Origin: Xenophilus azovorans DSM 13620
Lineage (GTDB): Bacteria > Pseudomonadota > Gammaproteobacteria > Burkholderiales > Burkholderiaceae_C
DNA length: 64,000 nucleotides
Reading direction: 5' to 3'
Assembly: GCF_000745855.1 (NCBI RefSeq)
Contig: NZ_JQKD01000021.1
Coordinates: forward strand, 1 to 64,000
A program made the translations under genes and the position numbers. How positions within the stretch are numbered: the stretch's first letter is position 1; every line of letters begins with the position of its first letter. Positions 1 through 64,000 of this stretch are shown one piece after another. A model generated the notes under the pieces. The model was not told the origin of the DNA, did no database searches, and saw nothing but the letters and a program-made list of their open reading frames with translations.

Positions 1-94
1 TGCCACCAAAAGCAGCAGGTTAGGGTTCTTACGTGGGTCAGATTTGGATGGAAATTACCGGGCCAAGTGGGTCAGTTCTGGATGGAAATCAACA
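1..94. mobile_element. End of an IS21-family insertion sequence (partial)
   Basis: Two direct copies of a 23-bp motif (GTGGGTCAG, then TGGATGGAAAT) lie at 33-55 and 67-89, 34 bp apart. The outer copy runs into AACA at 91-94, so read on the minus strand the terminus starts TGTTGATTTCC. IS21-family elements begin TG, end CA and carry several such repeats at each end as transposase-binding sites. Only the terminus is in the window; istA and istB would lie to the left. Family assignment rests on terminal pattern alone. Confidence 0.55.
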
Positions 95-577
95 AGCTAT
101 CACCTTCGACAGTTGAGAGGGCGGATTTCTCATGGTCAATGAAGGCGCCATCAAGAGCAAGCAATCCAGGAAGGAGCGGACAGTCGACGATGGTAGCTAT
201 GACCTTCACACCCCTGTAGCGGAATGGGCGGCGCTCAAGCCCTGGCTGCCGTTTTTCCTGTAAGAAGAAGCCAGTCCTTATAGATGGCTGGGTTCCACTA
301 CGGACGCTCCGGCGCTCAGGGTCATGCCGTGCGAGGACGAAGTCCCAAGTATAAGGAAACAGCCCGAATTGAGGGCTTGGAGCAGTCAAAAACATTGTTC
401 TTTCACCGCAGGTGTAAGGTGTCCCGCGTCGGCAATTTGTCAGGCTATGTGCATGGTTGCTCAGGCAACTTCTGCGACCCGCCTACTTGATCATCATTGC
501 CGCCAGCACCGCCTGAATCCGCTCAAGCGGCACCCGGATGGACTACCATCTGCGCCCCGCACTGGAGGGCGTTGAAA
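95..577. other. No confident gene; remnant DNA between IS end and Mrr-like gene
   Basis: About 480 bp with only short overlapping reading frames on both strands, none with a good ribosome binding site or recognisable domain. Base composition is less GC-rich than in the core genes. It probably consists of gene remnants left by insertion events. Nothing else is seen here. Confidence 0.5.
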
Positions 578-1621
578 ATGTCGAAGACTTGGATGATTCG
601 AGGGGAGCGTGGCCGTCTCTATGACACCTTTCGCGATCGCTCTATCGTCGCCATTGGGTGGGGCGAGATCGCAGGTGAGGTTTCGCCCGGGATGACGAAG
701 GCTGAAATCAAGACTCTGTATGCGCAAAGACACCCGGAGCTAAAGCGGGGCACCGTAATTGCAGGTGCTGCGCAAATCTGGCGCTTCTTGAATGAAATTC
801 AGGTCGGCGATGAAGTCGTCACCTACTCGCCAGATAATCGCACCTATCTTTTGGGGACAGTGCAAAGTGGCGCGACATACCAACAGGCCACAGCCGTTGA
901 TGGTCTGGCGCTGGTTCGGACAGTTCAGTGGCTGCCCGTCGAGATCGAGCGGGATCGCCTACCGACAAAGACCAAGAATTCCCTCGGCTCCACCTTGACC
1001 GTCTTCGTCGTCCCGGAAGAGGCGGCCGCAGAAATCCGGGTGGCAGCTCAATCCTCCGAGGGCGCTTCGGGGGGGATTCTTGTCTCGGACGATGACGATG
1101 CAGAGTTGGAAGAGGCCGCAGGTGCCGGCGCCCCTGCGGCGCTAGCTGTTGACCCCCTCTCGGGCATCGAGTCGGTCGCTCTAGAGCGCATCAAAGACAT
1201 TGTGGCCAAGCTTGATTGGGATGACATGCAAGACCTTGTCGCCGGAATTCTCCGGGCGATGGGCTACAAGACCCTCGTCTCACCGCCGGGTCCTGATCGC
1301 GGTAAGGACATCGTCGCGTCACCAGATGGGTTCGGATTCGAGCACCCACGCATAGTTGTTGAGGTGAAGCATCGTAGTGGTCAGATGGATAGCAGGGCCA
1401 TTCGTAGCTTTCTAGGGGGCAGGCACCAGGACGATCGCGGTCTCTATGTCAGCACTGGCGGTTTTAGCCGAGACGCGTTTTATGAAGCTGACCGTGCGGC
1501 GGTTCCGCTCACCTTGTGGACCATGGATACCGTAGTCAGGGCCCTGATAGAGCACTACGACAACACTGACGCCGAGACGAAGCGTCTAGTGCCGCTGAAG
1601 CGGATGTACATACCTGCGTAA
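578..1621 (+). CDS. Mrr-like restriction endonuclease (type IV-type nuclease)
   Basis: 347 aa. The C-terminal third is an Mrr_cat-type PD-(D/E)XK nuclease fold: a helix starting near residue 212 (DWDDMQDLV), the first acidic residue in GPDRGKDI (D244) and the E-V-K strand (E262, K264). The N-terminal part (about 1-110) resembles the sensor region of Mrr-type 'restriction system' proteins. Mrr enzymes cleave foreign DNA, often when it is methylated. The ATG at 578 was chosen because GGAGGG sits 8 bp upstream; a longer frame from 497 has no such site. The gene stands alone, with no methylase beside it, which fits a modification-dependent enzyme. It lies on an accessory island with an integrase downstream on the other strand. 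Its target is inferred from the family. Confidence 0.75.
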   Translation: MSKTWMIRGERGRLYDTFRDRSIVAIGWGEIAGEVSPGMTKAEIKTLYAQRHPELKRGTVIAGAAQIWRFLNEIQVGDEVVTYSPDNRTYLLGTVQSGATYQQATAVDGLALVRTVQWLPVEIERDRLPTKTKNSLGSTLTVFVVPEEAAAEIRVAAQSSEGASGGILVSDDDDAELEEAAGAGAPAALAVDPLSGIESVALERIKDIVAKLDWDDMQDLVAGILRAMGYKTLVSPPGPDRGKDIVASPDGFGFEHPRIVVEVKHRSGQMDSRAIRSFLGGRHQDDRGLYVSTGGFSRDAFYEADRAAVPLTLWTMDTVVRALIEHYDNTDAETKRLVPLKRMYIPA

Positions 1622-1675
1622 GACAACGCTCCCCGGGAGCGGCCGCTGATGGATGATTCGTCGTCAGAGCGCAAT

Positions 1676-2821
1676 TCACCTATTCCCGGTCGCGCTCAGC
1701 AAGCGCTGCAAATGGTCTTGAACGAGTTGCAGCTTCGGGCGCACGTCCTCGACGGTCAGCTCCACATAGTGTCGGTGCAGCACGTCGCCCTTGGGCGGGG
1801 TGTGATTCAGAATCCGACGCAGCACTGCATCGCCCACCCCCAGGCGCTCGCCCACAGTCGCCATCAGCTTCCGGAGGTCGTGCAGCATGAACGCTGGTGA
1901 GCCCACCCGAGCCATCATCTTCGACAGGTGCCCAGCCGCGACCCCGGCGAACAGTTCGCCGTCTGCTTCCAGTCCCCTGCAGCGCCGTTCCAGCACCTCG
2001 CGCATCGCCGGGGTGATGGGCAGGGTGTGCCCCTTCCCGTTCTTGGTTTCAGGGACGCTCAGAACGCCGCCAGCGAGGTCAATTTGAGCTCGACGTAGCC
2101 CCCTAGCTTCGTCGCGTCGGAGCCCCGTGTAGAGCACCAGGAGGAGAAAGTCGCGTTGACGCTCCCCGAGCTGGTCGAGGGCGCGCTTCCATGCGGGCAG
2201 ATCGGCCTCCTGCAGCACCCGGGCGCGAGGCTGAGCCCGATCTGGCAGCAGCCCCACTGCTGCGAGCTTGACAAAGGGTGAGTGCAGCTCCAGGCCGTGC
2301 ATTGCGCTCGCGTACTTCAGCACTGCGCCGAGGACGCCTCGGCCCATCTCGACCAACGCCGCGCCGCGGGTGCTGGCGAAGGCCTGGCAGTGCGCAGTGA
2401 ACTCCGGCAGTGCAAGATCCGACACCGGGCGCTCCTGCCAATGTGCAAAGTGCGTGCGGAACAGCGAGTCATAGCGTTGCCGGCTGGATGCCTTGATCCC
2501 CTTGGCATCGCAGTAGGCTGCGACCACTTCACGCAGCGGCGGCAGCACCTTGGGCGCCATCGCACGTGCGGGTTGCTCCCCGCGCCGACACTGAGCCAGC
2601 ACCTCCATTGCCCGCGCCCGTGCCTCGTCAGCACTCATCAAGGGCCAATACCCCAGGTTCATGCGGAACTGTTTGCCCGCGATGCTGGTGGCGACTCGGA
2701 AGGTGCGCTTCCTGGCATTCATGCGCACGCAGAAGCCGCTGAGCTGCCGGTCGCGCAGGATGGTGCCGTCCGAGAGAGCGCTGCGACGCAGCAGGGAATC
2801 GCTGATCAGTACAACAGGCAT
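1676..2821 (-). CDS. Tyrosine recombinase / phage-type integrase
   Basis: 381 aa. The catalytic set of the tyrosine recombinase family is visible: Arg in GLRRDEARG (about 230), the beta-hairpin Lys in ETKNGKG (about 258), HDLRK (about 312-315) and the nucleophilic Tyr in HRHYV (about 352). The N-terminal half holds an arm-binding region and a SAM-like core-binding domain. The start at 2821 has AAGGAAGG just upstream; the ATG at 2845 has only a weak site. The protein appears intact. It probably mobilised the island between the IS end and ychF, but I find no tRNA or clear att repeat flanking it. Confidence 0.85.
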   Translation of the reverse strand: MPVVLISDSLLRRSALSDGTILRDRQLSGFCVRMNARKRTFRVATSIAGKQFRMNLGYWPLMSADEARARAMEVLAQCRRGEQPARAMAPKVLPPLREVVAAYCDAKGIKASSRQRYDSLFRTHFAHWQERPVSDLALPEFTAHCQAFASTRGAALVEMGRGVLGAVLKYASAMHGLELHSPFVKLAAVGLLPDRAQPRARVLQEADLPAWKRALDQLGERQRDFLLLVLYTGLRRDEARGLRRAQIDLAGGVLSVPETKNGKGHTLPITPAMREVLERRCRGLEADGELFAGVAAGHLSKMMARVGSPAFMLHDLRKLMATVGERLGVGDAVLRRILNHTPPKGDVLHRHYVELTVEDVRPKLQLVQDHLQRLLSATGNR

Positions 2822-2905
2822 CGGCCTTCCTTGGTCAAGGGCCATCCTATGACGCCTCGTTCGACCAGGCGATTGTTCGGCGGTGAGCGCCGCTTCGTTT
2901 GGCTG

Positions 2906-3577
2906 CTACTTGGAGGCAGCTTGAATCGCGCTATGAATACGAAGCACCTCGTCGACAAAGGGTAGGCATCGATCCGAGAAGAACTCTCGAGCGCTGTGGA
3001 TGCGGAACGGGTCGAGCAGATTGTGGAGTGCCTTCTCTAACTCAGAATAGTTTCCGGTTTCCTGCTGAAGAATTACGCGAAAAGGTAGGGCCGCGCTGGT
3101 GTTGAACAGCTGCTTGATGCGTTGCTCAACTGAGCCTGCCGTGATCCCGATCTTGACGATCTCGAACCCTTCATTGGTATATGTCTGGGTGCCCAGGACA
3201 TACAGCGTTCCGACGCCCGCTTCGAGCTTTGCGATGGTCTCGGCGCTCATGAGTGGGACTTCTGCCTCTTCCTCTGCTATCAAAGCTGGAGCAGGGCCTG
3301 ACGTAGGGCCCGGTGTGTCCGCTTTTGCCCAGAAGAGGCGCATTGGCTTCACCGTTTTGTCGGCCTCAACTCCCTCCACCCTCGGGTACAAGAAGTAGAT
3401 ATCCGCCTTCAAGGCGTGGTCCAAACTCGTGACGGTCTTCTTGGCCAGTGATTCGCGGTGCCGCGGCGTGTTGTAGAGGTGCGGCATCTCGCGCTTCATC
3501 ACCTCCACCATCTGTGCTGGAGACAGGCCCGTGGGATGCTGCTGGAGCACACGTCGGATTGCTTCGGTCAAGGTCAC
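2906..3577 (-). CDS. Winged-helix (HARE-HTH-like) protein with GIY-YIG nuclease domain
   Basis: 223 aa, GTG start preceded by AGGAGA at 7 bp. Residues 1-85 resemble a HARE-HTH-type winged helix, a fold found in restriction enzymes and chromatin factors and proposed to sense DNA modification. Residues 122-215 match the T5orf172/MUG113 branch of the GIY-YIG superfamily: GTLYVLG strand, an IVKIGIT strand, an Arg in the following helix (EQRIKQL), and an ELEKALHNLL helix with EFF near the end. The linker is acidic and poorly ordered. T5orf172 proteins are common in phages and defence islands. It lies beside an integrase and an Mrr-like nuclease. A role in DNA cleavage or defence is inferred; the N-terminal domain call is moderate. 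Confidence 0.65.
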   Translation of the reverse strand: MTLTEAIRRVLQQHPTGLSPAQMVEVMKREMPHLYNTPRHRESLAKKTVTSLDHALKADIYFLYPRVEGVEADKTVKPMRLFWAKADTPGPTSGPAPALIAEEEAEVPLMSAETIAKLEAGVGTLYVLGTQTYTNEGFEIVKIGITAGSVEQRIKQLFNTSAALPFRVILQQETGNYSELEKALHNLLDPFRIHSAREFFSDRCLPFVDEVLRIHSAIQAASK

Positions 3578-3736
3578 TTGAAATCTCCTGGGGCGTCGCT
3601 ACAGGCAGAGCCTGTGTCTGCGCGGGGCGGGATGGTGATAGGTTGCTCGACGAACGTCAACGCTCTGGGCGGCCCTGGTGGTCAATACAATCGGCATCAG
3701 TTTCCCCCAGGCAAAACGAGGACCAACGCCTCGCAG

Positions 3737-3850
3737 GATCGCCGGCACGAAGCGCTCAGGCTGGCAGATTTCGGCCAGCTGCGCCAGGCGCGGATCGGGC
3801 ACCTCGACCACGCCCACGTTGGGCTCGATGGTGCATAAGGGGTTGTTTTC
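3737..3850 (-). pseudogene. Inverted, diverged fragment of ychF (about codons 30-72)
   Basis: Read on the minus strand this stretch encodes [20 protein letters not shown] and continues in register with YchF to about codon 72. The best part (3767-3840) matches 3960-4033 of the adjacent ychF at 71 of 74 positions in inverted orientation. Similarity ends sharply at 3850, 13 bp before the ychF start codon, and fades near 3737. The differences from the intact gene suggest either an older duplication or a piece of another species' ychF brought in with the island. Confidence 0.8.
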
Positions 3851-3862
3851 AAAGGAATTTCC

Positions 3863-4957
3863 ATGAGCCTCAAGTGCGGCATCGTCGGCCTGCCCAACGT
3901 GGGCAAGTCCACCCTCTTCAACGCGCTGACCAAGGCCGGCATCGCGGCCGAGAACTACCCCTTCTGCACCATCGAGCCCAACGTGGGTGTGGTCGAGGTG
4001 CCCGATCCGCGCCTGGCGCAGCTGGCCGAGATCGTGAAGCCCGAGCGCATCCTGCCGGCCATCGTCGAGTTCGTCGACATCGCCGGCCTGGTGGCGGGCG
4101 CGAGCAAGGGCGAGGGGCTGGGCAACCAGTTCCTGGCGCACATCCGCGAGACCGACGCCATCGTCAACGTGGTGCGCTGCTTCGAGGACCCGAACGTCAT
4201 CCACGTCGCCGGCAAGGTGGACCCGATCGCCGACATCGAGGTGATCCAGACCGAGCTGTGCCTGGCCGACCTGGGCACGGTCGAGAAGGCGCTGCAGCGC
4301 TACACCAAGGCGGCCAAGAGTGGCAACGACAAGGAGGCCGCGGCGATGGTCAAGCTGCTCGGCCCGGTGCAGGCGGCGCTCAACGAAGGCAAGCCCGCGC
4401 GCGCGCTGCAGCTGAGCAAGGATGAACAACTGCTGCTCAAGCCGCTGTGCCTGATCACCGCCAAGCCGGCGATGTTCGTCGGCAACGTGAGCGAGGACGG
4501 CTTCGAGAACAACCCGCTGCTCGACCGCCTGAAGGAGTACGCCGCCGGCCAGAACGCCCCGGTGGTCGCCATCTGCGCCAAGATCGAGGCCGAGATGGCC
4601 GACATGGACGACGAGGACAAGAAGATGTTCCTCGAGGAGATCGGCCAGGACGAGCCGGGCTTGAACCGCCTGATCCGCGCCGCCTTCCGGCTGCTGGGCC
4701 TGCAGACCTACTTCACCGCCGGCGTGAAGGAGGTGCGCGCCTGGACCATCCATGTCGGCGACACCGCGCCGCAGGCGGCCGGCGTGATCCACGGCGACTT
4801 CGAGCGCGGCTTCATCCGCGCGCAGACCATCGGCTTCGACGACTACATCGCCCACAAGGGCGAGCAGGGCGCCAAGGATGCCGGCCGGATGCGCAGCGAG
4901 GGCAAGGAGTACGTCGTCAAGGATGGCGACGTGATGAACTTCCTGTTCAACGTGTAG
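3863..4957 (+). CDS. ychF: Redox-regulated ATPase YchF (Obg/OLA1 family)
   Basis: 364 aa, the usual length. G1/P-loop GLPNVGKST (residues 9-17) and the G3 region [14 protein letters not shown] are present. As in the family, the G4 guanine-specificity motif is replaced by N-V-S-E, which gives ATP rather than GTP preference. The C-terminus is a TGS domain ([15 protein letters not shown] onward). YchF binds the ribosome and is linked to oxidative stress and translation fidelity. The start has AAAGGAA upstream. That RBS is the only native upstream sequence left; beyond 3850 lies the inverted ychF fragment of the island, so the native promoter has probably been replaced. Confidence 0.97.
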
Positions 4958-5014
4958 CTTCCGCCGCCCGGCGGGCGCATGTCGCTGCCGGCGCGGCTGC
5001 GGCGCCGCGGCCCG

Positions 5015-6106
5015 TCAGCGCAGCACGTGGTGCACGGCGTGATGCACCGCCAGCCCGCCGACCAGCAGCCAGCCGAACAGCAGCGACGCCAGCACCATCG
5101 GCCGCATGCCCGCGCGCCGCAGGGCCGACATGTGGGTCGTCAGCCCGAGCGCGGCCATGGCGGTCGCCAGCAGCAGGTCGTCCGCCGCGATGGCCGGGCC
5201 CTTCCAGGCCGGCGGCACGGGCAGGACGGAGTTCAGCGCGATGACGGCGATGAAGCCGAAGGCGAACCAGGGCACGGCGATGCGCGCGCGGCCTCCCGCC
5301 GGCGCGCCCGGCGACGGCCGGCTGCGGGCCAGCAGGAAGGCCACCAGCATCAGCACCGGCGCCAGCATCATCACGCGCACCATCTTCGTGATGACGGCCG
5401 CGTCCGCGGCCTCCGGCCCCAGCGCGCGGCCGGCGACCACCACCTGTGCCACCTCGTGCACGGTCGAGCCGACGAAGACGCCGTAGTCCTGCGCGCTCCA
5501 CTGCAGCAGCCCGTGCTCGGCGCCGATGCGGTAGACCGCGGGCCACGCGAACATGGCGAGCGTGCCGAAGACCACGACCGTCGCCACCGCGATCGTCGCG
5601 TGCTCGGCGCGTGCCTTCACCAGCGGCTGCGCGGCCATCACGGCTGCCGCGCCGCAGATGGAACTGCCGGCGCCGATCAGCAGCGCGGCCTCCCGGTCGA
5701 GGCGCAGCACCCGCGTGCCGAGCCAGTAGGCGGCCAGGTAGGTGCTCCCCAGCATCAGCGCGTCGATGAGCAGTCCGGGCAGGCCGATCGAGGCCACGTC
5801 CGCGAACGTGAGGCGGATGCCATACAGCACGATTCCGGCGCGCAGCAGCGTCGTCTTGGAGAACGCGATGCCGTCGTCGACGCGGGCCTGCAGCCGCGGA
5901 TAGACGGTGTTGCCGATCAGCATGCCGATCACGATGGCCAGGGTGAGCGCGCTCAGGCCCCTGTCCTGGAACCAGGGCAGCGCGCCGAGGCGCAGCGCCG
6001 CGAAAGCGATGGCGCCCGCGAGCGCCAGGCCGGGCAGCAGGGAGGGCGAGACCGGAAGGATCGCGCGGCGCAGCGAAGGGGCTGCGCTGCCGCCGGATGC
6101 AGGCAT
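5015..6106 (-). CDS. yeiH: YeiH/UPF0324 family putative sulfate exporter, membrane protein
   Basis: 363 aa with about ten hydrophobic segments and the family signatures GAGSSICGAAAV and STVHEVAQVV. YeiH-type proteins are inner-membrane transporters proposed to export sulfate or related anions formed from sulfonates; the substrate is not proven for most members. It is transcribed away from a LysR regulator across a 112-bp gap, the same arrangement as yeiH/yeiE in enterobacteria. Confidence 0.88.
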   Translation of the reverse strand: MPASGGSAAPSLRRAILPVSPSLLPGLALAGAIAFAALRLGALPWFQDRGLSALTLAIVIGMLIGNTVYPRLQARVDDGIAFSKTTLLRAGIVLYGIRLTFADVASIGLPGLLIDALMLGSTYLAAYWLGTRVLRLDREAALLIGAGSSICGAAAVMAAQPLVKARAEHATIAVATVVVFGTLAMFAWPAVYRIGAEHGLLQWSAQDYGVFVGSTVHEVAQVVVAGRALGPEAADAAVITKMVRVMMLAPVLMLVAFLLARSRPSPGAPAGGRARIAVPWFAFGFIAVIALNSVLPVPPAWKGPAIAADDLLLATAMAALGLTTHMSALRRAGMRPMVLASLLFGWLLVGGLAVHHAVHHVLR

Positions 6107-6175
6107 GAGGCTCTCTTTCTTCTTTTCCTGAAAGGAGCCCGATCTTGGCGGCGCGGCGCTCTAATGAAAAACGAG

Positions 6176-6208
6176 TTATATGAATATGATCAACTCATCT
6201 TATGAATA
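6176..6208. promoter_or_regulatory. Candidate LysR operator between yeiH and its regulator
   Basis: In the AT-rich divergent gap, ATGAATA occurs at 6180-6186 and again at 6202-6208, a 22-bp (two-turn) repeat. The segment between them also contains ATGA...TCAT half-sites with dyad symmetry. Paired half-sites in a shared promoter region are typical of LysR regulators that control the divergent gene and themselves. Assignment is by position and pattern only. Confidence 0.4.
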
Positions 6209-6218
6209 AAGCGACCCC

Positions 6219-7151
6219 ATGAGGCTGACGCTCAGACAGCTTCAGATCTTTTCCGCGATCGCGGAGTCGGGCAGCACCACCGCGGCCGCCGCCAGCATCC
6301 CCCTGTCGCAGTCGGCCACCAGCGCCGCGCTGGCGGAACTGGAATCCCTGCTGGGCGCGCCGCTGTTCGACCGCGCAGGCAAGCGCCTGCTGCTCAACGA
6401 GACGGGGCGCGCGCTCCACTCGCGCGCACGCGCGGTGCTGAGCGCGGCGATGGAGATCGAGCGTGATTTCGGTGTGGACGGCGCCGCCGGCCGGCATGGC
6501 GCCCTGCCCGCGCACATCCGGCTGGGCGCGAGCACCACCATCGGCAACTACGTCATGCCGGCCCGCATCGCGCAGTTCCAGCGCGAGCGGCCGCGTGTGA
6601 CGGTGGAGATGCGCATCGGCAACACGCAGGACATCGTCGCCGCCGTGCTGCGCACGGATGTCGACGTGGGCCTGATCGAAGGGCCCTGCCATTCCGACGA
6701 GCTGGATGTGCAGGCCTGGGGCACCGACGAGCTGGCCATCGTGTCCGCGGCCGGGCATCCGCTGGCGGTGCGTGCCGCGGCGGCGAGCTTGGACGAGCTT
6801 CGCGCAGAGCGCTGGCTGCTGCGCGAGGCCGGCTCCGGCACGCGCGAACTGCTCGACCAGCTGCTGCTGCCGCATCTGGGCGGGTTCGAGTCCACCACCC
6901 AACTGGGTGACACGGAGGCGATCAAGCAGGCGACGGCGGCGGGGCTCGGGATCACCTGCCTGTCGCTGCATGCCGTGCGGGATCAACTGGCGCTCGGGAG
7001 GCTGGCCGTCCTGCACACGGTGCTGCCGCCGCTGCACAGGCCGTTCTACCGGATCCGCCAGCGGTACAAGCGCGGCGTTGCGGCACTGGACGATCTGCTG
7101 GCCGGGCATGTGGGCGACGCGCTGGAGGCGGATGCGCCGGCCGTGTCGTGA
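6219..7151 (+). CDS. LysR-family transcriptional regulator (YeiE-like)
   Basis: 310 aa. The N-terminal winged helix-turn-helix is clear (LRQLQIFSAIAESGSTTAAA through SQSATSAALAELESLLGAPLF). A CysB/YeiE-like effector-binding domain follows from about residue 90 (LGASTTIGNYVMP). It is divergent from yeiH, so it most likely activates the exporter in response to a sulfur-containing or related anion. The effector itself is an inference. Confidence 0.9.
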   Translation: MRLTLRQLQIFSAIAESGSTTAAAASIPLSQSATSAALAELESLLGAPLFDRAGKRLLLNETGRALHSRARAVLSAAMEIERDFGVDGAAGRHGALPAHIRLGASTTIGNYVMPARIAQFQRERPRVTVEMRIGNTQDIVAAVLRTDVDVGLIEGPCHSDELDVQAWGTDELAIVSAAGHPLAVRAAAASLDELRAERWLLREAGSGTRELLDQLLLPHLGGFESTTQLGDTEAIKQATAAGLGITCLSLHAVRDQLALGRLAVLHTVLPPLHRPFYRIRQRYKRGVAALDDLLAGHVGDALEADAPAVS

Positions 7152-7160
7152 GCGCAGGCC

Positions 7161-7634
7161 CTAGCTGTCGGGCCAGATGTACAGCAGCGCCACCGTCATC
7201 ACCACGTAGCGCCCGAACTTGCCGATGGCCATGTAGAGCACGCAGGGCCAGAACGCCAGGCGCAGCCAGCCGGCCACGGCGCACAGCGGGTCGCCCACCA
7301 GCGGCAGCCAGCTCAGCAGGCAGGCCTTCGGGCCCATGCGCTCCAGCCACGCGAGTGCGCGCAGGTGATGGCTGGAGTGTGCGTACTTGTCGGCCATCTT
7401 GTGCGCGCCGTAGCCCATCCACCAGCTCAGGGCGCCGCCCAGCGTGTTGCCGGCGGTGGCGACCAGCACCGCCGGCCAGAACATCTCGGGGTTGAGCTTG
7501 AGCAGCCCGAACAGCGCCGGCTCCGAGCCCATGGGCAGCAGCGTGGCCGAGACGAAGGCGACGACGAACAGCGTCGTGAGGCCGTACTGCGGCAGCGAGA
7601 GCAGGGCGAGAAGGGAGTCGAGCCAGACTTGCAT
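7161..7634 (-). CDS. YqaA-family membrane protein (DedA/SNARE-associated type)
   Basis: 157 aa with 4-5 hydrophobic segments. Family features include SATLLPMGSEPALFG near residue 30, GNTLGGALSWWMGYG, and WLPLVGDPLCAVAGWLR near residue 110. YqaA proteins are small inner-membrane relatives of DedA, a superfamily linked to lipid scrambling and membrane homeostasis; the role of this branch is not settled. It faces the LysR gene tail to tail with a 9-bp gap. Confidence 0.85.
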   Translation of the reverse strand: MQVWLDSLLALLSLPQYGLTTLFVVAFVSATLLPMGSEPALFGLLKLNPEMFWPAVLVATAGNTLGGALSWWMGYGAHKMADKYAHSSHHLRALAWLERMGPKACLLSWLPLVGDPLCAVAGWLRLAFWPCVLYMAIGKFGRYVVMTVALLYIWPDS

Positions 7635-7738
7635 GGAGGACGATGGCGGCGCGGCAGTATAGGAAGCACTGCCCGGCCATCGCTGTCGGAAGCCGGGCCG
7701 AAAGCAGGGGAGACGAGCGCGCGGCAGGGTGCAAATCG

Positions 7739-7770
7739 TTTCAGTCGCTGAAATCGCCGCTGGCTAGAAT
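7739..7770 (+). promoter_or_regulatory. Candidate promoter and dyad ahead of dusB-fis
   Basis: TAGAAT at 7765-7770 is a good -10 box about 54 bp before dusB. A perfect 6-bp dyad, TTTCAG/CTGAAA with a 3-bp spacer, covers 7739-7753 where the -35 would lie. A regulator binding there could control the operon. No consensus -35 is visible. Confidence 0.4.
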
Positions 7771-7823
7771 CCTTGCCTCATTTTTCAGCAACCCGGGCGC
7801 GCCCGCCCGTTCCTTCCGCCACC

Positions 7824-8882
7824 ATGCACATCGGCCCCATCGCGCTAGAGAACCGGCTGTTCGTCGCGCCCATGGCCGGTGTGACGGACCGGCCCTTCCG
7901 CAAGCTGTGCCGCTCGCTCGGCGCGGGCTACGCGGTCAGCGAGATGGTGACCTCGCGCAAGGACCTGTGGAATTCGCTGAAGACCTCGCGCCGCGCCGAC
8001 CATGCCGGCGAGCCGGGCCCCATCTCGGTGCAGATCGCCGGCACCGACGCGGCCATGATGGCCGAGGCCGCGCAGTACAACATCGACCGCGGCGCGCAGA
8101 TCATCGACATCAACATGGGCTGCCCGGCCAAGAAAGTGTGCAGCCGCTGGGCCGGTTCGGCGCTGATGCGCGACGAGCCGCTGGCGCTCGCCATCGCCGA
8201 GGCAGTGGTGGCCGCCGCGGCACCGCACGGCGTGCCGGTGACGCTGAAGATGCGCACCGGCTGGAGTGCCGAATGCCGCAACGCCGAAAAGCTGGCGCGC
8301 GACTTCGAGCGCGCCGGCGTGCAGATGCTGACCGTGCACGGCCGCACGCGCGAGCAGGGCTACAAGGGCCAGGCCGAATACGACACCGTCGCCGCGGTGA
8401 AGGCGGCCGTGCGCATCCCGGTGGTGGCCAACGGCGACATCGATTCGCCCGAGAAAGCGCGCGAGGTGCTGGCCGCCACCGGCGCCGACGCGGTCATGAT
8501 CGGCCGCGCGGCACAGGGACGGCCCTGGATCTTCCGCGAGGTGGGCCACTTCCTCGCGACCGGCCAGCACCTGGCGCCGCCGCTGGTGGCCGAGGTGCAG
8601 CGGCTGCTGCTGGAGCACCTGCAGGAACACCATGCGCTGTACGGCGAGCGCAGCGGCGTGCGCACCGCGCGCAAGCACATCGGGTGGTACGTGCGGGCGC
8701 TGCCGGGCGGCGAGAATTTCCGCGACCGCATGAACCGCATCGAGGATGCGCGCGAGCAGCTTCAGGCGGTCGCCGACTTCTTCGATGCGCTCGGCCGGTG
8801 CATGGACCGGCTGCCTGCGGCAGCGCCGGTGCTGCCCGACGAGCAGGACGAGCACGAGGCGCACTGCGGCAGCCTGCACTGA
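7824..8882 (+). CDS. dusB: tRNA-dihydrouridine synthase B
   Basis: 352 aa. An FMN-dependent TIM-barrel enzyme that reduces specific uridines in the tRNA D-loop to dihydrouridine. It shows the family motifs APMAGVTDRPFR near the N-terminus, NMGCPAKKVC with the catalytic Cys (about residue 100), LKMRTGW, TVHGRTR, and the FMN-phosphate segment NGDIDSPE...MIGRAAQGRPWIF. The start at 7824 (MHIGPI) fits the family; an in-frame upstream extension is GC-rich and unlike other members. It is followed by fis after 60 bp, the classical dusB-fis operon. Confidence 0.95.
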   Translation: MHIGPIALENRLFVAPMAGVTDRPFRKLCRSLGAGYAVSEMVTSRKDLWNSLKTSRRADHAGEPGPISVQIAGTDAAMMAEAAQYNIDRGAQIIDINMGCPAKKVCSRWAGSALMRDEPLALAIAEAVVAAAAPHGVPVTLKMRTGWSAECRNAEKLARDFERAGVQMLTVHGRTREQGYKGQAEYDTVAAVKAAVRIPVVANGDIDSPEKAREVLAATGADAVMIGRAAQGRPWIFREVGHFLATGQHLAPPLVAEVQRLLLEHLQEHHALYGERSGVRTARKHIGWYVRALPGGENFRDRMNRIEDAREQLQAVADFFDALGRCMDRLPAAAPVLPDEQDEHEAHCGSLH

Positions 8883-8942
8883 AGCGAGCGCCGGCGGCCT
8901 GCGTGCCGCGACGCGGCCCAAGGACGACAACACGAGAACGAG

Positions 8943-9179
8943 ATGAGCAAGAAGCAGATCGAGGAGTGCGTACGCAGCAGCCTGGAAGGCTACTTCAAGG
9001 ACCTGCGCGGCACCGAGCCGGACGGCATGTACGACATGATCGTCAACGTGGTCGAGAAGCCGCTGCTGGAGGTGGTGATGTCGCGCGCCGAAGGCAACCA
9101 GTCGCGCGCCGCCCAGTGGCTCGGCCTGAACCGCAACACGCTGCGCAAGAAGCTCGTCGAGCACAGGATCTTGAAATAG
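8943..9179 (+). CDS. fis: DNA-binding protein Fis
   Basis: 78 aa, a short betaproteobacterial Fis. The C-terminal helix-turn-helix SRAEGNQSRAAQWLGLNRNT followed by LRKKL is the defining motif; the N-terminal part forms the dimer. Fis is a nucleoid protein that bends DNA and regulates rRNA, tRNA and recombination sites. Its position downstream of dusB supports the call. Confidence 0.95.
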   Translation: MSKKQIEECVRSSLEGYFKDLRGTEPDGMYDMIVNVVEKPLLEVVMSRAEGNQSRAAQWLGLNRNTLRKKLVEHRILK

Positions 9180-9216
9180 CCCCCAGTCTCCGCGGACTTC
9201 GTCCGCTCCGCCAACC

Positions 9217-9262
9217 CCCTTGCAGGGGGCACACCCTGCGGCCCGGCAAAGCCGGCTCCGCG
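9217..9262 (+). repeat. Intergenic palindromic repeat, family 2 (copy 1)
   Basis: The fis-purH gap holds a CCCCCTTGCAGGGGG hairpin followed by CACCC and GGCCCGGCAAAGCCGG. A close inverted copy lies at about 49631-49680 between tamA and tamB. The hairpins have no T-tract, so they are not standard terminators; this looks like a dispersed REP-like repeat. Confidence 0.6.
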
Positions 9263-9341
9263 GGTGTCCCCGAAACGGCTTCGCTGCGCTCGCCCCGCTT
9301 CACGAGCGTCACTTCCCACTCACCCGCAATCCAACCTCATC

Positions 9342-10949
9342 ATGGCGCTCACGGCCCTTCTCTCCGTCTCCGACAAGACCGGCATCCTTGACTTCGCGAA
9401 GGCGCTCGACGCGCTGGGCGTGAAGCTGCTGTCCACCGGCGGCACCGCCAAACTGCTGGCCGACGCCGGCCTGCCGGTGACCGAGGTGGCCGACCACACC
9501 GGCTTTCCCGAGATGCTCGACGGCCGCGTGAAGACGCTGCACCCGAAGATCCACGGCGGCCTGCTGGCGCGGCGCGACCTGCCGGCGCACGTGGCGGCGA
9601 TCGAGCAGCACGGCATCGACACCATCGACCTGCTGGTGGTCAACCTCTATCCCTTCGAGGCGACGGTCGCCAAGCCGGGCTGCACGCTGGAGGACGCGAT
9701 CGAGAACATCGACATCGGCGGCCCGGCGATGGTGCGCAGCGCGGCCAAGAACTGGAAGGACGTGGCGGTGCTGACCGACGCCTCGCAGTACGCGCAGGTG
9801 CTGGCCGAGCTGAAGGAAGGCGGCAAGGTGAGCGACCGCACGCGCTTCGCCCTCTCGGTGGCCGCCTTCAACCGCATCGCCGACTACGACGGCGCCATCA
9901 GCGACTACCTGTCCGCCATCGACTTCGAGGCCAGCACGGGCCAGGCCGCGCCGGTGCGCTCGCTGTTCCCGGCGCAGAGCAACGGCCGCTTCGTCAAGCT
10001 GCAGGACCTGCGCTACGGCGAGAACCCGCACCAGCAGGCGGCCTTCTACCGCGACCTGTACCCGGCGCCTGGCTCGCTGGTGACGGCGAAGCAGCTGCAG
10101 GGCAAGGAGCTGAGCTACAACAACATCGCCGACGCCGACGCCGCCTGGGAATGCGTCAAGAGCTTCGACGAGCCGGCCTGCGTGATCGTCAAGCACGCCA
10201 ACCCCTGCGGCGTGGCCGTCGGCAAGGACGCGCTGGAGACCTACGCCAAGGCCTTCAAGACCGATCCGACCTCCGCCTTCGGCGGCATCATCGCCTTCAA
10301 CCGGCCGGTGGATCTGGCCGCCGCGCAGGAGATCAACAAGCAGTTCGTCGAGGTGCTGATGGCGCCCGGCTACAGCCCGGAGGCGCTGGCCGTGTTCCAG
10401 GCCACCAAGGCCAAGCAGAACGTGCGCATCCTGCAGATCGACCTGCCGCCGGGCGGCGCCACCGACTGGGACAACGGCCGCAACGCGATGGACGTCAAGC
10501 GCGTCGGCTCGGGCCTCTTGATCCAGACCGCCGACAACCACGTGCTGAAGGCGGCCGACCTCAAGGTGGTGACGAAGAAGCAGCCGACGCCCGAACAGCT
10601 TCAGGACCTGCTCTTCGCCTGGCAGGTGGCGCAATACGTCAAGAGCAACGCCATCGTGTTCTGCGCCGGCGGCATGACGCTGGGCGTGGGCGCCGGCCAG
10701 ATGAGCCGGCTCGACTCGGCGCGCATCGCCAGCATCAAGGCCGAGCATGCCGGCCTGTCGCTGGCGGGCTCCGCTGTGGCCAGCGACGCCTTCTTCCCCT
10801 TCCGCGACGGGCTGGACGTGGTGATCGACCACGGCGCCACCTGTGTCATCCAGCCGGGCGGCTCGATGCGCGATCAGGAGGTGATCGACGCGGCCGACGA
10901 GCGCGGCGTGGCGATGGTGTTCTCAGGCGTGCGCCACTTCCGCCACTGA
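9342..10949 (+). CDS. purH: Bifunctional AICAR formyltransferase / IMP cyclohydrolase
   Basis: 535 aa. It performs the last two steps of purine synthesis, formylating AICAR and closing the ring to IMP. The N-terminal MGS-like cyclohydrolase domain ([42 protein letters not shown]) is followed by the AICAR transformylase domain with the signature KHANPCG. The ATG at 9342 matches family starts; the frame extends upstream through the intergenic repeat without a ribosome site. A palindromic repeat with an oligo-T tail follows the stop. Confidence 0.97.
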
Positions 10950-11073
10950 AAAGTTCGCCGCTCGGCTACTGCGCGGCGCCATCTCGCGCCTGCGGTCCTC
11001 GCCGTACGTCAGTACGGCTGCGGTCCTCGGCGCGACCTGGCGCCGCTCGCTACGCCGCTCGGCGAACTTTTTT
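10950..11073 (+). repeat. Large palindromic intergenic repeat / probable purH terminator (family 1, copy 1)
   Basis: Perfect 11-bp terminal inverted repeats AAAGTTCGCCG (10950-10960) and CGGCGAACTTT (11060-11070) enclose nested hairpins, including GCCGTAC/GTACGGC around a 4-nt loop and GGCGCCA/TGGCGCC. The right arm runs into further T residues, so it may end the purH transcript. A related element with different outer arms follows pyrB at 30478-30572. Confidence 0.7.
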
Positions 11074-11090
11074 CGGCGTCGCGCGGCGCG

Positions 11091-12410
11091 TCAGGCCACG
11101 CGCGCCTTGCGCCGCGGCGCGGCCACCGCGGCCTGCGCGTCGTTGCTGGCATCGGGCGCCGCACCGGCCAGCGCCTCGGCCAGCGGCCGGTCGCACTGCG
11201 CGTCCTGGATGCGCGTGGGCAGGCCCATGCGGTCCATCAGCGCCAGCAGGGGCTGCGGCGGCAGCTCCTCGACGTTCGCCATGCGGTGCACGTCCCAGGT
11301 GCCGTCGGCGATGAGCAGCGCCGCCGCCACGGCCGGCACGCCGGCGGTGTACGAGATGGCCTGGCTGCCCACCTCGCGCCAGCAGGCCGCGTGGTCGCAC
11401 ACGTTGTAGATGAAGACCTCGCGCGACTGGCCGTCCTTGGTGCCGCGCACCTTGTCGCCGATGCACGTCAGGCCCTGGTAGGTGGGCGCCAGCGAGGCCG
11501 GGTCCGGCAGCACGGCCTTGACCACCTGCAGCGGCACCACCTCGCCGCCGCCGGGGAGCGCGACCGGCTTCTCCGACAGCAGGCCGAGCTTGTTCAGCAC
11601 GGTGAAGACGTTGATGTAGTGGTCGGAGAAGCCCATCCAGAAGCGGATGCTCGGCACGTCGAGCAGGCTGGACAGCGAGTGCAGCTCGTCATGGCCCGTG
11701 AGGTAGGTGGTCTGCGTGCCGACGGCCGGCAGCGTCCATTCGCGGCGCACCTCGAACATCCTGTTGGCGGTCCACTGCCGGTCCTGCCACGACCAGACCG
11801 TGCCGGTGAACTCGCGGAAGTTGATCTCGGGGTCGAAGTTGGTGGCGAACCAGCGGCCGTGCGAGCCGGCGTTGGTGTCGATGATGTCGATCGACTCGAT
11901 GCGGTCGAAGAACGCGTCCTGCGCCAGCCGGGCGTAGGCGTTGACCACGCCGGGGTCGAAGCCGATGCCCAGCACGGCCGTGACGCCGGCGGCCGCGCAG
12001 GCCTCGCGGCGCTTCCATTCATGGTTGGCGTACCAGGGCGGCGTCTCGCAGACCTTGTCCGGGTCCTCGTGGATGGCGGTGTCGATGTAGGCCGCGCCGG
12101 TGGCGATGCAGGCCGACAGCACCGCCATGTTGAGGAAGGACGAGCCGGCCTGGATCACGATGCGCGCCTTGGTCGCGCGGATCAGCGCCGCCGTGGCCTG
12201 CACGTCGAGCGCGTCCAGCGCGTGGGCCTGCAGCACGCCGGGCTGCTGCAGGCTGCGCCTGTCGAGCACCGACGCCACGATGGCCTGGCACTTGGCCACC
12301 GTGCGCGAGGCGATGTGGATGTCGCCCAGCGCGCGGTTGTTCTGCGCGCACTTGTGCGCCACCACGTGGGCCACGCCGCCGGCACCGATGATGAGGACGT
12401 TCTTTTTCAT
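11091..12410 (-). CDS. Saccharopine-dehydrogenase-family carboxy(nor)spermidine dehydrogenase
   Basis: 439 aa. The N-terminal Rossmann motif VLIIGAGGVAHVVAHKCAQN and the C-terminal saccharopine dehydrogenase domain (IDTNAGSHGRWFATNFDPEI, ISYTAGVPAVAAALLI) are clear. Because it lies 44 bp after an nspC-type decarboxylase gene, it most likely condenses a diamine with aspartate semialdehyde to a carboxylated triamine (carboxyspermidine, or carboxynorspermidine in vibrios). This is the S-adenosylmethionine-independent route to spermidine. A role in lysine metabolism is less likely given the partner. Substrate is inferred. Confidence 0.85.
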   Translation of the reverse strand: MKKNVLIIGAGGVAHVVAHKCAQNNRALGDIHIASRTVAKCQAIVASVLDRRSLQQPGVLQAHALDALDVQATAALIRATKARIVIQAGSSFLNMAVLSACIATGAAYIDTAIHEDPDKVCETPPWYANHEWKRREACAAAGVTAVLGIGFDPGVVNAYARLAQDAFFDRIESIDIIDTNAGSHGRWFATNFDPEINFREFTGTVWSWQDRQWTANRMFEVRREWTLPAVGTQTTYLTGHDELHSLSSLLDVPSIRFWMGFSDHYINVFTVLNKLGLLSEKPVALPGGGEVVPLQVVKAVLPDPASLAPTYQGLTCIGDKVRGTKDGQSREVFIYNVCDHAACWREVGSQAISYTAGVPAVAAALLIADGTWDVHRMANVEELPPQPLLALMDRMGLPTRIQDAQCDRPLAEALAGAAPDASNDAQAAVAAPRRKARVA

Positions 12411-12454
12411 GGCTTGCTCTCCGTTCTCCTGCAAGGGGTAGGGGACGTGGGCGA

Positions 12455-13552
12455 TCAGCCCAGGCTGTCCACGTAGTCCTGGTAGCCGAACTCGCGCACG
12501 ACGCGCGTCCGGCCGTCCAGTTCCTTCACGGCGATCGCCGGCATGGCGACGCCGTTGAACCAGTTCTTCTTGACCATCGTGTAGCCGGCCGCATCGCGCA
12601 GCGAGATGCGCGAGCCCGGCACCAGCGGCTCGGGGAAGTCGTACTCGCCGAACACGTCGCCGGCCAGGCAGGTGCGGCCGCAGACCATGTAGCGGTGCGG
12701 TCCGGCATCGGGCTCCACGCGCGCGCTGAGACGGTAGATCAGCAGGTCCAGCATGTGCGCCTCGGTGGCGGCGTCGACCACGGCCAGCTGCTTGCCGTTG
12801 AGGAGCGTGTCCAGCACCGTCACCTCCAGCGAGGCGCTGTCCTGCACCAGCGCCTCGCCGGGCTCCAGGTAGACCTGCACGCCGTGGCGCTGCGCGAAGG
12901 TGCGCAGCCGCTCGCCCAGCGCCTCGAGCGGGTAGCCCGGCGCGGTGAAGTGGATGCCGCCGCCCAGGCTGACCCAGTTCGCGCGCGCCAGCAGCGGCGC
13001 GAAGCGCGCCTCCGTCTCGCCCAGCAGCTGGTTGAAGCGCGCGAAGTCGCGGTTCTCGCAGTTGTTGTGGATCATGAAGCCGTCGATGCGGTCCATGACC
13101 GCCTCGACCCGCGCCGCGTCCGACTCGCCCAGCCGGCTGAAGGGCCGGGCCGGATCGGCCAGGTCGTAGCCGGCGGCGCTGACCTGCGGGTTCAGCCGCA
13201 GCCCGCGCGGGATGGCGGCGGCGCGATCGCCCAGCCGCTGCAGCTGCGAGACGGAGTTGAAGATGATCTTGTCGGCGTGCGCCACGGCCTCGTCGATCTC
13301 GTGGTCCGACCAGGCCACGCTGTAGGCGTGCGTTTCCCCGCCGAACTTCTCGCGGCCCAGCTTCAGCTCGAACAGCGAGGAGGAGGTGCTGCCGTCCAGG
13401 TGCTCGCGCATCAGGTCGAACACCGGCCAGGTGGCGAAGCACTTGAGCGCCAGCAGGATCTTCGCGCCCGACAGTTCGCGCAGCCGGGCGGCCTGCCGCA
13501 GGTTCTCCTGCAGGGCGGCCTTGTCGATGAGGTAGTAGGGCGTCTGGATCAT
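12455..13552 (-). CDS. nspC: Carboxynorspermidine/carboxyspermidine decarboxylase
   Basis: 365 aa, a PLP-dependent fold-III decarboxylase of the NspC family. Motifs: TPYYLIDKAALQENL at the N-terminus, LLALKCFATWPVF with the PLP-binding Lys (near residue 40), GGGIHFTAPGYP, YLEPGEALV and CGRTCLAGDVFGEYDFPEP with the active-site Cys. It removes CO2 from the product of the downstream dehydrogenase. The start at 13552 fits family alignments; an in-frame GTG at 13585 is possible and neither has a strong ribosome site. Confidence 0.88.
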   Translation of the reverse strand: MIQTPYYLIDKAALQENLRQAARLRELSGAKILLALKCFATWPVFDLMREHLDGSTSSSLFELKLGREKFGGETHAYSVAWSDHEIDEAVAHADKIIFNSVSQLQRLGDRAAAIPRGLRLNPQVSAAGYDLADPARPFSRLGESDAARVEAVMDRIDGFMIHNNCENRDFARFNQLLGETEARFAPLLARANWVSLGGGIHFTAPGYPLEALGERLRTFAQRHGVQVYLEPGEALVQDSASLEVTVLDTLLNGKQLAVVDAATEAHMLDLLIYRLSARVEPDAGPHRYMVCGRTCLAGDVFGEYDFPEPLVPGSRISLRDAAGYTMVKKNWFNGVAMPAIAVKELDGRTRVVREFGYQDYVDSLG

Positions 13553-13719
13553 GAAGGGAAGCAGGCCGTGCGGCGCCCCGCGCACCCTGGCGCGGGAAAC
13601 CGACGGACGAAGCAGTGATGGAAAGCGCAGCGGCCGATGCCGCGGGGAACAAGGGGCGCGTGCGGCGCCCCGGCGAACGAGCGAGCGCCCGGCGCGCCGC
13701 AGGGGGCGCGCCGCGGCGC

Positions 13720-13935
13720 TCAGGCCGGCGTTCGGCTATGACAGACCTGATCCTGCATCGGGTGCAGCCGCGCGGGCATGCGCTGCCGCGATGCATTCGA
13801 TGACGACGATCGGATCGATGCGCAGCGCGGGGCCGCGTGCGCGCGTCGCCGTGGGCGACGGAAGTGTTCTTCCTCTTGGGAGGTGTTCAGGTCAACTGGA
13901 ACGATCCCCAATTGGAAGAGGGCGTCGATGGGCAT
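13720..13935 (-). CDS. Possible small Arg/Ser-rich protein, unknown
   Basis: 71 codons, 82 bp downstream of hemL on the same strand. The support is a near-ideal ribosome binding site (GGGGAGGA, 5 bp before the ATG) and TAAAAT at about 13990-13995 as a possible -10. The protein starts MPIDALFQLGIVPVDLNTSQ, then becomes basic and low in complexity. I recognise no family. The surrounding 13553-14017 otherwise shows no gene, and this could be spurious. Confidence 0.3.
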   Translation of the reverse strand: MPIDALFQLGIVPVDLNTSQEEEHFRRPRRRAHAAPRCASIRSSSSNASRQRMPARLHPMQDQVCHSRTPA

Positions 13936-14017
13936 GGCGTCCTCCCCAACCAGCAGATGAAACCCCCGCGGGCGCGGGCGAACGGAGCATTTTAGCGGCG
14001 GATGCCGACGGCCAGGG

Positions 14018-15301
14018 TCAAAGCCCGCGAAATGCCTCGCGCGCCGCCTCCAGCGTCGCTGCGATGTCGGCATCGCCGTGCGCGGCACTGACGAAGCCGG
14101 CCTCGTACAGCGCCGGCGCGATGTACACGCCGCGCGCCAGCAGGCCGTGGAACAGGCGGTTGAAGCGGGCGCCGTCGCTTTGCATCACCTGGCCGTAGTT
14201 GACCGGCAGCGCCGGCAGCAGGAAGAAGCCGAACATGCCGCCCTCGCAGTCGGCGCTGAAGGGCACGCCTTCCGCGGCCGCGGCGGCTGCGAGGCCGTCG
14301 ACCAGCGTGCGCGTCTTCGCCGCCAGCGATTCGTAGAAGCCCGGCCTGGCGATCTCCCGCAGCGTCGCCAGCCCGCAGGCGGTGGCCACCGGGTTGCCCG
14401 AGAGCGTACCGGCCTGGTAGACCGGCCCCAGCGGCGCCAGCTGCTCCATGATGGCGCGCGGCCCGCCGAAGGCGGCCAGCGGCATGCCGCCGCCGATCAC
14501 CTTGCCCAGCACGGTGAGGTCGGGCGTGATGCCGAGCACGCCCTGCGCGCCGCGCGGCCCGACGCGAAAGCCCGTCATCACCTCGTCCACCACCAGCAGC
14601 GCGCCGTACTGCGTGCACAGCTCGCGGCAGCGGCGGGCGAACGCGGGCGTCGTGCGCACGAAGTTCATGTTGCCGGCGATGGCCTCGATGATCAGGCAGG
14701 CGATGTCCCTGCCGTGCAGCGCGAAGGCTTCCTCCAATTGCGCGACGTTGTTGTACTCGAGCACCAGCGTGTGCTGCACGACCTCCTCCGGCACGCCGGC
14801 CGAGGTGGTCTGCCCGAAGGTCGCCAGCCCGGAGCCGGCCTTGACCAGCAGCGCGTCGGCATGGCCGTGGTAGCAGCCCTCGAACTTGATGATGCGCTTG
14901 CGGCCGGTGGCGCCGCGCGCCAGGCGCAGCGCGCTCATCGCCGCCTCGGTGCCGGAGCTGACCAGGCGCACCATCTCCATCGAGGGCATCAGCGCCAGGA
15001 TCGCCTCGGCCAGTTCGATCTCGCGCTCGGTCGGCGCGCCGAAGGACAGGCCCTCGGCCACCGCGCGCTGCACCGCCTCGATCACGGCCGGGTGGCCATG
15101 GCCCAGGATCATCGGCCCCCAGGAGCCGATGTAGTCGATGTACCGGGTGCCGGCGGCATCCCACATGTAGGGCCCCTCGGCGCGGGCGATGAAGCGCGGC
15201 GTGCCGCCCACCGCGCGGAAGGCGCGCACGGGCGAGTTCACGCCGCCGGGGATGACGGCGCGGGCGCGCTCGAAGAGCTGGTCGTTGATGTCGGTGGTCA
15301 T
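14018..15301 (-). CDS. hemL: Glutamate-1-semialdehyde 2,1-aminomutase
   Basis: 427 aa. A PLP enzyme of the C5 haem pathway that converts glutamate-1-semialdehyde to 5-aminolevulinate. Characteristic motifs: [18 protein letters not shown] at the N-terminus, [37 protein letters not shown], and [18 protein letters not shown] with the PLP Lys. The start at 15301 ([10 protein letters not shown]) is the family start. It lies 4 bp after the ThiD-like gene and is probably co-transcribed with it. Confidence 0.96.
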
Positions 15302-15305
15302 GCGG

Positions 15306-16268
15306 TCAATGTCGGGTCTCGTGGGGCGGCAGGGCGAAGTCGGACGGCGCGGCCTCGTCATCGTCGCCCTCGGTATCGGGTTGCGCCCAGAACAGGCGGT
15401 CGGGCAGCACGTGGCCCATGCCGGGGCGGAAGCCCGCGTCCAGGCAGCGGTCCATGTAGGCCAGCGCCTCGGCGGTGGCGGCGGCCAGGTCGGCGCCGGT
15501 GGACAGCAGCGCCGCCAGCGCGGCCGACAGCGTCTCGCCGGCGCCGGAGAACACCGCCTCCAGCCGCTCGTACTTCTCGCTGGCGACGACGGCCTGGGGC
15601 GACGCCAGCGTGTTCTCGATGGCGCCGTCGGGGCGCACCTGGCCCGTCACCAGGGTGTAGGAGACGCCGTGCTCCCCGGCCGCCCGGGCGATGTCGCGCG
15701 CCAGCGGCGGCCGGTCGCCGCTCCAGTCGGGCAGCAGCCAGCGCCACAGCGTGCTGTGGTTGCCCACCAGCACGGCGGTCTGCGGCAGCACCAGCTCGGC
15801 GAAGGCGTCCAGGTAGCTCTCGATCTCCTCGTCGCTCCACCAGGACAGGTGCGGCATGTAGGCCACCACCGGCACGTCCGGGTGGTCCGAGGCGGCTTCC
15901 GCGATGCGGCCCAGGTTGTCCGGGCTGCCGGCGAAGCCGACCTTGATCACCTGCACCTGCACGTCCTCCAGGATGGCGCGCGCCTGTTCGGCCACCTGCT
16001 CCTCGTCCAGGGGGAAGTGATCGAACACCTCGGCCGTGTCGCGGGCGAACACACCCGTCACCACGCCCAGCATGTGAGCGCCAACCGACGCGATCGCCAG
16101 GGCGTCGCCGCTCAGGCCGCCGGCGCCGCTCGGGTCGCTGGCGTTGAACACCAGCACGCAGGGCGGGCGGCCGTCGTCGTCCGCCGCTGCGTCAAGGTCG
16201 GCCGTATCCGGCTCGTTACCATTGCCGGGTTCCGGCGGGCCTTCCGGTGGTAGTAAGTACGTATTCAT
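15306..16268 (-). CDS. ThiD-like (hydroxymethylpyrimidine kinase family) ribokinase-fold protein, divergent
   Basis: 320 aa, longer than typical ThiD because of an acidic N-terminal tail (about 1-37). The ribokinase-fold core is recognisable: [20 protein letters not shown] in place of the usual substrate motif, a central [11 protein letters not shown] strand, and [15 protein letters not shown] at the ATP/anion-hole site. In ThiD that last motif normally carries Cys, and in PfkB kinases Asp; here it is Glu. Burkholderiales genomes often annotate such proteins as HMP/HMP-P kinase acting in thiamine synthesis. With these changes the substrate is uncertain. No TPP riboswitch is visible upstream. 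Confidence 0.65.
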
Positions 16269-16303
16269 TGGCTTCGGAAGGGCGCCGCCGGGTGGCGTAT
16301 GTG

Positions 16304-16335
16304 AGACGTCTTGCACAGCTTTGCTTGAGACGTCT
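16304..16335. promoter_or_regulatory. Paired AGACGTCT palindromes in a divergent promoter region
   Basis: Two copies of the 8-bp palindrome AGACGTCT lie at 16304-16311 and 16328-16335, 24 bp apart, in the 110-bp gap between the divergent ThiD-like and rubredoxin genes. TACAAT follows directly at 16339-16344. Paired palindromes near a -10-like box suggest a dimeric repressor or activator site. No known consensus is matched. Confidence 0.4.
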
Positions 16336-16378
16336 AGATACAATCGTTGCATTCTATGTACAAGGCTCGTAAGCTGCG

Positions 16379-16549
16379 ATGAACACGAAAACCTGGATGT
16401 GCCTGATCTGCGGGTGGATCTACGACGAAGCGGCGGGCTGGCCGGAGGATGGTATTGCGCCTGGCACGCCGTGGGAGCAAGTGCCCATGAACTGGACCTG
16501 CCCCGAGTGCGGTGCCCGCAAGGAAGACTTCGAAATGGTCGAGATCTGA
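16379..16549 (+). CDS. Rubredoxin
   Basis: 56 aa, the usual rubredoxin size. Two CxxCG knuckles, CLICG (residues 8-12) and CPECG (41-45), bind one iron; [14 protein letters not shown] between them is typical. A small cytosolic electron carrier. In Burkholderiales and pseudomonads it commonly lies directly upstream of the pil-chp cluster, as here. Its partner is not evident from the window. Confidence 0.95.
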
Positions 16550-16637
16550 TCCGCCGAGGATCGCACATCGCCAGGCGTGAGGTGCGCCCGCTGGCGCACA
16601 GGGCCCAGGGGGTACGTTCAACGAGGATGAGGTGCCG

Positions 16638-17033
16638 ATGAGCACGAGTGGATCCGGTTACAAGGTGCTGGTCATCGACGACAGCAACACGATTCGGCGC
16701 AGCGCCGAGATCTTCCTCAAGCAGGGCGGCCACGAGGTGCTGCTGGCCGAGGACGGCTACGACGCGCTGTCCAAGGTCAACGACCACAAGCCGCAGCTGA
16801 TCTTCTGCGACATCCTGATGCCCCGCCTGGATGGCTACCAGACCTGCGCCATCATCAAGCGCAACGCGCATTTCGCCAACGTCCCCGTGGTGATGCTCTC
16901 GTCCAAGGACGGCGTGTTCGACAAGGCGCGCGGCCGCATGGTCGGCTCGCAGGAATACCTCACCAAACCCTTCACCAAGGAACAGCTGCTGCAGGCCGTG
17001 CAGCAGTTCGGCGCTGCGCAACAGGAAGCCTAA
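16638..17033 (+). CDS. pilG: Twitching motility response regulator PilG
   Basis: 131 aa, a single receiver domain. It has the acidic pocket VIDDSNTIRR, the phospho-acceptor Asp in FCDILMPRLDG, and the conserved Lys in YLTKPFTKEQLL. Receives phosphate from the ChpA kinase and promotes pilus extension. The ATG at 16638 follows a GATGAGG ribosome site. Its last codon abuts pilH with no gap. Confidence 0.95.
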   Translation: MSTSGSGYKVLVIDDSNTIRRSAEIFLKQGGHEVLLAEDGYDALSKVNDHKPQLIFCDILMPRLDGYQTCAIIKRNAHFANVPVVMLSSKDGVFDKARGRMVGSQEYLTKPFTKEQLLQAVQQFGAAQQEA

Positions 17034-17399
17034 ATGCCCATTCGCAAAGTCCTCGTCGTCGACGACTCCAAGACGGAACTGATGTTCCTGTCCGACCTGC
17101 TCCAGAAGAACGGCTTCGCGGTCCAGACCGCCGAGAACGCCGACGATGCCATGCGCCGCCTGGAGGCCGACAAGCCCGACCTGATCCTGATGGACGTGGT
17201 CATGCCCGGGCAGAACGGCTTCCAGCTCACCCGGGCGCTGGCGCGCAATCCGCAGTTCGCCGAGGTGCCGATCATCCTGTGCACCAGCAAGAACCAGGAG
17301 ACCGACCGCGTGTGGGGCATGCGCCAGGGCGCGCGCGACTACATCGTGAAGCCGGTCGAGCCCGCCGAGCTGCTGGCGAAGATCCGCGCCCTGAACTGA
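17034..17399 (+). CDS. pilH: Twitching motility response regulator PilH
   Basis: 121 aa, a CheY-like receiver. DDSKTE acidic pocket, phospho-Asp in LILMDVVMPGQNG, Thr in CTSKNQET and Lys in YIVKPVEPAELL. In Pseudomonas PilH opposes PilG, acting as a phosphate sink or promoting pilus retraction. Start immediately follows the pilG stop. Confidence 0.95.
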   Translation: MPIRKVLVVDDSKTELMFLSDLLQKNGFAVQTAENADDAMRRLEADKPDLILMDVVMPGQNGFQLTRALARNPQFAEVPIILCTSKNQETDRVWGMRQGARDYIVKPVEPAELLAKIRALN

Positions 17400-17420
17400 G
17401 CGCACGCCGTTCCCTAGCGC

Positions 17421-17951
17421 ATGGCCGCCCGCGAAGCCCTCCGCGAATTCCAGGCCCGCCTCGCCGACCGTCTGCAGACGGCCCGCACGGCGGGCGTGTC
17501 CGCGTCCTGGCTGGCCGTCGAGGCCGGCGACGCGGGCTACCTGCTGCCCCTGGGGCAGGCAGGAGAGATCTTCCCGTGGACGCCGCCGCAGGCGGTGCCC
17601 TACACGCTGCCCTGGTTCCTGGGCGTGGCCAACCTGCGCGGCGGGCTGTATGGCGTGGTGCAGCTGTCGGCTTTCGCCGGCGGCCAGGCTGCCGCGCCGG
17701 CCGGCGAGGCCGCGCGCGGGCAGTCGCGCCTGGTGGCGCTCAACGAGGCGCTGGAGGTGAACTGCGCCCTGCTGGTCGACCGCCTGGCCGGCCTGCGCGG
17801 CGTGGAGGCCTTCGTCACCTCCGAGGCACCCGCCGGCGGGTCGCCGCCGTGGCAGGGCGATACCTACATCGACAGCGCCGGGCGGCGCTGGCAGGAGATC
17901 CAGCTCGCCGCCCTGGCACAGTTGCCTGAATTCCTGAGCATTGGCGCCTGA
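17421..17951 (+). CDS. pilI: CheW-like coupling protein PilI
   Basis: 176 aa with a CheW fold (WLAVEAGDAGYLLPLGQAGEI, then LPWFLGVANLRGGLYGVVQL). It links the PilJ receptor to the ChpA kinase at the inner membrane. Position between pilH and pilJ is diagnostic. The ribosome site is weak, which fits coupled translation from pilH. Confidence 0.92.
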   Translation: MAAREALREFQARLADRLQTARTAGVSASWLAVEAGDAGYLLPLGQAGEIFPWTPPQAVPYTLPWFLGVANLRGGLYGVVQLSAFAGGQAAAPAGEAARGQSRLVALNEALEVNCALLVDRLAGLRGVEAFVTSEAPAGGSPPWQGDTYIDSAGRRWQEIQLAALAQLPEFLSIGA

Positions 17952-17990
17952 GCCTGGCGGCGCCGCTTTCACTCCATCGAAGGACCGACC

Positions 17991-20312
17991 GTGAACTCGA
18001 TCGCTGACAAGTTCAAGAAGTTGTTGCCCACCCGTGAGGACGGCGTGCCCGCGAACGGCGATGCCGCGGCGCTGGCGTTCGACAACCTCGAGACGCTGCA
18101 GCCACCGGAGGACAAGACCGTCTACATCCCGCGCGAGGCCGCCGCGCCTGCACCGGCCCCCACGCCGGTGGTCGAGGCGCCGGTGGAGCTGCGGCCCAGC
18201 CGCGACGAGGCCGAGGCTGCCGCCGCGTCCGCGGAGGGCGGCTCCCCGGTCGCGCCGGTGCCGGTGCCGCCGGTGACCCGCTCCGCGCGCCAGCAGCGCC
18301 TGCTGTCGATCGTGCTGGCGGTGCTGGTGCTGCTGCTGCTGCTGACGGCCGGCTCGGCCATCCTGCACGCCGACCGCGTCGCGCAGCAGGTGGCGGCCAC
18401 CGGCCAGTCGCTGATGCAGTCGCAGCGCCTGGCCAAGTCCGTGTCGCAGGCGCTGGTGGGCACGCCCGCCGCCTTCGACGAGGTCAAGGACAGCGCGGAC
18501 GACCTGCTGCGCCAGGTGCGCGGCCTGGCCGGCGGCGACGAATCGCTCGGCCTGGCGCGCGTCGGCGCGCAGTACGACGGCGAGATGCAGAAGATCGAGC
18601 CGCTGGTCAACCGCGCCGAGAGCAGCGCCAAGGTGGTGCTGGACCAGAAGCAGATCCTGACCCAGGTGGGCACCGCCCTGCGCACCATCAACCGCCAGTC
18701 CTCCGACCTGCTGGAGATGGCCGAGACCGTCGCCTCGCTCAAGATGCAGCAGAACGCCACGGTGCCCGAGATCTCGGCCGCCGGCCAGCTGGTGATGCTG
18801 ACGCAGCGCATCGGCAAGTCGGCCAACGAATTCCTGACGGTGGAAGGCGTGAGCCCCGATGCCGTGTTCCTGCTGGGCAAGGACCTCAACAGCTTCCAGG
18901 ACATCGCCCGCGGCCTGCTCGACGGCAACGCGCAGCAGCGCCTGCCCGGCACGCGCGACGCGCAGACGCGCGAGCAGCTCGACGCCATCCTCAAGACCTA
19001 CGAACAGACCCGCACGCAGGCCAGCGCCATCCTGGGCAACCTGCAGGGCTTGGTGGCCGCGCGCGAGGCGCAGTCCACCATCCTGGCCGACAGCGAGCCG
19101 CTGCGGACCTCGCTGGGCACGCTGCAGACCGAGCTGTCGGACCAGAGCGGCCTGGGCGCCGGCACGCTGCTGATGCTGGTGGTGCTGGCGGTGGCCGCGC
19201 TGGCGGTGGCGGCCGCCATCGGCTACGTGCAGGTGCGCGAGGGGCGCGAGCGCGCCGCCGAGGCCGAGCGCGAGCGGCTGGAGGCCGAGCGCGCCAGCGA
19301 GGAGGCCAACCGCATCAACGCGGCCAACCAGGCGGCCATTCTTCGCCTGATGAACGAATTGCAGACGGTGGCCGAGGGCGACCTGACGCACGAGGCGACG
19401 GTGACGGAGGACATCACCGGCGCCATCGCCGACTCGGTGAACTACACGGTGGAAGAACTGCGCCTGCTGGTGGGCAACGTGCAGAACACGGCCACCCGCG
19501 TGGCGCAGACGACGTCGCAGGTGGAAAGCACCTCTACCGAGCTGCTGGCCGCCTCCACCGAGCAGCTGCGCGAGATCCGCGAGACCGGCCAGTCGGTGCT
19601 GACGATGGCCGAGCGCATCAACGGCGTGTCCTCGCAGGCGCAGGAATCCGCCTCGGTGGCGCGCCAGTCGCTGCAGGCCGCTTCCTCGGGCCTGCAGGCG
19701 GTGCAGAACGCGATCGGCGGCATGAACTCGATCCGCGACCAGATCCAGGAGACCTCCAAGCGGATCAAGCGCCTGGGCGAATCCTCGCAGGAGATCGGCG
19801 AAATCACCGAGCTGATCTCGGACATCACGGAACAGACCAACGTGCTGGCCCTGAACGCGGCCATCCAGGCAGCGTCCGCCGGCGAAGCGGGCCGCGGCTT
19901 CTCGGTGGTGGCCGAGGAAGTGCAGCGGCTGGCCGAGCGCTCCGCCGACGCCACGCGCCAGATCTCGGCGCTGGTGAAGGCCATTCAGACCGACACGCAG
20001 GACGCGGTGGGCGCCATGGAGCGTTCGACGCAGGGCGTGGTGGAAGGGGCCAAGCTGTCCGACAACGCCGGCACGGCCCTGTCGGAGATCGACCGCGTGT
20101 CGCGCCGCCTGGCCGAGCTGATCGAGCAGATCTCGCAGTCCGCCTCGCGCGAAGCCGAATCGGCCAACGTGGTGGCCGCCAACATCCAGCACATCTTCGC
20201 CGTGACGGAGCAGACCGGCGAGGGCACGCGCGAGACGGCCAAGCAGGTGCGCGAACTCTCGCACATGGCCGAGGAGCTGCGCCAGTCGGTGGCCCGCTTC
20301 AAGATCGCCTGA
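17991..20312 (+). CDS. pilJ: Methyl-accepting chemotaxis protein PilJ (type IV pilus chemoreceptor)
   Basis: 773 aa. A cytoplasmic proline/alanine-rich N-terminus (1-100), a first membrane helix at about 102-125, a periplasmic helical sensor (PilJ type) to about 388, a second membrane helix at about 390-414, a HAMP-like segment, and the MCP signalling domain. The hairpin tip, about 603-655, holds ISDITEQTNVLALNAAIQAA and GEAGRGFSVVAEEVQRLAER. It senses pilus-derived or surface signals and controls ChpA. The start follows a GAAGGA site. Confidence 0.95.
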   Translation: MNSIADKFKKLLPTREDGVPANGDAAALAFDNLETLQPPEDKTVYIPREAAAPAPAPTPVVEAPVELRPSRDEAEAAAASAEGGSPVAPVPVPPVTRSARQQRLLSIVLAVLVLLLLLTAGSAILHADRVAQQVAATGQSLMQSQRLAKSVSQALVGTPAAFDEVKDSADDLLRQVRGLAGGDESLGLARVGAQYDGEMQKIEPLVNRAESSAKVVLDQKQILTQVGTALRTINRQSSDLLEMAETVASLKMQQNATVPEISAAGQLVMLTQRIGKSANEFLTVEGVSPDAVFLLGKDLNSFQDIARGLLDGNAQQRLPGTRDAQTREQLDAILKTYEQTRTQASAILGNLQGLVAAREAQSTILADSEPLRTSLGTLQTELSDQSGLGAGTLLMLVVLAVAALAVAAAIGYVQVREGRERAAEAERERLEAERASEEANRINAANQAAILRLMNELQTVAEGDLTHEATVTEDITGAIADSVNYTVEELRLLVGNVQNTATRVAQTTSQVESTSTELLAASTEQLREIRETGQSVLTMAERINGVSSQAQESASVARQSLQAASSGLQAVQNAIGGMNSIRDQIQETSKRIKRLGESSQEIGEITELISDITEQTNVLALNAAIQAASAGEAGRGFSVVAEEVQRLAERSADATRQISALVKAIQTDTQDAVGAMERSTQGVVEGAKLSDNAGTALSEIDRVSRRLAELIEQISQSASREAESANVVAANIQHIFAVTEQTGEGTRETAKQVRELSHMAEELRQSVARFKIA

Positions 20313-20343
20313 CGACAGACATCCTCTTATCGCGAGCAGCCAC

Positions 20344-23300
20344 GTGTCGAATCGCCCGTCCGCCAACGCCCCGGTCGCGGGCAACGCCCCCGCTTCCGAA
20401 GACCTCGGGCCGCTGGCCTGGGTGATCGGCGAAGTCCAGAAATCGATCGAGACCGCCGGCAAGTCGCTGCGGCGCCAGGCGCGCGAAGGCGCGTCCGAGC
20501 AGGACAGCGGCCCGCTGCGCATGGCGCGCCAGCAGCTGCACCAGGCCGTCGGCGCGCTGCAGATGGTGGGCCACGCGGCGCCGGCGATGGTGCTCGGCGC
20601 CATGGAGTTCGCCGTCCAGAGCTTCGTGCTGGAGCCGGCCCGGTGCACCGACGCCGCCGTGCAGAAGGTGGAGCAGGCCGGTTTCGCGGTGGGCGACTTC
20701 CTCGCCGCCGTGCTGGCCGGCAAGGCCGTCTCGGCGGTGGCGCTGTTCCCGCAGTACCGCGAGGTGCTGGAGCTGGTGGGCAACGAGCGCGTGCACCCGG
20801 CCAACCTGTGGACCTATCCCTGGGTCTGGGCCGAGGTGCCGAAGCCGACCGGCTTCCGCACCATGATTTACGACCCGGCGGTGCGCACCCAGCTCGACCG
20901 GGACGTGCTGAAGGTGGTCAAGGGCGGCGACGAGGCGGCGGCCCGGCGCCTGTCGGTGGTATGCGCCGGCCTCGGCCGCGGCGCGGCGCAGCCGCGGGTG
21001 GCCAGCTTCTGGATGCTGGCCGGCGGCTTCTTCGAGGCGCTGTCGCTGTCGCTGCTGCCGCCGGACATCTACGTCAAGCGCGCCGCCTCGCGCGTGCTGC
21101 TGCAGTACACGACGCTGGCCCGCGGCGACACCACCGTGTCCGACCGGCTGGGCCAGGACCTGCTGTTCTTCTGCGCCCAGGCCGTGCCCACGCCGCGCGA
21201 CGAGGCGCCGCTGCTGCGCGCCGTGCGCGTGGGCTGGGGCGTGTCCAACCACGAGCAGGTCGACTACGCCACGGTGCAGTTCGGCCGCTTCGATCCGAAC
21301 GTGCTGGCCCAGGCCCGCAAGCGCATCGAGACCGCCAAGGAGATGTGGTCGGCCCTCTCGGGCGGCGATCTCTCGCGGCTGCGCCAGGTGGCCGACACCT
21401 TCGCGCAGCTCGGCGAGTCACTGCTGAAGGTGCATCCGGCCAGCGCGCCGATGGTGCAGGCGCTGCACAACGCGGTAGACGCCTCGCTGCGCTCGGGCCG
21501 CGCGCCCTCGACCGAACTGGCGATGGAGGTGGCGACCTCGGTGCTGTACCTGGAGGCGGCCTTCGAGGACCTCGACCCGCAGGACCGGCAGCTCACCGCC
21601 CGCACCGTGCAACTGGCCGGGCGCATCGAGCGCGCCCGCGAGGGTGGCCGCCCCGAGCCGCTGGAACCCTGGATGGAGGAGCTGTACCGCCGCGTCAGCG
21701 ACCGCCAGACCATGGGCACCGTGGTCGACGAGCTGCGCGCGCACCTGTCCGAGCTGGAGAAGTCGCTCGACCAGTTCTTCCGCCGCCCCACCGAGATGGG
21801 GCTGCTGCGCACCGTGCCCAACCAGCTTCTGCAGATGCGCGGCGTGTTCTCCGTGCTCGGGCTGGAGCAGGCCGCGCGCACCGTGCAGCGCATGCGCGAC
21901 AACGTCGACCACCTGATGGCCGGCGGCAGCGCGGCGGGCGGGCAGCACGTCGAGTCGCTGGGCAACAACCTCGGCGCGCTGGGCTTCCTGATCGACATGC
22001 TCGGCTACCAGCCGGCGCTGGCCAAGCGCCTGTTCGTGTTCGACGACGAGGCCGGCGAGCTCAAGCCGCTGATGGGCCGGCAGGTCGATGCCAGCGCGCC
22101 CATCCACGGCATCGGCGCCGACCTGGTGGCCGCGCCCTCGGGCACCGTGGTGCAGGCCGACACCGTGCTCAGCGTGGACGAGGTGGACGCGCAGATCGCG
22201 GCCCGCCTGGCGGCGCTGGCGGTGCCGAAGCCCGGCGCCTCGGCCGCGCCCGCGCTGGAGGAGTTCAGCCGTGCCGCCGAGAGCTGGACCGCCAAGATCA
22301 CCGGCCCGGCGCCGCTGGAGGTGCTGCCCGACACCGAGGTCACCGAGCTGGAGGAGGACGACCTCCAGAACATCTTCCTGGAAGAGGCCACCGAGGTGAT
22401 CCAGGGCGGCCAGGCCGCCATCGGCAACCTGCGCGACAGCGCCACCGACATGGGCGAGCTGACCGTGCTGCGCCGCGCCTTCCACACCCTCAAGGGCAGC
22501 TCGCGCATGGTCGGGCTGATGGAGTTCGGCGAAGCCGCCTGGGCCTTCGAGCAGGTGCTCAACACCTGGCTGGCCGACCAGCGCCCCGCCACGCCGGCGC
22601 TGCTGGACGGCACGGCCGCTGCGCTGGGCCAGTTCTCGCAGTGGGTGGAGGCCATCGCTTCCGGCCAGCCGCACGCCTGGCAGGCCGCGCCGATGCGCGC
22701 CGCCGCCGAGGCGCTGGCCAACGGGGACGAGGTGCCCGCGCCTGCGGCCCCGGCCCTGCCGGACGCCGAGGCGCTCGCCGTCGCGGCGCGGCAGATCGCC
22801 GCCGAGCCGCCCGTCGTGGAGCCGCCCGCCGTCGACCGCGCGGATGCGCCGACCGACCTCGCGCCGCTGCACGAGCTGCCGCCGCTCGACCTGGACTTCG
22901 ACATCGAACCCCTGCCGGGCGAGCGGGAACCGGCCGCCGCGACCGAAGGCACGCCGCCCGACACCGATTGGGGGCACGACGACTTCGCCGTCACGGACAT
23001 CCTGCCGTCGCGCAAGGGCCCCGCAGCGCCGGCGGCGCCGGCCGCGCTGGCGGGCGGCGAGGACATCGACTTCCTGGCTGCCGCCCCGGTGCCGGTGCCG
23101 TCCGCGGACGCGCCGCTGGACTTCGAGCTGCCGCTGGAGCCGGCCGCCGAAGCTGCCGACGAGGCCGTGCACGACGCGCCGCCGCCTGCGGAGCAGCCCG
23201 GCGTGTCGGCCGAGGCCGAAGAGGACGCCGCCGTGCCCGCGCAGCCCGAGCCGGCACAGGCCGAGGCCGAGCCGGCCGAGCCGGCCCCCGCGGAGGACCT

Positions 23301-26262
23301 GGCGATCGCCGAGGCCGAAGCCGCCGAGGAGCAGGTCAAGGTCATCGGCCCGCTGCGCATCGGCATTCCGCTGTACAACGTCTACCTGAACGAGGCGGAC
23401 GAATGGTCCCGCCAGCTGGCCATCGACGTCGGCGAGTGGGCCGCCCAGCCGGGCCAGCCCATCGGTGAATCCAGCATCGGGCTGGCGCACTCGCTGGCCG
23501 GCAGCTCGGCCACGGTCGGCTTCCATGGCCTGTCGAACATGGCGCGCCTGGTCGAGACGGCGCTGGACCACCTGCACACGATGGGCCGCGGCACCGAGGC
23601 CCAGGGCCAGGTGCTGGTGGCCGCCGCCGAAGAGGTGCGCCGGCTGCTGCACCAGTTCGCCGCCGGCTTCCTGAAGGAGCCGCAGGCGTCCGTGCTGGAC
23701 GATCTGCGCGAACTGGCGTCCTCGCCCCTGTCCGCCGCGCCTGCTGCGGAAACGGCCGAGGCGCCTGCGCCGGTCCTCGCGCCCGCTGCGCCCGCCACCC
23801 TGGCGCAGGCCATCGCGGCACCGGCAGAGCTGGACGAGGACGGCGACGACACCATCGACCTCGCCGACGCGGTCGATCCCGACCTCTTCCCCGTCTTCGA
23901 GGAAGAGGCGACCGAGCTGCTGCCGCGGCTGGGCGCCTCGCTGCGCGCCTGGAGCCACCATCCCGACGATGGCCAGCACCGCGCCGCGGCGCTGCGGGCC
24001 CTGCACACGCTCAAGGGCAGCGCGCGGCTGGCCGGCGCCATGCGCCTGGGCGAACGCGCGCACCGCATGGAGTCGGCGATCGAGGGGATCGCCGTCGACG
24101 CCGGCGAGCGCGCCGCCATCGAGGCCCTGCTGGGCCGCTTCGACATCCTGCAGAACACCTTCGACCGCCTGCGCGCGGCCGATTCCGCCGGCCAGGCCGA
24201 GCTGGTGCAGCGGGCCGCCGCCGCGGTGGCGGCCGCGCCCGCGGTGCCGGCCATCGTGGTCGAGAAGGCCGAGGCCGCCGAGCCGGCTGCCGCGGCGTCC
24301 GCGCCCGCCCGGCCCCTGCCGCGCCCGGCCCAGCCGGTGGCGCTGCCGGCCCGCGCCGGCTCGGGCCAGACCGTGCGCATCCGCGCCCAGTTGCTCGACC
24401 GCCTGGTGGCCCAGGCCGGCGAGGTGATCATCACCCGCTCGCGCCTGGAGGCCGAGCTGGCCCAGTTGCGCAGCTCGCTGGGCGACCTGACCGGCAACCT
24501 GGACCGCCTGCGCCAGCAACTGCGCGACATCGAGGTGCAGGCCGAGAGCCAGATGCAGTCGCGTCTGGCGCAGGCCAAGGACACGCAGCAGTCCTTCGAC
24601 CCGCTGGAGTTCGACCGCTTCACCCGCGTGCAGGAACTCACCCGCATGATGGCCGAGTCGGTCAACGACGTGGCCACCGTGCAGCGCACGCTGCAGAAGG
24701 CGGTGCAGGCGACGGAAGACGACCTGTCGGCCCAGGCGCGCCAGACGCGCGAGCTGCAGCGCGGCCTGCTGCGCACCCGCATGGTGGAGTTCGAGGGCCT
24801 GTCCGACCGCCTCTACCGCGTGGTGCGCCAGGCGTCGAAGGACACCGGCAAGCAGGTGCGCCTGGACATCACCGGCGGCACCATCGAGATGGACCGCGGC
24901 GTGCTCGATCGCATGACGCCCGCCTTCGAGCACCTGCTGCGCAACTGCGTGGCCCACGGCATCGAGGACGCGGCCGCGCGCGAGCGCGCCGGCAAGGAGC
25001 CGGCCGGCCTGATCACCATCGACCTGCGGCAGGAAGGCAACGACGTGTCGGTCGGCTTCCGCGACGACGGCGCCGGCCTGCCGCGCGAGCGCATCCTGGC
25101 GCGCGCCCGGGCGCAGGGCCTGGTGGCGGCGGGGCAGGAGCCGAGCGACGAGGAAGTCGCCGAACTGATCTTCCGGCCCGGCTTCTCCACCGCCGCCGAG
25201 GTGTCGGAACTGGCGGGCCGCGGCATCGGCATGGACGTGGTGCGCTCCGAGGTGGCCGCGCTGGGCGGCCGCATCGAGACCCGCAGCGCCGAGGGCAAGG
25301 GCACCGAGTTCAAGCTGGTGCTGCCGCTGACCACCGCCGTCACGCACGTGGTGATGCTGCGCGCGGGCGAGGTCTCGGTGGGCGTGCCGGCCAACCTGGT
25401 CGAACTGGTGCAGCGCGCCGGCGCCGACGACCTGGCGCGCGCCTACGCGAGCGGCCACCACGTCTTCGGCGGCGAGGAGGTGCCCTTCTTCTGGGCCGGC
25501 GCGCTGCTGCAGTCCTCCGCGCGCAGCGAGCGCCCGGCAGGCCGGACCAACACCATCGTCGTGGTGCGAAGCGCCGCGCAGCGCGTCGCGCTGCACGTGG
25601 ACGAAGTGCTGGGCAACCAGGAAGTGGTGGTCAAGAACCTGGGGCCGCAGCTGGTGCGCGTGCCGGGCCTGGCGGGCATCTCGGTGCTGGCCTCCGGCGC
25701 CGTGGCGCTGATCTACAACCCGGTGGCGCTGGCCGCGCTGCACGGCGACGCGGCGCGGCAACTGCAGGCCGGCGCGCTCGTGCCCCGGCCCGCTGCGGCG
25801 GAAACGGTGGCGCCCACGGCCGCGGCCGACCAGCCCCAGGGGCCGGCGGCGGCGCTGGCCCTGCCGGCGCACGCCGAGGTGCCGCTGGTGCTGGTGGTGG
25901 ACGACTCCATCACCGTGCGGCGCGTCACCCAGCGCCTGCTGCAGCGCGAGGGCTACCGCGTGACGCTGGCCGCCGATGGCCTGCAGGCGCTGGAGCGGCT
26001 GCAGCAGGAACGCCCGGCCGTGGTGCTGTCCGACATCGAGATGCCGCGCATGGACGGCTTCGACCTGGCGCGCAACATCCGCGCCGACGAGAAGCTGGCC
26101 GGCCTGCCGATCGTGATGATCACCTCGCGCATCGCCGAGAAGCATCGCGAGCATGCCAAGCAGCTCGGCGTGGACCACTACCTGGGCAAGCCCTACTCGG
26201 AAGAGGAGCTGCTGCGCCTGGTGCGCCTCTTCGCGGTGGCGCAGCCGGCCGAGGTGGCCTGA
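20344..26262 (+). CDS. chpA: ChpA/PilL-type hybrid chemotaxis histidine kinase with several Hpt domains and receiver
   Basis: 1972 aa, GTG start. The N-terminal third is helical and lacks a phospho-His motif. Three Hpt modules are visible: FHTLKGSSRMVGL (His near 714), AHSLAGSSATVGF (near 1049, degenerate) and LHTLKGSARLAGAM (near 1221). Ala/Pro/Glu-rich linkers separate them. A CheA core follows: dimer helices, HATPase with the N-box HLLRNCVAHGIED (about 1529) and RGIGMDVVRSEV, then a CheW-like regulatory domain. The C-terminal receiver has DDSITVRR near 1850 and phospho-Asp in LSDIEMPRMDG near 1896. It phosphorylates PilG and PilH. Domain positions are approximate. Confidence 0.95.
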   Translation: MSNRPSANAPVAGNAPASEDLGPLAWVIGEVQKSIETAGKSLRRQAREGASEQDSGPLRMARQQLHQAVGALQMVGHAAPAMVLGAMEFAVQSFVLEPARCTDAAVQKVEQAGFAVGDFLAAVLAGKAVSAVALFPQYREVLELVGNERVHPANLWTYPWVWAEVPKPTGFRTMIYDPAVRTQLDRDVLKVVKGGDEAAARRLSVVCAGLGRGAAQPRVASFWMLAGGFFEALSLSLLPPDIYVKRAASRVLLQYTTLARGDTTVSDRLGQDLLFFCAQAVPTPRDEAPLLRAVRVGWGVSNHEQVDYATVQFGRFDPNVLAQARKRIETAKEMWSALSGGDLSRLRQVADTFAQLGESLLKVHPASAPMVQALHNAVDASLRSGRAPSTELAMEVATSVLYLEAAFEDLDPQDRQLTARTVQLAGRIERAREGGRPEPLEPWMEELYRRVSDRQTMGTVVDELRAHLSELEKSLDQFFRRPTEMGLLRTVPNQLLQMRGVFSVLGLEQAARTVQRMRDNVDHLMAGGSAAGGQHVESLGNNLGALGFLIDMLGYQPALAKRLFVFDDEAGELKPLMGRQVDASAPIHGIGADLVAAPSGTVVQADTVLSVDEVDAQIAARLAALAVPKPGASAAPALEEFSRAAESWTAKITGPAPLEVLPDTEVTELEEDDLQNIFLEEATEVIQGGQAAIGNLRDSATDMGELTVLRRAFHTLKGSSRMVGLMEFGEAAWAFEQVLNTWLADQRPATPALLDGTAAALGQFSQWVEAIASGQPHAWQAAPMRAAAEALANGDEVPAPAAPALPDAEALAVAARQIAAEPPVVEPPAVDRADAPTDLAPLHELPPLDLDFDIEPLPGEREPAAATEGTPPDTDWGHDDFAVTDILPSRKGPAAPAAPAALAGGEDIDFLAAAPVPVPSADAPLDFELPLEPAAEAADEAVHDAPPPAEQPGVSAEAEEDAAVPAQPEPAQAEAEPAEPAPAEDLAIAEAEAAEEQVKVIGPLRIGIPLYNVYLNEADEWSRQLAIDVGEWAAQPGQPIGESSIGLAHSLAGSSATVGFHGLSNMARLVETALDHLHTMGRGTEAQGQVLVAAAEEVRRLLHQFAAGFLKEPQASVLDDLRELASSPLSAAPAAETAEAPAPVLAPAAPATLAQAIAAPAELDEDGDDTIDLADAVDPDLFPVFEEEATELLPRLGASLRAWSHHPDDGQHRAAALRALHTLKGSARLAGAMRLGERAHRMESAIEGIAVDAGERAAIEALLGRFDILQNTFDRLRAADSAGQAELVQRAAAAVAAAPAVPAIVVEKAEAAEPAAAASAPARPLPRPAQPVALPARAGSGQTVRIRAQLLDRLVAQAGEVIITRSRLEAELAQLRSSLGDLTGNLDRLRQQLRDIEVQAESQMQSRLAQAKDTQQSFDPLEFDRFTRVQELTRMMAESVNDVATVQRTLQKAVQATEDDLSAQARQTRELQRGLLRTRMVEFEGLSDRLYRVVRQASKDTGKQVRLDITGGTIEMDRGVLDRMTPAFEHLLRNCVAHGIEDAAARERAGKEPAGLITIDLRQEGNDVSVGFRDDGAGLPRERILARARAQGLVAAGQEPSDEEVAELIFRPGFSTAAEVSELAGRGIGMDVVRSEVAALGGRIETRSAEGKGTEFKLVLPLTTAVTHVVMLRAGEVSVGVPANLVELVQRAGADDLARAYASGHHVFGGEEVPFFWAGALLQSSARSERPAGRTNTIVVVRSAAQRVALHVDEVLGNQEVVVKNLGPQLVRVPGLAGISVLASGAVALIYNPVALAALHGDAARQLQAGALVPRPAAAETVAPTAAADQPQGPAAALALPAHAEVPLVLVVDDSITVRRVTQRLLQREGYRVTLAADGLQALERLQQERPAVVLSDIEMPRMDGFDLARNIRADEKLAGLPIVMITSRIAEKHREHAKQLGVDHYLGKPYSEEELLRLVRLFAVAQPAEVA

Positions 26263-26298
26263 GCCGAAGGCGGCGCCTTTCGAGCCGAACCGCTCCCG

Positions 26299-26332
26299 AC
26301 GCCCGCCACTGCCGTGGCGGGCGTTATTTCTT
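26299..26332. terminator. Rho-independent terminator between chpA and phr
   Basis: Perfect 11-bp stem ACGCCCGCCAC / GTGGCGGGCGT with a 4-nt loop, followed on plus by TATTTCTT. It ends the pil-chp transcript. The stem's right arm reaches the phr stop codon, so it may also serve the convergent gene. Confidence 0.75.
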
Positions 26333-27880
26333 GGGCCGCCTGCGCCGGGCGGCGGGCGCGCCGCCGTCCTGCCGGCCGCGCACGGCCGCGTAGCGCGCCA
26401 GCGTCTGCTCGCGCGCCTGCGCATGGTCGACCAGCGGGCGCGGGTAGGTCTCGCCCAGCTGCACGCCGGCCGCCTCCAGCTCCAGCGGCGAGGCCAGCCA
26501 GGGCGCATGGATCGCCGCGTCGGGCAGCCGCGCCAGCTCGGGCACGTAGCGGCGGATGAAGCGGCCCTGCGGGTCGAAGCGCTCGCTCTGCGTCACCGGG
26601 TTGAAGATGCGGAACCAGGGCTGCGCGTCGCAGCCGGTGGAGGCGGCCCACTGCCAGCCGCCGTTGTTCGACGCCAGCTCGAAGTCGTTGAGGTGGTTGG
26701 CGAAGTACGCCTCGCCGCGCCGCCAGTCCAGCCCCAGGTCCTTGCTGAGGAAGCTGGCCGCCACCATGCGCAGCCGGTTGTGCATGTAGCCCGTCTCGTT
26801 GATCTGGCGCATCGCCGCGTCGACCAGCGGGTAGCCGGTGCGCCCCTCGCACCAGGCGGCGAAGAGGCCGTCGGCGTGCTTGCCGTGGTGCCAGGCGATG
26901 CGGTCGTATTCGGGGCGGAAGCTCCTGCCCTCGGCGAGGTCGGGCCGGTGCGCCAGCACCTGCATGTAGAACTCGCGCCAGATCAGCTCCGACAGCCAGG
27001 CGGCGGCGCCCTGGTTGCCCTCCAGGCTCAGCCGGTGCGCCAGGCCCGCCGCCTCGCGGATCGACAGCGTGCCGAAGCGCAGGTGCACGCCCAGGTAGCT
27101 GGGGCCGCGCACGGCCGGGTAGTCGCGCGCCACGTGGTAGCGGTCGATGCGCTCGAAGAAGTCGGCCAGCATGCGCTGCGCGCCCTCGGTGCCGGGCGGC
27201 AGGTCCAGCGCGCCCAGGTTGGTCGGCGCGAAGCCCAGCGCGGCCAGCGAGGGCAGCGGTGTCCTGTGCGCGGCGGGCAGCGGCGCGAGCGTGTCGGCAT
27301 GGTGCGCGATCGGGTAGGGCCGCAGGTAGAAGTCGTTCAGCTTCGCCAGCCAGGCCCGCTTGTAGGGCGTGAAGACCGAGAAGGGCAGGCCGGTCTGGGT
27401 CTGCACCTCGTCCTGCTCGAACACGGCCTGGTCCTTGTGCAGGTGCAGGCGGACGCCGGCGTCGGCCAGCGTGCCGAGCGCCTGCGCGTCGCGGGCCAGG
27501 GCGGCCGGCTCGTCGTCCCGGTTGGCGAACACGGCCTGCACCTCCAGCGCCCGGGCCAGCGCGGCGATCTCGTGGCCGGCCGCGCCGTGCCGCACGGCCA
27601 GGCCGCCGCCCATCGCCTCCAGCTGCTCGCCCAGCAGGCGCACCGACGCGTGGATGAACTCCACACGCCGGTCCGAGCGCAGGCCGTCGGCACGCGGCAC
27701 ACGGTCCTGCCCGGGCAGGGCGTCGAGGATGTCCGTGTCGAAGACGAAGGCACAGAACACCTCGCGGCAACTGCGCAGCGCGTGGTACAGCGCCGCATGG
27801 TCGTGCGCCCGCAGATCCCGCCGGAACCACACCAGCCCGCGGGGGTAGACCTTGTCCGCGGCCAGTAAAATCGGCGGCAT
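26324..27880 (-). CDS. phrB: Deoxyribodipyrimidine photolyase (CPD class I)
   Basis: 518 aa from the ATG at 27880. N-terminal antenna domain begins RGLVWFRRDLRAHDHAAL. The C-terminal FAD domain carries the family signatures EFYMQVLAHRP, RTGYPLVDAAMRQINETGYM, HNRLRMVAASFLSKDLGLDW and NNGGWQWAASTGCDAQPWFR. It repairs UV-induced cyclobutane pyrimidine dimers using blue light. The start codon overlaps the divergent yqgE start codon by 2 bp, so its promoter must lie inside yqgE. A longer start at 27910 is possible. Confidence 0.93.
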   Translation of the reverse strand: MPPILLAADKVYPRGLVWFRRDLRAHDHAALYHALRSCREVFCAFVFDTDILDALPGQDRVPRADGLRSDRRVEFIHASVRLLGEQLEAMGGGLAVRHGAAGHEIAALARALEVQAVFANRDDEPAALARDAQALGTLADAGVRLHLHKDQAVFEQDEVQTQTGLPFSVFTPYKRAWLAKLNDFYLRPYPIAHHADTLAPLPAAHRTPLPSLAALGFAPTNLGALDLPPGTEGAQRMLADFFERIDRYHVARDYPAVRGPSYLGVHLRFGTLSIREAAGLAHRLSLEGNQGAAAWLSELIWREFYMQVLAHRPDLAEGRSFRPEYDRIAWHHGKHADGLFAAWCEGRTGYPLVDAAMRQINETGYMHNRLRMVAASFLSKDLGLDWRRGEAYFANHLNDFELASNNGGWQWAASTGCDAQPWFRIFNPVTQSERFDPQGRFIRRYVPELARLPDAAIHAPWLASPLELEAAGVQLGETYPRPLVDHAQAREQTLARYAAVRGRQDGGAPAARRRRPKK

Positions 27881-28511
27881 GGCCAGCGATTCTGCCCGGA
27901 TCAACCTCACGCATCACTTCCTGATCGCGATGCCGGGCCTGCAGGACCAGTCCTTCAGCCGCAGCGTCGTCTACCTGTGCGAGCACAGCGAGCGCGGCGC
28001 GCTGGGCCTGATCATCAACAAGCCGGCCGACATCAAGCTCAGCGGCCTGTTCGAGAAGGTCGAGCTGCACCTGGACCGGCCCGACCTGAGCGACGCCCCC
28101 GTCTTCCACGGCGGCCCGGTGCAGACCGAGCGCGGCTTCGTGCTGCACGAGCCGGTGCGCCCCACCCCCGTGGCAGGGGGCGACGACGTGAAGAAGAGCG
28201 ATGGCGAGGACGAGCCCACGGTCTACGCCTCCACCCTCACGATCCCCGGCGGGCTGGAGATGACCACCTCCAAGGACGTGCTGGAGGCCATGGCCACCGG
28301 CGCCGGCCCGCGCAAGGTGCTGGTCACGCTGGGCTACTCGGCCTGGGACGAGGGCCAGCTCGAATCCGAGATCGCCGAGAACAGCTGGCTCACCGTGATG
28401 GCCGATCCGGCCGTCATCTTCGACACGCCGGTGGAGCAGCGCTACGACAAGGCGCTGTCGCTGCTGGGGCTGGAGGCATGGAAGCTCTCGCCGGAGGCGG
28501 GGCACGCATGA
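27879..28511 (+). CDS. yqgE: YqgE/AlgH family protein (UPF0301)
   Basis: 210 aa. HHFLIAMPGLQDQSFSRSVV and YLCEHSERGALGLIINKP are the UPF0301 signature, with FHGGPVQTERGFVLH in the middle. Function is not established; in Pseudomonas AlgH affects alginate production. It is followed by ruvX with an ATGA overlap, the conserved yqgE-yqgF pair. The ATG at 27879 was chosen; an in-frame TTG at 27852 exists. Confidence 0.92.
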   Translation: MASDSARINLTHHFLIAMPGLQDQSFSRSVVYLCEHSERGALGLIINKPADIKLSGLFEKVELHLDRPDLSDAPVFHGGPVQTERGFVLHEPVRPTPVAGGDDVKKSDGEDEPTVYASTLTIPGGLEMTTSKDVLEAMATGAGPRKVLVTLGYSAWDEGQLESEIAENSWLTVMADPAVIFDTPVEQRYDKALSLLGLEAWKLSPEAGHA

Positions 28512-28930
28512 GCGGTCCGGCAGCCTCCATCGTCGACGTCCCCGCGCGCTTCCAGTCCTTTCTCGCTTTCGACTTCGGTACCAGGCGCGTCGGCACGGCC
28601 ACCGGCAACCGCCTGCTCAGGAGTGCCACGCCGCAGCCCACCATCGCCGCGCAGGGTGACGCGCGCTTCGCGCAGATCGAGGCGCGCATCCGCGAATGGC
28701 AGCCCGACGCGCTGGTCGTCGGCGTGCCCTTCCACCCCGATGGCGCCGAACACGAGAACACCCGCGCCGCGCGCCGCTTCGCGCGGCAACTGCACGGCCG
28801 CTTCGGCCTGCCGGTGTACGAGGTGGACGAGCGCTACAGCACCACCGAGGCGCTGGCCGGCGGCGCGAAGGACGCCGACGCCGCCTCCGCCTGCATCATC
28901 CTTGAACAGTTCCTGAGGACCCTGCCGTGA
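28508..28930 (+). CDS. ruvX: Holliday-junction-resolvase-like protein RuvX/YqgF (pre-16S rRNA nuclease)
   Basis: 140 aa, RNase H-like fold. First acidic motif FLAFDFGTRRVGTA, the strand LVVGVPFHPDG, and the last acidic pair in EVDERYSTTEA. YqgF matures the 5' end of 16S rRNA and can cut Holliday junctions in vitro. Start overlaps the yqgE stop by ATGA. Confidence 0.93.
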   Translation: MSGPAASIVDVPARFQSFLAFDFGTRRVGTATGNRLLRSATPQPTIAAQGDARFAQIEARIREWQPDALVVGVPFHPDGAEHENTRAARRFARQLHGRFGLPVYEVDERYSTTEALAGGAKDADAASACIILEQFLRTLP

Positions 28931-28968
28931 GCAATGAAACCCCCACGCTTCCCGCTTCGCGTGGTGCG

Positions 28969-29020
28969 CTGCCCCCCGAGGGGGCGCTTTTTCATCTCGG
29001 GGCGGCCCGGCGATGAAAAC
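28969..29020 (+). repeat. Intergenic hairpin repeat, family 3 (copy 1), overlapping the pyrR start
   Basis: GCCCCCCGAGGGGGC and an oligo-T run are followed by arms TTTTCATC / GATGAAAA around the loop sequence GGGGCGGCCCGGC. The right arm contains the pyrR start codon. A second copy, with different but still complementary arms (TTTTGTC/GACAAAA) and the same loop, lies at 51722-51770. The first hairpin plus T-run may partly terminate ruvX transcripts. Confidence 0.65.
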
Positions 29021-29516
29021 GACCACCCTGCCCGACGCCCAGGCGCTCTATGCGGCGCTGCTCGACGGCGTGAAGGGGCTGCTGCGCCCCGCCACCCGCC
29101 TGGTGGGCATCACCTCCGGCGGCGCCTGGCTGGCCGAGCGCCTGCAGCGCGACCTGGGCCTGCCCGGCGAGGCCGGCGTCGTCTCCTCGGCCATGCACCG
29201 CGACGACTTCGCGCGGCGCGGCATGGCCGCCAGCGCGCAGACCGTGCTGCCCTTCGAGGTCGAGGGCGCCGACGTGCTGCTGCTGGACGACGTGCTCTAC
29301 ACCGGCCGCACCATCCGCGCCGTGCTCAACGAGCTGTTCGACTTCGGCCGCCCGGCCTGCGTGCGCCTGGCGGTGCTGGTGGACCGCGGCGGGCGCGAGC
29401 TGCCCGTGGCCGCCGACTTCGCCGCCGCGCACCTGGCGCTGCCCGAGACGCAACTGCTCGCCCTGGCGCGGGGCGACGACGGCAGCCTGCGCTTCACCCT
29501 GGAGGACCAACGCTGA
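29013..29516 (+). CDS. pyrR: PyrR: pyrimidine operon regulator / uracil phosphoribosyltransferase family
   Basis: 167 aa with the phosphoribosyltransferase PRPP loop [29 protein letters not shown] and the [11 protein letters not shown] segment match PyrR. In Gram-positive bacteria PyrR is an RNA-binding attenuator; in proteobacteria its regulatory role is less clear. Its stop overlaps the pyrB start by one base (TGATG). The start codon lies in the arm of an intergenic hairpin and no Shine-Dalgarno is evident. Confidence 0.9.
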
Positions 29517-30478
29517 TGCTCGCCCGGCGCAATCCGCAGCTCAACCGCAACGGCGAGCTGATCCACCTGCTGTCCATCGAGGGCCTGCCCAAGGACATCC
29601 TCACCCACATCCTCGACACCGCCGCCAACTTCGTCAGCGTGAGCGACCGCGAGGTCAAGAAGGTGCCGCTCTTGCGCGGCAAGAGCGTGTTCAATCTCTT
29701 CTTCGAGAACAGCACGCGCACCCGCACCACCTTCGAGATCGCGGCCAAGCGCCTGTCGGCCGACGTCATCAACCTCGACATCGCGCGCTCCTCGGCCAGC
29801 AAGGGCGAGTCGCTGCTCGACACCATCGCCAACCTGAGCGCGATGGCGGCCGACCTGTTCGTGGTGCGGCACAGCGAGTCGGGCGCGCCCTACCTGATCG
29901 CGCAGCACGTGGCGCCGCACGTGCACGTCATCAACGCCGGCGACGGGCGGCATGCGCACCCCACGCAGGGGATGCTCGACATGTACACCATCCGCCACTA
30001 CAAGAAGGACTTCTCCAACCTCACGGTGGCGATCGTGGGCGACGTGCTGCACTCGCGCGTCGCCCGCTCCGACATCCACGCGCTGACCACGCTCGGCGCC
30101 GCCGAGGTGCGCGTGGTGGGGCCCCGCACGCTGGTGCCGGGCGACATGGCGCCGATGGGGGTGAAGGTCTTCCACTCGCTGGAAGAGGGCATCGAGGGCT
30201 GCGACGTGGTCATCATGCTGCGCCTGCAGAACGAGCGCATGAGCGGCGCGCTGCTGCCCTCCAGCCAGGAATACTTCAAGACCTACGGCCTCACGCCCGA
30301 GAAGCTGCGGCGCGCCAAGCCGGACGCGATCGTGATGCACCCGGGCCCCATCAACCGCGGCGTGGAGATCGCCTCCGAGGTGGTCGATGGCGAGCAGAGC
30401 GTGATCCTGCCGCAGGTCACCTTCGGCATCGCCGTGCGCATGGCGGTGATGAGCATCGTGGCGGGTAACGAAGCATGA
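29516..30478 (+). CDS. pyrB: Aspartate carbamoyltransferase catalytic subunit
   Basis: 320 aa. Carbamoyl-phosphate loop [17 protein letters not shown], the mobile SSASKGES loop, [17 protein letters not shown], and [11 protein letters not shown] near the C-terminus. It makes N-carbamoyl-aspartate in pyrimidine synthesis. Class A enzymes of this type need a partner dihydroorotase-like chain, which is the next gene. Translation is coupled to pyrR. Confidence 0.96.
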
Positions 30479-30572
30479 AATGGCGCCCGCTCGGCTACTG
30501 CGCGCACCGATCTCGCACCTGCGCTGCTCGGCGCAACCTCGGCGCGCTCGCTGCGCCGCTCGGCCGCCATTT
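30478..30572 (+). repeat. Large palindromic intergenic repeat (family 1, copy 2)
   Basis: Outer 8-bp arms AAATGGCG (30478-30485) and CGCCATTT (30565-30572) enclose CGCTCGGCTACTGCGCG, which is identical to the copy after purH, and a related right half. It lies between pyrB and pyrC'. There is no T-run, so transcription may pass through. Confidence 0.65.
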
Positions 30573-30590
30573 GCCTGAACTGAGAAGAAC

Positions 30591-31883
30591 ATGAACCTCC
30601 TCATCTCCAACGGCCGCGTGATCGACCCGGCTTCGGGCTTCGACGGCATCGCCGCCGTCGCCGTGGCCGACGGCAAGATCGCCGCGCTCGGCGAGGCGCC
30701 CGCCGGCTTCAAGGCCGAGCGCACCCTCGACGCCACCGGCTGCCTGGTGCTGCCCGGCCTGGTGGACCTGGCCGCGCGCCTGCGCGAGCCCGGCTACGAG
30801 CACGAAGGCATGCTCGAGAGCGAGACGGCCGCCGCGGTGGCCGGCGGCGTGACCAGCCTGGTGTGCCCGCCCGACACCGACCCCGTGCTCGACGAGCCCG
30901 GCCTGGTGGAGATGCTGGCCTTCCGCACCGGCAAGCTGCAGCGCTGCCGGCTGTTCCCGCAGGGCGCGCTCACCCGCGGCCTGGCCGGCGAGGTGCTGAC
31001 CGAGATGGCGGCGCTGACCGAGGCCGGCTGCATCGGCTTCGGCCAGGCCGACGTGCCGCTGCCGAGCACCGTCGTGCTGCAGCGCGCGCTGCAGTACGCC
31101 AGCACCTTCGGCCACACCGTCTGGCTGCGCCCGCAGGACCGCGACCTGGGCCGCGGCGTGGCCGCCAGCGGCCCGCTGGCCACGCGCATGGGCCTGGCCG
31201 GCGTGCCCGTGGCGGCCGAGACCATCGCCCTGTTCACCATCTTCGAGATGGTGAAGTCCACCGGCGCGCGCGTGCACCTGTGCCGCCTGTCCAGCGCCGC
31301 CGGCGTGCAGCTGGTGCGCGAGGCCAAGGCCGCCGGCCTGCCGGTGAGCTGCGACGTCAGCATCAACTCGCTGCACCTGGTCGACACCGACATCGGCTAC
31401 TTCGACAGCCGCGCGCGCCTGTCGCCGCCGCTGCGCCAGCAGCGCGACCGCGACGCGCTCTCGGCCGGGCTGGCCGACGGCACCATCGACGCGCTGGTGT
31501 CCGACCACACGCCCGTCGACGCCGACGAGAAGACGCTGCCCTTCGCCGAGAGCGTGCCCGGCGCCTCCGGACTGGAACTGCTGCTGCCGCTGGCGCTGCA
31601 GTGGGGCGAGGACAGCGGCGCCGGCCTGCGGCGCGCCGTCGAGGTGGTGACCGCGGTGCCGGCGCGCCTGATCGGCCGCGCGGCCATCGGCCGCATCGAG
31701 GCCGGCGGCGAGGCCGACCTGGTGGTGGTCGACCCCACGCACGCGTGGCAGGTGCTGCCCGAGACGCTGAAGAGCCAGGGCAAGCACACGCCCTTCGGCG
31801 GCCATGCGCTGCGCGGCCGCGCGCGCGCCACGCTGGTGGGCGGGCGCCTCGTGCACGAAGCGCTGGCCGAAGAAGCGGCCTGA
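30591..31883 (+). CDS. PyrC': dihydroorotase-like, probably non-catalytic ATCase partner
   Basis: 430 aa, amidohydrolase fold of the type I dihydroorotase family. The metal-binding motif D-x-H-x-H-x-REPG is changed to D-L-A-A-R-L-REPG, so both zinc-ligand histidines are missing. A later ligand His is Arg (WLRPQDRD). The loop SDHTPVDADEKTLPF is retained. Pseudomonas PyrC' is a known inactive homologue needed to assemble PyrB, and the gene order here is the same. It therefore most likely acts as a structural partner, and a real pyrC should lie elsewhere in the genome. Confidence 0.9.
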   Translation: MNLLISNGRVIDPASGFDGIAAVAVADGKIAALGEAPAGFKAERTLDATGCLVLPGLVDLAARLREPGYEHEGMLESETAAAVAGGVTSLVCPPDTDPVLDEPGLVEMLAFRTGKLQRCRLFPQGALTRGLAGEVLTEMAALTEAGCIGFGQADVPLPSTVVLQRALQYASTFGHTVWLRPQDRDLGRGVAASGPLATRMGLAGVPVAAETIALFTIFEMVKSTGARVHLCRLSSAAGVQLVREAKAAGLPVSCDVSINSLHLVDTDIGYFDSRARLSPPLRQQRDRDALSAGLADGTIDALVSDHTPVDADEKTLPFAESVPGASGLELLLPLALQWGEDSGAGLRRAVEVVTAVPARLIGRAAIGRIEAGGEADLVVVDPTHAWQVLPETLKSQGKHTPFGGHALRGRARATLVGGRLVHEALAEEAA

Positions 31884-31893
31884 CGCCCCGCCC

Positions 31894-32688
31894 GTGCGCA
31901 CCCTGCGCGCCATCGCCCGGCTGCTCCACGCCATCGCGCACGCGCTGCGCGGCTGGTGGATCATCCGCACGAAGTTCCAGTGGATGGACGACGCGGCGCG
32001 CGGCCGCGAGGTCGAGCGCTGGGCCCGCCGCATGCTGCAGGTGCTGGGCATCCGCCTGGTCGTGCAGGGCACGCCGCCGGGCGAGGGGCCGCTGCTGCTG
32101 GTGTCCAACCACATCTCTTGGCTGGACATCCTGACCCTGCACGCGGCGCGGCACGTGCGCTTCGTCTCCAAGGCGGCCGTGAGGCACTGGCCGCTGATCG
32201 GCACGCTCTCCACCGGCGCCGGCACGCTGTACATCGAGCGCGAGAAGCGCCGCGACGCGATGCGCGTGGTGCACCACATGACGGAGGCGCTGCGGGGCGG
32301 CGACCGCATCGCCGTCTTCCCCGAGGGCACCACCAGCGACGGCCGCGTGCTGCTGCCCTTCCACGCCAACCTGCTGCAGGCCGCGATCTCCGCCGGCGTG
32401 CCGGTGCAGCCGGCGGCGCTGCATTTCGTCGACGCGGCCAGCGGCCAGGCCAGCCTCGCGCCCCGCTACATCGACGAGGACACGCTCGTCAGCTCGCTCT
32501 GGCGCGTGCTGCGCGCGCCGCCGCTGGCGGCCATCGTGCGCTTCGGCGAGCCGCAGGACCCGCACGGCCGCGAGCGCCGCGGCTGGGCCCTGAGCCTGCA
32601 CGCCGACGTGATGGCGCTGCGCGACGCGGCGCAGTTGGAAGAAGACGCGCCGCTCAGCGGTCCAGCCCGCCCAGGCACAGGTACTTGA
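31894..32688 (+). CDS. plsC: 1-acylglycerol-3-phosphate O-acyltransferase (PlsC family)
   Basis: 264 aa, GTG start 10 bp after the dihydroorotase-like gene. HX4D catalytic motif in [12 protein letters not shown], the FPEGTTSDG motif, and [11 protein letters not shown]. It acylates lysophosphatidate in phospholipid synthesis, at the inner membrane via N-terminal hydrophobic helices. The 3' end overlaps the convergent gabD-type gene by 35 bp. Confidence 0.9.
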
Positions 32689-34120
32689 TCTCGAGGAACT
32701 CCTCGATCCCGTACTTCGAGCCCTCGCGCCCCAGCCCCGACTGCTTGACGCCGCCGAAGGGCGCCTCGGCGGTGGAGATCAGGCCGGTGTTCGCGCCGAC
32801 GATGCCCGACTCCAGCTGCTCGGCCACGCGCCAGATGCGGCCCACGTGGCGGGCGTAGAAGTAGGCGGCCAGGCCGAACTCGGTGTCGTTGGCCATCGCG
32901 ATGCCCTCGGCCTCGGTGTCGAAGGCGAAGACGGGCGCCAGCGGGCCGAAGCTCTCCTCGCGCGCGAACAGCATGTCCTGCGTCGCGCCGGCCACCACCG
33001 TCGGCTCGTAGAACAGGCCGCCCAGCGCATGGCGCCTGCCGCCGGTGAGCACCCGGCCGCCCTTGGCCACCGCGTCGGCCACGTGCTCCTCGATCTTGGC
33101 CACCGCCTTGTCGTCGATCAGCGGGCCCTGCGTCACGCCGGCCTCCAGCCCGTTGCCGACCTTCAGCGCGCGCACCTTCTCGACCAGCTTCGCGGTGAAG
33201 GCCTCCAGCACGCCGCGCTGCACGTAGATGCGGTTGGCGCACACGCAGGTCTGCCCGGTGTTGCGGTACTTGGAGATCATCGCGCCCTCGACCGCCGCAT
33301 CCAGGTCCGCGTCGTCGAACACCAGGAAGGGCGCGTTGCCGCCCAGCTCCAGCGAGAGCTTCTTGACCGTGTCGGCCGACTGCTTCATCAGCGTACGGCC
33401 CACCTCGGTGGAGCCGGTGAAGGTGAGCTTGCGCACGATTGGGCTGGCCGTCATCTCGCCGCCGATGGCGCTGGCCGAGCCGGTGAGCACCGACAGCAGC
33501 CCGTCGGGCAGGCCGGCGCGCTGCGCCAGCTCGGCGAAGGCCAGGGCGGAGAAGGGCGTCTGCGTGGCCGGCTTGACCACCATCGCGCAGCCGGCGGCCA
33601 GCGCCGGGCCGGCCTTGCGCGTGAGCATGGCGGTGGGGAAGTTCCAGGGCGTGATGGCGGCGGTGACGCCGATCGGCTGCTTGAGCGCCAGGATGCGCTT
33701 GTCGGCGCCGGGCGCGGGGATGGTGTCGCCGTACACCCGGCGCGCCTCCTCCGCGAACCATTCGATGAAGGAAGCCGCGTAGGCGATCTCGCCCTTGGCC
33801 TCGGCCAGCGGCTTGCCCTGCTCGCTGGTCATGATCAGCGCCAGGTCGTCGGTGTTCGCCAGCATCAGGTCGTTGAGCCTGCGCAGGATGGCGCTGCGCT
33901 CCTTGGCCGGGCGCGCGGCCCAGGCGCGCCAGGCGCCCTCGGCCGCCTCGATGGCGCGCCGCGTCTCGGCCGCGCCGCACACCGGCACGGTGCCGATGGT
34001 CTCGCCGGTGGCGGGGTTGGTCACCGCGATCGTCTTGCCTTCGTCGGCGTCGATCCATGCGCCGGCCAGGAAGGCCTGCTGGCGGAAGAGGGAAGGGTCC
34101 TTCAGGGGGAGTGCGCTCAC
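32654..34120 (-). CDS. gabD: NAD(P)-dependent succinate-semialdehyde dehydrogenase family
   Basis: 488 aa, aldehyde dehydrogenase superfamily. [33 protein letters not shown], catalytic Glu in LELGGNAP and catalytic Cys in [33 protein letters not shown] at the C-terminus is typical of GabD. It oxidises succinate semialdehyde, for example from GABA. No gabT is next to it, so the physiological substrate could be another semialdehyde. Confidence 0.88.
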
Positions 34121-34232
34121 GAGGGGTCTCCGTTGTCGTATGCGAGGGGGCGGCCGGGCCGGTGCGTCGGCGAGGCTTCCAGCTTAGCGGGACCGGCGCG
34201 AAGCCGCTGTCGGTTAAAGTCGCACCCCTCCC

Positions 34233-34307
34233 GTCTCCGTAGTTCAATGGATAGAACGGCCCCCTCCTAAGGGGCAGATGCAGGTTCGATTCCTGCCGGG
34301 TGCGCCA
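34233..34307 (+). tRNA. tRNA-Arg (anticodon CCT)
   Basis: 75 nt including an encoded CCA. The anticodon stem GCCCC/GGGGC holds the loop CTCCTAA, giving CCT. T-arm GCAGG-TTCGATT-CCTGC is perfect. The acceptor stem GTCTCCG against CGGGTGC has a C3-U70 mismatch and two G-U pairs. It is the integration site of the downstream satellite, and tRNA-Arg(CCT) (argW in E. coli) is a known insertion hotspot. The mismatch may reflect a 3' end supplied by the element. Confidence 0.95.
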
Positions 34308-34313
34308 GTGACA

Positions 34314-34347
34314 AACCCAGATCAGTCCAAAGACGTCTGGGTTTTTT
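34314..34347 (+). terminator. Rho-independent terminator after tRNA-Arg
   Basis: Stem AACCCAGA (34314-34321) / TCTGGGTT (34336-34343) followed by T residues to 34347. It lies 6 bp after the tRNA CCA. It is inside the element by position, so it was probably brought in, or rebuilt, by the satellite attachment site. Confidence 0.8.
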
Positions 34348-34420
34348 CATTTCTCCCTCTGTGGGAGAGGCTTTTCAATCCAGAGGCGTCCAGCGAAGTC
34401 TATCTCAATCAAAAATATTT

Positions 34421-34460
34421 GGGGGTAGTTTTCTTCCGGCTGGTTCGCAAATCTGGGGTA
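34421..34460 (+). repeat. Left-end integrase arm-type sites
   Basis: GGGGGTA at 34421-34427 and a related TGGGGTA at about 34454-34460 lie in the 160-bp non-coding left end. The same GGGGGTA motif occurs twice at the other end (45008-45014 and 45020-45026). P4-type integrases bind short repeated arm sites of this kind at both ends. The assignment is by symmetry of position. Confidence 0.45.
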
Positions 34461-34468
34461 TCGGCCCA

Positions 34469-34789
34469 TCAGCCCCCCACCGCCTTGCACATCAGCACCA
34501 GTTCGGCGTCGCCCGAGCGCGGGTTGATGATGCTCTGGATGTCGTACAGCGTGCCCTCGTGGTCGATGCGGTCGGCGCTGGTGATGTCGTCGCGGTAGCG
34601 CATGCGGATGCGCGTGGTGACTTCGGATTGGGCGGCATCGGCGGCGAAGAACTCCCGGCCGTTCAGCGGCTCCACGGCGGCCCAGACGGTGGCCAGCGTC
34701 ACCCACTCATTGATCGGCTGCCCGATAGGCCCCTGGCCTTGCACCAGGCGCTCGATGACCACGCGCTGGCCCAGCTTGCCGGCCTGCAT
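34469..34789 (-). CDS. Phage head closure protein (head-tail adaptor)
   Basis: 106 aa, resembling the SPP1 gp16 / HK97-type head closure family: GKLGQRVVIERLVQG at the N-terminus, NEWVTLATVWAAVEPLNGRE in the middle and ITSADRIDHEGTLYDIQSII near the end. It would close the filled capsid and offer the docking surface for a tail. It is the last gene of the late operon. In a satellite without tail genes, this interface would have to fit helper-phage tails. The ATG at 34789 overlaps the preceding stop. Confidence 0.85.
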   Translation of the reverse strand: MQAGKLGQRVVIERLVQGQGPIGQPINEWVTLATVWAAVEPLNGREFFAADAAQSEVTTRIRMRYRDDITSADRIDHEGTLYDIQSIINPRSGDAELVLMCKAVGG

Positions 34790-35064
34790 CACGCCTCCAT
34801 CGCCCGGTAGGGGTCCAGCAGCCGCGTGAACAGGCGGTTCTCGATGATGGGCCGGTCGGACTGGCTCTCGCGGTTCATGTACAGGCTGCCCACCAGCATC
34901 AGCGCAGCGGCATGCACCGGGGCCGCCTCGGGCAGCTCCTCCAGGTTCAGGTAGTCCAGCACTGCCGCCTCGGCCGCATTGATCATGGCCTGGATGGCGG
35001 CGTCCTCTTCGTCTTGGTCCACGCGAAGATGCAGCTTGGCTTCTTCAAGGTCGATGATGCTCAT
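34789..35064 (-). CDS. Phage head-tail connector protein (gp6-like)
   Basis: 91 aa, all-helical, starting SIIDLEEAKLHLRVDQDEED and carrying AAEAAVLDYLN, typical of gp6/gp15-like connectors that ring the portal. The start at 35064 has GGAGA upstream. A 195-bp non-coding gap separates it from the terL stop, in which I see nothing recognisable. Confidence 0.85.
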   Translation of the reverse strand: MSIIDLEEAKLHLRVDQDEEDAAIQAMINAAEAAVLDYLNLEELPEAAPVHAAALMLVGSLYMNRESQSDRPIIENRLFTRLLDPYRAMEA

Positions 35065-35259
35065 GTCGTTCTCCGAATAGGGGCCAGTCGCGCGGGGTGG
35101 AAAGGGTCGCCCACTGCGGTACGTGTGCCCCTGTCGCGGGGAGCACCACAGCCGCGCCGGTAGTCCCGCCACTGGCATCTCGGTGTTTTGCTGAAACGCG
35201 GCACGGCCCGAGTAATCCGCGTCCTGGTTATCGCTTTCGCGGCCCCCAGGCCAGGCACG

Positions 35260-36762
35260 TCAAACAAAGGTGAAGGCATCGGCGCTGTGCTCCTGGCCTT
35301 CCTCGGCGCGGGCAGCAACACCCATCGCCATCGCAAGGGCCTGCATCCCGTCGATGCGCCCGGTGGCCCGGCTCTTGTCCAGCTTCCTGGCGCCGGTCGG
35401 GTCTTTCGTGACCACGGCATTCGCGGCGCACATCGACAGCACCGGGTGCATGCCGTGGGCGATCCGCCCATTCAGCAGCTCGGCCTCCAGCGCATCCAGG
35501 GCAGGGGCCATGTCCTTGTAGCCCTGGCCCCACTCCACCAGCGGCAGGTCGGCGCCGAGCTTGTCCAGCTCCTTGCGCAGCAGATCGAGGCGCCAGCGGT
35601 CGAACGCGATGGCCTGCACGTCCAGGTCGGCCAGGATGGCGAGCATGTCCTGCGCGACGATCTCATAGTCCACCGTGGCGCCTGCGGTCGTGTGCAGCAG
35701 CCCTTGCCGTGCCCACACGTCATAGGGGGCGCGGTCCCGCTTGGCGCGATCCGTCAGCCCCTGCTCGGGCGTCCAGAAATGCGGCACCACATGCCACACC
35801 CCATCCACCTTGCCGACGATCACCAGCGCCGTGAGGTCGGTGCGCATGGACAGGTCCAGGCCGGCGAACACCGGGCCGTCACTATCCAAATTGGAAAGTG
35901 AGCCGCACGCCTTCCACACATCCGGAGACACGAACGGTGATTCGGTCGATACCCGCTGGTTCAGCAGCAGGTTGCGCGCCGTGTTCTCCATGCTGGGCAT
36001 GCGCTGGGCCTGCTTCATCTGCTCGCGCAGATCGTCCTCCGAGCGGAAGATGCCCAGGGCCGGGTTTGCTGCCCGCCATGCCGCTTCGTCCAGCAGGTCG
36101 CAGCCCTCGGGCGCGGCGTACAGGTGGCACACGATGCGCGGGTCATCGCTGGCCTTGGCGTCATCGATCCAGGTGGACAGCAGATCCGCGTCCGATGCCG
36201 CCTGCGTGCTGATGGCGATCAGCAGCGGCTCGGCGTGGGCGCCCTGGCTGGTGGTGATGGCGTCGATGAAGTCCGACTGCGGCCCGCGCACCTGGCCCAC
36301 TTCGTCCAGGATGGCGAGGACGGGGGACAGCCCGTGTGCCGTGCGGCCATCCGCCGCCAGCGCCCGGAACTCGGTGTTCAGCGGCAGGCCGATCAGGCGC
36401 TTGCCGGACGGGATGATGCGCACCAGCTTCGTGAGCTTGGGCGACTGCTGCACCATCTTGCTGGCAAGGTTGAACACGAGCCCCGCCTGATCCCGGCTCA
36501 TCGCACCCGACACCAGTTGCGCATTGAGCTTCGCCTCGGGGCCGATCAGATGCGCCAGCAGCAGCCCGGCGATCAGGCCCGACTTCCCGTTCTTGCGCGA
36601 CACCGACAGGATGGCCCGGCGCGTGCCGGCCGGGTTGTCGTACACCTCGCGGATGAACTTCTTCTGGAACTCGGCCAGCACCAGCGGCTTGCCCACATCC
36701 GCGCCCTCGGGCGTCACACAGTAACGCTCGATGAACTGGATGATGGCCTCGGCGCGGGTCAT
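35260..36762 (-). CDS. terL: Terminase large subunit
   Basis: 500 aa, HK97-type TerL. ATPase: variant Walker A SVSRKNGKSGLIAG (about residue 55) and Walker B with catalytic Glu in VLAILDEVGQ (about 150). Nuclease domain: GLDLSMRTDLTALVIVG supplies the first metal-binding Asp. It translocates DNA into the capsid and cuts it. Together with TerS and HNH it would give the satellite its own packaging specificity. It starts 17 bp after terS. Confidence 0.93.
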   Translation of the reverse strand: MTRAEAIIQFIERYCVTPEGADVGKPLVLAEFQKKFIREVYDNPAGTRRAILSVSRKNGKSGLIAGLLLAHLIGPEAKLNAQLVSGAMSRDQAGLVFNLASKMVQQSPKLTKLVRIIPSGKRLIGLPLNTEFRALAADGRTAHGLSPVLAILDEVGQVRGPQSDFIDAITTSQGAHAEPLLIAISTQAASDADLLSTWIDDAKASDDPRIVCHLYAAPEGCDLLDEAAWRAANPALGIFRSEDDLREQMKQAQRMPSMENTARNLLLNQRVSTESPFVSPDVWKACGSLSNLDSDGPVFAGLDLSMRTDLTALVIVGKVDGVWHVVPHFWTPEQGLTDRAKRDRAPYDVWARQGLLHTTAGATVDYEIVAQDMLAILADLDVQAIAFDRWRLDLLRKELDKLGADLPLVEWGQGYKDMAPALDALEAELLNGRIAHGMHPVLSMCAANAVVTKDPTGARKLDKSRATGRIDGMQALAMAMGVAARAEEGQEHSADAFTFV

Positions 36763-36779
36763 GATCGTGGGCGCAAAAG

Positions 36780-37193
36780 TCAGCCGACGACGCGCAGGGT
36801 AGGAATGAGCGGGTCGTGCTCTTGCCGGGCCTCGCGCTCCAGGGTTGCAGCGTTCACCATGTCGGCGGCGCGGCCCACCGTGGCGGTGGCATGCACGCTG
36901 ATGGAACGAGACAGAGCCATCGCCAGCCGGGTGAGCTTGGCGTGTTCATCGCTGCCCACGTCGGCGGACTCGATGGCATGCTGCGTGCGGGCGAGATTGG
37001 CGGCCAGCACCAGATCGGCATCGGTCCAGGTGTCACGCGGGCGGCTGGTCACAATCGCGTCCCAGAACGGTTTGCACTGCTCGGGCAGGGTGACGTATGC
37101 AGGCGGTGCAATCGGGCCTTGTGCGGCGTTCTGCGCGGCCTGCACGGCAGCCTTGGCGCTGTCGCTGCGATGGCGCTTGGGCGTGGTCTTCAT
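36780..37193 (-). CDS. terS: Terminase small subunit
   Basis: 137 aa, phage terminase small subunit family (P27/HK97 type): PPAYVTLPEQCKPFWDAIV, then WTDADLVLAANLARTQHAIE. It recognises the packaging site on satellite DNA. It sits between HNH and TerL; all three cooperate in cos-type packaging in related systems. Confidence 0.85.
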   Translation of the reverse strand: MKTTPKRHRSDSAKAAVQAAQNAAQGPIAPPAYVTLPEQCKPFWDAIVTSRPRDTWTDADLVLAANLARTQHAIESADVGSDEHAKLTRLAMALSRSISVHATATVGRAADMVNAATLEREARQEHDPLIPTLRVVG

Positions 37194-37244
37194 GGTTGCC
37201 TATTTATTGAGCAGGTTGCGGTAATTCGAGAGGAACCGGGCGGT

Positions 37245-37697
37245 CTAGCGGCCCCGGTTGCCCGTGATTTCTGGCTTGCGCAGCAGGGCGGCGACGGGCT
37301 TGTCGGCGTTCCACGGGTGGCGCAGGTCGATGGGCCAGCCGTCCAGCCCGCAGCCCAGGCTCACCCTCTTGCCCTTGTCCATCGCCGTCTTGATCGAGTG
37401 GCACGAGTGGCACAGGGGAGCGAGGTTCTCCATCGTGTTGTCGCTCGGATCACCGCTGATGTGGTCCACGTCCGTTGCAGGCTCATGCACACCACGCTGG
37501 ATGCATGCCCTGCACAGGGGCTCACCCGCCAGCACAGATGCGCGCAGGCGCTGCCATGCGGCCGAGTTGAGGGGCAGGGTGCGGCGAGGGTCTGCATCGC
37601 GTCCCGACCGCTTGGCGCGAGGCGTCTTGAGCGTGGGGAGGCGATCAGGCAGCGTCTGCAAGCGTGGCTGCAGCATCTTGAGCTTCGGGCGCGTCAT
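37245..37697 (-). CDS. HNH endonuclease (packaging-associated)
   Basis: 150 aa. The HNH core reads CRACIQRG, ATDVDHISGDPSDNTMENLA, then LCHSCHS, with two zinc-knuckle Cys pairs and the catalytic His in VDHI. The N-terminus is basic. HNH proteins next to terminase stimulate cos cleavage by TerL in HK97-like phages and are a regular part of cf-PICI packaging modules. Its start overlaps the portal stop by ATGA. Confidence 0.9.
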   Translation of the reverse strand: MTRPKLKMLQPRLQTLPDRLPTLKTPRAKRSGRDADPRRTLPLNSAAWQRLRASVLAGEPLCRACIQRGVHEPATDVDHISGDPSDNTMENLAPLCHSCHSIKTAMDKGKRVSLGCGLDGWPIDLRHPWNADKPVAALLRKPEITGNRGR

Positions 37698-38917
37698 GCG
37701 GCCTCCTTCTGCTTGCTGGGGTAGGGCTGCGGCGCAGGGGTCGGATTTGGCGTCTGACCCTCGACCGATGCGTCATCAATGCCCTCGATGCTCGGCAGGT
37801 TCTCCAGCTTGCGGGCCTCGGACTTGAGCATCCATCCCGAGGTGATGCCCGATGCGTAGAAGGCGGAACGGTTGGCACTGTCGCCGCGCAGCATCCCTTC
37901 CACGTTGTGCTCGGGGTAGTAGATCCGTCGCCCTGCATCGGTCAGGCACTTGGCGCTGATGGCCGATTCCCACATGGTCAGGTGCCGGCGCATGGTCAGC
38001 GTGACGAACTGGCGGGCCAGCTCCACGCTGTTGCTGTAGTTGGCGCTCTCCATGCTCTGCACGATCACTGGAGGCACACGGAACAGGCGGCACACCTCGA
38101 TCACCGACAGCTTGCGCGCCTCGATCCATTCGGCATCCTCCAGCGTCATGCTGACGGTCTGGTAGTCGACGCCTTCCTCCAGGATCGCGGTCTTGCCGGC
38201 ATTGCTGCCACCGGCATGCTGACTGGCCCACGATTCGCGGATGGCCGTGCGCTGCTCGGGCTTGAGCTTGCCGGGGAACTTGAGCACGCCCAGCAGGCGG
38301 GCACCGTTGCGGAAGGTGTTCACACCATGCTCGCCCTCGGCAATCGCCAGCTCCACCACACCACGCGCGGCCTGAATCGGGCTGATGCCCATCACGCCGT
38401 CGTCGGCGAGGCGGTGACGCAGATGCAGCACTTCCTCGGGCAGCAGGCGATGCATCCGGCCCATCGTGTCGGCGTACTCGTAGGCCAGCCGGCCGGAGTC
38501 CAGGCGCAGCACCGTCATGCGGTCGGGGCTGATGGGCCACAGCTCGCGCACCTGGCCGTCGTAGCCGCGCACGATCTTGGCGAAGGCATTGCCGCGCAGC
38601 AGCACGCAGGCAGTGAGATATTCCCGGCCCTCCATCGCGGTCTGCTCGGGGTTGAACTGGTCGTTCAGCACGCGGTACAGCGGATGGTCGGTGGCCTTCT
38701 CGCGGTCGTCGCCCTTGTTGCGGTACAGCGGCAGGGGCAGCGTGGCAGCCGTCTCGCTGATGGCCTGCACGCAGGCATAGACGGCGCTGACGCCTTGCGC
38801 GGTCTGGTCGTTCACGGGACCCGTGCGCAGGGCCTGGAAGGCGCCCCAGGTGTCGTTCGGGTTGGTGGCCCGGCGCTCCAGGCCGACAAGGTGCAGGGCG
38901 CGGTCGAGGATGTTCAT
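37694..38917 (-). CDS. Phage portal protein (HK97 family)
   Basis: 407 aa. Family features: AVYACVQAISETAATLPLPL, EYLTACVLLRGNAFAKIVRG, EVLHLRHRLADDGVMGISPI and LSVIEVCRLFRVPPVIVQSM. It forms the dodecameric DNA entry ring at one capsid vertex. The ATG at 38917 overlaps the protease stop by ATGA, so translation is coupled. C-terminal tail is Pro-rich. Confidence 0.93.
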   Translation of the reverse strand: MNILDRALHLVGLERRATNPNDTWGAFQALRTGPVNDQTAQGVSAVYACVQAISETAATLPLPLYRNKGDDREKATDHPLYRVLNDQFNPEQTAMEGREYLTACVLLRGNAFAKIVRGYDGQVRELWPISPDRMTVLRLDSGRLAYEYADTMGRMHRLLPEEVLHLRHRLADDGVMGISPIQAARGVVELAIAEGEHGVNTFRNGARLLGVLKFPGKLKPEQRTAIRESWASQHAGGSNAGKTAILEEGVDYQTVSMTLEDAEWIEARKLSVIEVCRLFRVPPVIVQSMESANYSNSVELARQFVTLTMRRHLTMWESAISAKCLTDAGRRIYYPEHNVEGMLRGDSANRSAFYASGITSGWMLKSEARKLENLPSIEGIDDASVEGQTPNPTPAPQPYPSKQKEAA

Positions 38918-39441
38918 TCGCAGGTTTCCAGCCACAGGCGCCGGGTGTCGGTCAGCACCAGCGCAGGACGGTTGCGCAGGGCCACAGTTGTGTCGGCATA
39001 GGCCGGGTCACTGGTCAGGGTGATTTCGGCCAGGTCCACGCTCAGCAGTTCGCGCACGAGCTGCGCGCCGCGCTGCTCCCATCGGTCGCCGCCATCGGCC
39101 ACGCGAAACCCGAATGAACACCCAGCCACATCACCACGATCCACCAGCACAGCCAGGTCACGGCCGTGGGTGGTGTCCGGCAAAGCCAGTGTGAAAGCCA
39201 GTCCATGCGTGTCCTCCCGAAGTTGCAGCGTGCCGCCGCGCGTCGTGCCCAGCAGCGCATCGCCCTGGTGGTGGTACAGGGCGCGAATGTTGGAGCCGCT
39301 TTCCAGGGTCTTGCGGAAGGCACCATTGCGGATCACCTCAACGAAGCCCCCCAGGTCGGCCTCGCTGTTGAACACCGCCGCATACCCGCGCAGGGTCTTG
39401 CCCTCGCTGCGCAGGCTGCCGGTCGAGCGGATCTCCAACAT
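38914..39441 (-). CDS. HK97-family prohead protease
   Basis: 175 aa. It begins LEIRSTGSLRSEGKTLRGYA and contains the LYHHQGDALLGTTRGGTL segment with the catalytic His region, followed by the CSFGFRVADGG strand with the serine. It trims the capsid N-terminal delta domain during maturation. The start has AAGGAG at the right spacing. Confidence 0.9.
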   Translation of the reverse strand: MLEIRSTGSLRSEGKTLRGYAAVFNSEADLGGFVEVIRNGAFRKTLESGSNIRALYHHQGDALLGTTRGGTLQLREDTHGLAFTLALPDTTHGRDLAVLVDRGDVAGCSFGFRVADGGDRWEQRGAQLVRELLSVDLAEITLTSDPAYADTTVALRNRPALVLTDTRRLWLETCE

Positions 39442-39451
39442 TCGCAGCTCC

Positions 39452-40702
39452 TTATTCCTCTTCGGGGAACTCCAGGGCCACGTCCGCCACCGACAGGAAC
39501 GCGGTGGGGTGGCGCACCACGGCATCCATCGTGTGCAGGATGCGCAGTTGCACGTCGCCCTTCTCGTAGTAGCCGGCGGCATAGGGGTTCGCCAGCACTT
39601 CCGTGGCGCCCCATTCGCCGATTACCAGTTGCGAGAAGTCGCCCATGACCAGGCGGCCCGTGGTGGCGTCCACGTCCGTCAACTGGTTGGTCGTGTGCGT
39701 GGTCAGCCCGTTGATTCGCCCGCCTTCCAGCAGGTACGACGAGCCGGCCGTCGCGTCCTTGAGCGTGGCTTGCAGACGGGTGGCGGTCTTGGGCGTGATG
39801 AGCGCGGCATTCGGGGCCGTGTTCGCGGTGGCGAACTTCTCGAACAGGCCCAGGATGGACAGCCAGTCCACCGTCGCCAGCGAGCCGGTCAGGATGCCCG
39901 ACACGTTCAGGATGCCGACGGGTTGCTTGGCAACCGCAGTGCCCGACAGCAGCGCCTTGTCCACGGCCAGCGACACCACGGCCGAGAAGTCGTCGCGGAT
40001 CAACTGCTCGATGGCCGGGTTGCTCTGCTGGATGAGCTGGCGGCTGATGCTCGACAGCGCGCCGACGTGCTTGGGCTCCAGCTTCACGCTGGAATAGGTC
40101 GTGTTGCTCTCGGTCAGCGAATCGCCCTCGGCGAGCCAGTACGCGGTCGCGGCGGTGGCTTGCTTCGGGATCACGGTATCGCCGCGCAGACCCGTCAGCA
40201 CGCGGGCGCCGAGTTGCTTCACGATCAGCGAGTTGCGCAGCAGGCCGATGAACTGGTCCGCCTTGAAGTCGTCGGGGACGATGGCAGCGGCGCCGCCGGT
40301 GGTCAGGGTCGTGCGCTTCTCGAAGATGGACGTGGGCAGCAGGATGCCGCCCTTCTTGGGCTCGATGCCCTGGCGCTTGGCTTCCTGCTGGAACTCGGCC
40401 AGCGCGCCGGTGACAGCGCGGTTCTCCACCTGAGCGGCGATGGCGTCCAGCACGTTCACGCGCGACTCCATGTCCTTGCGGGACTTGTCCACGGGCGTGC
40501 CGGTGGCGCGGCGCTCCATGTCCTCGATGAACTGCGCCCGGGCCTCGTCGGCTTCCAGGGCGGTGATTTCGGCTTTGAGGGCGTCGAACTTGGCCTTGGC
40601 CTCGGGCGTGAGGGTCTCGGCAGACAGCAGGGTGCGGGCTTCGGCCACCTTGGCGGTGCGGGCTTCGCGGATCGCGGCGAGTTGCATAGCGGGGTCTTTC
40701 AT
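39452..40702 (-). CDS. Major capsid protein (HK97 fold, with delta domain)
   Basis: 416 aa. Residues 1 to about 105 form a helical coiled-coil scaffold (delta) domain rich in Ala, Glu and Lys. The HK97 coat fold follows: GGAAAIVPDDFKADQFIGLL, SSISRQLIQQSNPAIEQLIR, and GRLVMGDFSQLVIGEWGATE. Start uncertain: GTG at 40714 and ATG at 40687 are alternatives, and none has a strong ribosome site. First gene of the late operon. In cf-PICIs the homologous protein builds capsids sized for the smaller satellite genome. Confidence 0.92.
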   Translation of the reverse strand: MKDPAMQLAAIREARTAKVAEARTLLSAETLTPEAKAKFDALKAEITALEADEARAQFIEDMERRATGTPVDKSRKDMESRVNVLDAIAAQVENRAVTGALAEFQQEAKRQGIEPKKGGILLPTSIFEKRTTLTTGGAAAIVPDDFKADQFIGLLRNSLIVKQLGARVLTGLRGDTVIPKQATAATAYWLAEGDSLTESNTTYSSVKLEPKHVGALSSISRQLIQQSNPAIEQLIRDDFSAVVSLAVDKALLSGTAVAKQPVGILNVSGILTGSLATVDWLSILGLFEKFATANTAPNAALITPKTATRLQATLKDATAGSSYLLEGGRINGLTTHTTNQLTDVDATTGRLVMGDFSQLVIGEWGATEVLANPYAAGYYEKGDVQLRILHTMDAVVRHPTAFLSVADVALEFPEEE

Positions 40703-40734
40703 GAATTGGCCCACGCTATCGGCGGGCAGATTGA

Positions 40735-40784
40735 GATAGTAGAAACACTATCACAATTCAGAATCGATAGCAAATATCTATCGA
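40735..40784 (-). promoter_or_regulatory. Two GATAG...CTATC dyads ahead of the satellite capsid operon
   Basis: Dyad 1: GATAGT (40735-40740) / ACTATC (40747-40752). Dyad 2: TCGATAG (40764-40770) / CTATCGA (40778-40784). Both are perfect, share the GATAG half-site and have centres about 31 bp apart (three turns). They lie in AT-rich DNA between the early terminator and the capsid gene, where the late promoter must be. Probable binding sites for a late-gene regulator. Confidence 0.6.
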
Positions 40785-40790
40785 ACTGGC

Positions 40791-40815
40791 GAAAAAAAAG
40801 CGCCGGAAGGCGCCG
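40791..40815 (-). terminator. Rho-independent terminator ending the satellite early operon
   Basis: On the minus strand the stem GGCGCC/GGCGC with a TTCC loop is followed by eight T residues (A-run at 40792-40799 on plus). It separates the replication genes from the head and packaging genes. Confidence 0.85.
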
Positions 40816-40823
40816 AGTTGCAA

Positions 40824-40867
40824 AAGTTGCGCAGTTGCGTTGCCTAAGGGGCGCAACTGCGCAACTT
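40824..40867. repeat. Satellite palindromic element, copy A
   Basis: Perfect 16-bp inverted repeat AAGTTGCGCAGTTGCG / CGCAACTGCGCAACTT around a 12-nt loop. It lies 2 bp past the stop of the 121-aa gene and just before the early terminator. Two more copies lie inside the neighbouring coding regions. Confidence 0.85.
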
Positions 40868-40869
40868 CT

Positions 40870-41235
40870 CTACTGCACCCACGGCGGCGGCTCGAATGCG
40901 GGCTGGATGGTCAGCACCCGGCCCGGCGGCACGCTGGACTTGATCCGCTTCTGCGGCATCGCCCAATAGGTCCTGCCGTCGCTTTTCATCACGCGCACCA
41001 GCATGTCCTCGGCGGCGAGAACAATGTCATTCCAGAGCAACCCGGCATCCTTCGCGGCGGCCAGGATCGACGGCACCGGCACGATGTGGTCGGCGAGGAA
41101 CTCGCGCAGCCATTGGCGGGGATCGGGCGTGGGGTCGTTCGCGGCATCTTCGGAAGTTGCGCAGTTGCGCTCCCTAGGCAACGCAACAACGCAACTTTCC
41201 TCGATGGCATCCAGCAGGGCATCACGCAGGCTCAT
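40870..41235 (-). CDS. Satellite protein of unknown function carrying an in-frame palindromic insertion
   Basis: 121 aa, no family recognised. Its start overlaps the RepA-like stop by ATGA, so it belongs to the replication operon. Residues 14-28 (SCVVALPRERNCATS) are encoded by palindrome copy B. The rest (PDPRQWLREFLADHIVPVPS, then ILAAAKDAGLLWNDIVLAA) resembles a small winged-helix or helical domain, perhaps a regulator or replication accessory factor. Confidence 0.6.
   Translation of the reverse strand: MSLRDALLDAIEESCVVALPRERNCATSEDAANDPTPDPRQWLREFLADHIVPVPSILAAAKDAGLLWNDIVLAAEDMLVRVMKSDGRTYWAMPQKRIKSSVPPGRVLTIQPAFEPPPWVQ
41154..41197. repeat. Satellite palindromic element, copy B (within coding sequence)
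   Basis: Left arm AAGTTGCGCAGTTGCG (41154-41169) and right arm CGCAACAACGCAACTT (41182-41197), 14 of 16 positions complementary, 12-nt loop containing CCTAGG. It lies in frame in the 121-aa protein. Confidence 0.85.
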
Positions 41236-42323
41236 TGCGGAATCTCCTCGATGTCGTCCTCGGTCTGGTCGGAGTTGCGCAGTTGCGTTGCCCTAGGGAA
41301 CGCAACAACGCAACTTTTCTGGCCGGCGGCCTTGACGGGGGGCTTTTCGGGCTGGATCAGGCCCAGCTCGCGCGCCTTCTTCAGCGCGCGGCTGATGCTG
41401 GACTTATTGAGACCCAGTTCCACGGCAATGTCACCTTGTCGCAACCCGTCGTTCGCCAGCCGCACGATTCGGTCGAAGTTGCTGCCCTCGGCGGTGTTCC
41501 AGGCCCATGTCGCGCGCCGCGAGGCGTCATCCACCACCAGCTTCAATTCCAGGCTTTCCGCGTCCTCGCCGATCAGGTTGCGGCCCTTGGTGAACTCCAT
41601 GACGAACACGGAGCCTTCGCGCGGGTCATAGTCGGCGGGGCGGGCCAGCTTGACGACGGTGTCCAGCAGATCCTCCTTCTTGCTGGTGCCGCGCTGGTCG
41701 CCACCCTTGCCGGCGTGGTGGACCAACAGCACGGCGATGCCTCTGCGGCGCAACGCCAGCAGCCATGCCGCAATAGGGGTCCACGAGTCGGCGTCGTTCT
41801 CCTTGCCGCCGCCGCGCGCCCAGGCGCTCAGGTTGTCCAACACCACCAGAGCGGTGTCGTCGTCGATCATGCTGTTGATGATGTCCTGGCCGTCGGCGCG
41901 GGCCAGGTCGGGCAGCGTCTGACCGTCGCCGAGAAGGTCCGGGGTGAACACCCGAAAGAAGCCGGGTGCAGGTTCCACGTCCGGCAGGTGCATGGCAAGG
42001 CGCTTCTGCATGACCTGGCCGGGCAGTTCGCCGTCGAGATACAGCACCTTGCGCGGCTCGCGCGCCGTCCAGCGCAGGAATGTCCCGCCCGTGGCCGTCG
42101 CAAACCCAGCGGACAGCGCCCAATGCGTCTTGCCGATGCCGCGCCCGGCGTAGACCATCATCAAGTCTTGCGAGTGGATCAGGTTGCCCAGCAGCGGAGT
42201 GCGGGGCTTGAACTTATGGCGTGCAAGATCGTGAAGGTCCAGGGCATGCACGGGGGGCGCAGCGGGCAAGCCGGCCTCCACGTCCAGCACGGCGGCCATC
42301 GCTTCGTAGTCGTCCCGCTTCAT
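41232..42323 (-). CDS. RepA-like RecA-fold ATPase / helicase (satellite replication)
   Basis: 363 aa. Walker A YAGRGIGKTHWALS (about residue 58), Walker B TALVVLDNLSAWA (about 155) and VLLVHHAGKGGDQRGTS sensor region, as in RepA/DnaB-like AAA ATPases of plasmids and satellites. A C-terminal winged helix follows (GDIAVELGLNKSSISRALKK). Residues about 336-351 are encoded by palindrome copy C, near the C-terminus. Paired with the zinc-finger primase upstream, it is probably the replicative helicase or initiator of the element. Start overlaps the primase stop by ATGA. Confidence 0.85.
   Translation of the reverse strand: MKRDDYEAMAAVLDVEAGLPAAPPVHALDLHDLARHKFKPRTPLLGNLIHSQDLMMVYAGRGIGKTHWALSAGFATATGGTFLRWTAREPRKVLYLDGELPGQVMQKRLAMHLPDVEPAPGFFRVFTPDLLGDGQTLPDLARADGQDIINSMIDDDTALVVLDNLSAWARGGGKENDADSWTPIAAWLLALRRRGIAVLLVHHAGKGGDQRGTSKKEDLLDTVVKLARPADYDPREGSVFVMEFTKGRNLIGEDAESLELKLVVDDASRRATWAWNTAEGSNFDRIVRLANDGLRQGDIAVELGLNKSSISRALKKARELGLIQPEKPPVKAAGQKSCVVAFPRATQLRNSDQTEDDIEEIPQ
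41272..41316. repeat. Satellite palindromic element, copy C (within coding sequence)
   Basis: Left arm AGTTGCGCAGTTGCG (41273-41287) and right arm CGCAACAACGCAACTT (41301-41316) with a 13-nt loop containing CCCTAGGG. It lies in frame in the RepA-like gene. The loop is one base longer than in copies A and B. Confidence 0.85.
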
Positions 42324-42778
42324 GCGAATGCCTCCGCGATGCGGTTGATGCGTCCGACGGCCACCATCAGCCGGGCGCGGTCGGCGTCGGTCAGGGCCAG
42401 GCCCTTGGCGATGTTGCCGGCCGCCACCGCCGTCAGGGTGGACTCGAAGTTCAGCACCTGGATGGCCTGGCGGGCGGGCAAGGGGGTGGCCTTGTGCCGG
42501 GTCTCGGGCTTGCCGTCCTCGATCCACGCGCCCAGGGCCTTGGCCGCGCTGATGAAGTCGGCGCCCGTGGTCGCCATCTCGTAGGCCAGCACGTCGCCGC
42601 CCTTGGCCGCGCAGGACATGCACACCCACGCGCCGGTCGCGGTGTTGATGCGCATGCTGTCGCTGCCGTCGTGGAACACGCAACGCGCCGAGCGCCATTT
42701 GCCCTTGGGGGTCAGCTTCAAGTCCTGGTGTTCGAAGTAGCTCAGCGGGTCCGGGAGCCGGTTGCGGTCGAAGCTCAT
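42320..42778 (-). CDS. CHC2-type zinc-finger primase protein
   Basis: 152 aa. The zinc ribbon is CVFHDGSDSMRINTATG followed by WVCMSC, that is C-x2-H ... C-x2-C as in DnaG-type primases and related satellite proteins. No TOPRIM catalytic domain is present, so it is either a loader or part of a two-gene primase. Overlaps both neighbours by ATGA. Confidence 0.8.
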   Translation of the reverse strand: MSFDRNRLPDPLSYFEHQDLKLTPKGKWRSARCVFHDGSDSMRINTATGAWVCMSCAAKGGDVLAYEMATTGADFISAAKALGAWIEDGKPETRHKATPLPARQAIQVLNFESTLTAVAAGNIAKGLALTDADRARLMVAVGRINRIAEAFA

Positions 42779-43005
42779 GGCCGGCCCTCCAGGTGGTGGG
42801 CCAGTTCGGCGTTCAGGTAGTCGGCCACCCACTCGCGGTTCTCGCGCCAGTGCGGGCCGTGCTTGGCCTCGCACATCGCCATTTGCCTGGCGAACCAGGC
42901 GCGGGCCTTCGGACGCAGCTCAACGGGGATTGCGTCCTCGTTCAGCAGGCAGGTGTCGTCGGGTGCGGTCGGGCTGACCGCCTCGTGTTGGACGATCTCG
43001 TGCAT
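42775..43005 (-). CDS. Small satellite protein, unknown
   Basis: 76 aa, acidic N-terminus, then an amphipathic helical stretch (ELRPKARAWFARQMAMCEAK). GGGAGG lies before the start, and the stop overlaps the primase start. No domain recognised; position between alpA and primase suggests an early regulatory or replication role. Confidence 0.6.
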   Translation of the reverse strand: MHEIVQHEAVSPTAPDDTCLLNEDAIPVELRPKARAWFARQMAMCEAKHGPHWRENREWVADYLNAELAHHLEGRP

Positions 43006-43018
43006 GACGGCCTCCCGC

Positions 43019-43216
43019 TCACAGGGATGCGATCAGGCGGTCGATGTCGCTGCGGCGCCAGCAGGTCGTCTTCGGCCCCAGCTTGATGCCGGGCGGGAAG
43101 CGGCCTTCCTTGACGCCTGCCCACCAGCCTGCGCGGCTGACAGGCACACGGGCCAGGACTTGAGGGAGACGCAGCAGGGCGTCGTCGAGTGGTTGGGCTT
43201 TTGCCTCGGTGGTCAT
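43019..43216 (-). CDS. alpA: AlpA-family transcriptional regulator / excisionase
   Basis: 65 aa, MerR-like winged helix: LLRLPQVLARVPVSRAGWW, then VKEGRFPPGIKLGPKTTCWR and RSDIDRLIASL. In Gram-negative PICIs AlpA is the master activator of the early operon and can assist excision. The start at 43216 has AAAAGGATAG upstream. A strong palindrome lies 60-85 bp upstream. No divergent repressor gene was found. Confidence 0.85.
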   Translation of the reverse strand: MTTEAKAQPLDDALLRLPQVLARVPVSRAGWWAGVKEGRFPPGIKLGPKTTCWRRSDIDRLIASL

Positions 43217-43274
43217 CGCTATCCTTTTCATAGTGCGATATGTAAAAACCACCAGAGCCGTGGAGCGGGTCACA

Positions 43275-43301
43275 CCCCAAGTCAACTACGGTTGACCGGG
43301 G
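43275..43301. promoter_or_regulatory. Palindromic operator upstream of alpA
   Basis: GTCAAC (43281-43286) / GTTGAC (43291-43296) with a 4-bp TACG centre, extended outward by CCCC (43275-43278) and GGGG (43298-43301). It lies about 60 bp upstream of the alpA start, where its promoter is expected. Candidate site for the regulator that switches on the early operon. Confidence 0.5.
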
Positions 43302-43370
43302 TATGTGCCGACCCATAAACTGCGAGTCCTCTCCATGCTAAGAAGAGTGGGCTCTAGGTTTCGGCCTGGT

Positions 43371-43442
43371 GTCCAAGAAGGCCCCTTGAGCTTGCCGGCT
43401 CTCGGGGCCTTCGCCTTTTTGGACCACTGGATGTCCAAAAAG
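43371..43442 (+). terminator. Overlapping hairpins with a plus-strand terminator
   Basis: Hairpin 1: GTCCAA then GAAGGCCCC (43371-43385) pairs with GGGGCCTTC (43404-43412) and TTGGAC (43419-43424), with a T5 run at 43416-43420, a good plus-strand terminator. Hairpin 2: CTTTTTGGAC (43415-43424) pairs with GTCCAAAAAG (43433-43442). They share TTGGAC, so they exclude each other. The plus-strand transcript ended here is not known; a short RNA antisense to the int-alpA gap is possible. Confidence 0.55.
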
Positions 43443-43814
43443 CGCAACGAACTATATCTAGGGGGGAATGAGGGTTCAAGGCACTAGATGTAGTGTTTTT
43501 CACGAACGTCACAGTACAGGCGGTGCGCATCGCTAGCGCCTCTCCCAACACAACCGTCCGCCAGGCCAATAGCCATGCGGGTGTCTATTCAGAAACCCAG
43601 CATCCATGCGGGCTAGCGGGCGGTTTTGGTCCAGAGGGTGCATAGCCGTTTCCTCTCTGGTCGCCGAATTCATAGTGAAATTCAGTTGACAAATGCAGTG
43701 AGCGGAATCCTTTCCCGATAGAAAAAATTCAGCGCGCGTTACCTTTTTGAGCATGATCTGCACCTTGTCGACGCGGAAGTCGTCGTGCATGTCGTCGAAC
43801 GCGGGGTGTACATG
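43443..43814. other. Non-coding gap between satellite integrase and alpA
   Basis: About 370 bp, AT-richer than the host. Only short frames occur on minus (for example 43533-43790, 85 codons), without ribosome sites or recognised domains. A GC-rich 70-bp patch next to the integrase stop (43745-43814) could be a gene scrap. The satellite's replication origin or control RNA could lie here; nothing decisive is seen. Confidence 0.4.
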
Positions 43815-44984
43815 TCACACGGCATGTCGTAGCCCATCCAGGTAGTCGGCCCACCACTGCATGAGCTTCTGGCGTTCTTGCAGGCGAATGCCCCGGTCGT
43901 AGGCGGCGCGCACCTCGTTGCGTTCGGCGTGGGCCAGGGCGCGCTCGATGGCATCAGCGTTGTGGCCCGCCTCGTTGGCGATGGTGCTGAAGAGGGACCG
44001 GAACCCGTGGACCGTGGCCTCGCCGAAGCCCATCCGCGCCAGCATGCTGTTGAAGGTGTTCTCCGACAGTGACTTGCTGGGGTAGTACGGGCTGGGGAAG
44101 ATCAGCTCACGGTCGCCCGTCAGAGGCTTCATCGCGTCGAGCACTTCCAGGGCCTGGCGGGACAGGGGGATGACATGATCCCGGTCCATCTTCATCCGTG
44201 CGGCCGGGATGCGCCATATCTTCGCGTCGATCTCGGCCCAGCGCGCACCCCTTGCCTCGCCGCTTCTGGTCGCGGTCAGGATCAAGAACCACATCGCGTT
44301 CTTCGTGTGCGGGTCACCGCCGTAGCTGCCCAGCTTGCGCAGGAAGTCGGGCAACTCCTCCAGGGCGATGGCGGCGCGGTGCTTGACCTTGTACGGCTTC
44401 AGGATCTCCGACTGCACCAGATCCAGCATGGGGTTGTGCTTGATCTTGTCGTGCGTGACGGCGAAGCGGAATACAGCCTTGATCCGCTGGAGCACCCGGC
44501 CGGCCATGTCGCGGGCGCCGGTGCTTTCCACACCCTTGACCACCGCCATCACGTCACGGGCGGCAAGGTTTGCAATGGGGCGTGAGCCCAGGGTGGGGTA
44601 GGCGTGCGTCTCCAGGGATGCCTTGATGGCGGCGGCGGTGTCCTCGCTCCAGCGGCTGCGCTGGTGGTCCATCCACTCGATGGAAACCGACTTGAAGGTG
44701 TTCTCGGCGTTGAAGGCGATCAGGGCCTTGGCCTGCTTTTTCAGTTCACCAGGGTCCACGCCCTCGGCGAGCGCGCGGCGGGCGTCGGTGCGCTTGTCCC
44801 TGGCCTGCGCCAGCGTCACCTCGGGATAGGTGCCCAGCGCCAGCAGCTTCTCCTTACCGCCGTAGCGATATTTCAGCCGCCAGTACTTCGCGCCCGTCGC
44901 AGCGACAAGCAGGTACAGCCCTTTGCCGTCGGCGTGCTTGCCGACTGCCTTGAGATTCTTGACCTTTACGTCCGATAGCTTCAC
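43815..44984 (-). CDS. int: P4-type tyrosine integrase of the satellite
   Basis: 389 aa. N-terminal arm-binding domain of the DUF4102 type (KVKNLKAVGKHADGKGLYLL, KYRYGGKEKLLALGTYPEVT), SAM-like core-binding domain, and catalytic domain with Arg in TATRSGEARGARW, HGFRS, HAERN and the nucleophile in VRAAYDRG. P4-type integrases favour tRNA 3' ends, consistent with tRNA-Arg at the far side. The gene starts near the right boundary, beside two GGGGGTA arm motifs. Confidence 0.95.
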   Translation of the reverse strand: MKLSDVKVKNLKAVGKHADGKGLYLLVAATGAKYWRLKYRYGGKEKLLALGTYPEVTLAQARDKRTDARRALAEGVDPGELKKQAKALIAFNAENTFKSVSIEWMDHQRSRWSEDTAAAIKASLETHAYPTLGSRPIANLAARDVMAVVKGVESTGARDMAGRVLQRIKAVFRFAVTHDKIKHNPMLDLVQSEILKPYKVKHRAAIALEELPDFLRKLGSYGGDPHTKNAMWFLILTATRSGEARGARWAEIDAKIWRIPAARMKMDRDHVIPLSRQALEVLDAMKPLTGDRELIFPSPYYPSKSLSENTFNSMLARMGFGEATVHGFRSLFSTIANEAGHNADAIERALAHAERNEVRAAYDRGIRLQERQKLMQWWADYLDGLRHAV

Positions 44985-45007
44985 GGGTCGTCACCTTGGG
45001 GGTATGA

Positions 45008-45026
45008 ACGGGGGTAAATTCTCCCG
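45008..45026 (+). repeat. Right-end integrase arm-type sites
   Basis: GGGGGTA occurs at 45008-45014 and 45020-45026, in the same orientation as the left-end copies, directly upstream of the integrase start. They probably mark the P or P' arm and so place the element end just beyond. Confidence 0.5.
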
Positions 45027-45210
45027 CCATTTCGGTGACGCCTAGGATTGATGCCGCTTCCCGGCTAGTCTTTGGTTACTGCCGGGGCACCACCTCCGCC
45101 GCCGCTGCCCGCACGTCGTACGTTCCGTAAAGGAGGGTACGCCTTCCGGCGCATGTCGCGCCGGCGACCTCGCTCCCTAGAATCGCCGCTCTTCAACGTG
45201 GAGCCGGGTC

Positions 45211-45366
45211 ATGAGCTGGGAACTGACGATCGAACTGTTCTGCGCCGTGGGCATCGTGTGGATGAGTTTCGCGATGCCGTTCTATCGCGGCTGGCGGCCG
45301 CTGAACGAGCGCATGGAGGATTGCATCAGGCAGACCGTGCGCGCGCTGGAGCGGCCGCTCTGCTGA
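45211..45366 (+). CDS. Small single-pass membrane protein, unknown
   Basis: 51 aa: MSWELTIELFCAVGIVWMSF begins one transmembrane helix, followed by a basic segment FYRGWRPLNERMED. TAGAAT at 45178-45183 is a plausible -10 and GTGGAG lies upstream of the start. It stands alone between the satellite end and tamB. No family recognised, but codon use matches the host genes. Confidence 0.5.
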   Translation: MSWELTIELFCAVGIVWMSFAMPFYRGWRPLNERMEDCIRQTVRALERPLC

Positions 45367-45378
45367 GCCTTCGGCCTT

Positions 45379-45410
45379 GAAAAAAAGACGGCCCGCCGAA
45401 GAGGCGGGCC
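45379..45410 (-). terminator. Rho-independent terminator after tamB
   Basis: On minus, the 8-bp stem GGCCCGCC/GGCGGGCC with a 5-nt loop (45390-45410) is followed by GTC and seven T residues (A-run 45380-45386 on plus). It ends the tamA-tamB transcript. Confidence 0.85.
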
Positions 45411-45523
45411 AAGAGACCGTCGGCCAGACGGGACAGACGTGGCGCAAGGCCATGCCGGCGGTCGGCATCCACTGTCGCGCCATCCGCCTGAACGGCACCT
45501 GACCGCTGAGGCCGTGCAGTCGG

Positions 45524-48500
45524 TCAGTCGTACTTGACCGTGTAGATCAGGTCCACGCCGCTGTGCAGGCCGGCCTGGCCGCGCAGCGTCAGGTTGCGCG
45601 TGAGGTCGTAGAAGATGAACAGCGTGCCCAGCGTGCCGGCCAGGCTGCGTTCGTAGGTGACGTAGAAGTCGTCCGACAGCCGCTTGCCCAGCGTGACCGC
45701 AGCGTCGCCGATACCGCCGTTGCTGCCCGGCCCCTTGAAGCCGATCTCGTCCAGGCCGAAGCGGCTGGCCAGCCCGCCGCCGCCGGCACCCTTGCCCAGG
45801 CCGCCCAGCAGGGCCAGCGCCGCCTGCTGCATCAGCAGCGCCTCGCCGCCGCTGGTGGCCGAGGCCCGGCCCAGCACCACCCACGACAGCGTCTGCGCAT
45901 CGGGCAGCGCCGGGTCGGAATAGAGCTTGACGCGCGGCGCCTGCGCGGTGCCGGTGACCTGCACGCCGGCGCGCTGCGTGATGTTGGGGCGCAGCGCCAG
46001 GATGTCGAGCTGCGGGTTGTCCACGGGGCCGTTGAAGCGGGCGATGCCGCTTTCCACGTCCAGCGCCTGCCCGTAGGCGCGGTACTGGCCCTGCACGGTG
46101 CGCACCTCGCCGGTGATGCGCGGCAGCGCGGCGAGCTGCCGACTGGTGACGTTGAGCGTGCCTTCCAGCCGCGTGGTGATGCCGCGGCCCTGCACGGCGA
46201 AGTCGCGGCCGAGGTCGAAGTCGACGGCGATGTCCGGCGGGCGCGACAGCAGCGGCTGGTTGGGCCGCGCCTCGGCCTCCTGCCGGCGCTCGCGCGCGCG
46301 CGCCTCGCGCTCGGCCTGCTCGCGCTGCTCCGCCGCCCGAGCGGCGGAATGGACCACCACGTCGCTGCCCAGGCCGGGCGCGGTCTCGTCGGGCAGGATG
46401 ATGACGGCGCGGTCGGTGGTGATCTTGCCGCGCACCGTGAGCTGCCCGGCCGCCAGCCGGGCCTGCACGTCGCCCGAGACGGTGACCTGGCGGTCCGAGC
46501 GCACCAGCGCGCGCAGGCGCTGCACCTCGCCGCGCATGTCCATCGACAGGCCGGACTGCCCGGCCTGCGCCGCGCCCCAGCCGGCCTCGCCGCGGAAGCT
46601 GACGCGGCCGCCGTCGGCCGCCGCCTCGCTGGCCGCGGTGCTCAGGTTGCCGCTGCGCCCCGGGATGCGCACGCTGCTGCCCGGCCCGCCGTGCAGCACG
46701 AACTCCTGCAGCACCAGACGGTTGCCGGCGAGCTGCGCGCGCAGCCGGCCGTCGCGCAGGTCCAGCCCTTCGACCGCCGCCTTGAGCGACAGCCGGTCGG
46801 CCGCGAGCGTGCCGTTCCAGCGCGGGTCGCCGCGCGTGCCGGCCAGGGTGGCGTTGGCCTCCAGCGTGCCGGAGACGCGCCAGCCCGGCGGCGCCAGCAT
46901 CGACCACACGCCGAGCTGCGGCAGGCTGGCCTTCACCCGGCCGCCCAGCGGCGCGTCGGGCGCCCACTGCCAGCCGCCCGCGCGCTGCGCCAGACGGGTG
47001 TCGGCCTGCACGTCGATGCGGCCGGCGCGCTCGCTGTCCCAGGCCAGGCTGGCGCGCACTGCCTCGCCCTGCGCGTCCAGGCGCAGCTCGGCCTGGCGCA
47101 GCCCGGCCGGGGTGGAGGGCGCGTTGTCGGTGGAGTCGGTGGTGATCTCTTTCTTCGTGCCGGTGCCGCGGCTGTCGATGCGCCGCACCAGCGCCGCTTC
47201 GCCCGCCTGCAGGCGCAGGTCGCCGCCGGCGCGGGCCACGCGCACCTGGGCGCGCAGCTGGTCGGCGGCGTCGATGTCCCAGTCGCCGTCGAACACCAGG
47301 TCGCCGCTGATGCCCATCTCGCGCAGGCTGGTGTCGCCGCCGAAGGCGCGGCTCCAGGCCATCGGCAGGCCCCGCATGCGGCCCTTGGTCTGCAGCCGGA
47401 AGACGGCGCCGCCCGCGCTGGCGCTCTGGCGCAGGCGCAGCGGCTCCCAGTCCAGCCGCACGGTGCCGGGCACCGGGCCTTCGAGCGTGGCGCCGCCGGC
47501 CGTGGTCTCCAGTTCGAGGCTGCCGCCGCCGGCGCGCAGGGTGCCGCTGAACTCGCGGGCCAGGGCCAGCGTCCACGGCGCTTCCTGTCCGCGCGCGGTG
47601 TCGTGCATCTGCGCGCGCAGGTGGGCCAGGGACAGCCGCCAGCGCTGCTCGCCCGCCAGGCCGCCGCCGGCGCGGGTGTCGAGCGTGATCTGCCGCGTGC
47701 CCTGGCGCGCCTCGCCGCGCAGCGCCAGCGTGGCGTTCGCCAGGCTGCCGTCCAGCGTGGCCCGCAGGCCGCGCAATTCGACCTCCTGCGCCTCGGGCCG
47801 GCGCAGGACCAGCCGCGGCGTTTCGAGCGTCGCGTTCAGCGTCGGCTCGGCGCTGCCGCGCAGCGGCGCGGCGGGCGACGCGATGCGCTGCTGGATCGTG
47901 CGCCAGCCGCCCTGCCAGCGCGCCTGGAGCCGCGCGCTGCCCTGTGCGGAGGCGCCGCCGAAGGCCTGTCCCAGCCCCGGCAGTCCTTCCAGCCACTGCT
48001 GCAGCGCCGCGGCGTCGTCCACGCGCGCCGACAGTTCGCCGCCGCCCTGCGTCGGCGCGATGCGGCCCTGGAACTGCGCCGAGCCGCCGGGCAGCGTGGC
48101 GCGCAGGTCGCCGCGGCCGGCCTGGTCGGCCACGTGCAGTTCCAGTTTGCCCTGGAGGCTGGCGCGTTCGGCGTCGATGCGAAGCTGCGCCAGGTCCAGC
48201 ACCTGGTCTGCCCATCGGCCCTGGGCCAGCGCGCGTTCCAGCTTCAGCCCGTTCAGCGCGCGCGTGCCGCCGCCGCCCTGGGCCTGCAGCGCCACGTCGA
48301 AGTCGATGCCCTCGCCGCGCTGCTGCGCCTTGGCACGGCCGCTGATGGGCGCACCCGCCAGCCCGGTGTGCAGCTCGCCCGGCCGCACGTTCTGCAGGGT
48401 GGCGTCGATGCGCCACGGATCGGGCGCCGGGCTCCAGGCTCCGTGGGCCTCGATGCGGCCGTGGCCGGCATGCACGGTGGCCTGCTCGACCTGCACGCTG

Positions 48501-49585
48501 CGGCCGTCGTAGCCGATGCCGGCCTGCAGTGCCTGCACCGGCAGGCGGCCTTCGTCCCAGGGCCCGGGCTCGGCGTTGACGATGTCGGCGCGCAGCTTCC
48601 ACGCCTGCGCGCCGGTGGCTGGATCGGGTTCGACCGCCGCCTCGCCGGTGAGCAGCGTGCGAGGCCCCTGCGGCCACAGCAGCGCGACGTCGAGGCGGCG
48701 CATCTTCGCCAGCGCATCGATCACGGGCTGCGGCGCCCAGGGCGCGATGCGGGCCTCGACCTGCACGTCCATCGGCTGGGTGCCGTCGGCCTGCTCCGTC
48801 GGCGCCGCCTGCGCCTGCACCGCCAGGCGCGCGTCAGCGCCGGCGAGGGTGCCGTCGGCGGTGGCGTGCACGGCCAGTTCCATGCTGCGGCCTTCCTCCA
48901 GCGGCGCGGGCAGGCGGCCGTCCAGGGCCAGCTTCAGCGCCATCGGCGCGGCGCCCTGCAACTGCGCCTCGGCGCTGTAGTGGCCCTGCACGGGGGTCGC
49001 CAGGTCCACGCCGTCGATCTTCAGCCGGTGGTCCTGCCCGTCGAAGACGTAGCGGCCGGCCAGGCCGGTGGCCTGCACGGGGGGCGGGCCCTTCCACTGC
49101 AGGTCGTCGACGCGGAAGGGCAGCTCGATCTGCACCGGCAGCGCCAGGCCCGTCAGCGGCTCGGGCGGCGGGCTGGGTTCTTCCTTCGGCCCGCGCGGCT
49201 CGATGACGATGCGCGCCGCGTGCACCTCGCCCAGTTGCACGCGCCGCTGCAGCAGCGGCCCCAGGCTCCAGCCGATGCGTGCGCCCTCGACCTCCACCGC
49301 CATCGTCGGGCTCTGCCAGCGCAGGTGGCCGATGGCGCCGCCGCGGCGCAGCGAGCCGCTGACCTCGCGCGCCTCCAGCGTCTGGCCGGCCGGCAGGTAG
49401 CGTGCGGCGCGATGGAGCACGGCGGCCAGCGAGCTGTCGGTGCCGATCCACCACCAGCCGAGGGCGAGCACGGCCGCCAGCAGCACCAGCAGCGCGGCCA
49501 TGCTCCAGGCCGCGGCACGCAGCACGCGCCGCGGCCACGGGCGGCGCGGCGGCGTTCGGGCGGTGTCTGGGGCGTTCCCTTCCAT
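45524..49585 (-). CDS. tamB: Translocation and assembly module inner-membrane protein TamB
   Basis: 1353 aa, normal size for TamB. A single N-terminal membrane helix (about 27-48, MAALLVLLAAVLALGWWWIG) is followed by a long periplasmic beta-rich repeat region, which in AsmA-like proteins forms a lipid-carrying groove. The DUF490 C-terminus ends RGQAGLHSGVDLIYTVKYD. It works with the outer-membrane TamA in protein insertion and phospholipid transport to the outer membrane. The start at 49585 has no strong ribosome site. Confidence 0.95.
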   Translation of the reverse strand: MEGNAPDTARTPPRRPWPRRVLRAAAWSMAALLVLLAAVLALGWWWIGTDSSLAAVLHRAARYLPAGQTLEAREVSGSLRRGGAIGHLRWQSPTMAVEVEGARIGWSLGPLLQRRVQLGEVHAARIVIEPRGPKEEPSPPPEPLTGLALPVQIELPFRVDDLQWKGPPPVQATGLAGRYVFDGQDHRLKIDGVDLATPVQGHYSAEAQLQGAAPMALKLALDGRLPAPLEEGRSMELAVHATADGTLAGADARLAVQAQAAPTEQADGTQPMDVQVEARIAPWAPQPVIDALAKMRRLDVALLWPQGPRTLLTGEAAVEPDPATGAQAWKLRADIVNAEPGPWDEGRLPVQALQAGIGYDGRSVQVEQATVHAGHGRIEAHGAWSPAPDPWRIDATLQNVRPGELHTGLAGAPISGRAKAQQRGEGIDFDVALQAQGGGGTRALNGLKLERALAQGRWADQVLDLAQLRIDAERASLQGKLELHVADQAGRGDLRATLPGGSAQFQGRIAPTQGGGELSARVDDAAALQQWLEGLPGLGQAFGGASAQGSARLQARWQGGWRTIQQRIASPAAPLRGSAEPTLNATLETPRLVLRRPEAQEVELRGLRATLDGSLANATLALRGEARQGTRQITLDTRAGGGLAGEQRWRLSLAHLRAQMHDTARGQEAPWTLALAREFSGTLRAGGGSLELETTAGGATLEGPVPGTVRLDWEPLRLRQSASAGGAVFRLQTKGRMRGLPMAWSRAFGGDTSLREMGISGDLVFDGDWDIDAADQLRAQVRVARAGGDLRLQAGEAALVRRIDSRGTGTKKEITTDSTDNAPSTPAGLRQAELRLDAQGEAVRASLAWDSERAGRIDVQADTRLAQRAGGWQWAPDAPLGGRVKASLPQLGVWSMLAPPGWRVSGTLEANATLAGTRGDPRWNGTLAADRLSLKAAVEGLDLRDGRLRAQLAGNRLVLQEFVLHGGPGSSVRIPGRSGNLSTAASEAAADGGRVSFRGEAGWGAAQAGQSGLSMDMRGEVQRLRALVRSDRQVTVSGDVQARLAAGQLTVRGKITTDRAVIILPDETAPGLGSDVVVHSAARAAEQREQAEREARARERRQEAEARPNQPLLSRPPDIAVDFDLGRDFAVQGRGITTRLEGTLNVTSRQLAALPRITGEVRTVQGQYRAYGQALDVESGIARFNGPVDNPQLDILALRPNITQRAGVQVTGTAQAPRVKLYSDPALPDAQTLSWVVLGRASATSGGEALLMQQAALALLGGLGKGAGGGGLASRFGLDEIGFKGPGSNGGIGDAAVTLGKRLSDDFYVTYERSLAGTLGTLFIFYDLTRNLTLRGQAGLHSGVDLIYTVKYD

Positions 49586-49630
49586 CAGCAGTCTGCGCTC
49601 GTGTCCATTCCAAAGGCCGCGGAGCAGGCC

Positions 49631-49729
49631 ATGCCAGTGCACCCGTGGAACCGGCTTTGCCGGGCCACCGGGTGCGCCCCCTCGAGGGGCTGAAGGCCGC
49701 GGCTCCAAGCCTGCCTGCGCAGGCTTGGA
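49631..49729. repeat. Palindromic repeats between tamA and tamB (family 2, copy 2, plus a hairpin)
   Basis: Inverted relative to 9217-9262: CCGGCTTTGCCGGGCC, then CCCCCTCGAGGGG. Next to it is a perfect 11-bp hairpin TCCAAGCCTGC (49704-49714) / GCAGGCTTGGA (49719-49729). The tamA-tamB gap of 227 bp is mostly this material. Confidence 0.6.
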
Positions 49730-49812
49730 CGGCCTGAAGGGCAGCCGCATCCGGCGGTTGCTCGGATGAGACCTGCGAAGTCCGGGAGAAACGGGGGTGG
49801 GCTCATCTACCT

Positions 49813-51822
49813 CTAGAAGTTGTAGCCCAGCCGCAGGTGCAGCCGGAACTTGCGCACGTCCACGCCGTAGGCCAGGTCGGCCTGCACCGGCCCCACCGGG
49901 CTGCGCCAGCGCACGCCCGCGCCGACGCCGACCTTCCACTTGTTCAGCTCGCTGGCCTTGTCGGCCACCGTGCCGGCATCGATGAAGACCGTGCTCTCCC
50001 AGTCGGTGAGTTTGCCGTCGCGCACGATCGGCTTCTGCCACTCCACGCTGGCCACGCCCATGAAGCGCCCGGCCACCGTGGCGCCGTTCGCATCGAGGGT
50101 GCCGATCTCGCGGTAGGCATAGCCGCGCACGGTGGTGTCGCCGCCGGTCAGGAAGCGCAGCGTGGCGGGAATCAGCGCTTTCTCCCTGGCGGTGATGGCG
50201 CCCAGCTCGGCGCGCAGCGCCAGGCGCGAGCGGCGCGCATTGGCCGGCTCGTCGCCCGGCTGCTCGCGCCCCAGCGGCACGATGCCCAGCCAGCGGCCGT
50301 AGGCGCGGGTGAAGGGCAGGCGCTCGCCGGTGAGCGTGTAGCCGGCGCCCAGCTCCAGCGCCAGGCCCCAGCCGCGGCGCGGGTTGGCGGCGTCGTCGAA
50401 GTAGCGCGCCGTCCAGGTCCAGTTGGCGCTCAGCGCCGAGGCGGAGGGGTAGGGGGCCTCGCTGCCCACGTACTCGGCGTAGTCGTACTGGAGGAACCAG
50501 GCGCGGGCGATGTGGCCGTCGTCCTTGCTCAGGCCGTAGCGCAGCCGGCCGCTGTTGACGTCGTAGGTACCGGCCTTCTCCTGCTTGAGTTCGCCCAGGG
50601 TGCCCCAGCGCCAGCCGTTGTCGCCGGGCACCGAGGTCCACTCGGTGTTGAGCACGCGGGTGTCGCGGTCGACCGAGAGCTTGGAGACCGCGCGCCAGCC
50701 CAGGAGCGGCATGCGGTTGTGGACATGATCGACCGACAGGCGCGGACCGCTGTCGGTGGTGAAGCCCACGCCCAGCACGACCTTCTGCAGCGGCGCCTCG
50801 CGCACCTGCGCGACGACGGGGGCGAAGGGCGGCGGCTGCTCGGTGTCGAGCGTGAGGAAGACCGAGTCGTAGTAGCCGCTGCCGGCCAGGCGCTGCTGCG
50901 CATCCAGCAGCTTCTGCTGGTCGTAGTCTTCGCCGATGGGCACGCGTGCGATGCGGCGCGCGGCGTCCACGTCGTAGCGCTCGGCGCCGCGCACCTGCAG
51001 CGGGCCGAAGCGGTACGCCGGGCCGGACTGGTACGTGACCGCCAAGCGCGCCGTGGCGGCGTCGGCGTCGATGTCGGCGCGGCTGGTCTGCACGCTGCCG
51101 GTGGGGAAGCGCTGCGCCGTCAGCGCGCGCAGGCCCTGGGTCTTGGCGCCGTCCCAGACCTGCTGGCCGAAGGGCTTGCCGGGGCCCAGCGTCCAGCCGC
51201 TGCGGATGGCCTCGCGCTGCTGCTGCACGGCGGCGTCGGCGCCCGGCTCGGCGATCGCTCCGGCGAAGTCGATGTCCACGTCGCGCACCGTGGTGCGGGG
51301 CCCCGGCTCCACGGTGATGCGCACCGCGTGCGGCGCCTTGGCCTCGGGCGTGTCGACCAGCTCCAGCGTGAGGTGCGGCGTGAAGTAGCCGAGGGTGCCC
51401 AGCAGTTCGCGCGCATTGGCCTCGGCCGCCACCATCAGGCGCGAGATCTCCGCCACGCCCAGGTCGTCGAGCTGGCGGTAGCGCTGGATCTCCAGGTGCT
51501 TGTCGAGCAGCTCGCGCGCCTCGTCGGGCCCGCGCACCTCGACGCTGAAGCCGTGCCGTTCGTCCGCGCTGTCACTGCTGCCGCTGCCGCCCTGGACCGC
51601 GCTGGGCGCGTCGTCGGCCGGCTTGTCGCGCTTCCAGGGCACCAGGCTGCAGCCCTGCAGCAGCAGGCACATCAGTGCCAGAACAAGTATGGCCCCTCGG
51701 TCAATCGCTGCGCGCTTGCCCGATCCCCCGAGGGGATGCCTTTTGTCTTGGGGCGGCCCGGCGACAAAAAACGACGCCGGCCCGCGCGCCGGCGTCGACG
51801 AGGAGGGCTCCACCCTGAACAT
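49813..51822 (-). CDS. tamA: Autotransporter/outer-membrane assembly protein TamA (Omp85 family)
   Basis: 669 aa from ATG 51822. A lipoprotein-like segment ILVLALMCLLLQGCS with lipobox LQGC lies at about residues 45-59, then POTRA-type domains and a C-terminal 16-strand barrel: RFLTGGDTTVRGYAYREIG, VEWQKPIV, and FRLHLRLGYNF at the end. It forms a complex with TamB. The N-terminus is uncertain: residues 10-40 are encoded by an intergenic hairpin repeat, and there is no ATG, GTG or TTG just ahead of the hydrophobic stretch. Confidence 0.9.
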   Translation of the reverse strand: MFRVEPSSSTPARGPASFFVAGPPQDKRHPLGGSGKRAAIDRGAILVLALMCLLLQGCSLVPWKRDKPADDAPSAVQGGSGSSDSADERHGFSVEVRGPDEARELLDKHLEIQRYRQLDDLGVAEISRLMVAAEANARELLGTLGYFTPHLTLELVDTPEAKAPHAVRITVEPGPRTTVRDVDIDFAGAIAEPGADAAVQQQREAIRSGWTLGPGKPFGQQVWDGAKTQGLRALTAQRFPTGSVQTSRADIDADAATARLAVTYQSGPAYRFGPLQVRGAERYDVDAARRIARVPIGEDYDQQKLLDAQQRLAGSGYYDSVFLTLDTEQPPPFAPVVAQVREAPLQKVVLGVGFTTDSGPRLSVDHVHNRMPLLGWRAVSKLSVDRDTRVLNTEWTSVPGDNGWRWGTLGELKQEKAGTYDVNSGRLRYGLSKDDGHIARAWFLQYDYAEYVGSEAPYPSASALSANWTWTARYFDDAANPRRGWGLALELGAGYTLTGERLPFTRAYGRWLGIVPLGREQPGDEPANARRSRLALRAELGAITAREKALIPATLRFLTGGDTTVRGYAYREIGTLDANGATVAGRFMGVASVEWQKPIVRDGKLTDWESTVFIDAGTVADKASELNKWKVGVGAGVRWRSPVGPVQADLAYGVDVRKFRLHLRLGYNF
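51722..51770 (-). repeat. Intergenic hairpin repeat, family 3 (copy 2), at the tamA 5' end
   Basis: CCCCCGAGGGG followed by arms TTTTGTC / GACAAAA around GGGGCGGCCCGGC, the same loop as in the copy at pyrR. It is read through in the longest tamA frame. Confidence 0.6.
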
Positions 51823-51881
51823 GCGGGCATTCTGACATCGGCCGCGCGCGGGCCGTGTCGGAGGCCGCCGACCGCGAGGGC

Positions 51882-53069
51882 CTATTTGGACAGCAGGCGC
51901 ATCGCGTCCTCCAGCCCCTTGAGCGTGAGCGGGAACATGCGCTGGCTCATGAGCTGCTGGATCACGGAGATGCTCTGGCGGTACTGCCACACGCCCTGCG
52001 GTTCGGGGTTGATCCAGGCGAACTTGGGGAAGGCGTGCGTCAGGCGCTGCAGCCACTCGGCGCCCGGCTCCTCGTTGTTGTATTCCACGCTGCCGCCGGG
52101 CTGCAGGATCTCGTAGGGGCTCATGGTCGCGTCGCCCACGAAGACCAGCTTGTAGTCCTTGTTGTACTTGCGGATGATGTCCCAGGTGGCGAACTTCTCG
52201 GAGAAGCGCCGGCGGTTGTTCTTCCACATGAAGTCGTAGACGCAGTTGTGGAAGTAGTAGAACTCCAAGTGCTTGAACTCGGTCTTGACGGCCGAGAAGA
52301 GTTCCTCCACCCGCTGCACGTGCTCGTCCATGGTGCCGCCCACGTCCATCAGCAGCAGCACCTTCACGTTGTTGTGCCGCTCCGGGCGCATCTTGATGTC
52401 GAGGTAGCCGGCGTTGGCGGCGGTGCGGCTGATGGTCTCGTCCAGGTCCAGCTCGTCCTCGTGGCCCTCGCGCGCGAAGCGGCGCAGGCGCCTGAGCGCC
52501 ATCTTGATGTTGCGCGTGCCCAGTTCCTGGCTGTCGTCGTAGTCCTTGTAGGCGCGCTGCTCCCACACCTTCACGGCGCTGCGGTTCTTGCCCTGGCCGC
52601 CGATGCGGATGCCCTGCGGGTTGTAGCCGCCGTGGCCGAAGGGCGAGGTGCCGCCGGTGCCGATCCACTTGCTGCCGCCCTCGTGGCGCTCCTTCTGCTC
52701 CTCGAGGCGCTTCTTCAGCGTCTCCATCAGCTCGTCCCAGCCCATCTTCTCGATGGCGGCCTTTTCCTCGGGCGTGAGCTCCTTCTCCAGCACCTTGCGC
52801 AGCCAGTCCAGCGGCACTTCCTTGGTGAAGTCGGTCAGCATCTCCACGCCCTTGAAGTAGGCGGCGAAGGCGCGGTCGAACTTGTCGAAGTGCTTCTCGT
52901 CCTTCACCAGCGCGGTGCGGCTGAGGTAGTAGAAGTCGTCCATGCCGAAGGCGCCGTCCGAGTTCGGCCCGACCACGTCGGCCTGCAGGGCCTCCAGCAG
53001 CGTCAGGTATTCCTTCACCGACACCGGCAGCTTGGCGGCGCGCAGGGTGTAGAAGAAGTCGATCAGCAT
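51882..53069 (-). CDS. VWA domain-containing CoxE-like protein
   Basis: 395 aa. The N-terminal half is helical (LIDFFYTLRAAKLPVSVKEY). The C-terminal von Willebrand A domain has a MIDAS-like site with VLLLMDVGGTMDEHV, where the usual DxSxS is DVGGT. It pairs with the MoxR ATPase encoded three genes upstream in the same direction; MoxR-VWA pairs act as chaperones inserting cofactors or remodelling complexes. AAGGAGATC precedes the ATG. Confidence 0.88.
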   Translation of the reverse strand: MLIDFFYTLRAAKLPVSVKEYLTLLEALQADVVGPNSDGAFGMDDFYYLSRTALVKDEKHFDKFDRAFAAYFKGVEMLTDFTKEVPLDWLRKVLEKELTPEEKAAIEKMGWDELMETLKKRLEEQKERHEGGSKWIGTGGTSPFGHGGYNPQGIRIGGQGKNRSAVKVWEQRAYKDYDDSQELGTRNIKMALRRLRRFAREGHEDELDLDETISRTAANAGYLDIKMRPERHNNVKVLLLMDVGGTMDEHVQRVEELFSAVKTEFKHLEFYYFHNCVYDFMWKNNRRRFSEKFATWDIIRKYNKDYKLVFVGDATMSPYEILQPGGSVEYNNEEPGAEWLQRLTHAFPKFAWINPEPQGVWQYRQSISVIQQLMSQRMFPLTLKGLEDAMRLLSK

Positions 53070-53092
53070 GGCGGATCTCCTTGGTTGCGCGC

Positions 53093-53689
53093 TCAGCCGC
53101 GCGGCTTGTCCAGCAGGTACAGCAGCTGCGCCTTCACCTCCGGCCACTCGCCGCTGCGCAGGCTGTACATCACGGTGTCGCGGATGGTGCCGTCGCGCCG
53201 CAGCGCGTGGCCGCGGATCACGCCGTCCTTCCTCGCACCCAGGCGCTCGATGGCGGCCTGCGATGCGAAGTTGAAGTTGTCGGTGCGCCAGCCCACCACA
53301 TGGCAGCCGAGCGTCTCGAAGGCATGCTGCAGCATGAGCAGCTTGCAGGTGGTGTTGACGTGGGTGCGCTGCACGCGCCGGGCGTACCAGGTGTAGCCGA
53401 TTTCCACGCGCTTCACGGCCGGCACGATGTCGTGGTAGCTGGTGCTGCCCAGCACCGTGCCGCCGGCCTCGTCGGTCACGGCGAAGGCGAAGCGGTGGCC
53501 TTCCTCGCGCATCCTCAGCGCGGCCTCGACGTAGGCGCGCGTCTCCTCCGGCGCGGGCACCGAGGTCACGCGCAGCCGCCACAGCTCGCCGTCGGCCGCG
53601 GCCGCGGCCAGGCCGGCCTCGTGTGCCAGGGCGAGCGGCACCAGCCGGACGCCGCGCAGGGAGAGTTCAACGGGTTCGACGAAAGCCAT
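53093..53689 (-). CDS. GNAT-family N-acetyltransferase (RimJ/RimL type)
   Basis: 198 aa. Acetyl-CoA-binding core: AVTDEAGGTVLGSTSYHDIV, IGYTWYARRVQRTHVNTTCK, VVGWRTDNFNFASQAAIERL and GARKDGVIRGH are typical of RimJ/RimL-like enzymes that acetylate protein N-termini or small amines. Substrate unknown. It lies 23 bp upstream of the VWA gene. Confidence 0.88.
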   Translation of the reverse strand: MAFVEPVELSLRGVRLVPLALAHEAGLAAAAADGELWRLRVTSVPAPEETRAYVEAALRMREEGHRFAFAVTDEAGGTVLGSTSYHDIVPAVKRVEIGYTWYARRVQRTHVNTTCKLLMLQHAFETLGCHVVGWRTDNFNFASQAAIERLGARKDGVIRGHALRRDGTIRDTVMYSLRSGEWPEVKAQLLYLLDKPRG

Positions 53690-53712
53690 GGTGCGTGTTC
53701 AGCAAGGCGGAC

Positions 53713-53958
53713 TCAGGGAGGCGGTGCGCCGTACCTGCGGCGGTGCCATGCGCGGGCCAGCTGCGCGCCGGCTCCGCCGCCCAGCCCCAGGAGCAGGATG
53801 CCCAGCATCGCCGGCGTGTCGTAGCCGTTGGGGCCGAAGGCGTCCCAGCCCAGGGCCAGGCCCAGCCAGCGGCCCAGCAGCGCACCCACGAAGAAACCCG
53901 CTGCCTGGGCGATGCCCAGCACGAGCAGCTGGCCGGTGGGAGGGGCCTGGCGGGCCAT
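53713..53958 (-). CDS. Small two-helix membrane protein, unknown
   Basis: 81 aa with two hydrophobic helices: LLVLGIAQAAGFFVGALLGR and MLGILLLGLGGGAGAQLARA, joined by a Gly/Asn/Asp loop, and a basic C-terminus. It sits between moxR and the GNAT gene with short gaps on both sides, so it is probably in the same operon. No family recognised. Confidence 0.65.
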   Translation of the reverse strand: MARQAPPTGQLLVLGIAQAAGFFVGALLGRWLGLALGWDAFGPNGYDTPAMLGILLLGLGGGAGAQLARAWHRRRYGAPPP

Positions 53959-53968
53959 GTCGGCAGCC

Positions 53969-54811
53969 TCAGCGGTTGTGCCGCTGCATGAAGACCAGCT
54001 TCTCGAACAGGGTCACGTCCTGCTCGTTCTTGAGCAACGCCCCCACCAGCGGCGGCACCGCGACCTTCTCGTCCTTGGCCTGCAGCGCCTCCAGCGGGAT
54101 GTCCTCGGCCACCAGCAGCTTGAGCCAGTCCAGCAGCTCGCTGGTCGAGGGCTTCTTCTTCAGGCCCGGCAGCCCGCGCACGTCGTAGAAGGTCTTCATC
54201 GCCGCGCCGAGCAGTTCCTGCTTCAGGCCGGGGAAGTGCACCTCGACGATCTTCTTCATCGTCTCGGCGTCGGGGAACTTGATGTAGTGGAAGAAGCAGC
54301 GGCGCAGGAAGGCGTCGGGCAGCTCCTTCTCGTTGTTGGAGGTGATGAACACCACCGGCCGGTGCTTCGCCTTGACCAGCTCGCGCGTCTCGTAGCAGTA
54401 GAACTCCATGCGGTCGAGCTCGCGCAGCAGGTCGTTCGGGAATTCGATGTCGGCCTTGTCGATCTCGTCGATCAGCAGCGCCACCGGCTCGTCGGCGGTG
54501 AAGGCCTGCCACAGCACGCCCTTGACGATGTAGTTGTGGATGTCCTTGACGCGCTCGTCACCCAGTTGCGAGTCGCGCAGGCGGCTCACCGCGTCGTACT
54601 CGTACAAGCCCTGCTGCGCCTTGGTGGTGGACTTGATGTGCCACTGCAGCAGCGGCAGCCCCAGCGCCGAGGCGACCTCCTCGGCCAGCATCGTCTTGCC
54701 GGTGCCGGGCTCGCCCTTGACCAGCAGCGGACGCTTGAGCGTGATGGAGGCGTTGACTGCCAGCATCAGGTCCTGCGTGGCGACGTAGTTCTGCGAGCCT
54801 TGGAATTTCAT
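53969..54811 (-). CDS. MoxR-family AAA+ ATPase
   Basis: 280 aa. Walker A VKGEPGTGKTMLAEEV, Walker B ALLIDEIDKAD, sensor 1 VVFITSNNEKELPDAFLRRC with the Arg finger. MoxR ATPases act with VWA partners to mature enzymes or assemble respiratory or metabolic complexes. First gene of the minus-strand operon moxR - small membrane protein - GNAT - VWA; the cytochrome c4 gene diverges from it. Confidence 0.93.
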   Translation of the reverse strand: MKFQGSQNYVATQDLMLAVNASITLKRPLLVKGEPGTGKTMLAEEVASALGLPLLQWHIKSTTKAQQGLYEYDAVSRLRDSQLGDERVKDIHNYIVKGVLWQAFTADEPVALLIDEIDKADIEFPNDLLRELDRMEFYCYETRELVKAKHRPVVFITSNNEKELPDAFLRRCFFHYIKFPDAETMKKIVEVHFPGLKQELLGAAMKTFYDVRGLPGLKKKPSTSELLDWLKLLVAEDIPLEALQAKDEKVAVPPLVGALLKNEQDVTLFEKLVFMQRHNR

Positions 54812-54943
54812 GGGAAGGACGGAAAGGGGAAGGATGGGGAAGCGGCGCCCGGGGCCGGCGCGGCGGAGCGTGGCCCGGGACCCACCGCTTATACTCAGCA
54901 GTTGACCCCAAGACTCGCATCCTCGGTGGATTGTGCGCGGAAA

Positions 54944-55633
54944 ATGAACAAGCTGTTGACCACGATGATTAGCCTCGCCGGCCTCGCTGTCGCTTGTGCG
55001 ACGGCCCCGGCCCTGGCCCAGAATGTGACGCCGAATGCCGAGGCGGGCGGCAGGAAGGTGCAGATGTGCGTGGGCTGTCACGGCATCGTCGGCTACCAGG
55101 CCAGCTTCCCCGAGATCCACAAGGTGCCGATGATCGCGGGCCAGAGCGCGTCGTACATCACCGCCGCGCTCAACGCCTACAAGGGCGGCGACCGCAAGCA
55201 CCCGACGATGCGCGCCATCGCCGACTCGCTGAGCGAGCAGGACATCGCCGACGTGGCGGCCTACTACAGCACCCTGGGTCTGGCCGAGGGCGACGCTCCG
55301 CCCGAAGCGGCGGCCAGGCAGCCCAGCGAGAAGGTGCAGGCCCTGATCGCGCGCAACGCCGACAACAACTGCACCAAGTGCCACGGCGCCAACTTCAACA
55401 CGCCCAACGACGGCACCGTGCCCAAGCTGGCCGGCCAGCACGCCGACTATCTCTTCGTGGCGCTGAAGTCGTACCGCGCGAACCACGTCTACCTGGGCCG
55501 CTCCAACGCGGTGATGGGCGGGCAGGTCAAGCCCTTCAGCAACGCCGAGCTGAAGGAACTGGCGAACTACATCAGTTCGCTGCCGGGCGAACTCAAGACG
55601 GTGCCCGAGTCGCGCATCCACCACGCCAAGTGA
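54944..55633 (+). CDS. Cytochrome c4 (dihaem, periplasmic)
   Basis: 229 aa. N-terminal signal peptide (ISLAGLAVACATAPALA, cleavage after ALA near residue 25), haem motifs CVGCH and CTKCH, and likely axial Met residues in each half (HPTMRAIA, AVMGGQVKPF). Two similar cytochrome c domains. Carries electrons to terminal oxidases. TATACT at 54890-54895 is a good -10 about 50 bp upstream. Confidence 0.95.
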   Translation: MNKLLTTMISLAGLAVACATAPALAQNVTPNAEAGGRKVQMCVGCHGIVGYQASFPEIHKVPMIAGQSASYITAALNAYKGGDRKHPTMRAIADSLSEQDIADVAAYYSTLGLAEGDAPPEAAARQPSEKVQALIARNADNNCTKCHGANFNTPNDGTVPKLAGQHADYLFVALKSYRANHVYLGRSNAVMGGQVKPFSNAELKELANYISSLPGELKTVPESRIHHAK

Positions 55634-55679
55634 AGTGACGCGGCGGCGGCCCCACCGCCTCCGCCGGGCAAAGAACGAG

Positions 55680-55714
55680 ATGCCTGCCGGCCACCCCGGC
55701 AGGCATTCTTCTTT
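55680..55714. terminator. Bidirectional terminator between cytochrome c4 and aldo/keto reductase
   Basis: Perfect 11-bp stem ATGCCTGCCGG (55680-55690) / CCGGCAGGCAT (55696-55706) followed by TCTTCTTT. It lies between converging genes and reaches the stop codon of the minus-strand gene. Confidence 0.75.
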
Positions 55715-56724
55715 CAGGCCGCGAATTCCTCGGTGTCCACTTCCTGCGTGGCCTGCGGCGCGTAGCGCGGGCCGGTGACGGTGTGCTGGTTGATCAGTTC
55801 GCCGGCCCGGCGCACGGTTTCCGGCGGGAGCGCGACGCCGGCCGCGCCCAGGTCTTCCTGCAGGTGGTCCAGGCGCGTGGTGCCGGGGATGGGCACGATG
55901 TCGTCGCCCTGGTGCAGCAGCCAGGCCAGCGCGAGTTGCGCCGGCGTGCAGCCGGCCTCGCGCGCCAGCGCCCCGAAGGGCGGCAGCAGCTGCAGGTTGC
56001 GTGCGTAGTTCCCGGGCGCGAAGCGCGGCATCGGCCGGCGGATGTCCTTGGCGTCCAGGCCGTCCACGTCGGTGAGCGTTCCCGTCAGGAAGGCGCGCGC
56101 CAGCGGGCTGAAGGCGACCAGGGCGGCGCCGATCTCGCGGCAGGCGGCCAGCACCGCGATCTCCGGGTTGCGCGTCCACAGCGAGTACTCGGTCTGCACG
56201 GCCGTGATCGGGTGCACGGCGTGCGCGCGGCGCAATGTGGCGGCCGAGACTTCCGACAGGCCGATGGTGCGCACCTTGCCCTGCTCGACCAGGCGCGACA
56301 GTTCGCCCACCGAGTCCTCGATGGGCACCTGCTTGTCCCAGCGGTGCAGGTAGTACAGGTCGATCACGTCGGTGCGCAGGCGGCGCAGGCTGTCCTCGCA
56401 GTTGCGGCGCAGCGCGGTGGGGCGGCCGTCGATCACGCGGCGGGTCACGCCGTCCTCGCCCTTCACGCCGGCCATGCCGCCCTTGCTGCACAGGGTGATC
56501 TGCTGGCGATGGGGCTGGAGCACGCGGCCCACCAGCTCCTCGTTGGCGCCGAAGCCGTAGAGCGCCGCGGTGTCGAACAGCGTCACGCCGGCATCGAGTG
56601 CCGCCAGCAGCAGGCGCTCGCCCTGCTCGGGCGGGGGCGGCGTGCCGTAGGCGTGGCTCAGGTTCATGCAGCCCAGGCCGATGGCCTGGACGGTGAAGGG
56701 TCCGATCTGGCGTTGTCGTTGCAT
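55714..56724 (-). CDS. Aldo/keto reductase
   Basis: 336 aa TIM-barrel NADPH-dependent reductase. The catalytic tetrad is visible: Asp and Tyr in LFDTAALYG, Lys in LCSKGG, His in YYLHRWD. NADPH-binding segment PIPGTTRLDHLQEDL near the C-terminus. Substrate unknown. It lies 77 bp downstream of an AraC regulator gene on the same strand and may be controlled by it. Confidence 0.92.
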   Translation of the reverse strand: MQRQRQIGPFTVQAIGLGCMNLSHAYGTPPPPEQGERLLLAALDAGVTLFDTAALYGFGANEELVGRVLQPHRQQITLCSKGGMAGVKGEDGVTRRVIDGRPTALRRNCEDSLRRLRTDVIDLYYLHRWDKQVPIEDSVGELSRLVEQGKVRTIGLSEVSAATLRRAHAVHPITAVQTEYSLWTRNPEIAVLAACREIGAALVAFSPLARAFLTGTLTDVDGLDAKDIRRPMPRFAPGNYARNLQLLPPFGALAREAGCTPAQLALAWLLHQGDDIVPIPGTTRLDHLQEDLGAAGVALPPETVRRAGELINQHTVTGPRYAPQATQEVDTEEFAA

Positions 56725-56801
56725 GGCCGGCACTATAGGGCGGCAGGTGCCCGCGCGAGAGGTGCCGGCGCGGGAGGCCGTGCCGGCATTGGGGCGAACG
56801 T

Positions 56802-57719
56802 TCAGTCGTGCGCAGCGAACTCGCCGCGCCCCCCGTCCTGCAGGGCGCGCAGCGCGCTGTCGCGGAAGGCCGTGGGCGTCACGCCGGTGTGCTTGCGGAA
56901 GAAGCGCCCGAAGTAGGCTTCGTCCACGAAGCCCAGGCGCGCCGCCACCTGCTTGATGCTGCTCACGGTGTACACCAGCTCGCGCTGCGCCTCGTGCACC
57001 ACGCGGGCGTTGATCACGTCCAGGCTGGACATGCCCAGCACCTCCTGGCACAGCCGCGTGAGCTGGCCGGCCGTGACGCCCAGCGCGGCTGCGTAGGCCG
57101 TCACCGGCAGGTGCTCCCGGAAGCGCTCGTCCACCGTGCGGCGGAAGGCCTCGATCTGCTCGGCCTTGCGCGTCAGCGGATGGCCCGGCGCGGCCGGGCC
57201 TTCGCGCTGCAGGCGCGCGATCTGCACGGCCAGCGCCGTCAGCAGCGCCAGGGCGGCGGCGACGTGGCCGGTGTCGCCCTGGCGGTGTTCGCGCTCGACC
57301 GCGAGGAACAGGGGCATCAGCTGCTCCAGCCCCTCGGGCGCCAGCGGCGTCACGCGCGGCGTGCGCACGGTCTGCACCAGTTCCGGCATGACCAGCGCGG
57401 CCAGCGACTCCAGCGGGCGCTGCGCGGCCGTGATCACCGGGCCGTTGGTGTCGGGCGTGAAGCGAAAGCCATGCACGGTTTGTGCGGGCACGACGATCAG
57501 GCAGGGCGAGGCCATCTCGATGCGCGCATGGTCCAGGTGCACGGTGCCGCCGCCGCTGGTGAGCATCAGCACCTGCACGAAGGCGTCGTGCGTGTGCGGC
57601 TGGATGTCCCAGTTGTAGGGCTTCGAGCGCTGGGGAATCCACTCGAAGTCGAAGGTCGACAGCCAGGCCGGCCGGGCCTGGTCGCCGTAGAGCGCGTAGT
57701 TGGGGATGGCGCGTGCCAT
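56802..57719 (-). CDS. AraC-family transcriptional regulator
   Basis: 305 aa. N-terminal cupin sensor (PHTHDAFVQVLMLTSGGGTV) and C-terminal double helix-turn-helix (TAYAAALGVTAGQLTRLCQE and IKQVAARLGFVDEAYFGRFF, then RKHTGVTPTAFR). Similar to regulators of aromatic compound use such as PobR. Divergent from the SDR-flavoprotein operon across 152 bp, which makes it the likely local regulator of this catabolic cluster. Confidence 0.9.
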   Translation of the reverse strand: MARAIPNYALYGDQARPAWLSTFDFEWIPQRSKPYNWDIQPHTHDAFVQVLMLTSGGGTVHLDHARIEMASPCLIVVPAQTVHGFRFTPDTNGPVITAAQRPLESLAALVMPELVQTVRTPRVTPLAPEGLEQLMPLFLAVEREHRQGDTGHVAAALALLTALAVQIARLQREGPAAPGHPLTRKAEQIEAFRRTVDERFREHLPVTAYAAALGVTAGQLTRLCQEVLGMSSLDVINARVVHEAQRELVYTVSSIKQVAARLGFVDEAYFGRFFRKHTGVTPTAFRDSALRALQDGGRGEFAAHD

Positions 57720-57871
57720 GGGGTGTGCAAGGGCGCGGAAAAGGGCCGGACGCCCGGCCCGGGCTTCTTGCGCGAATTGTCCGGGCCTTGGCTGGAATCG
57801 TCAAAGGCCGGCGCGGCACCGGCCACCAGAATTTCGCCACACCACATTCCAAGCATCAGGAGACAGCTTTC

Positions 57872-58690
57872 ATGACAGCCACCCCATCCTCCGGCGGGAC
57901 GCACTGGCTCGGCCTGGCGGGCGAGGCCTGCGTGGTCAGCGGCGCGGGCAGCGGCATCGGCGCCGCGATCGCGCGCGGCCTGGCGCAGGCCGGCGCCCGC
58001 GTGGCGCTGCTCGACCGCGACGCCGAGGCCGGCGAGGCACAGGCGGCCGCGCTGCGCGCGCAGGGGGCCGCCGCGCTGGCCGTGCCTTGCGACATCGCCG
58101 ACGCCGCGGCCGTCGCGGCGGCCGCGCGCACCGTCGAGGCCGAGTTCGGCACGCCGTCGGTGCTGGTCAACAACGCCGGCCTGTTGCGCGCGGGCGCGCT
58201 GGCCGAGGTGGACCTGGCGCAGTGGAACGAGGTGCTGTCGATCAACCTGACCGGCTACCTGCTGTGCGCGCGCGCCTTCGGCGCCGGCATGCGGGCGGCC
58301 GGGCGCGGCAGCATCGTGCACGTGGCCTCGATCGCGGGCCTGTTCCCGCAGACCGGCAGCGGCGCCTACAGCGCCAGCAAGGCGGGCGTGCTGCTGATGT
58401 CGCGCCAGCTCGCCGTCGAGTGGGGGCCGCAGGGCGTGCGCAGCAACGCCATCTGCCCCGGGATGATCCGCACGGCGCTGTCGGCGAAGTTCTACGAAGA
58501 GCCGGGCTTCGAGGCGCGCCGCGCGGCCGTCACCGCCAGCCGGCGCATCGGCGAGCCGCAGGACATCGCCGACGTGGCGCTGTTCCTGGCCAGCCCGCGC
58601 TCGGGTTACGTCAACGGCGCCGAGATCGTGGTCGACGGCGGCATGTCCAGCATGCTCATGGACATGGTGCCGCGCCCCGGCTTCAACTGA
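57872..58690 (+). CDS. Short-chain dehydrogenase/reductase
   Basis: 272 aa classical SDR. Cofactor motif SGAGSGIGAAIARGL, NNAGLL, active-site Ser in VASIAGLFPQTGSG, YSASK with catalytic Tyr and Lys, and ICPGMIRTAL. Oxidises or reduces a hydroxyl/keto group. AGGAGA before the ATG at 57872. First gene of a three-gene plus-strand operon with a flavoprotein and a NIPSNAP protein. Confidence 0.92.
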   Translation: MTATPSSGGTHWLGLAGEACVVSGAGSGIGAAIARGLAQAGARVALLDRDAEAGEAQAAALRAQGAAALAVPCDIADAAAVAAAARTVEAEFGTPSVLVNNAGLLRAGALAEVDLAQWNEVLSINLTGYLLCARAFGAGMRAAGRGSIVHVASIAGLFPQTGSGAYSASKAGVLLMSRQLAVEWGPQGVRSNAICPGMIRTALSAKFYEEPGFEARRAAVTASRRIGEPQDIADVALFLASPRSGYVNGAEIVVDGGMSSMLMDMVPRPGFN

Positions 58691-58709
58691 ACACAAGGAG
58701 ACACAACAC

Positions 58710-60458
58710 ATGGAACAGCAGCAAGAGCGCGATCTCATCGTCGTCGGCTCCGGCGCGGCCGGTCTGACCTGCGCCATCACCGCCCGCAAGCGCGGGCTCG
58801 ACGTCGTGGTGCTGGAGAAGGAGCCGGTGTTCGGTGGCACCACCGCCCTGTCGGGCGGCGTGCTGTGGATCCCCATGGGCCCGCACGGCCGCCAGCAGAA
58901 CCCGGCCGACACGCGCGAGGCGGTGCGCACCTACCTCATGCACGAGAGCGGGCGCTTCTACGACCAGGCCGCCGCCGATGCGCTGATCGACAAGGGCTCG
59001 GAGATGGTCGAGTTCCTGCAGCGCGAGACGCAGATGCAGTTCGTGCCCACGCTCTACCCCGACTACCACTGCGACGCCCCCGGCGGCGCGCAGGTGGGCC
59101 GCTCCATCCTGGCCGCGCCCTACGACATCCGCGGGCTGGGCCCGGACATGGCGCGCCTGAAGCCGCCGCTGGAGACCATCACCTTCATCGGGATGATGTT
59201 CAACTCGTCCAACGCGGACCTGAAGCACTTCTTCCGCGCGACCAAGTCGCTCACCTCCTTCCTGTACGTCGCCAGGCGCCTGGCCACGCACGTGAAGGAG
59301 CTGCTGCTCTACCGGCGCGGCGTGCAGGTGACCAGCGGCAACGCGCTGGCCGCGCGGCTGGCGCGCTCGGCGATGGACCTGGGCATTCCCATTGAGACCT
59401 CGACGCCGGTGCGCCAGCTGGTCGTCGAGGGCGGCCGCGTGGTCGGCGTGCGGGCCGAAGGGCCGGGCGGCACGCGGCGCCTGCGCGCGCGCCACGGCGT
59501 GGTGCTGGCCTGCGGCGGCTTCCCGCACGACCTGAAGCGCATCGCCCAGGCCTATCCGCACGTGGCGCGCGGCGGCGAGCATCTGTCGCCCACGCCGAAG
59601 AGCAACACCGGCGACGGCCTGGCCCTGGCCGAGTCCGCCGGCGGCGTGGCCGACATCCGCTATGCCGACAGCGCGGCCTGGATGCCGGTCTCGCGCGTGC
59701 CGCTGGGCAACGGCCGCGAGGGCGTCTTCCCGCACCTGCTCGACCGCTACAAGCCCGGCGTGATCGGCGTGCTGAAGAACGGCCGGCGTTTCACCAACGA
59801 GTCCGAGTCGTACCACGACGTGGGCGCCGCCCTGGTGCGCGCCTGCGAGGGCCAGGAGGAAACGGTCATGTGGCTGGTCTGCGACAAGGCCTGCCTGGCC
59901 AAGTACGGCCTGGGCTACGTCAAGCCCGCGCCGATGCCGCTGGGCCCGCACCTGCGCAGCGGCTACCTGCTGCGCGGCGCCACGCTGGCCGAGCTGGCGC
60001 GCAACGCCGGCATCGACCCGGCCGGCCTGGAGGCCACCGTGCGCGCCTACAACGAGCATGCCGTGCGCGGCGAGGACCCGGCCTTCGGCCGCGGCAAGAG
60101 CGCCTTCAACCGCTACCTGGCCGACCCCGAGCACGGCCCCAACCCCTGCGTGGCGCCCGTGCAGCAAGGCCCCTTCTACGCCGTGCGCGTGGTGATGGGC
60201 GACCTGGGCACCTTCGATGGCCTGCAGACCGGCCTGACGGGCGAGGTGCTGCGCCGCGACGGCTCCGCCATCGCCGGCCTGTACGCGGTGGGCAACGACC
60301 GCGCCAGCATGATGGGCGGCAGCTATCCTGGGGCCGGCATCACGCACGGGCCGAACATGGTGTTCGCCTACGTGACCGGCCAGCACATCGCCGACCGGGC
60401 CGCCGCACCCGGCACCGCCGCGTCCGCCATTCGCACCGAGCAAGGAGTCCCCGCATGA
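58710..60458 (+). CDS. FAD-dependent dehydrogenase (3-ketosteroid-delta1-dehydrogenase-like)
   Basis: 582 aa. N-terminal FAD motif LIVVGSGAAGLTCAITARKR and GGTTALSGGVLWIPMG; C-terminal GLYAVGNDRASMMGGSYPGA closes the FAD site. This arrangement is shared by 3-ketosteroid-delta1-dehydrogenases, fumarate-reductase flavoproteins and tricarballylate dehydrogenase. It likely introduces a double bond next to a keto or carboxyl group. Exact substrate unknown. Confidence 0.85.
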   Translation: MEQQQERDLIVVGSGAAGLTCAITARKRGLDVVVLEKEPVFGGTTALSGGVLWIPMGPHGRQQNPADTREAVRTYLMHESGRFYDQAAADALIDKGSEMVEFLQRETQMQFVPTLYPDYHCDAPGGAQVGRSILAAPYDIRGLGPDMARLKPPLETITFIGMMFNSSNADLKHFFRATKSLTSFLYVARRLATHVKELLLYRRGVQVTSGNALAARLARSAMDLGIPIETSTPVRQLVVEGGRVVGVRAEGPGGTRRLRARHGVVLACGGFPHDLKRIAQAYPHVARGGEHLSPTPKSNTGDGLALAESAGGVADIRYADSAAWMPVSRVPLGNGREGVFPHLLDRYKPGVIGVLKNGRRFTNESESYHDVGAALVRACEGQEETVMWLVCDKACLAKYGLGYVKPAPMPLGPHLRSGYLLRGATLAELARNAGIDPAGLEATVRAYNEHAVRGEDPAFGRGKSAFNRYLADPEHGPNPCVAPVQQGPFYAVRVVMGDLGTFDGLQTGLTGEVLRRDGSAIAGLYAVGNDRASMMGGSYPGAGITHGPNMVFAYVTGQHIADRAAAPGTAASAIRTEQGVPA

Positions 60459-60805
60459 CCGTCATCGCCACCGCCCCCGCCCGTCCCTGGGTGGACCACC
60501 GCGTCTACACCATCGCGCTGCGCAAGATGCCCGAGTTCCTGCAGGTGTTCAACGAGCTGGCCATGCCGGTGCTGCTGGAGACGCTGGGCCACCCGCTGGG
60601 CTTCTGGACCAGCGTGGTCGGGCCGCAGAACCAATTCACCCACCTGTGGGCCTACGAGGACCTGGCCGACTACGAGCGCCGCTGCCGGGCGCGCGACACG
60701 CACCCGGACTTCCCCAAGTACCTGGCCGCGTCCGGCCACCTGATCACGGCGCAGGAGACGCAGCTGATCCGCGCCGCCGCCATGCCGGCCTGGGTGGCGC
60801 CTTAA
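60455..60805 (+). CDS. NIPSNAP-family protein
   Basis: 116 aa, dimeric alpha-beta barrel type: DHRVYTIALRKMPEFLQVFN, FWTSVVGPQNQFTHLWAYED and LADYERRCRARDTHPDFPKY are typical. NIPSNAP proteins are often encoded in catabolic operons, with poorly known function. ATGA overlap with the flavoprotein gene; stop overlaps the convergent aroE stop by 3 bp. Confidence 0.88.
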   Translation: MTVIATAPARPWVDHRVYTIALRKMPEFLQVFNELAMPVLLETLGHPLGFWTSVVGPQNQFTHLWAYEDLADYERRCRARDTHPDFPKYLAASGHLITAQETQLIRAAAMPAWVAP

Positions 60806-61638
60806 GCGGCCATCAGCGCGCGCAGCGCCGGCGTGACCTCGGGCGTGACGCCGAACCACGCCGCGAAGCCCGGCCGGGCCTGGCTCAGCAGCATGCCCAG
60901 GCCGTCGGCGGCCGGGTTGCCGCGCGAGCGTGCGGCCGCCAGCAGCGGCGTCTCCAGCGGCGTGTAGACCACGTCGGACACCATCGCCGTCCGCGGCAGG
61001 CGCGCCAGCGACAGTTCCAGCGAGGGCTTGCCCTGCATGCCCTGGCTGGTGGTGTTGACCAGCAGCGCTGCATCCTCCAGCAGGGCTTCGCGTTCGGACC
61101 AGTCGTGCACCGTCGCCACCGGCCCCAGGCTGGCCGCCAGCGCCTCCGCCCTGGCGCGCGTGCGGTTGGCGATGCGCAGCGCCGGCACGCCCTGCGCCAC
61201 CAGCGCGGCGCCCACCGCGCGCGCCGCGCCGCCGGCGCCCAGCATCACGGCCGGGCCGGTGTCGGCGCGCCAGCCGGGGTGCGCGTCGCGCAGGCCCTGC
61301 AGCCAGCCCTCGCCGTCGGTGTTGCGGCCGAGCAGACGGCCGTCGGGCAGCACGACGATGGTGTTGACGGCGCCGATCAGCCGCGCCATCGGCTCCACCT
61401 CGTCCAGGTGCGCCATCACCGCCACCTTGTGCGGGATGGTCACGTTGCAGCCGGCGAAACCCAGCGCGCGCAGGCCGCGCACGGCCTCGCCCAGCCGCTC
61501 GGGCGGCACCGGCAGCGGCACGTACGCGCCCGCCAGGCCATGTTCGGCCAGCCAGTGGCCGTGCAGCCGCGGCGAGCGCGAATGCGCCACCGGCCAGCCC
61601 ATGATGCCGGCCAGGCGGAACGTTGCGGTATCGCTCAT
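60802..61638 (-). CDS. Shikimate/quinate dehydrogenase family (AroE-like)
   Basis: 278 aa. Substrate site GWPVAHSRSPRLHGHWLAEH, catalytic Lys in NVTIPHKVAVMAHLDE, NTDGEGW, and the NADP motif VMLGAGGAARAVGAAL followed by ANRTRARAEAL. It reduces 3-dehydroshikimate or oxidises quinate/shikimate. Because it is translationally coupled (ATGA) to a CoA-transferase and not to other aro genes, it is more likely a catabolic paralogue than the housekeeping aroE. Confidence 0.88.
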   Translation of the reverse strand: MSDTATFRLAGIMGWPVAHSRSPRLHGHWLAEHGLAGAYVPLPVPPERLGEAVRGLRALGFAGCNVTIPHKVAVMAHLDEVEPMARLIGAVNTIVVLPDGRLLGRNTDGEGWLQGLRDAHPGWRADTGPAVMLGAGGAARAVGAALVAQGVPALRIANRTRARAEALAASLGPVATVHDWSEREALLEDAALLVNTTSQGMQGKPSLELSLARLPRTAMVSDVVYTPLETPLLAAARSRGNPAADGLGMLLSQARPGFAAWFGVTPEVTPALRALMAA

Positions 61639-63227
61639 GCCGCGTCCTCCGCAGCGGTGAAGTGGGCCGCGTCCATCACGCGCAGCGGCTCGGCCACGCG
61701 CGGCGCGAAATCCATCTGCGCCAGCACGTCGCGCGCCAGGTCGATGCCGGGCGCGATCTCGAACACCTCCACGCCCTCGGCCGTGAGCCGGAAGCTGGCG
61801 CGCTCGGTGAGGTACAGCACCTCCTGGCCGCGCCGCAGCGCCTGCGGGCCGCTGAAGGTGATCTGGTCCACCCGGCGCACCAGCTTCCGCACGCCGCCCT
61901 GCTGCAGCACGCGCATGCGGCCGTCGCCGGTGGCCAGCTTCACGCCCTTGGCCGCCAGCGTGCCGCAGAACACCACCTTGCGCGCGTTCTGCGCGATGTC
62001 GATGAAGCCGCCCGGGCCCACCGTCACGCCGCCCAGGCGCGAGACGTTGACGCTGCCTTCCTCGTCGAATTCGCCGAAGCCCAGGAAGGCCACGTCCAGT
62101 CCGCCGCCGCCGTAGAAGTCGAACTGCGTGGCGGCATCGAGCATGGCCGTCGCGTTGCGCGCGTAGCCGAACAGCACGCCGTCCATCAGCGTGCCGCCGT
62201 AGGTGCCGTGCTCGATGGTCTGGTAGATGCGGTGCTGTTCGTCGCGCGCCGCGATCAGCTTGGCCACGGCGTCGGGCACGCCCACGCCGTAGTTGATGAC
62301 GGGCCGCGCCTTGCCGGTGTTGAACAGCTCCACGGCCGCGCGCCGCGCCACCGCCTGGCGCTCGCCAAAGGCTTCCTGCGCGGCGGCCCGCTCGCGGGCG
62401 TGGTCGGCCGCCTCGCTCTCGCGGCGGGCGGCGCCGGTCAGCTCGCCGCTGAAGGCCGGGTCGAAGGGGATGTCGTAGCTGGTGCGCTGCTGCGGATCGA
62501 CCACGACCGCATCGACCCAGGCCGAGGGGATGCGCACCTCGCGCGCCTTGAGCGCGCCGCGCGGCAGCCGCTCGGCCACCTGCACGATGACGGTGCCGCC
62601 GCTGTTGCGCGCGGCCAGCGCGAGCGACTGCGCGTCGAGGTTGGCGGCCTCGTGCTCGAAGCTGATGTTGCCGTCCTCGTCGGCGGCGCTGGCGCGCACG
62701 ATCGCCACGTGGATCGGGAAGGGCTTGTAGCGCAGCCACTCGCGCCCGTCGATGGTGACGACCTCGGCCAGGTCGTCCTTGGCCGCCGCGTTCATGCGCC
62801 CGCCGCCGTGGCGCGGGTCGCACACCGTGCCCAGGCCGACGTGCGAGACCAGGCCCGGCCGGCCGGCGCCGATCTCGCGCATGAGCTGGCTCGACACGCC
62901 GCCGGGCAGGATGTAGGCCTCGATCCTGTTCGCCAGCGCGAGCTGCTGCATCGCCGGCGACCAGACCCAGTGGCCGCCGATCACGCGCCTGACCAGCCCT
63001 TCGTGCGCGAAGCAGTTCATGCCCTTGGTCTTCTTGTCGCCGATGCCCAGAGCGTGGACCAGCGTGAGATTGCGCGGCTGCTGCGTGGCGAGGAAGCGCG
63101 CCTGCACCGCCTCGAACAGGTGCGTGGCCTCCATCAGCCCGCCGCCGCCGCCCATCAGGCCCACCGTGTCGCCGTCGCGGATGAGGGCCGCCGCCTCGGC
63201 GGCCGTCATGAACTTGCCGTCTGCCAT
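61635..63227 (-). CDS. Acyl-CoA:acetate/3-ketoacid CoA-transferase (fused alpha-beta)
   Basis: 530 aa, single-chain family I CoA-transferase of the YdiF/propionate CoA-transferase type. N-terminal half has DGDTVGLMGGGGGLMEATHL; C-terminal half carries the catalytic Glu in QTIEHGTYGGTLMDG and GGGGLDVAFLGFGEFDEEGS. It activates a carboxylic acid by moving CoA from acetyl- or succinyl-CoA. GGAGG precedes the start. It lies 10 bp after the acyl-CoA dehydrogenase gene, suggesting an acid is activated and then desaturated. Confidence 0.9.
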   Translation of the reverse strand: MADGKFMTAAEAAALIRDGDTVGLMGGGGGLMEATHLFEAVQARFLATQQPRNLTLVHALGIGDKKTKGMNCFAHEGLVRRVIGGHWVWSPAMQQLALANRIEAYILPGGVSSQLMREIGAGRPGLVSHVGLGTVCDPRHGGGRMNAAAKDDLAEVVTIDGREWLRYKPFPIHVAIVRASAADEDGNISFEHEAANLDAQSLALAARNSGGTVIVQVAERLPRGALKAREVRIPSAWVDAVVVDPQQRTSYDIPFDPAFSGELTGAARRESEAADHARERAAAQEAFGERQAVARRAAVELFNTGKARPVINYGVGVPDAVAKLIAARDEQHRIYQTIEHGTYGGTLMDGVLFGYARNATAMLDAATQFDFYGGGGLDVAFLGFGEFDEEGSVNVSRLGGVTVGPGGFIDIAQNARKVVFCGTLAAKGVKLATGDGRMRVLQQGGVRKLVRRVDQITFSGPQALRRGQEVLYLTERASFRLTAEGVEVFEIAPGIDLARDVLAQMDFAPRVAEPLRVMDAAHFTAAEDAA

Positions 63228-63237
63228 GGACGCCTCC

Positions 63238-64000
63238 TCAGCGGTGGATGTCGAACAGCACGGCGCCCTTCTTCAGCGCCGCCTTGGCGATCACGCCGCG
63301 GTGGATTTCGCTGGTGCCGTCGAAGATGCGGAAGATGCGCGCGTCGCGGTAGTAGCGCTCGATGGGCAGCTCCTTGCAGAAGCCCATGCCGCCGAAGACC
63401 TGCACCGCGCGGTCGACCACGCGGCCCAGCGTCTCGGCCGCGTGCACCTTGACCATGGCGATCTGCTCGCGCGCGTCCAGGCCCTGGTCCAGCATCCAGG
63501 CGGCGTGGTAGACCATCCAGCGCGCCGCGTTGACTTCGATGACGCTGTCGGCCAGCATCTGCTGGACCATCTGGAAGTCGCCGATGCGGGTGTCGAACTG
63601 CCGGCGCTCGCCGGCGTACTGCAGCATCAGCTCGCACACGTGGCTGGCCTTGCCCACCGCGCGCGCGCCCACCTGCGCCAGGCGCACCACGTTGAGCGCG
63701 CCCATCGCCAGCTTGAAGCCCTGGCCGCGTTCGCCCAGCAGGGCCGCGTCGTCCAGCGGCACGTTGTCGAAGAACAGCTCGACGTGCGGTGTGCCGCGGA
63801 TGCCCATCATCGGCTGGTCCTTGCCGACGGTGAAGCCGGGCAGGCCCTTGTCGACCATGAACATGGAGATTTCCTTCTCGCCCGTGCGGGCCGAGACCAG
63901 GAAGAAGTCGCTCCACTCGCCGTCGCTGATGAAGTGCTTGCTGCCGTTGAGCACCCAGCCCGTGTCGGTCTTCTTCGCGTGGGTCTTGATGCCGGCGGCG
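63238..64000 (-). CDS. Acyl-CoA dehydrogenase (partial; 5' end beyond window)
   Basis: About 254 C-terminal codons are present. GSKHFISDGEWSDFFLVSAR, MGIRGTPHVELFFDNVPLDD, RRQFDTRIGDFQMVQQMLAD and VQVFGGMGFCKELPIERYYR with RIFDGTSEIHRGVIAK are typical. A FAD enzyme that makes the alpha-beta double bond in acyl-CoA. The catalytic Glu position is served by the DGTSEIHR segment or a shifted residue. The reading frame is still open at 64000. Confidence 0.92.
   Translation of the reverse strand, partial: AAGIKTHAKKTDTGWVLNGSKHFISDGEWSDFFLVSARTGEKEISMFMVDKGLPGFTVGKDQPMMGIRGTPHVELFFDNVPLDDAALLGERGQGFKLAMGALNVVRLAQVGARAVGKASHVCELMLQYAGERRQFDTRIGDFQMVQQMLADSVIEVNAARWMVYHAAWMLDQGLDAREQIAMVKVHAAETLGRVVDRAVQVFGGMGFCKELPIERYYRDARIFRIFDGTSEIHRGVIAKAALKKGAVLFDIHR

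Follow-up and report, generated by a model that had tools for sequence, protein, structure and literature searches.

The window, a stretch of 64,000 nucleotides from Xenophilus azovorans DSM 13620, contains an element of about 10.8 kb that is very probably a phage satellite integrated in the chromosome and belonging to the capsid-forming PICIs (cf-PICIs), an assignment made by match to the published gene signature. The class is the one already read by the initial annotation and is not new. New here are a copy of the host nrdA promoter upstream of alpA, the tie of an orphan Rfam RNA (RF03044) to satellites rather than phages and, as far as tested, three circular relatives with plasmid genes.

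All genes of the element are on the minus strand, and family tests were run on its 15 minus-strand ORFs (Table 1). The order is integrase, AlpA, primase fragment, AAA ATPase, capsid, protease, portal, HNH, TerS, TerL, adaptor and head closure. The initial annotation had described this complement with every frame open, and the same late order from capsid to head closure; both were borne out, as was its remark that tail, lysis and CI-like genes are missing: family tests found no tail, lysis or phage-type CI gene among the 15 ORFs. Since no tail genes were found, tails are probably borrowed from other viruses. ORF o85 (43533-43790) is unlikely to be a true gene, and a structure model of the capsid was of low confidence (pLDDT 51) and left unused. 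The structured RNA, the cos-like site, the three palindromes and the nrdA promoter copy were missing from the earlier listing.

Table 1. Features of the satellite element and its surroundings (positions in the window)
Feature	Position	Strand	Basis or remark
tRNA-Arg(CCT)	34233..34307	+	probable site of integration; presumed attL in its last 18 nt (34290-34307)
Head closure protein Hc1 (Phage_HCP)	34469..34792	-	family match
Head-tail adaptor Ad1 (Phage_connect_1, phrog_40)	34789..35064	-	family match
Proteo-phage-1 RNA (RF03044)	35175..35256	-	3 nt past TerL stop; family with two covarying pseudoknots
Terminase large subunit (TerL), HK97 type	35260..36762	-	family match
Terminase small subunit (TerS, phrog_5601)	36780..37193	-	family match
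Putative cos site, HK97 spacing	37218..37245	-	ACCG-N15-TTTAACGCTAAC; 8/12 in tail
HNH endonuclease	37245..37697	-	family match
Portal protein, HK97 type	37694..38935	-	family match
Prohead protease (Peptidase_S78)	38914..39441	-	family match
Major capsid protein (PF05065, phrog_617), HK97 type	39452..40714	-	family match
44-nt palindrome, three copies	40824..40867, 41154..41197, 41272..41315		sequence; 16-nt arms (copy 1)
121-aa ORF	40870..41235	-	matches no family
AAA_25 (RepA-like) ATPase with winged helix	41232..42323	-	family match
Primase fragment, CHC2 zinc-ribbon	42320..42778	-	family match
76-aa ORF	42775..43005	-	no family match; 50% identical stretch in L016
AlpA regulator	43019..43285	-	family match
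Copy of host nrdA promoter	43451..43511	-	60/61 identical; TTGAAC-N17-TATAGT, two palindromic boxes, facing alpA
22 nt identical to host ampD 3' end, next to nrdA	43715..43736	-	sequence identity
Tyrosine integrase (Arm-DNA-bind_3, Phage_integrase)	43815..44984	-	family match
Weak attR candidate	45076..45092		TTACTGCCGGGGCACCA, similar to host tRNA 3' end

The gene order of cf-PICIs appears to be the one found in this element. Such satellites are described as sharing a 'conserved gene order' (PMC13230959), and measured against the gene lists given in PMC10448857 and PMC13230959 the element has its own capsid, protease, portal, terminase, HNH and connector genes, the early integrase, alpA and primase/rep genes, and no detected tail, lysis or phage-type CI genes. 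What it shares with cf-PICIs, whose prototype is EcCIEDL933 with helpers HK106 and HK446, is the set of integrase, AlpA, primase/Rep, capsid, protease, portal, HNH, TerS, TerL, adaptor and closure, together with the lack of tails. With about 10.8 kb the element is smaller than the mean of 14 kb given in PMC10803314, and Burkholderiales and Pseudomonas, the hosts encountered here, are outside the main cf-PICI hosts listed there. It also differs from the cf-PICI descriptions in its nrdA promoter copy, and may differ in its RF03044 RNA.

Compared with the span 34308..45035 of the initial annotation, the start of the element probably lies inside the 3' end of tRNA-Arg(CCT) and its right end somewhat farther out. 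This tRNA 3' end (CCTGCCGGGTGCGCCA) is unlike the three forms found across nine congeneric relatives, each of which ends in GGGGCACCA, and looks as if it had been supplied by the element. The attR candidate resembles the host form of the tRNA 3' end and weakly suggests a right end near 45076-45092: in shuffled sequence the three genus forms were matched as well in 60, 42 and 2 per 1000, the window's own form in 65 of 1000, and a composite form, carried by none of the relatives fetched, in 9 of 2000. Extending the alignment brought no significance (94 of 300 shuffles), and the downstream sequence contains no 12-nt exact repeat of the tRNA.

The nrdA promoter copy has the orientation of the original and lies about 165 nt ahead of alpA; its palindromic boxes, which we take to be NrdR boxes, include one (box 2) damaged at its outer end. 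This arrangement could mean that the early genes answer to a host nrdA-type promoter instead of a helper cue, with replication tracking dNTP stress, a reading we consider possible but rather doubtful. In its favour, besides the 60/61-nt copy itself, one relative (L058) has a double palindrome of like kind (1 mismatch, spacing 31) ahead of its early ORFs. Against it, apart from the damaged box, such pairs occur in only two of 102 loci (the element's own copy, L031, and L058), the same scan of a reversed-sequence control returned three weaker pairs (4 mismatches), and no other genome of the genus has the copy among the matches listed, so that it may be a recent accident. With a stricter consensus, neither 3 Mb of random sequence nor the reversed loci gave a chance pair. 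NrdR-type boxes as a rule of the family were rejected, given two occurrences in 102 loci.

Relatives were sought with TerL, which retrieved 102 loci; satellite order here means head genes ahead of TerL, a label that refers to gene order alone. It applies to 87 of the loci, with 77 distinct TerLs among them; phage order was seen in eight. Outside the window, 16 loci were scanned for a tRNA at one end; eight have one, and in each of these exact direct repeats of 15-49 nt bound 10.5-11.2 kb; the tRNAs used as integration sites differ. Judged from sequence, the satellite gene order is a recurrent unit, att-bounded in the eight relatives examined, which together with the family matches and the tail-gene negatives upholds the earlier description of a satellite with its own heads and no tail.

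The initial annotation had deemed a decayed prophage unlikely, and the loss of a tail and lysis half indeed appears very improbable. The HK97-type head genes and a TerL 65% identical to that of HK97 would fit such a history, and so would the TerL tree, where satellites and phages are not cleanly parted: the phage-order label needs four changes, and two phage-order groups (L100 and L104/L105) nest inside the satellites. It is opposed by the prevalence of the satellite order, by the uniform att-bounded size of the eight relatives, by a capsid whose identity to the 20 listed of 88 phage records does not exceed 37%, and by open frames under purifying selection, with dN/dS against L032 of 0.12 for capsid, 0.17 for portal, 0.15 for TerL, 0.15 for HNH, 0.08 for TerS and 0.30 for the adaptor. 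The ratios were higher in more distant pairs (L033, L034), reaching 0.75 for capsid and 0.85 for the adaptor with L033.

The capsid profile also matched the Rcc01687 capsid entries 6tb9 and 6tba, which we take to be those of Rhodobacter capsulatus. A domesticated element whose heads do not serve its own transfer, such as a gene-transfer-agent-like particle, is nevertheless very improbable, even with an E. coli cf-PICI capsid being grouped with that agent in PMC12846349: the element has its own integrase, cos-like site and terminase, its relatives sit in different tRNAs, and among the matches listed the late module occurs in its own genome only of 15 in the genus, and in none of the 14 others.

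Among phages, HK97 and its kin share with the cf-PICI-like element the HNH-cos-TerS-TerL block and the portal, protease, capsid and connector families, and TerL is 65% identical to those of HK97, HK106 and HK446, the latter two being known helpers of a cf-PICI (PMC11389934). HK97, however, is ordered TerS-TerL-portal-protease-capsid-connectors-tail, the difference from the head-first order here to which the initial annotation had pointed, and it lacks RF03044; the element has neither the phage gene order nor the downstream tail module of an HK97-type prophage. Full-length phages with these genes were sought and not found, the eight phage-order TerL relatives and HK97 being ordered otherwise. 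A near-identity DNA search returned no phage record matching the element; head closure reached 48.5% identity among the phage matches listed (including mEp235 and mEpX2), and the adaptor had no phage match at 1e-3, although its families match.

A helper siphophage with tails fitting the head closure and connector is a reasonable inference. A search of the host genome with seven portal, head-closure and tail families found no tailed prophage that could act as helper: portal PF04860 and head closure PF05521 are represented by the element's copies only, and tail families PF10145, PF06791, PF20155, PF13550 and PF05939 had no match in the genome.

The putative cos site lies between HNH and TerS, and its 8/12 block was equalled in 4 of 2000 shuffles. 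A block with HK97 spacing and at least 7/12 is present in 82 of the 87 loci having HNH and TerS (24 of 2000 shuffles). The 44-nt palindromes may possibly represent an origin or terminator; they were rejected as a family-wide feature, with inverted repeats, of different sequence, in only two of nine relatives (L012 and L009).

RF03044 was found among the head genes in 52 of 87 satellite-order loci (40 of the 50 long enough), in none of the eight phage-order TerL loci, and also in four elements that have a capsid but no detected terminase. Six satellite-order loci (L013, L028, L088, L094, L096 and L106) searched separately gave one weak match, left uncounted (L013, 14.7 bits, other strand). Because at least three capsid types have the RNA after their head genes, at two positions in the late operon, and the tested phage-order TerL relatives and HK97 lack it, it may be the conserved RNA of head-making phage satellites and act in the head or packaging step, for instance in packaging itself, in the protection of late mRNA or as an RNA directed at the helper; we rate this as possible rather than probable. 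RNA-driven readthrough of the TerL stop was dropped, since the RNA of another group is located downstream of head closure.

Three relatives (L011, L062 and L075) are circular, with the late gene set, ParA/ParG or Rep3, a resolvase and no detected integrase. They were rejected as excised forms: because of their plasmid genes they are episomes and no proof of excision. When these circles were searched for att sites, the only hit was a 16/17 match to a tRNA-Lys arm, present in two of them. As far as tested, they fit the capsid-forming satellite-plasmids (cf-PISP), which PMC13230959 reports from Vibrio and whose late gene set is common to the element; the latter, with integrase and tRNA site, is not a cf-PISP, these being circular, with plasmid maintenance genes and without integrase.

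In the life cycle we propose, helper phage action, or a different signal acting on the nrdA-like promoter, would lead AlpA and integrase to excise the element, which primase and ATPase would replicate. Capsid and protease would form a small head, the terminase with HNH would cut at cos and fill it via the portal, and adaptor and head closure would cap it. Helper siphophage tails would dock on the head closure and helper lysis would release the particles. The RNA located next to the head genes would have a satellite function at some step.

Overall, compact and probably tail-borrowing satellites emerge as a family that recurs in Burkholderiales and Pseudomonas, with a probable cos site and rule of insertion. 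The nrdA copy offers a testable case of satellite early genes behind a copy of the promoter for host dNTP supply, and a doubly knotted RNA in a genome without spare room raises the direct question of what RF03044 does.

The element, about 10.8 kb with all genes on the minus strand, is flanked by tRNA-Arg(CCT) and by host genes for TamB and an Omp85/TamA-like protein. Family assignments come from Pfam, PHROGs and NCBIfam.

Genes of the element with family assignments (window coordinates)
Feature	Position	Strand	Basis
Integrase	43815-44984	-	family search
AlpA	43019-43285	-	family search
Primase zinc ribbon	42320-42778	-	family search
AAA_25 ATPase	41232-42323	-	family search
Capsid	39452-40714	-	family search
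S78 protease	38914-39441	-	family search
Portal	37694-38935	-	family search
HNH	37245-37697	-	family search
TerS	36780-37193	-	family search
TerL	35260-36762	-	family search
Adaptor	34789-35064	-	family search
Head closure	34469-34792	-	family search

Family searches of 15 element ORFs revealed no tail, lysis or CI-like gene, as the initial annotation had stated, and its assignment to the capsid-forming PICIs (cf-PICIs) is borne out: the element is a cf-PICI-type satellite, a further member of a class already known. ORFs of 121, 76 and 85 aa lack a Pfam family; the last overlaps host DNA copied into the element and is probably no gene. Three similar 44-nt palindromes (40824-41315) surround the 121-aa ORF, with no further copies among the matches listed in a DNA search of the own genome.

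The TerL scan yielded 102 loci: bacterial genomes supplied 22, viral contigs 80 out of 105. Portal or capsid precedes TerL (satellite order) in 87, which have 77 distinct TerLs; one of the 87, L031, is the element of the window itself and is identical to 34278-44984. In eight, portal or capsid follows TerL (phage order), and seven are undecided. Named hosts of satellite-order loci from bacterial genomes include Acidovorax, Herbaspirillum, Diaphorobacter, Ramlibacter, Polaromonas, Simplicispira, Ottowia, Hydrogenophaga and Stutzerimonas. The satellite gene order is not quite fixed, since L052, L088, L089 and L106 have their head closure gene placed between portal and HNH. Most phage-order rows fall outside the satellites in the TerL tree; L100 and the pair L104/L105 are nested inside, so terminases must have crossed over between the two. 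Late-gene proteins of L032, from the viral contig collection, are 93-100% identical to those of the window, and the comparison indicates purifying selection. Some family members look damaged: in L024 both capsid and TerL give split matches of two pieces each, and a stop lies in the L009 capsid stretch. Four satellite contigs (L036, L058, L101, L102) share IMG genome number 2648501912, and the TerLs of L101 and L102 are nearly identical; one strain may hold several satellites.

Capsid-forming satellite-plasmids (cf-PISPs) are reported from Vibrio, and none outside Vibrio, in the accessible part of PMC13230959. Three contigs of our set (L011, L062, L075) carry exact terminal repeats and are circular; L011 encodes a ParA and ParG pair, L062 and L075 encode Rep3 and a resolvase, and the window integrase as query gave no match in any of them. 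Their late genes belong to the family of the window element, and their TerLs group with Burkholderiales and Pseudomonas-type satellites. Like the Vibrio cf-PISPs they are capsid-forming with plasmid genes and no detected integrase, and they are, apparently, satellite-plasmids outside Vibrio.

The HNH-TerS gap of the satellites holds ACCG, 15 bases and then a TTTAACGCTAAC-like block, spaced as in HK97, whose genome has TerS at its left end, HNH at its right end and cos between the two. The block reaches at least 7/12 in 82 of 87 loci, a count confined to loci with both HNH and TerS and leaving out phage-order loci and L031 (shuffles, 24/2000); the window block, at 8/12, was equalled by 4/2000 shuffles. 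We regard this arrangement as a putative cos site.

A tailed helper prophage in the host genome, proposed earlier as a check, was not found: the own genome (132 contigs, 99.6% complete) gave no second PF04860 portal or PF05521 head closure and no match to five tail families. This is no argument against the cf-PICI class, because, in the accessible text of a review (PMC11389934), mobilisation of EcCIEDL933 was detected with HK106 and HK446 and with none of the 17 prophages of its host. The closest phage head closures among the matches listed are those of Klebsiella and Escherichia phages (48.5%; mEp235, 47.6%), and we infer a tail donor of HK97-like type.

The interval between tRNA-Arg(CCT) and tamB is an insertion hotspot. 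Four stretches from genus relatives (L131-L134) have the order acyltransferase, tRNA-Arg(CCT), variable stretch, tamB; tamB is farther away on the same contig in L135, L136, L139 and L140 and on a different contig in L138. The 3' end of the window tRNA is unlike the forms in nine relatives, and an end resembling theirs lies beyond the integrase (45076-45092), a weak match equalled by 60, 42 and 2 of 1000 shuffles for the three tRNA forms seen. Ends are clearer elsewhere: a tRNA scan of sixteen loci besides the window found one at the element end in eight (L010, L015, L016, L019, L020, L022, L024, L030), and exact repeats of 15-49 nt delimit 10.5-11.2 kb in all eight. Six of the eight have their tRNA on the late-gene side, like the window, and two on the integrase side. 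An aldehyde dehydrogenase gene (32654-34123) sits between acyltransferase and tRNA-Arg; it is 99% identical to a copy that a further species of the genus (L137) has at a different site, and the corresponding interval in the stretches from relatives showed no such gene.

The element has captured a host promoter. Positions 43451-43511 match the promoter region of host nrdA at 60 of 61 bases, 22 more bases match the 3' end of host ampD, and the copy is oriented toward alpA as the original is toward nrdA. It contains TTGAAC-N17-TATAGT, a sigma-70-like site of which the element has two (1.4 in shuffles), and two palindromic boxes, the second without its outer bases, which we take to be NrdR boxes. 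Besides the own copy, a similar double box occurs only in L058 among the 102 loci. Control by dNTP supply is our hypothesis. The int-alpA gap of the window holds this copy, and the window has no match to the int-alpA RNA (RF02996) at cut-off; that RNA lies in the early region of seven of 20 relatives scanned (L009, L032, L034, L036, L037, L040, L101).

The part of the element most worth following is the Proteo-phage-1 RNA (RF03044), which lies 3 nt past the TerL stop. No mention of it by name was found in the literature searched. A proposed structure with two pseudoknots pairs 96.0% of cells, with double changes in 16 of 21 pairs (18 distinct rows) and in both pseudoknot helices, figures favoured by its having been drawn from the sequences on which it was scored; none of 500 shuffles equalled the score, and slid versions drop to 34-48%. 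Among 20 scanned relatives, 18 have the RNA at the Rfam cut-off, all except L059 and L098; L059 has a C4 antisense RNA at 2234-2325. A model built from 19 copies found it in 57 of 97 sources and, six loci searched later included, in 52 of the 87 satellite-order loci. Where at least 200 nt lie beyond the last late gene, 40 of 50 satellite-order loci carry it, as do 5/7 undecided loci; none of the eight phage-order loci does, nor HK97. It follows TerL directly in one group and head closure in another.

Independently of TerL, we searched 399 genomes of the host's family. RF03044 was found in 18 (16 above cut-off), with 19 matches including the window's own; several of the other 18 are evidently the same elements as in the bacterial-genome TerL scan. 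Ten follow a capsid-to-TerL satellite module, two are in partial modules (L174, at a contig edge, and L177) and two are below the Rfam cut-off. The other four lie 5-405 nt past the last head gene of loci in which tblastn found no TerL or portal homologue. L178 has a capsid and a protease, L179 and L180 have both in another type, and L182 has a PF03864 capsid; all four are satellite-like elements, the first three with an integrase match. A class-wide sample gave a match in 2 of 369 genomes, only the own genome above cut-off. RF03044 is thus associated with satellites that make heads and is not tied to a single terminase.
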